DNA of 20,441 nucleotides from Chloroflexota bacterium (GTDB taxonomy: Bacteria; Chloroflexota; UBA11872), in assembly GCA_026707185.1 (NCBI GenBank), contig JAPOXI010000129.1:1-20441 (forward strand). Direction: 5' to 3'. Shown piece after piece: positions 1 to 20,441 of the stretch. The notes below the pieces were generated by a model. It saw only the letters and a program-made list of their open reading frames with translations. It was not told where the DNA came from and made no database searches. The position numbers and the translations under genes are program-made. The first letter of the stretch is position 1, and the number at the start of each line of letters is the position of its first letter.

Positions 1-61
1 TGAAGAGCTCGATCACGCGATCGCGCGGCAAGTCGATCGTGACTTCACGGGTGTATTTCAC
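1..61 (-). CDS. SRPBCC-fold protein, second tandem copy (5' end only)
   Basis: Only the first 20 codons are present; the rest lies beyond the left edge. They read from a GTG start at 61, with a GGAG ribosome binding site about 9 nt upstream. The encoded start (MKYTREVTIDLPRD) is nearly the same as that of the complete neighbour at 101-550. The two 61-base starts (1-61 and 490-550) differ at about 8 positions, so this is a recent tandem duplication. It lies 39 nt downstream of the neighbour's stop, in the same direction, probably in one transcript. By similarity it would be a START/SRPBCC ligand-binding-fold protein. How far the copies agree beyond the first 20 residues cannot be seen. Confidence 0.75.
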   Translation of the reverse strand, partial: MKYTREVTIDLPRDRVIELF

Positions 62-100
62 GGATAGCCTCCAATCCGACCGGTTGGCCGCCGACGGCCG

Positions 101-550
101 TTAATCCCCACGACCCTCACCTTCGGCAAATGCCTTGAAGTCGTTCAGGGTCTTCTTTGTCCTTGCGGTGAACAGCGGTCGGAGAACGATCGCCATCACC
201 TTCATCTTGATCCCCTGGGGGCGAAAGTTGGACTCGGCGATCCAGCGCGTGCGGTCCGGTCCGTCTTCCTCAAACCGGTTCTTCATCAGGTTCCAGACAC
301 CGTCGGTCTCGTAGATGCCTGAGAACTCGTCGGGCAGGTTGCGCTCGGTGATCGTCTCGGTCATCTCGAAGCGGCGCCCCCGGTAGTCGTACACCAGGCG
401 CGACTTGGCGCCGGGCTCTCCGGGCTCGCCGCTGACGTGCTCGAAGGCCTGCAAGCCCTCCTGCCACTTCGTCAGGTTGTCGGCGTTGTCGAATAGCTCG
501 ATCACGCGATCGCGCGGCAGGTCGATCACGACCTCGCGGGTGTACTTCAC
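101..550 (-). CDS. SRPBCC (START/polyketide-cyclase-like) family protein
   Basis: This 149-aa protein fits the usual size of a single SRPBCC domain. It opens with a short beta strand (KYTREVVIDLP) and an acidic/aromatic helix with the common pattern VIELFDNADNLTKWQEGL. Alternating strands follow, and then a long C-terminal helix (residues about 115-143) that closes the hydrophobic cavity in this fold. No signal peptide or membrane helix is seen. The start is GTG at 550, with AGGAG 8 nt upstream. Family members bind hydrophobic ligands or act as small cyclases or hydrolases; the ligand here cannot be inferred. A near-identical gene starts 39 nt downstream. Family call is fairly sure, function unknown. 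Confidence 0.8.
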   Translation of the reverse strand: MKYTREVVIDLPRDRVIELFDNADNLTKWQEGLQAFEHVSGEPGEPGAKSRLVYDYRGRRFEMTETITERNLPDEFSGIYETDGVWNLMKNRFEEDGPDRTRWIAESNFRPQGIKMKVMAIVLRPLFTARTKKTLNDFKAFAEGEGRGD

Positions 551-672
551 GGCGAGTCTCCTGGCTAACCTCTCGGGTCATGGAACGGCGCCACGATCCG
601 CCCTCGGGACGCGCTGCGGTTTACGGTGGACCATGCCGAAGGGTGTTCGGCGGTCTCGAACTAAAGGTACAC

Positions 673-692
673 GCCGGCGCTACTTCGCCGGC
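673..692. repeat. perfect hairpin spanning the tfoX-like stop codon
   Basis: The arms GCCGGCG (673-679) and CGCCGGC (686-692) are perfect reverse complements with a 6-base loop. The loop contains most of the TAG stop codon of the TfoX-like gene (680-682). On the minus strand no T-run follows, so it is not a classical intrinsic terminator. It could still reduce read-through toward the SRPBCC gene or simply reflect high GC. Confidence 0.4.
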
Positions 693-1009
693 AACGACCG
701 TGCGAATCTGGCGCCCTTCCGAACCCAGGCATCCAGCGCCGCATCGTCCGCTACGCCTTCCGCCTCCACCACCACCCAGCCCCGCATAACCCGGCCCGTC
801 ATGTCAAAGACCCGTGCATGCGGCTGCGCCAGCGCCTCGTCGTAGCCCTTCGGCCCCACCCGAACCATCAATTCATCGCCGGAAACGCCGACGGCCATAT
901 TTCCGTGCAGCATGTACGCAATCCCGCCGAACATCCGCCGCTCGCTCAACCCGTCACCGTCCGCCAGCGCCTCGCGTATTCGCTGCGCCAGTCCCTCGTC
1001 GTAGGCCAT
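680..1009 (-). CDS. TfoX N-terminal domain family protein
   Basis: This 109-aa protein is a stand-alone TfoX/Sxy N-terminal domain. The family pattern is clear: an N-terminal helix, then the characteristic RRMFGGIAYMLHGNMAVGV stretch (residues 25-43), a strand ending in LMVRVGP, and a C-terminal W-x-x-K/R helix (AWVRKGARFA, 95-104). The start is placed at the ATG at 1009 because the family usually begins just before this helix; an in-frame upstream ATG at 1042 would add 11 atypical residues. Stand-alone domains of this kind are common and are usually not competence regulators, unlike full-length Sxy. The actual role is unknown. It diverges from the ABC exporter at 1103, so 1010-1102 should hold both promoters. 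Confidence 0.85.
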   Translation of the reverse strand: MAYDEGLAQRIREALADGDGLSERRMFGGIAYMLHGNMAVGVSGDELMVRVGPKGYDEALAQPHARVFDMTGRVMRGWVVVEAEGVADDAALDAWVRKGARFARSLPAK

Positions 1010-1102
1010 GCGTCTTGAAGCCCCAAAAGGCAGACTTGCCATTCTCGCGCAGCGAAACCCCGGAAATTGGCCTCTCGAAGCCCACCTCGCTAGGCTTCGG
1101 GC

Positions 1103-2869
1103 GTGAGATTTCTCCAGCAGCTGTCACGCTTCACCCGCCCCGAGCGCGGCATGCTCATCGGCACCGTCGCGGCTGGCTTGCTCTTCACGGCCAGCGGGCT
1201 GGTCCCACCGTTGTTCGTCCGCCAGATCTTGATCTGGCACGCCGAAGGCACCACCGCCGAGAACGCCATGCTGGTCGTCGTGGCGGCCCTGGTGGGCGCC
1301 TACCTGGTGCGCGCCGCCGCTCGTTATACCTACGGTCTGCTCTCCCACTGGGCGGCCTACAACGTGCAGCAGGCCATGATGGTCAACCTCTACCGCCACA
1401 TCCAGACGCTGCCCCACCGCTTCTTCACCGACCGGCGCGTGGGCTCGTTGGTGTCGCGTTCCGTGGGCGACGTGGAAACGGTCGAGGACTTCGTCGCCCA
1501 CGGCATCCCCGAAACCGTCATTGCCATTGCCTTGCCGGCCGCCATGCTGATTGCGCTGTTCATCATCAACTGGCAATTGGCCCTGCTGGCGCTCTTGCCG
1601 ATTCCCATCATTCTCGTGGCCGGTCGGTTCCTGTTTCCGCACATCCGAAGCTCCTGGCGTGTGGTGCGCGAATCCGTGGCCAAGGTCACCGCCACGGTCA
1701 CCGAGGGCATCGCCGGCTACGCCGTCATCAAGGCCTTCGGCCGCGAGCGGGAGCAGCTGCGAATCGTCCAGCGCGACTGGCAGCGCTACCGCGACGACAT
1801 CCAAAAGGCACAATTCTTCTCCCTGGTTCCCGCCGGAATGATCGAACTCCTCGCCGGCCTCGGCCTCATCCTCGTCGTGGCCGTCGGCGGCGACCTCACC
1901 CTGCGCGGCATCGTGCCGGTGGCCGACCTGTTCGTCTTCGTCGTCTACCTGGGCTTGATCTACCAACCCGTCATCCAGCTGGCCGCCATCAGCGAGAACA
2001 TCCAAAAGGCCATGGCCAGCACCGAGCGGGTATTCGAGCTGCTGGCCATCCAAACCGACCTGCGCGACAAGCCGAACGCCACCGCCCCTTCAGCGCCCGA
2101 GTGGTCGGTCGAATTCGACCATGTCGACTTCCGCTACGAACCGGAGGAACCAGTCCTGCAAGGCGTGTCCTTCAACGCCGCGCCCGGCGAACTCATCGCC
2201 CTGGTCGGCCCCACCGGCGTCGGCAAGTCCACCTGCGCGCACTTGGTCCCACGGTTTTACGACGTCGATAGCGGCGCGGTGCGGGTCGCCGGCGTTGACG
2301 TCCGAGACCTGCCGATGGCCTGGCTGCGCTCCAACATCTCGTTGGTTCTGCAGGAGGTCTTCCTGTTTGCCGGCACCATCCGCGACAACATCGCCTTCGG
2401 CCGTCCCGGCGCTACTGAGCAGGAGATCCTGGAGGCCGCCCGCGCCGCCAATGTCGACGAATTCGCCGAGCGCCTCCCCAACGGCTACGACTCCCGCGTC
2501 GGCGAGCGCGGCGTGCGCCTCTCCGGCGGCCAGCAGCAGCGCATCTCCATTGCCCGGGCCGTCCTCAAGGACGCGCCGATTCTCATCCTGGACGAAGCCA
2601 CTTCAGCGGTCGATGCCGAAACCGAAGCTCTCATCCAGGAAGCCCTCGACCGCCTCACCCTCCGCCGCACCACCCTCGTCATCGCCCACCGCCTGGCCAC
2701 CGTCCGCCGCGCCGACCGCATCATTGTGTTGCGCAATGGCGGGGTCGCCGCCGCCGGCTCCCACGACGAGCTCGTGGCCCACGGCGGCTGGTACGCCGAC
2801 ATGGTCCGCCGCCAGCAACTCAGCGCCCGCTGGCGCCTCGAAAGGGCCGCCGAAGTCCCGCTGACCTAG
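1103..2869 (+). CDS. ABC exporter half-transporter (TMD-NBD, MsbA/multidrug type)
   Basis: This 588-aa protein has the standard single-chain half-exporter layout. A six-helix transmembrane domain (about residues 10-305) includes the coupling-type segment FGREREQ. A nucleotide-binding domain (about 330-575) follows. Visible motifs are Walker A GPTGVGKST (369-377), Q-loop LQEVFLF, signature LSGGQ (473-477), Walker B ILILDEAT (493-500, catalytic E498) and H-loop His529. All catalytic residues are intact. It should act as a homodimer in the cytoplasmic membrane, or as a heterodimer with a partner not present here. The substrate (drug, lipid or peptide) cannot be read from the sequence. The GTG start at 1103 gives a normal N-terminus; ATG at 1151 would cut into the first helix. 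It is alone on this strand here. Confidence 0.95.
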   Translation: MRFLQQLSRFTRPERGMLIGTVAAGLLFTASGLVPPLFVRQILIWHAEGTTAENAMLVVVAALVGAYLVRAAARYTYGLLSHWAAYNVQQAMMVNLYRHIQTLPHRFFTDRRVGSLVSRSVGDVETVEDFVAHGIPETVIAIALPAAMLIALFIINWQLALLALLPIPIILVAGRFLFPHIRSSWRVVRESVAKVTATVTEGIAGYAVIKAFGREREQLRIVQRDWQRYRDDIQKAQFFSLVPAGMIELLAGLGLILVVAVGGDLTLRGIVPVADLFVFVVYLGLIYQPVIQLAAISENIQKAMASTERVFELLAIQTDLRDKPNATAPSAPEWSVEFDHVDFRYEPEEPVLQGVSFNAAPGELIALVGPTGVGKSTCAHLVPRFYDVDSGAVRVAGVDVRDLPMAWLRSNISLVLQEVFLFAGTIRDNIAFGRPGATEQEILEAARAANVDEFAERLPNGYDSRVGERGVRLSGGQQQRISIARAVLKDAPILILDEATSAVDAETEALIQEALDRLTLRRTTLVIAHRLATVRRADRIIVLRNGGVAAAGSHDELVAHGGWYADMVRRQQLSARWRLERAAEVPLT

Positions 2870-2929
2870 GGCCCAACGGCAAACCGTCCGCCGTCTGCCG
2901 ACCGACAGCGACTCAGCGGACGCGACGAA

Positions 2930-2970
2930 TTACTCAATGCGTTGAGTAAGTTTCCTCAGTCAATTGAGTA
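2930..2970. repeat. TTGAGTA inverted/direct repeat cluster
   Basis: A perfect 8-base inverted repeat (TTACTCAA at 2930-2937, TTGAGTAA at 2942-2949, loop TGCG) is followed by a third TTGAGTA copy at 2964-2970. The third copy overlaps the palindrome TCAATTGA (2960-2967). This arrangement resembles a multi-site operator, for example for an antitoxin. No T-run follows, so a terminator for the ABC gene is less likely. No gene starts immediately beside it now, so it may be a leftover regulatory region. Confidence 0.5.
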
Positions 2971-3101
2971 GAGCGGCAGCGGATCATCCCGGCGGAGCAT
3001 CCCTACGAAGACGAATCTCCAGAAGCAAGCCTCAGGGCCATCATCCTCATCGCTGAACGGAATCTGGCGACGCGAATCGCAACGATTCGGAATCTCGAGA
3101 T

Positions 3102-3293
3102 TCACGCCCGGCGGCATGCGTGGCAAACGTGTGACTCCCAGGATCCGGCCGGAACTACGACGAAGCACTTTCGGCGCTCAATGCGCCGCGGTCCGTCCTC
3201 TTCAGCAAGCCGCAGTAGTTCAGGTATCCGCGCCCTGGCCTCCGCGGCGCTTCGTAGACACTCACCGGATGCACAAATCAGCATCTGAATCAT
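3102..3293 (-). pseudogene. Phd/YefM-like antitoxin relic
   Basis: The 63-codon minus-strand frame contains AAEARARIPELLRLAEEDGP, RRIERRK and then VVVPAGSWE. This follows the order of conserved elements in Phd/YefM antitoxins: a DNA-binding N-terminal helix with E-A-R and E-L-L, a Gly-Pro turn, an R-R-x-K strand, and V-V-V followed by W-E. The expected short start (M-x-x-V-S-x-x-E-A-R) is replaced by an unusual cysteine-containing leader. The frame ends soon after the W-E, without the usual C-terminal toxin-binding tail and with no toxin gene behind it. I read it as a decayed antitoxin. The match is from family knowledge by eye only, so a chance resemblance is possible. Confidence 0.35.
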
Positions 3294-3366
3294 CCGAAGT
3301 TACTTGGCCTTCGACAATACTGACTCTTCCCATTTGACAGTAGAAAAGGACTGCGGTCGAGCAACT

Positions 3367-3389
3367 AAGACAGCTCTGTTGAGTGTCTT
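3367..3389. repeat. bulged hairpin downstream of the reverse transcriptase
   Basis: The left arm AAGACAGCTC (3367-3376) pairs with GAGTGTCTT (3381-3389) with one bulged G and the loop TGTT, giving 9 base pairs. It lies about 130 nt past the reverse transcriptase stop on that gene's strand. There is no U-tract on either side, so it is not a typical intrinsic terminator. It may belong to a structured 3' untranslated region or an associated non-coding RNA. Confidence 0.4.
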
Positions 3390-3519
3390 GCGGCGGAGAG
3401 GCCGAATCACCACTAATCGATTCCAACTGCTATTGACGACTCTTCCATCTGACTTCCCGCTGCATGCCCGCCGGCAAATCGCTGAGCACCTCGACAACAC
3501 AAGCTACCCACAAATCTGC

Positions 3520-5142
3520 CTAAAACGGAAGCCGCCCCGCGGCACTATGACTATCCTGACAAAGCTCATCAATTGATCTCACGAAAGAAACGCCAGCATC
3601 ACCAAGAACGTCAAGTCCAGAAGCAGCAAGATAGCAGTCGTATTTCGTGTCTATTAGTTTCCTCAATTCATAGACCAACACCCAATACGAATCCAAGCCA
3701 TATTCGTCGTCGATTGGTATGCCATTTACGAACTCAACAACCTTGTCGCAGTGCTGTTTCAGGGCAATCAGCATCGCCATTGCCATACAATCGCGAGTCT
3801 TGATTATTCCCTGTGCCATTGAGTCCGGTATCTCATGACCACACATGCCCATTAGGAACAGTGCCCAACACATTGCGTCAGAGCGTCTGTATGACATCTG
3901 GCGAGCCATGAATTCGTCGAAGTTGTCGGCTGGCACGAGGTGTCGATACTCAGAGTGACTCCAGCAGAACTTGCAAAGCACGGGCAGTACCGACGGGTTC
4001 TCGAATGCTAGTGCAAATAGAGCGCGAACGTATAACTTCGAAGTCTCCTCAACCACTTTTCCTGAAAGAGATCGGGCTGCATACTTGGCGATGCTTTCAT
4101 CAGGCAATGTGCGCTGCATGTTGATTGCATAGTCAAGGTACTGGGACACCTTCCTAAAGTTCGGCTCGTCCTCCACAGGTAACATGCTTGCCAAGGCAAT
4201 CTTCCAATTCGGATCATGCGGAATCGGCAACTCTTCAACTGACACCTTGTTCACGTTCAGTTCCAGAAGGTACTCTCTCAACTCATTCTCAATGCTCACC
4301 AGAAAGCGTTCCGCTTCATCACGACTCTTACAGTAGCATCGGTAGTCATCGATATATCGAACAAAGTTGAAACCACCGGCACAAAGTGCCTCGTCGACCT
4401 TAAAAAGTATGACTTCTGACAGAACATTCGAGGTGGCGGGACCGATTGGAACACCGTGAGTTTCTCCTCTCTTCAAGTCTCGTTGGTGTTTATCGATCTC
4501 GTTAAACCACAATGACGGCGACCGGTGAGACTTGGCATGCTCATGCCCAACCAATGCCCAAGGTATCGAGTGCGTGTAAATTGAGGGAAAAAACGCCGAA
4601 ATATCGGCAGTTGCCAGATACCGATTGTTGGTCGATAGATCTAACTCCAGCATCCGGTCGTCCGAAGCTGGCCCGCTTCCCATTACCATGATTCTATCGT
4701 CCACAGTCTCTACATCTTCTAGTTCATAACCCTCATAGACAATTATTCTGGAATCCTCGTATCGTGTCGGCTTTATTCGACTCTCTCTGCTGTCGCATAT
4801 ATGCCGTATGTTGCTCCAGTGTACGGCAATTGCCTTACAAAGCTGTGCATACGGAAGTGGATGCGGAATGTGCTCGATTCTAGTTACCTTGTTATGTCTA
4901 GTCATGCGCATCTCTACTTGATCATAACCTCCCTTTCGTGACTGTCCGTTCTCATTGATCATTTGATCCGCTACGACCGGAGTAATCTCTTCTGAATAGA
5001 TGACTGGTGGCAGCTCATCATGGTACTTTGATATCATTGGGAAATAGTTATACCTCAGAAGTGCATTGTAAACATAGTCCTCGTCCATGAGCCTGTGGTT
5101 CCTTGCCCTCTCTTTTACTCGATTTCGTATATTACTCGGCAT
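3520..5142 (-). CDS. UG/Abi-type reverse transcriptase, probable antiphage (DRT) protein
   Basis: This 540-aa protein has a clear reverse transcriptase core. Motif A is TADISAFFPSIYTHSIPWAL, with catalytic D180. GVPIGPATSNVLSE (230-243) is the next motif. YIDD (263-266) carries the two other catalytic aspartates. A lysine-bearing LNVNKVSVEELP (295-306) follows. The core is followed by about 210 residues of mostly helical sequence (330-540) instead of a maturase or endonuclease domain. That plan, and the IYTHSIPWAL and SDAMCWALFL blocks, match the 'unknown group'/Abi reverse transcriptases. Several members of that class are antiphage (AbiA, AbiK, Abi-P2, DRT systems). The exact subgroup cannot be fixed by eye; DRT3b- or DRT4-like are possible. 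The gene is markedly AT-richer than its neighbours, has its own promoter and stands alone, suggesting horizontal transfer. It appears full length. Confidence 0.9.
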   Translation of the reverse strand: MPSNIRNRVKERARNHRLMDEDYVYNALLRYNYFPMISKYHDELPPVIYSEEITPVVADQMINENGQSRKGGYDQVEMRMTRHNKVTRIEHIPHPLPYAQLCKAIAVHWSNIRHICDSRESRIKPTRYEDSRIIVYEGYELEDVETVDDRIMVMGSGPASDDRMLELDLSTNNRYLATADISAFFPSIYTHSIPWALVGHEHAKSHRSPSLWFNEIDKHQRDLKRGETHGVPIGPATSNVLSEVILFKVDEALCAGGFNFVRYIDDYRCYCKSRDEAERFLVSIENELREYLLELNVNKVSVEELPIPHDPNWKIALASMLPVEDEPNFRKVSQYLDYAINMQRTLPDESIAKYAARSLSGKVVEETSKLYVRALFALAFENPSVLPVLCKFCWSHSEYRHLVPADNFDEFMARQMSYRRSDAMCWALFLMGMCGHEIPDSMAQGIIKTRDCMAMAMLIALKQHCDKVVEFVNGIPIDDEYGLDSYWVLVYELRKLIDTKYDCYLAASGLDVLGDAGVSFVRSIDELCQDSHSAAGRLPF

Positions 5143-5403
5143 TTGTGACAGTCAGGCCTCTGAGCGTCATGTGTGATGTCATTATACACACCGTGGAATG
5201 AGGAGGCAGGAAATGTTAGTGATGTGGCTGGCAGGCTCAGGTTGAGATATTAAGTCCGTACTGATCTCGATAAGTGACGCTTGCGTCTGCTAAGATGTTG
5301 CGAGCGAAAGTGATAGATATGCATGCTGGACGGGGCCCTCGTCGAATATCGTCAGCTTATTCACTTGTGATGTCGCGACGGCGCCTAGCGTGATTCTGCG
5401 ATC
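5143..5403. other. 260-base non-coding stretch upstream of the reverse transcriptase
   Basis: There is no convincing gene between the reverse transcriptase start and the broken HEPN gene. The stretch contains the TATAAT promoter and two small hairpins: GACGC/GCGTC around 5277-5288, and GACGGGGCC..CTCGTC at 5329-5343. Composition is near 50% G+C, as in the reverse transcriptase gene. Because some DRT systems use a non-coding RNA beside the enzyme, this is the first place to look for one; no such RNA is demonstrable from sequence alone. Confidence 0.45.
5171..5191 (-). promoter_or_regulatory. promoter of the reverse transcriptase, -10 box inside an inverted repeat
   Basis: On the minus strand a perfect TATAAT lies at 5186-5181, about 38 nt before the ATG at 5142, implying a short leader of roughly 30 nt. 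No good -35 hexamer is seen 16-18 nt upstream. The -10 box sits between GTGTG (5171-5175) and CACAC (5187-5191), a possible operator. A ribosome binding site is weak: AGAGG is present but about 15 nt or more from the ATG. Confidence 0.5.
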
Positions 5404-5634
5404 TCATCCGGAGTGAATGTTCCAGCAATGAGACTTCTGACGAGTCTTGGTCCTGACTCTCTCAAGATTGTTCCGGAAGCAGGCGTAGGTGATGATCTCA
5501 AACTGGCGCTCAACCGCGGCACGCCGCATGGCGTCGCGGCTGTAGTCGCCGAATGTCTTGCTGTCCGTGAATTCTTGCAATCGGCCAATGGCAAGCTGGA
5601 TATCGTGCAGATACTTCCGCGTCTCACGCCGCAT
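5404..5634 (-). pseudogene. HEPN (HepT-like) toxin, truncated/frameshifted
   Basis: From the ATG at 5634 the frame reads MRRETRKYLHDIQLAIGRLQ, then a FxDY segment and RRAAVERQFEII (residues 37-48). This is the typical first half of HepT-type HEPN ribonucleases that pair with MNT antitoxins. It overlaps the MNT gene by 11 nt, the normal coupled arrangement. After FEIITYA the match is lost and the frame stops at residue 76. The next frame carries a further HepT-like piece (LRESGPRLVRSLIAG) before its own stop near 5376, suggesting a frameshift around 5460. In neither frame is the catalytic R-x4-6-H motif present; family members are normally about 110-140 aa. The toxin is therefore very likely inactive. 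Confidence 0.65.
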
Positions 5635-5932
5635 AGACCAGCGTTCGGCTCTCATCAACGGCTTCCCGGAAGTAAGGGTTCTTAATGGCCGAGTCGATGA
5701 CCAGATCTACGGGCCGTCCGAACAATTTCTCTAGAGATTCCAGCAAGCCGAAGTACGCGTCGGCATAGGCGCCCATGGCCTCCGGTTGGAACTCCACGAC
5801 AAAGTCAAGGTCGCTGTCCTCGTTGAGGTGACTGCGGACACTGGCCGAGCCGAACAGATCGAGCCGCTGGACTCGATAATGCCGGCAGAGTTTCCCGACC
5901 TCTTCCGTCTGCTCCGCTACCAGTGGAATCAC
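5624..5932 (-). CDS. MNT-type nucleotidyltransferase, antitoxin of an MNT-HEPN pair
   Basis: This 102-aa protein is a minimal nucleotidyltransferase domain. It has LFGSASVR (residues 27-33), then SDLDFVVEF with the metal-binding D41 and D43, and PVDLVID with the third acidic residue D76. These are the features of MntA/MNT antitoxins, some of which add AMP to and inactivate the partner HEPN toxin. The catalytic residues look intact. The start is GTG at 5932, the only start before an upstream stop, with GAGG about 9 nt before it. It sits 10 nt after the oxidoreductase gene, so it is probably carried on that operon's transcript. Its toxin partner downstream is broken. Confidence 0.85.
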   Translation of the reverse strand: MIPLVAEQTEEVGKLCRHYRVQRLDLFGSASVRSHLNEDSDLDFVVEFQPEAMGAYADAYFGLLESLEKLFGRPVDLVIDSAIKNPYFREAVDESRTLVYAA

Positions 5933-5942
5933 CCGCCGAACC

Positions 5943-7094
5943 TCATGGTTGCTGAATGCTCACCCACGCCCGCGTCCGCTCCGACTCCCGCGCCGCGTCC
6001 ACCGCCCGCGCCACCGCCAGCCCGTCGTGAAAGCTCGCCAGCCGGCTGGGCTCTCCCGCGGCACTCGCCCGCAATCCCGGAATCACAATCTCCCGGAACA
6101 TCGCCGTGTTCTGCGCCCGCGGCGACTCGTGCACCCGCACCGGCACGTCGACCACCTCGGGGTCGACCCCGCGCACCAGGCGCACCTGGCCGGCCTTCCG
6201 GTTGCCGCCCGAGTAGCTCACAAACGCCGACGCCCGCGACCCGTGCACCTGTACGTCGGGCGTGGGTCCCGGCCGCGTAAAGGTCGTCTGCCCCGCCGTA
6301 AATGTGAACAGCGCGCCGGACGCCATCTCCCCGTGGATCGTCCCGAAGTCGCTCGCGGTCACTTGCGCCATTGGTGTTCCCGCAGCCACCCCCTGCGGGT
6401 TCTCAGCCGACCAGCGGTTGGCGTCGACTCGCGAAATGTCACCCATGTCCGGCCGCTCCGGGACCACGATCGGTAGGTGCCCCATCACGGCCGTGATCTC
6501 GCTGCCCGTCAGATACCGCGCCAGGTCCAGCAGGTGCACGCCCAGCAGGCCGATCGACCCGGCCGGGCACTCTTCCTCCGTCATCCACCACTGCACCGGC
6601 TCGTGCAGGGCGCGCGGCTGCCAGATGCGCCCGAACATCGCCTGCACCTCGCCAATCTCGCCCTCGTCGATCAGGCGTCGCACCGTCTGCATCGGTTCCG
6701 CGAACCGCATGTAGTGCCCCAGGCCGTGCCCCAGCTCCGAGCTCTCCGCCGCCGCCACCATCTCGGCGCACTGCTCGGCCGTATTAGCCAGCGGCTTCTC
6801 GCACAACACGTGCTTGCCCGACTCCAGCGCGGCAATGGCTACCGGATGGTGCATGGCGTTGCTGGTGACAATCGCCACCACATCCAGGTCGTCCCGCGCC
6901 ACCAGGTCGCGCCAGTCCGTATGGGTATCCGGCATCCCGTAGGCTGCCGCCGTCTCCGCCAGCGGCCCCGGCCGTCGCGCCGCAATCGCGCGCAATTCCA
7001 GGTCCGGCAGATCGACCGCCGGATTCAGATACGTGGGGGCAAAGAGCCCCGTGGCGCCAACCACACCAACTCGCAGAATGTTCGATTCACTCAT
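5943..7094 (-). CDS. Gfo/Idh/MocA family NAD(P)-dependent oxidoreductase
   Basis: This 383-aa protein has an N-terminal Rossmann fold with the dinucleotide motif GVVGATG (residues 10-16) and the family signature EKPLA (99-103) with catalytic Lys100. The C-terminal alpha/beta domain contains GVHLLDLARYL (185-195), where His187 and Asp190 occupy the usual active-site positions. Family members oxidise or reduce sugars, inositols and related compounds; the substrate cannot be told. No signal peptide is seen. It starts 12 nt after pgsA stops, so it is probably co-transcribed with rodZ-like and pgsA. A link to envelope sugar or lipid-headgroup metabolism is only an inference. Confidence 0.9.
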   Translation of the reverse strand: MSESNILRVGVVGATGLFAPTYLNPAVDLPDLELRAIAARRPGPLAETAAAYGMPDTHTDWRDLVARDDLDVVAIVTSNAMHHPVAIAALESGKHVLCEKPLANTAEQCAEMVAAAESSELGHGLGHYMRFAEPMQTVRRLIDEGEIGEVQAMFGRIWQPRALHEPVQWWMTEEECPAGSIGLLGVHLLDLARYLTGSEITAVMGHLPIVVPERPDMGDISRVDANRWSAENPQGVAAGTPMAQVTASDFGTIHGEMASGALFTFTAGQTTFTRPGPTPDVQVHGSRASAFVSYSGGNRKAGQVRLVRGVDPEVVDVPVRVHESPRAQNTAMFREIVIPGLRASAAGEPSRLASFHDGLAVARAVDAARESERTRAWVSIQQP

Positions 7095-7106
7095 GTCGGC
7101 GCCACC

Positions 7107-7730
7107 TCAAAGCGGGTCCGGAACATCCGGCGCGGGCCGTCCGCGTAGTTCACGCGTAACGCTAACGAGATAGTAGAGACCCGACGCAATCGTCATGGCC
7201 AGCGCGAACATCACCAGGGCCCAGGTCAGCGGCACCCGGTCCCAGATCAGCGCGGCGAGCCCGATGTACTGCCACATCATCTTCATCTTGCCCAGCTGGC
7301 CCGCGCTCACCGTTACGCCCTGCGCCCCGGCGTAGGCCCGCATTCCCATCACAAATATCTCGCGTCCAACAAAGCCCACCGCAATCCACCCTGGAATCCA
7401 GCCCAGCTCGACCATCGTGATGACCAGGGCGGCAACGACCAGCTTGTCACCCACCAGGTCAAAGAAAATCCCCAACTGCGAGCCGGATCCATAACGACGC
7501 GCGATCAGGCCGTCGAACACGTCGGTGATACCCGCCACAATGAAGAGACACGCCGCTGCCTGGTTCGAGGCTTGGCCGTCCCACAGCAGAAGCCCGATAA
7601 CCAGTGGAATGACCAGAACCCGAAAGCCGGTCAACAGGTTGGGCAGCCTGGCGAACCAAACCGTGCGAGCCGACGCTGCGGCCGCTATGGCACCGGCCGC
7701 AGCCGGCGGCGGCGTGTCTTGCCTAGCCAC
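7107..7730 (-). CDS. pgsA: CDP-diacylglycerol-glycerol-3-phosphate 3-phosphatidyltransferase
   Basis: PgsA makes phosphatidylglycerophosphate from CDP-diacylglycerol and glycerol 3-phosphate in the cytoplasmic membrane, the committed step to phosphatidylglycerol. The CDP-alcohol phosphatidyltransferase motif is complete: D70, D73-G74, A77-R78, G87, D91 and D95. PNLLTGFRVL (residues 30-39) before the first helix and GREIFVMGMR (122-131) are typical of PgsA. Several hydrophobic helices span about 38-190. The start is taken as GTG at 7730, which overlaps the rodZ-like stop by 8 nt and gives 207 aa, close to family size. Longer in-frame starts would run deep inside the rodZ-like gene. rodZ and pgsA are frequent neighbours in bacteria. 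Other CDP-alcohol enzymes are possible but less likely. Confidence 0.88.
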   Translation of the reverse strand: MARQDTPPPAAAGAIAAAASARTVWFARLPNLLTGFRVLVIPLVIGLLLWDGQASNQAAACLFIVAGITDVFDGLIARRYGSGSQLGIFFDLVGDKLVVAALVITMVELGWIPGWIAVGFVGREIFVMGMRAYAGAQGVTVSAGQLGKMKMMWQYIGLAALIWDRVPLTWALVMFALAMTIASGLYYLVSVTRELRGRPAPDVPDPL

Positions 7731-8397
7731 CCGTGACGACCCGCCAGGTGCGCTGGAACGATCCGCCCGGAGGCCCGAGGATTCCAATTGAGTCGCCGTC
7801 GATCCGAACCTCGATCGCGTCGGCCGCTTCGGCTCGCACCGCGATTTCCCGCTGCGGCGACCATGCCTGGGTCGACCCGGCCGTGACCTGTCCGTCGAAG
7901 ACCGGTCGTCCATCAACGACAACCGCAATCTCAGTCGGCCGTACGACCACCAGCTCCAGCACGCTCCCGGCCCGCAGGCCGGCGCCCACGGGCGTCGAGG
8001 CCGGTGGTGGCGGCTCGGATGCGGCAGGCCGGGGTGTCCTGTCGGGCAGGACCACGACCAGCACCGCGACCAGCAAAAGGACTACCGCGCCAAGTGCGCC
8101 GGCGAGCAGGCGCCCTCGTCGACGGCGCAACACTCGATCAGGCTCGGCGGCGGCGAAGCGGCGCGCGCTCAGCGCGGTGGCATACGCGTTCAACACGGGC
8201 TCCTCGGGAACCGCAAGGGCTCGGGTATACAGGCGTATCAGCCCCCGCGTAAACGGCTCGGCCGGCAAGACCTCCAGGTTGTCGGTTTCCAGCGCTATCA
8301 GGTTGTGACGCGGAATCCGCGTGGAACTCGATAGTGCCTCAATGCTCAGCCCGGCTTGCATCCGCGCGGCGCGAAGCATCTCACCCATCGTTGCCAT
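7723..8397 (-). CDS. rodZ: RodZ-like HTH / single-pass membrane / DUF4115 protein
   Basis: This 224-aa protein has the RodZ domain order. A cytoplasmic helix-turn-helix domain opens with MGEMLRAARMQAGLSIEALS and runs over about residues 4-70. A basic RRRRGR stop precedes one transmembrane helix (96-117). A proline-rich linker (121-136) and an extracytoplasmic beta-rich DUF4115-type domain (about 145-220) follow. In characterised bacteria RodZ binds MreB and links it to cell-wall elongation. No mreB is in the window. The start is ATG at 8397; ATG at 8388 is equally possible, and neither has a clear ribosome binding site. It lies 41 nt downstream of the SPFH-like gene and overlaps pgsA, so it belongs to the same run of genes. 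Confidence 0.85.
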   Translation of the reverse strand: MATMGEMLRAARMQAGLSIEALSSSTRIPRHNLIALETDNLEVLPAEPFTRGLIRLYTRALAVPEEPVLNAYATALSARRFAAAEPDRVLRRRRGRLLAGALGAVVLLLVAVLVVVLPDRTPRPAASEPPPPASTPVGAGLRAGSVLELVVVRPTEIAVVVDGRPVFDGQVTAGSTQAWSPQREIAVRAEAADAIEVRIDGDSIGILGPPGGSFQRTWRVVTGG

Positions 8398-8438
8398 GGT
8401 CGATTATCGCGCGGCGCGCCCGGGACGGATCGCGACGC

Positions 8439-9941
8439 TCAGGTCCGTTCGATTCCGAACCTCGGCTGAGGCTTCAAGATGATCCCCAGCCCGGTAAGTT
8501 GCTCGTTGGCGTTCGCCACGTCGACAAACCGATTCAGGAATTGCTGCATGTCTGACCGTAGCTCCTGGTTGACGGCCTCGGTATCGCCATCGAACTCTGC
8601 CACGAGTGAATCCCGCCACGTGGCCAGGAGTTGCACCAACCCTTCCCGCAGGATGGCGGCGATGAATTGATCCGCGAACTGGGGCACACCCAGCCGGACG
8701 AACGCGGTCAGGTCGGTCACGTCGTATTGGAACTGCACCACCAGGTCTTCGGGTTCGGCTTCGGTCGGAAAAACCAGGGTCACCGGAGCGGCGCGGTCGG
8801 TCAGATTGATCAGCCGCCGGTCCGTAATCGGTCGCGGCCACGTCCAGAACAGGCCCGGCCCTTGAATCACGCTCAGCGTCTCGGCGCTGGCCCGGGACGG
8901 CCCGTCAATCCCCTTACCCAGAGCAAGCACGCTGCCGCTTGATGGAAAGGCCGCGGCTTCGTTCGGTACCAGAATCAACGCGTCGTCGGCGCTCAGCCTG
9001 AAAACCCCCGCGGCCAGAAAAATGACCACGGCGGCAGCGATGCCGGGCACCAGAAGCGCCGGGACCGACACGATCGCGGGCACACGCGGCCGCGCTCTCG
9101 GGTCATAGGGCGAGGTAATCGATGCGATGTGGACCGAGTTCCGCCGGGCGTACAGGCCGGGTATCAGTCGCCGCGGCGGACGACCGGCCAGGCGAAACTG
9201 GGCAGCCATGTCCGCGGCAAAGGCGTGCACGCCCGTAACGTTGTAGTGGGCGGCGAGGCGCTTCAACCGGTCGAATTGGGTCGCCAGGCGCAACGCGCGC
9301 TGGCCGTCGATCCTCGCTCGGCCCCCGAGCAAGTCGCCAATATCCGCAAGCAGCGTATCGGTGGCCGCCAGGAACGGTGCGGCGTCGTCCCGCACCTCCA
9401 CCGGGGCGACGTTCAGCGCGGCCTCGGCGCCGCGCGCTCCGGGCCGTGTGCCAATCACGCGGCGTGCCCGCCGGATCAACCAGGCCGACGGGAGCAGCGA
9501 TATGAGCGCGGCCAGTGGCAGCCCGCCCGCCGACCCGCCGGCAGATCCCAGGAACGGGGCAACCGCCTCTCCGATTGCCGGAAGCTCGCGACCTGGTATC
9601 GCCAGCAGACCTAGAAGTGCCGCGACCAGGAACGGCAGCCCCACCGCGGCCAGGAGCCACGCCCACTGCCGGGCTCGCGCGTGGCGACGCAGTCGACGCT
9701 GCTGCCGCACGGCCTTGGATTCGATCTGTGTTACCAGCGAGGCGTCGTGCGAATCGGCTCCCACGCGCAACGTGCGAGCCGGAACGAGCGCTCGCGCGAC
9801 GACCTGTGTGAGCCGGTGTCGGTCGTGGGCGACCAGAATCGCTCCATTCGGACCGGCGCCGATCGGCACGTAGTCCAGCGGAACCGCTGCGGGGTCGTCG
9901 GGCTGTCCCGGCGCGCTGGCGCCCGTGGCCTTCGCTCGCAT
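8439..9941 (-). CDS. membrane protein with SPFH/HflK-like C-terminal region
   Basis: I do not recognise the whole 500-aa protein. A soluble N-terminus (1-90) is followed by two hydrophobic helices (about 93-116 and 137-155), a charged soluble stretch (160-285) and a third helix (290-314). The C-terminal part (about 355-495) resembles an SPFH/band-7 domain of the HflK/prohibitin kind: GPGLFWTWPRP, then LTDRAAPVTLVFPT, VVQFQYDVTD with an 'F-V-R-L-G' step, and a long amphipathic helix. SPFH proteins form membrane rings that organise lipids or regulate proteases. The usual SPFH protein has only one N-terminal helix, so the long multi-helix front is unusual. Its ATG directly follows the TGA of the upstream gene (TGAATG), implying translational coupling. 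Confidence 0.65.
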   Translation of the reverse strand: MRAKATGASAPGQPDDPAAVPLDYVPIGAGPNGAILVAHDRHRLTQVVARALVPARTLRVGADSHDASLVTQIESKAVRQQRRLRRHARARQWAWLLAAVGLPFLVAALLGLLAIPGRELPAIGEAVAPFLGSAGGSAGGLPLAALISLLPSAWLIRRARRVIGTRPGARGAEAALNVAPVEVRDDAAPFLAATDTLLADIGDLLGGRARIDGQRALRLATQFDRLKRLAAHYNVTGVHAFAADMAAQFRLAGRPPRRLIPGLYARRNSVHIASITSPYDPRARPRVPAIVSVPALLVPGIAAAVVIFLAAGVFRLSADDALILVPNEAAAFPSSGSVLALGKGIDGPSRASAETLSVIQGPGLFWTWPRPITDRRLINLTDRAAPVTLVFPTEAEPEDLVVQFQYDVTDLTAFVRLGVPQFADQFIAAILREGLVQLLATWRDSLVAEFDGDTEAVNQELRSDMQQFLNRFVDVANANEQLTGLGIILKPQPRFGIERT

Positions 9942-10850
9942 TCAACGGCCCTCGGGCAACACAGCCGCGGGTCCGGCGACGAATGCGGCGCCGGCGGCTG
10001 CCGCCAGGGCGCCGGCGCGCCGGCTCTCGACGCGTCCAACGGCGACGGCGGACATACCAATGGCGCCACTTGAATGCGCGGCCCGGGCGGCCAGCGTTCG
10101 GTCTGGCGGCTGCCCCGGGGCTTCGGCCAGCAGGCCCGGAGCGAGTGCCAGCACCCCGGCCGCCTGCATGTCGTTGCCCCGCGGCTCAAGCAAGGCAACG
10201 CCTCGCCGGCGGATTTCGTCCGCCGTGCGTCGCCCTTCGTCCGCACCGATGCTCGCGCGCCGTTCGTCATACCAGCGCATGTCGGTCTGCTGGCCGTGCG
10301 CATGCATGATCAGCGCGAGTTGCGGATTGCTCACCGCGGTCCCGCCGTCCCGTAAATCCATCACCAGGGAGGGCTCGAATGCGTCCAGCGACGCCCGCAG
10401 CGCGGCCCAAACGCTCGGACGAATCGGCGAGGCGAGTAACCGCAGCGCGGCGGTCAGCCCAAAGGCCGGCTGTTCAGGCCGTGGAACCTCGACCTCCGCC
10501 ACTGGCTCCACGAGATATAGCAACAGGGCGATGCGCGACAGCAGCGACTGGCGGTCGCTGGCCGGCGTGCCGAAGGCGCGGGCCACGGCGCGCCCGGCCG
10601 CAAGCACTGGCATGGTCAGCGTGTTCGGCGCGGCATCGATGGCGAGTCGCACATCCGCCGCCGAATCGCCCGCCGTCAACTCCAGCACCCGGCCAACCCG
10701 CAGCCCGGCCACCGGCCCCTCGTAGATCACACGGTCCGCATAGGTGCCGGCGAACTTCGCCCGCTCCTCGCGCCAGTCCGTCGGTCGAAGCAATCGGCGA
10801 TAGCGCGACTCATCAATTGGAATGTCGACGCGAACGCCGGCGGCAATCAC
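9942..10850 (-). CDS. hypothetical soluble protein of the four-gene membrane cluster
   Basis: This 302-aa protein has no recognised family and no clear signal peptide or membrane helix, apart from a mildly hydrophobic alanine-rich C-terminal segment (about 278-297). Notable parts are a charged N-terminus (IDESRYRRLLRPTDWREER, 12-30), a central LLSRIALLLYLVEPVAEVEVP stretch (103-123), LVMDLRDGG (162-170), and a HAHGQQTDMRWYDERR segment (183-198). No nucleotide-binding loop is seen. The start is set at GTG 10850 because no other start occurs in frame just before, and the frame farther upstream is a shadow of the previous gene; this leaves a 22-nt gap. It may be a cytoplasmic partner of the membrane proteins on either side. 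Function unknown. Confidence 0.7.
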   Translation of the reverse strand: MIAAGVRVDIPIDESRYRRLLRPTDWREERAKFAGTYADRVIYEGPVAGLRVGRVLELTAGDSAADVRLAIDAAPNTLTMPVLAAGRAVARAFGTPASDRQSLLSRIALLLYLVEPVAEVEVPRPEQPAFGLTAALRLLASPIRPSVWAALRASLDAFEPSLVMDLRDGGTAVSNPQLALIMHAHGQQTDMRWYDERRASIGADEGRRTADEIRRRGVALLEPRGNDMQAAGVLALAPGLLAEAPGQPPDRTLAARAAHSSGAIGMSAVAVGRVESRRAGALAAAAGAAFVAGPAAVLPEGR

Positions 10851-10872
10851 AGGGCATCGTCCGAGCGTGTTC

Positions 10873-11574
10873 TCACCCCACGACTCCCGTCGTGGCGGCG
10901 GGTGCCGGCAGCGCCGGCCGCTGCAGGTTGTACGTGGCTTCGTCAGCCAGCCAAAAGCCAACGTGCGGCGGCAACACCGACGGGTGCGTGCCCCCGGCCA
11001 GGGCCTCGTAGACCTCCGCGGCCTCGTCCAGACCCTGGGCCCTGGCCTGCACGGCACCCAGCGCGTAGGCCGCCGCATCGTCCTCGATGTCGTGCATGGC
11101 CTGCTCGATGCGCGCGAGTCCGGCGTGCGCGTCGGAGGTAATCAGCGGCGCTTGCGCCGGCGCCAGCGGTGCCCGCTCGACCCGTCCCTCCAGATCCAGG
11201 AACCACCGTAGGCAGCGACGCCCGGCCAGCAACCACACCCCGGCCAACGCCGGAACCCAGTGCCCGCCCGAGGCGATCAGGAGGGCCAGGCCCAGCGCGA
11301 ATTCCATCCAGACCAGCGCCCGTCGGCCCCGTCGCGGGCTGCCGGCCAACGAATCGCCGCCTGCCAGCCGGGCATAGTCCAGCGCGATCACGGCGGCGCG
11401 AGCCGCCAGCGGCGCCGAAAACTGCTGGCTCTGCGGCTGAATCAATGCAATCCGCCAGCCCCAATACTGTGGGCTCCGGGCCGGGGCTGTCCGCAGAATC
11501 GAGGCGGTCGACCGATCGGCCCGCAACACGTAGCCGTCACGAACCGGCACGGCCCAACAGGCCAGGTTCATCAT
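10873..11574 (-). CDS. hypothetical membrane protein of the four-gene cluster
   Basis: This 233-aa protein is not recognised. Its first 80 residues look soluble. Two adjacent hydrophobic segments (about 86-101 and 104-118) then form a hairpin. The C-terminal half (125-233) is soluble, with an acidic helix (LARIEQAMHDIEDDAAAYAL) and a later AAEVYEAL segment resembling a single helical repeat. The start is ATG at 11574: the sequence ATGATGA makes a 4-nt overlap with the stop of the upstream gene, a strong sign of coupled translation. A second ATG follows at 11571. The shared plan of central membrane hairpin plus soluble tail with the upstream protein suggests the two may interact; that is inference. 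Confidence 0.72.
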   Translation of the reverse strand: MMNLACWAVPVRDGYVLRADRSTASILRTAPARSPQYWGWRIALIQPQSQQFSAPLAARAAVIALDYARLAGGDSLAGSPRRGRRALVWMEFALGLALLIASGGHWVPALAGVWLLAGRRCLRWFLDLEGRVERAPLAPAQAPLITSDAHAGLARIEQAMHDIEDDAAAYALGAVQARAQGLDEAAEVYEALAGGTHPSVLPPHVGFWLADEATYNLQRPALPAPAATTGVVG

Positions 11575-12326
11575 TGGGAACGCGCCTCGAGGTGAGTCAA
11601 CGAGTGCGACAGCCTGTCCCTTGGACGTCGCGCCGCTCGCAATCTGGCCAGGAGCCCCCGAACCGGCGTCGCCTCCGGCGCCCCCGCCAATTCTTGGTAG
11701 AACCTGGCTGCAGTCGGCCAACGCACGCGACGTCGAGCGTCCCGCTCAAGGCGCATGAGGTCGCGCGGTTCATCCGGCTCGTTGGCAGCCCGCCAGAGGT
11801 CGCGCAGTCGCGCCAGTGAGTCGCCGTCTCGGCCCACCGCCGTGTTCGGCAGCAACTCCCCCAACTCCAGCATCGCCCGTGCGCGCGCTCCCAACCTCCG
11901 GCGAGCGACCGCGCGCCAGGCTTGCGCGAGACCTGGCAAAAATCCCAGCGGGACGGCCCAGACCACCAGCGCATGTATGGGCTCACGATTCAGGAACAGG
12001 AAGGCCAGGAGTACGCCAACCAGGCTCAACTCCAGCAGCCCGAGGAGCAGCGCCAAAACCCAGCGACGTCCCTCGCCGGCCACGCGCACCGCATGCGAAA
12101 ACAGGTCCGCCTCCACGCGGGCGCGTATCACGGCCAGCTCGCCCTGCGACATCCGCAGGCGGCTGTACAAGGCGATCTGAAACGGACCGGCGTCGGCGTC
12201 CAGCCGCCCGTAATCCGTGTCGATCAATACGGCGCTTCCCGTGTCCGTGGGAACGACGAACGCGTCAATAAACTGGACGTTGGCATCCGACTCGTGCACG
12301 GCGATAGAAAGCTCCAGCGGCGACAC
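11571..12326 (-). CDS. hypothetical membrane protein, first gene of the four-gene cluster
   Basis: This 251-aa protein is not recognised. The N-terminal 85 residues look like a small beta-rich soluble domain (LELSIAVHESDANVQFIDAFVV, then AVLIDTDYG). Two hydrophobic helices follow (about 89-111 and 117-136), then a basic ARRRLGARAR stretch and a helical, arginine-rich C-terminus with LWRAANEPDEP and FYQELAG. The start is uncertain: GTG 12326 lacks a ribosome binding site. GTG 12299 (242 aa) has GGAG 12 nt before it. A TTG farther upstream is also in frame. It is divergent from mnmG, so the promoter for the whole downstream run should lie in about 12327-12423. Confidence 0.65.
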   Translation of the reverse strand: MSPLELSIAVHESDANVQFIDAFVVPTDTGSAVLIDTDYGRLDADAGPFQIALYSRLRMSQGELAVIRARVEADLFSHAVRVAGEGRRWVLALLLGLLELSLVGVLLAFLFLNREPIHALVVWAVPLGFLPGLAQAWRAVARRRLGARARAMLELGELLPNTAVGRDGDSLARLRDLWRAANEPDEPRDLMRLERDARRRVRWPTAARFYQELAGAPEATPVRGLLARLRAARRPRDRLSHSLTHLEARSQ

Positions 12327-12423
12327 GGCACGACACGACGACCGCGGCGCGAGTATCTGAGTGTATATCGCCGCCAAACCTGAAATCGGACCCAAACGCA
12401 CCTTCGCGTGTGAAGATGAGGCT

Positions 12424-14409
12424 ATGCGTTTGCGACGATCCCGCTCCCCCGCCGGCAGCTTCGACGTCCTGGTCGTCGGCGCCGGCCACGCCGGCTGCGA
12501 GGCCGCCCTGGCTGCCGCCCGCATGGGCCGCCGTACCGCCCTCCTCAGCACCAGTCTCGGCACGACCGCCCAGATGCCCTGCAACCCGTCCATCGGCGGC
12601 CCCGCCAAGGGCAATCTCGTCCGCGAAATCGACGCCCTCGGCGGCGAGATGGGCCGCAATACCGACCGCACCCAGATCCAGATTCGTGAGCTCAACACCG
12701 GCAAGGGCCCCGCCGTGCGCGCCCTCCGCGCCCAGTGCGACAAGCACGCCTACGGTCGACGCATGCGGCGCGTGCTGGAGACGCAGGCGAACTTGACGCT
12801 GATCGAGGACCACGTTGACGGCCTGATCTGGGAACCCCAGGCCGAGAACGGCGCGACCGACTGGCGCGTCCGCGGTATCCGCACCGCCACAGGCGAAGAG
12901 CTTCGCGCGCACGCCACCGTGGTGACGACCGGCACCTTCCTGCAAGGCCGAATCATCATGGGCGACGACCAGTCCCCCGGCGGCCGCCGCGGCGAACCGC
13001 CCGCCACCGCGCTATCCGAGGATCTGCGCGCGGCCGGCCTTGAACTCGGCCGCCTCAAGACCGGCACCCCACCGCGCCTCGCTGCCTCGACCATCGACTA
13101 CACCCGCTCCCGCGTGCAGCACGGCAGCGAGCAACCCCTCTGGTTCAGCTTCGATCCGCCGCCGCGGTCGCAGTGGTACGAAGCCTCGCCCGACCCCGTC
13201 TATCCCCACGTCCCGCCCCCCGGCTGGCGCACCCAGATGGCCTGCTACCAGGTCCACACCACGCCAAAAACCCACCAGCTCATCCGCGACAACCTGCACC
13301 GCGCGCCCATGTACAACGGCGCCATCAAAGCCTCCGGTCCGCGCTATTGCCCCTCAATCGAGGACAAGATCGTCCGCTTCGCGCACAAGGACTCGCACTC
13401 GCTCTTCCTCGAACCCGAGGGCTTCCAAACCCACGAGGTCTACGTCCAGGGCGCCAACACCAGCCTGCCGGCCGACGTGCAGCAGGCCATGATTCAGACC
13501 ATCCCGGGCCTCGAGTCCGCCGAAATGCTACGCCCGGGCTACGCAGTCGAGTACGACTTCGTCCAGCCCCGCCAGCTACGCCGTTCCCTGGAAGTCCGCA
13601 ACGCCCGCGGCCTCTTCCTGGCCGGCCAGGTCAACGGCACCACCGGCTACGAGGAAGCCGCCGCCCAGGGCCTCATGGCCGGCATCAACGCCGCCCGCCG
13701 GTCGCGCGGCCATGAACCGGTCGAACTCGGCCGCGCGCAGGCCTACATCGGCGTCATGATCGACGACCTCGTCACCAGCGACCTCACCGAGCCCTACCGC
13801 CTTCACACCTCCCGCGCCGAATACCGCCTGCTCCTCCGCCACGACAGCGCCGACCGCCGCCTCACCGAACTCGGCCACCAAATCGGCCTCGCCTCGGACC
13901 GCCGGCTCGCCCGCCTCCACCACCAGCGCGACCGGTCCGACACCACGCTCGACTGGCTAAAGCGGCTGCGCGTAGCGGCCACGCCCGCCGTCAATCAGCG
14001 CCTGCGCGACCTCGAACTGGCCCCGCTCCGCCAAACCTCCCGCGGCATCGAATTGCTTGCCCGCACCGGCATGACCTGCGACCTCATCGCCGAACTCGCC
14101 GGTGAGCCGCCACCGCCCCCGGAGGCCGCCGCCCACCTCGAGTTCGAGGTCAAGTACGCCGGCTACATCCGCCAGCAGGAAGCCCAGGTCCGCCGCGCCG
14201 CCGCCATGGAAGACCACCGGATCCCGCCCGACCTGGCCTATCTCGACCTCCGCGCCCTCCGCACCGAGGCCCGCCACCGCCTCGAACGCTTCCGCCCCGC
14301 CACCGTCGGCCAGGCCGCCCGCCTCGAAGGTGTCACCCCCTCCGACATCGCCGGCCTCCTCGTCTACCTCAAGCGCCACGCCGAAACGGCCGACGCCAGG
14401 CAGCACTAG
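12424..14409 (+). CDS. mnmG: tRNA uridine-5-carboxymethylaminomethyl modification enzyme MnmG (GidA)
   Basis: MnmG, with MnmE, adds the carboxymethylaminomethyl group to U34 of certain tRNAs, using FAD and folate. The protein is 661 aa, near the usual 620-650. It has the FAD loop GAGHAG (19-24) and MPCNPSIGG (51-59). Both family signatures are present: [11 protein letters not shown] (305-315) and [17 protein letters not shown] (400-416). [18 protein letters not shown] (463-480) and a C-terminal helical domain with the YAGYIRQQ motif follow. Compared with my memory of E. coli MnmG there is a proline-rich insertion of about 18 residues at roughly 244-268. ATG 12424 is chosen, with GAGG just upstream at tight spacing; a GTG at 12361 is in frame but adds an atypical leader. 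MnmE is not in the window. Confidence 0.96.
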
Positions 14410-14423
14410 TCCCAGGACGCGCC

Positions 14424-14461
14424 CCGACCCTCGCCCGTTCGTCGAAACGAGCGAGGGTCGG
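14424..14461. terminator. strong hairpin between convergent genes, likely bidirectional terminator
   Basis: An 11-base perfect inverted repeat (CCGACCCTCGC at 14424-14434, GCGAGGGTCGG at 14451-14461) surrounds a further four pairable bases. It lies 15 nt past the mnmG stop and 31 nt past the stop of the convergent lipoprotein gene. Position and strength suggest a shared terminator. There is no T-run after the stem on either strand, so it would be non-canonical. Confidence 0.6.
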
Positions 14462-14492
14462 AAAAGACCGGCAACGTCGAGTCGCGATCCTG

Positions 14493-16289
14493 CTATTGCA
14501 TACGCCGCCGGATCCCGCGGATCACCGTCCGGTGCACACCAAGCGCGGCAAGTCCAATGGCGCCGACCGCCGCTCCGATCGGAGCAACGACGATTCCGAT
14601 AACGATGGCCGCATTGGCGACCCACTGTCCGATCCGGGTCAACACCTCGACCGAGTTGTCAACCGTCGCACCGGGGTCCCACTGGTCGACCTCGACCGCG
14701 TCCTCTTCTTCAACGGCATCCTCAGGCTCCGGAATCGCCGTCAGGAACGTCACGCTGCGGTTGTCCACGGTTGCGCGGTCGCGTTCCGAGGCCTCGATCG
14801 AGGTCGTAAACCACTGCCGCGCCGCCGCCGATTCCAGGCGCGCCAGGTAGCTCACCGTTCCGCTGGCGCCGGGTGCCAGTTCGGGGAACTCCCACACGAT
14901 CGCGTGCTGATCCGCGTCATATTGACCGCCCCTGGTCGCTCGGATGAACTCGATGCCTGAGGGCAACCCTTCAACCAGCCGCACGTCCCGTGCATCCGCG
15001 TTACCCCGGTTGGCATAGCCCACCGAGTAGCTCGACTCGCGACCCACCTGCACCTCCACGTCGCGTTCCTTGTCCAGGCCGAGGTCGACGAAGAACGGCA
15101 GTCGGACCTCGTCGTGGTCCAGGTCGGCGCCGCGGACGTCGCTCGCCGTGCTCGCCTTCGCCCGCACTTCCATTGTCCGGCCGTCACCCTCCAGGCGCGC
15201 GGTCGTCCGCAGCTCCAGCGACTGGCCCGGCGCCATCCGGTCGATGGTCCAGACCACGCTGTGCGTCGACTCTTCGTACTGCCCGGGCTTCGTCGCGAAC
15301 TGGAACACCAGGTCCGGGTCCAGCTGATCGCGCAGGACGACCTCGCGCAGCTCCACCGTCCCGTCGTTAATCACCGTGATCGGAAACTCCACCGACTCAT
15401 GCATGGCGTACCGGTCCGGCGCGCGCCGCTCCACGCGAAGGTCCGGCACCGGATGCAGGTTCACCGTGATGGTGGACAGCGCCGCCTGGTCGGCCAGCAC
15501 GTTGAGCTGCCCCTGGAACATCTCGATCTGCTCACGAACCTTGGCCACTTCGCGTTGCACCTCCAGCGTGCTCTGCACCGTTCGGGAGGTCGCCATGATC
15601 TCCAGCAGCTGCGTCTCCGTGGCCTGCGCGTTGCGCATGCGCGACTCGATGTCGGTGAACGCCGCCGTCACGTCCCGCCCGGTCACGTCCTCGGCCACCA
15701 CCTCGCGACCGTGCGACCGAATCCGCTCGATCGTCTCGTCAAAGCGCTCGGCCGGAACCCGCAACGTGATCGAGCTGATCCGGTACGGCTCGTTGCCGCC
15801 GATCTCGGTGTGCGACACAAACGCCCCGGCGATCGAAGCAACCATGCCCCGTATCGCCTTCACGCTCATCGGCACGTCGGCCACCACGATCCCGATACTG
15901 CCCGTGCGAATGACCTTCCGCCCCGAGTCGGGAACCTGCGTCTCGGACGCCAGCAGGGAGCCCGTGGACGCTTGGCTCTGCGCCGCGGCCGGGGGAGCAG
16001 CCTTCTGAAGGACTGAGCCGACGGTCCCTGGATCCGTCGTCGCCACCGCCTCGAACTGAACCGCCTGCGTCACCACCTTCTCCACCTGCTGCGTGACGAT
16101 CCGCTCGACCGGAACCTCCTTGATAACGACGCGCTCTGGAGGCGGAGCTACGGCCATTGCGGCCGGGGCCGGTGGAGGCGCCGCCTGCACCGCGTAGGAC
16201 GGGCTATCCGACGAACTGTCCCCGCAAGACGCAACCAGCATCGCCGCCAGCGGAATCGCCAACATCAGCGTTCGTCTCGGTCCTCGCAT
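14493..16289 (-). CDS. lipoprotein with DUF4349 and two DUF11-like domains, C-terminal membrane helix
   Basis: This 598-aa protein starts with a basic n-region, a hydrophobic stretch and a lipobox LVASC with Cys22, so it is probably lipid-anchored. A low-complexity Pro/Ala region and a repeated V-P-V-E-R-I-V-type segment (54-74) follow. The DUF4349 domain (about 123-280) shows RKVIRTGSIGIVV, LRVPAERFDETI, GRDVTAAFTDIESRMRN and LEVQREVAKVREQIEMFQGQL. Two DUF11-like beta domains (about 295-385 and 405-515) include LREVVLRDQLDPDLVF and ARDVRLVEGLPSGIEFI. After an acidic linker comes a transmembrane helix (about 557-583) and a basic tail. The start has GGAGG 7 nt upstream. DUF4349 has no firmly known role. 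It is the paralogue of the gene at 16505-18244. Confidence 0.88.
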   Translation of the reverse strand: MRGPRRTLMLAIPLAAMLVASCGDSSSDSPSYAVQAAPPPAPAAMAVAPPPERVVIKEVPVERIVTQQVEKVVTQAVQFEAVATTDPGTVGSVLQKAAPPAAAQSQASTGSLLASETQVPDSGRKVIRTGSIGIVVADVPMSVKAIRGMVASIAGAFVSHTEIGGNEPYRISSITLRVPAERFDETIERIRSHGREVVAEDVTGRDVTAAFTDIESRMRNAQATETQLLEIMATSRTVQSTLEVQREVAKVREQIEMFQGQLNVLADQAALSTITVNLHPVPDLRVERRAPDRYAMHESVEFPITVINDGTVELREVVLRDQLDPDLVFQFATKPGQYEESTHSVVWTIDRMAPGQSLELRTTARLEGDGRTMEVRAKASTASDVRGADLDHDEVRLPFFVDLGLDKERDVEVQVGRESSYSVGYANRGNADARDVRLVEGLPSGIEFIRATRGGQYDADQHAIVWEFPELAPGASGTVSYLARLESAAARQWFTTSIEASERDRATVDNRSVTFLTAIPEPEDAVEEEDAVEVDQWDPGATVDNSVEVLTRIGQWVANAAIVIGIVVAPIGAAVGAIGLAALGVHRTVIRGIRRRMQ

Positions 16290-16375
16290 CTCTCGCCTCC
16301 CTATCCAATCGATCTATGTCTGCCGAGCGCTCACGTCCGAGGCCTGAATCCCCGCGTGCGCAACTCGGTTCTTCG

Positions 16376-16400
16376 GTACGTCCTCAAAGAGATGTACGTC
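16376..16400. repeat. direct repeat GTACGTC, 18-base period
   Basis: GTACGTC occurs at 16376-16382 and again at 16394-16400, in the 215-base gap between the two DUF4349 genes and about 90-110 nt upstream of the second one. The 18-base period places both copies near the same face of the helix, as in a tandem regulator site. This is only suggestive. The same gap also has a weak hairpin GGCCG/CGGCC at 16456-16471. Confidence 0.25.
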
Positions 16401-16504
16401 GCGAGACCCGGATTCGTTCCCTGGGTTCTGAACTTTTTCGGTGAGTTCCAAAGACGGCCGATCAACCGGCCATCCCCGCCGTCAGCTGCGCGTCAGCGCC
16501 CTGG

Positions 16505-18244
16505 TCACCCTCGCCGGCGCTTGATCGCCCTGATCCCCCGCCAGGCCAGCACCCCAACCACCGCAAACGGCCCCGCCACGATCACCAGCACGATCGCCGC
16601 ATTGGCCAGGAACCGCAGGACGTCCAGCAGCAGGCCCACCGCGTCCCGCGCCGTCGACCCTGGCCCGAACACGTCCCGCCCCGCCACGTCTTCCGGCAAG
16701 GCCGTCAGGAACGTCACCACCCGGTTGTCCACGTCGGCCCGGTCCTCGTCAGCCGACTCGATCCGCGTCTCGGTCTGAAACCGCCCTTCGCTCCGGTCCA
16801 CCCGCGCCTCGTAGAACACGCCGTGCCCCGAGTCGGGCGATAGCCGCGGGAACTCCCACACCACCGTCCGCGTGCCCTCGTCGTAGCGACCGCCGCCCTC
16901 CGCCCGCACGAACGTCATGCCCTCCGGCAGGCGCTCGGTCAGGCGAACTTCCCGCGCGTCGCCGTTTCCGTGGTTGTTGAAATTGAGGAAGTACGTCACG
17001 TCCCGCCCCACCGGCACCGACGCCTCGCCCTCCTTGAACACGCTCAGGTCCACAAAGAACGGCAGCGTCGCCTCCGCCCGGTCCTCCGCCGGCTCGCGCA
17101 CGACGCCTCCGGCCGTAATCGTCGCGCTCACCTCCATCGGCTCTCCGTCGCCCTCCAGCCGCACCCGCGACCACACGTCCTGCGCCGAGTTTGCGTCCAG
17201 CCGGTCAAACTCCCACACCACGGAATGCGAGGCCGCCTCATACACCCCCTGCGACGACGCCCACTCGAACACCATCCCGGGCGCCAGCTGATCCCGCACC
17301 ATCACGTCCCGCAGATCCACCGTCCCGTGGTTCGCAATCGTGATCGGCAACTCCGTGCTGCCGTGCATCGCGTAACCCTCGGGTGAGAACCGCTCGATCC
17401 GCAGGTCCGGTGCCGGATGCAGCTGCACCGTGATCGTCGCCAGGTCCGTCTGGTTCGCCAGCAGGTTCAGCTGCCCCTGCAACACCTCGATGCGCGAGCG
17501 CACCTCCAGCAACTCCCGCTGCACCTCCAGCGTGTCGCTCACCGTGCGCGCCGTCGCCAGGATGTCCAGCAGTTGCTGCTCGGTCGCCTGCGCCGTCCGC
17601 AGCCGCGCCTCCAGGTCGGTGAACTCCGCCGTCACGTCGCGCCCGCCCACGCCCTCGAACACCACCTCGCTGCCCAACGCGCGCACCAGCCGTCGCGCCT
17701 CGTCGAACCGTTCCACCGGCACCCGCAAAATGACCGTGCTGATCGACCGCGGATCGTCGTCCCGCACGTCCGCCGAATCCACAAATGCCTCCGGAATCCC
17801 ATCCACCAGCGCCTGCAACTGCCGCACCGCCTCGTCCACATCGCCCACCACGATCCCCACCGTCGCGTCCCGAATCACCCGCCGCGCCGGCGCCGCCTGC
17901 TCTGACTCAACGACCACCTGCTTCATAGCCGCCGCCTCGACCGGGACCTCCCTCACCACAACCTGCTGCGCCTGTGCGGGAGGCGCCGTCGGCGCCTCGG
18001 CAACTCGCACCGCCGCCCGCTCCGCCGCCATCCCCATCGCCGTGGCCGAATCTCGCGACATGCGCTCGCTTTCGACGGTCACCGCCATCGCCGCCGGCGC
18101 CTCCGGGGCCATCGCGGCCGCCGGAGCGGCCATCGACCGCTCAAACGACTCCTCATCCCCGCCAAACGGAAACTCCCCGCACGCCGCCAGAGCCAGCGCG
18201 CCAACCACCAGAGCCGCCGCCAACACTCGGAATCGCTTCGGCAT
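16505..18244 (-). CDS. lipoprotein with DUF4349 and two DUF11-like domains, paralogue
   Basis: This 579-aa protein has the same architecture as its downstream neighbour. The lipobox is ALAAC (Cys22), followed by an Ala/Pro/Met-rich spacer and the R-E-V-P-V-E element near 98-103. DUF4349 spans about 121-275 (RRVIRDATVGIVV, LRVPVERFDEARR, GRDVTAEFTDLEARLRT, VQRELLEVRSRIEVLQGQL). Two DUF11-like modules follow (VDLRDVMVRDQLAPGMVF; AREVRLTERLPEGMTFV). The C-terminal membrane helix lies around 545-563 with an IKRRRG tail. The start is ATG 18244 because AGGAG is 6 nt upstream; the preceding GTG at 18247 is too close to that site. The 215-nt gap to the paralogue means they may have separate promoters. 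Confidence 0.87.
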   Translation of the reverse strand: MPKRFRVLAAALVVGALALAACGEFPFGGDEESFERSMAAPAAAMAPEAPAAMAVTVESERMSRDSATAMGMAAERAAVRVAEAPTAPPAQAQQVVVREVPVEAAAMKQVVVESEQAAPARRVIRDATVGIVVGDVDEAVRQLQALVDGIPEAFVDSADVRDDDPRSISTVILRVPVERFDEARRLVRALGSEVVFEGVGGRDVTAEFTDLEARLRTAQATEQQLLDILATARTVSDTLEVQRELLEVRSRIEVLQGQLNLLANQTDLATITVQLHPAPDLRIERFSPEGYAMHGSTELPITIANHGTVDLRDVMVRDQLAPGMVFEWASSQGVYEAASHSVVWEFDRLDANSAQDVWSRVRLEGDGEPMEVSATITAGGVVREPAEDRAEATLPFFVDLSVFKEGEASVPVGRDVTYFLNFNNHGNGDAREVRLTERLPEGMTFVRAEGGGRYDEGTRTVVWEFPRLSPDSGHGVFYEARVDRSEGRFQTETRIESADEDRADVDNRVVTFLTALPEDVAGRDVFGPGSTARDAVGLLLDVLRFLANAAIVLVIVAGPFAVVGVLAWRGIRAIKRRRG

Positions 18245-18422
18245 CACGCGCTCCTACTGACGTCGATGTGCGGAAAGCGGCCTCCGGGCGCTGCCCTCGG
18301 CCTCTTCCTCTTCAAGACTAACGGCGCCCCCGCAAGTTCGTATCGAGACCATCGAAACCGCTCAAGTCGGCGCCACACAAATAGCTACGCCACCCAATCG
18401 CAATTCGTTCCCTCGCCCGCGA

Positions 18423-18980
18423 TCAGCCCTCTCGACCCACCACCTCCGCCGCCAACGCATACAGATCCGCCAGGTCCCCGCGCCCAACCGCCCGAAACCG
18501 CGCCTGCGCCTCCTCCAGCGACACCGTCAGCACCTCCACCACGTCCTCCCCGTCCCCAATCGTCGGCGCGGTCACCAATTCCACTCGCCCCACACCAACC
18601 AGCCGTTGATACTTCGGATGCGGCAAGTGTGACCGGTACGGCGCCTCGGCCGCCGAAACGCAATCCCACACCCCAAACGGCTCGAAGGACTCCAACCTCG
18701 CCCCCGCCTCTTCCAGAAGTTCCCGCCGCAGCGTCGCCTCAATCGACTCCCCCGGCTCCCGAGTCCCGCCCGGCACCTCCGGCCGCCCATCGGCCAACAC
18801 CAGCACCACCCAGCCCGAAGCCGTGTACGAGACCACGCTCACGTTTGCAACGTCGGCATCGCACGGTTCCGACTCAGTTAGACGAAATGTCCACGAAACC
18901 GGCCCCCACCGCCCCGGCCCAAACAGGTCTGGAAACCGCGCAGCCTCGCTACCCGCCGCCGTTCTCCCCGTCCCGGCCAT
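18423..18980 (-). CDS. Nudix hydrolase
   Basis: This 185-aa protein contains a complete Nudix box, GX5EX7REUXEEXGU: G72, E78, R86-E87, E90-E91 and G93 (GGTREPGES..RRELLEEAG). Enzymes of this family hydrolyse nucleoside diphosphates linked to another group, such as damaged nucleotides, ADP-ribose or NADH; the substrate is not evident. The core fold starts around VANVSVVSY (44-52). The ATG at 18980 is used, which overlaps the gyrA end by 32 nt; TTG 18995 is in frame upstream and a GTG inside VSVVS would be too late. No membrane segment is seen. It is translationally linked to gyrA by the overlap and probably read from the same transcript. Confidence 0.88.
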   Translation of the reverse strand: MAGTGRTAAGSEAARFPDLFGPGRWGPVSWTFRLTESEPCDADVANVSVVSYTASGWVVLVLADGRPEVPGGTREPGESIEATLRRELLEEAGARLESFEPFGVWDCVSAAEAPYRSHLPHPKYQRLVGVGRVELVTAPTIGDGEDVVEVLTVSLEEAQARFRAVGRGDLADLYALAAEVVGREG

Positions 18981-20441
18981 CGGCCAGCCGCGCAACCCGC
19001 AGCAGGTCCACGCCCTCGTCCATCCGCATGATGATCACCCCGGCCGCAGCCCGCTTAATCGGACGCGTGTTGCCAAGCCCGCAACGCATCACCTGCCCAT
19101 CGGACGACACCAGCGCGATCTCCTCGTCCTCGGCCAGCAACCTGCGGGCATCCGCCACCTCGCCGGTCTTCTCACTCAGGTTGATCGCTTTCACGCCGAG
19201 CCCTCCGCGGCCCGTGGATCGAAACTCGGCAACCGCCACCTTCTTGCCAAAGCCATTCGACGTCACCAACAGCACGAAGCTTTCGTCTTTGGTCAGGTCC
19301 ATGGCCGCCACTTCGTCGCCCTCGGCCAGGCGAATTGCGCGCACGCCCCCGCTGGTTCGGCCACTCGCGCGAACACCGTCGAGTGGGAATCGGATAGCCA
19401 CGCCGCTGCGCGTAAAGAACATCGCGTGCGTCTCGTCCGTCGCCAGCCGCACCCACACCAGTTCGTCGTCCTCGTCCAGGTCCATCGCCAGCAGCCCGCT
19501 GGTCCGGATCGACACAAACTGCGTCAGCGCGCTCCGCTTCACCTCGCCCTTGCGGGTCCCGAACACCAGGTAATCGCCCGCTTCGAAGTTCGGAATCGCC
19601 AGCACCGCCGTCGCCCGCTCGCCCTGCTCGATCGCCAGCAGGTTGATCAGGTTGTGCCCCTGCGCGTCGCGTCCCTGCTCCGGCAGCTCATACGCCCGCA
19701 GCCGGTACACCTTCCCCCGGTTCGTGAAAAACAGCAGGTGATCGTGCGTGTTCGCCACCAGGAAGTGCTCCACCACCCCGCCCGTCTTGCTGCGGAACCC
19801 GCGGATGCCCTTGCCGCCCCGGCCCTGACGCCGGTACGTGTTCGCCGGCACCCGTTTCACGTAGCCGCGCGACGACATCGTGATCAGGCAGTCCCGATCC
19901 TCCACCAGGTCTTCCTCGTTGAAGTCGCCCGACGCCTCCCGCTGGATCTCCGTCTGCCGCTCGTCGCCGAAGCGCTTCACCACCTCGCGCGTCTCGTCGC
20001 CGATGATCGCCAGCACGCGCGATTCGTCCGCCAGGATGTCCTGCAGATCCCGGATCGTCGCCCGCACCTCTTCCAGCTCGGCCAGGATTTGCTCGCGCTC
20101 CAACCGCACCAGCCGCCGCAGTTGCATGTCCAAAATCGCGTTGGCCTGGATCTCCGTAAGCCCGAACTCCTGCATCAACCCGTTCCGGGCCTCCTCCGTG
20201 TCGTCCGCCCCCCGGATGATCCTGATCACCTTGTCGATGTCCGCCAGCGCGATCACGTAGCCTTCCAGCAAGTGCTCGCGCGCCTGCGCCTTCTTCAGGT
20301 CGAACTCGGTCCGCCGCCGCACCACGTCCTGCCGGTGCTGCACGAATAGCTCCACGAACCGGCGCAACGGCAACTGCTCCGGCTGCCCGTCCACCAGCGC
20401 CAGGTTGTTGATGCTGAAGGTCGACTGCAGCGCCGTGTGCT
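18949..20441 (-). CDS. gyrA: DNA gyrase subunit A, C-terminal 496 residues (5' end outside window)
   Basis: GyrA is the DNA-cleaving subunit of gyrase, which introduces negative supercoils. The visible part starts in the breakage-reunion domain (HTALQSTFSINNLALVDG). It continues through the coiled-coil arm (FVELFVQHRQDVVRRRTEFDL, LTEIQANAILDMQLRRL, LEREQILAELEEV) into the six-bladed beta-pinwheel. The pinwheel carries repeated blades such as RGYVKRVPANTY, NRGKVYRLRAYELPE, RKGEVKRSALTQF and SNGFGKKVAVAEFR. The GyrA box is at 19807-19827 and reads QGRGGKG rather than the usual QRRGGKG. Its presence argues for GyrA over ParC. The active-site tyrosine and quinolone-resistance region lie outside the window. 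The C-terminus ends in a Gly-rich acidic tail. Confidence 0.96.
   Translation of the reverse strand, partial: HTALQSTFSINNLALVDGQPEQLPLRRFVELFVQHRQDVVRRRTEFDLKKAQAREHLLEGYVIALADIDKVIRIIRGADDTEEARNGLMQEFGLTEIQANAILDMQLRRLVRLEREQILAELEEVRATIRDLQDILADESRVLAIIGDETREVVKRFGDERQTEIQREASGDFNEEDLVEDRDCLITMSSRGYVKRVPANTYRRQGRGGKGIRGFRSKTGGVVEHFLVANTHDHLLFFTNRGKVYRLRAYELPEQGRDAQGHNLINLLAIEQGERATAVLAIPNFEAGDYLVFGTRKGEVKRSALTQFVSIRTSGLLAMDLDEDDELVWVRLATDETHAMFFTRSGVAIRFPLDGVRASGRTSGGVRAIRLAEGDEVAAMDLTKDESFVLLVTSNGFGKKVAVAEFRSTGRGGLGVKAINLSEKTGEVADARRLLAEDEEIALVSSDGQVMRCGLGNTRPIKRAAAGVIIMRMDEGVDLLRVARLADGRDGENGGG

Follow-up and report, generated by a model that had tools for sequence, protein, structure and literature searches.

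Organisation of the drt4 locus

The window, i.e. the whole analysed stretch of 20,441 nucleotides from a Chloroflexota bacterium, carries a reverse transcriptase (RT) gene in a segment of low G+C content. Toxin-antitoxin genes lie on both sides of the segment, and two conserved genes encoding an ABC transporter and a Gfo/Idh/MocA oxidoreductase enclose the whole arrangement (Table 1).

Table 1. Features around drt4 in the window and cargo found at the corresponding site in 13 comparable family genomes. Numbers in brackets are distances (bp) between the ABC transporter and the Gfo/Idh gene; those of the window, G015 and G019 are taken from ORFs, those of G001-G008 and G016-G018 from match ends, which gives 0 to ~40 bp too much in most of them. 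Eight cargo proteins were scanned by Pfam, one of these also by PADLOC; the rest are named by likeness.
Feature	Position	Strand	Evidence or content
ABC transporter, conserved left flank	1103..2869	(+)	Pfam; nucleotide and family-genome comparison (window distance 3073)
phd/yefM antitoxin pseudogene	3033..3293	(-)	N-terminal part 3102-3293, C-terminal part in other frame
Acquired segment	3300..5490	(.)	48.5% G+C; matched at 0/13 comparable sites
drt4	3520..5142	(-)	540-aa DRT4/UG15 reverse transcriptase
hepT (HEPN toxin), 5' part	5491..5658	(-)	Alignment to L001, L005; 121-aa HepT frame in L005, L020
mntA-like nucleotidyltransferase antitoxin, complete open frame	5624..5932	(-)	Pfam NTP_transf_2, 40 bits; PADLOC PDC-S09, 111 bits
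Gfo/Idh/MocA oxidoreductase, conserved right flank	5943..7094	(-)	Pfam; nucleotide and family-genome comparison
Site cargo MntA-HepT			G001 (743; hepT early stop), G005 (743), G018 (761)
Site cargo PIN (VapC) and Phd			G002 (968), G003 (969), G006 (969)
Site cargo nucleotidyltransferase and substrate-binding partner			G004 (764)
Site cargo AAA_14-DUF4143			G007 (1492), G017 (1544)
Composite island			G016 (4061): PIN, phd-like DNA, AAA_14-DUF4143, nucleotidyltransferase with NTase_sub_bind, HepT
Composite island			G008 (4773): PIN, Phd, 239-aa and 328-aa proteins, nucleotidyltransferase pair, HepT, MntA
Site cargo N6/N4 methylase fused to HNH			G019 (~1600)
No ORF of at least 75 aa			G015 (~200)

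According to the ORF list, drt4 comprises 540 codons with no internal stop; translation starts at M1 (5142) or M19 (5088). RVT_1 (residues 167-302; 47.4 bits, cut-off 29.6) is the sole Pfam domain above cut-off in the product, and no maturase, endonuclease or integrase domain is found by Pfam. Concerning the active site, all 122 aligned sequences share D265 and D266 of the YIDD motif, and 121 of them share D180 of motif A; the alignment is made up of the window protein, P0002-P0120 from the databases (119 proteins) and two further homologues encoded in related genomes. Three tyrosines are likewise invariant in all 122 sequences: Y189 just after motif A, Y354 in the helical domain and Y504 near the C-terminus. 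In the AlphaFold model (from an alignment of 36 rows; mean pLDDT 83.9, pTM 0.86), an RT-like domain at residues ~20-310 is followed by a domain at ~312-530 which is built of helices only; the prediction for residues 1-16 is of low quality. An intact RT core, a helical C-terminal part and the lack of maturase, endonuclease and integrase parts had all been read from the sequence in the original prediction and are borne out here. The protein search moreover found a 522-aa form of the identical protein on three contigs, which argues against a chimera of a single assembly.

A simple promoter scan found no promoter-like site on the ORF strand between the drt4 ORF and position 5490. By eye, a perfect TATAAT is read at 5181-5186 (-), 38 bp before the start codon (ATG) of drt4 and within a short TGTG...CACA palindrome; it is absent from the scan output because it has no -35-like hexamer.

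Assignment to the DRT4/UG15 family

The window protein is a further, rather distant member of the DRT4 family, a system which itself is already known. It scores 477.1 bits against NCBIfam Drt4 (NF041749; curated cut-off 450), and Drt4 is also its top PADLOC family (497.5 bits). The solved DRT4/UG15 structures (PDB 9vdo, 9vdv, 9l9s, 21ou) share its two-domain fold over 479 residues, have identical catalytic Asp residues and carry a tyrosine at the position aligned to Y504, yet their sequences are only 31-34% identical to it. AbiK and Abi-P2 likewise combine an RT-like domain with a helical domain. The window protein differs from the DRT4 family by an additional basic N-terminal extension of 18 residues. 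Among 36 aligned proteins only P0002 has a clear counterpart; P0087 has an extension too, which is unlike that of the window protein.

Membership in another class 1 subgroup, DRT6 or UG30, with the protein acting by the rules of that group, is extremely unlikely: Drt6 reaches 300 bits in PADLOC, i.e. about 200 bits less than Drt4, DRT6 (PDB 9wy8) is 22% identical to the window protein, and Drt4 leads the fold comparison by 7 Z units in a ranking that covers the families in the VIA list, in addition to the score above the curated Drt4 cut-off. The chance that the gene encodes a group II intron, retron or diversity-generating (DGR) reverse transcriptase is virtually negligible. These enzymes have the RT core in common with the window protein, and this is reflected in matches to the group II intron model TIGR04416 (47.3 bits) and to NF038233 (36.4 bits), the sole retron model with any match at E <=1; the respective cut-offs are 300 and 235, in the fold comparison DGR and group II enzymes come a long way after DRT4, and Drt4 is the best-scoring family. 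The protein is thus kept apart from these clades, in line with the original prediction, which had further left room for a divergent or new subgroup. The latter does not hold, since PADLOC, NCBIfam and the fold comparison all lead to the numbered subgroup UG15/DRT4.

Toxin-antitoxin genes on both sides of drt4

On the right of drt4, hepT retains 56 codons of a 121-codon frame, up to RQFEII (Pfam HepT-like, profile positions 1-45 of 120), and lacks the downstream part carrying RNLLIH, the catalytic RX4-6H motif in HEPN ribonucleases of the HepT type. Judged from the sequence, the HepT toxin of the window should be dead, with its antitoxin gene mntA still an open frame. On the left, the Phd/YefM remnant is frame-broken and stays below the Pfam cut-off. 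Between ~3041 and 3246 it is matched piecewise and in two frames to L002, L003, L006, L008 and L018; vapC, which follows phd in L002, is absent from the window. Flanking toxin-antitoxin remnants had been claimed before, and the claim stands for hepT and phd/yefM; it fails for mntA, which is complete.

The broken state of hepT and phd would fit weak selection on the locus. One may ask whether drt4 itself is a decaying acquired gene that no longer functions. The cut hepT and the frame-broken phd on either side speak for this, as does the promoter scan, which gave no promoter-like site right upstream of drt4. Against it, the 540 codons are free of stops, neither the active-site Asp residues nor the family-invariant tyrosines Y189, Y354 and Y504 have been lost, and the relative P0002, which is 78% identical and of equal length, is intact as well. 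We regard decay as unlikely.

An acquired segment in a turnover hotspot

The G+C content drops to 48.5% in 3300-5490 as compared to 67.5% in the rest of the contig, and the minimum over 156 overlapping 1-kb windows is 63.7% when those that reach into 2900-5900 are excluded. Likewise GC3 is 52 in drt4 and 71-88 in six other genes of the window. A G+C content below that of the neighbouring genes had been part of the original prediction. The right edge of the segment is sharp and can be placed to a few bases at ~5490/5491: window, L001 and L005 are alike through hepT to ~5491 and then diverge abruptly. The left edge lies at ~3250-3300. Between ~3300 and 5490 no hotspot-site locus matches; the only matches there are pieces of ~50-65 bp inside the RT gene to RT loci elsewhere. 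Apart from drt4, the segment contributes 348 bp of non-coding DNA upstream and ~220 bp downstream of the gene. No repeat pair bounds it, as the pairs found are short, mostly imperfect and in no case present at both ends. There is no tRNA gene in the window, and apart from the RT no recombinase stands out in the ORF list of the segment, in which short ORFs were partly scanned.

Among the 120 MnmG relatives listed, those that carry an organism name are assigned to Chloroflexi/Chloroflexota, one of them to Ktedonobacterales. Synteny with the window is kept left and right of the segment in eight loci from Chloroflexota MAGs; identity in the query protein is 69-91%. Within the family of G001, the ABC transporter and the Gfo/Idh gene adjoin on one contig in 13 of 19 genomes; in G009-G014 the Gfo/Idh gene gave short matches only and the site is not comparable, which leaves these 13. 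None of them has an RT at the site; the only homologues found in these genomes, in G004, G006 and G019, are either on a different contig or separated from the site by hundreds of kilobases. Toxin-antitoxin, restriction-like, TIR-like or AAA cargo occupies the site in 12 of the 13 genomes. The order of the window (phd remnant, drt4, hepT 5' part, mntA) equals that of G008 (vapC-phd, cargo, hepT, mntA). In this Chloroflexota family, the site formed by 2870-5942 of the window and by L001-L008 and L018-L022 is a hotspot of turnover. It offers a ready place for finding more defence genes in the lineage, and we consider the hotspot and the mapped insertion the more useful part of our result. DRT4 is added to an uncultured Chloroflexota lineage, and its arrival is caught with the sites of 13 relatives lacking drt4.

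Three cargo genes at the hotspot were noted on their own account. The 328-aa protein at L008:15610-16596 has no Pfam match and matches PADLOC TIR-effector (6.8e-11) over residues 201-304; it is possibly an unrecognised defence effector. Near it, a 239-aa protein, also without Pfam match, is encoded at L008 16917-17636. In the hotspot of G019, a 463-aa N6/N4 DNA methylase-HNH nuclease fusion (L021:474-1865) stands alone and by its domains looks like a one-protein restriction-modification enzyme. Finally, the nucleotidyltransferase antitoxin-like ORF at L018:2792-3220, whose DNA matches the phd remnant of the window, has a C-terminus that by eye resembles a Phd tail, and may represent a fusion or recombination joint of two toxin-antitoxin systems.

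Relatives and distribution

The protein search matched 814 proteins at E <=0.001. Among the best 120 of these, the nearest relative besides the window's own entries is P0002 (full-length match), and all next matches are at most 50% identical. In a quick tree of 61 rows and in a careful tree of 21 rows, the window protein and P0002 form a fully supported pair on a long stem amid other database Drt4 rows, and the homologues from related genomes branch outside; both trees are composed of Drt4-like rows, without curated members of other UG groups. The stem of the pair measures 0.89 changes per column in the 21-row tree. A grouping of the pair with the G019 and G014 homologues is rejected on this tree (AU p 0.0012), a p-value weakened by the choice of the group after viewing the quick tree.

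In the family of G001, drt4 matches at E <=1e-20 are found in 5 of 19 genomes (G004, G006, G009, G014, G019; 29-39% identity); a fixed core gene, the finding that would speak against an acquired defence gene, is not seen. At E <=1e-40, 4 of 41 genomes of the class matched, all four of them within this family. The distribution of drt4 in the family is patchy, as expected of a mobile defence gene. The NCBIfam Drt4 model matched at E 0.001 in four of eight syntenic genomes and in two of 14 control genomes, with no match of either set above cut-off. PADLOC ranks Drt4 first for the homologues of G019, G014, G004 and G006. Since the NCBIfam Drt4 score of the G004 and G006 homologues is 405 bits each, below the cut-off, the edge of the family near these genomes is not sharp.

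Of the five drt4 homologues in the family, those of G019, G004 and G006 had their surroundings scanned for defence genes, which makes a sample and no census. All three lie near known or candidate defence families of PADLOC. In G019, HsdS directly precedes the homologue and PDC-M02A/B directly follow it; HEC-01A and HsdM are encoded farther up. The G004 homologue has a PD-T4-4_A-like ATPase at a distance of ~1.2 kb, and the G006 homologue a DrmMI/type IIG-like protein at ~0.35 kb; a further neighbour scanned in G006 gave no match.

As to carriers, 204 plasmid records matched, all below 60% identity; four cover at least 80% of the query, the best at 34.5%. Six phage records gave partial matches (21-34% coverage), and viral contigs searched with RT patterns gave none. 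The searched collections therefore hold no close plasmid or phage carrier. Regarding sponge Chloroflexi, an origin guessed from the names of the MAGs, we found no literature that treats them together with reverse transcriptases and defence systems.

Proposed mode of action

We consider it highly probable that the window gene is a drt4 (UG15, class 1 UG/Abi reverse transcriptase) which was acquired horizontally, resides in an insertion hotspot for toxin-antitoxin and defence genes and, like DRT4, would work independently of a template. This gives a subgroup to the stand-alone UG/Abi-type enzyme of the original prediction, whose placement in an acquired segment and probable antiphage role are supported by profiles, folds, distribution and site comparison. 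Because fold and active site are the same and there is no sign of a partner, the enzyme most likely acts like DRT4. By analogy with the characterised DRT4 it would assemble as a hexamer. As in its relatives, it would prime DNA synthesis on a tyrosine of its own and add nucleotides without a nucleic-acid template, yielding random single-stranded DNA. Upon infection, a phage factor would let this DNA accumulate, and the infected cell would stop. In the published DRT4 case the factor is reportedly the DNA-binding protein ORF55, and in the studied DRT4 random DNA is said to accumulate and halt infected cells.

Alternatively, the enzyme could copy a nearby non-coding RNA, as do DRT2, DRT3a, DRT9 and DRT10, and the acquired non-coding DNA on both sides of drt4 would give space for one. 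No Rfam match is found in 2860-6000 at E <=1, although an undescribed RNA would escape Rfam. In G019 the frame of the homologue begins at the end of hsdS, which leaves no space for an upstream RNA there. The DRT4 family is moreover reported to be single-gene and template-independent (PMC13213688, PMC13314766). Templating by such an RNA is very unlikely, and we keep to untemplated synthesis.

Regarding the priming residue, complete conservation and a place near the C-terminus make Y504 our candidate. For DRT3b, a preprint (PMC13174585) reports priming at Y666, by number also late in the chain. For AbiK and Abi-P2, PMC9508834 describes tyrosine-primed, untemplated synthesis. Y73, considered as primer by analogy with these two proteins, was dropped, being F in 22, C in one and H in one of the 122 sequences. 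A distant and intact DRT4 such as the present one helps to tell essential residues, e.g. Y504. It is doubtful, if conceivable from the long stem and the conserved basic N-terminal extension, that the window protein and P0002 represent a DRT4 lineage whose DNA product or phage trigger differs from that of the ORF55-dependent DRT4 and is fitted to Chloroflexota phages.

Other genes of the window

Two adjoining genes at 14493-16289 (598 aa) and 16505-18247 (580 aa) encode proteins with lipoprotein-like N-termini that are alike by eye; apparently the pair is a tandem duplication. The Polyketide_cyc2 (SRPBCC-type) gene at 101-550, near the left end of the contig, has a second match of 68-76% identity in each of L001-L007 and hence seems to be part of a small local gene family.
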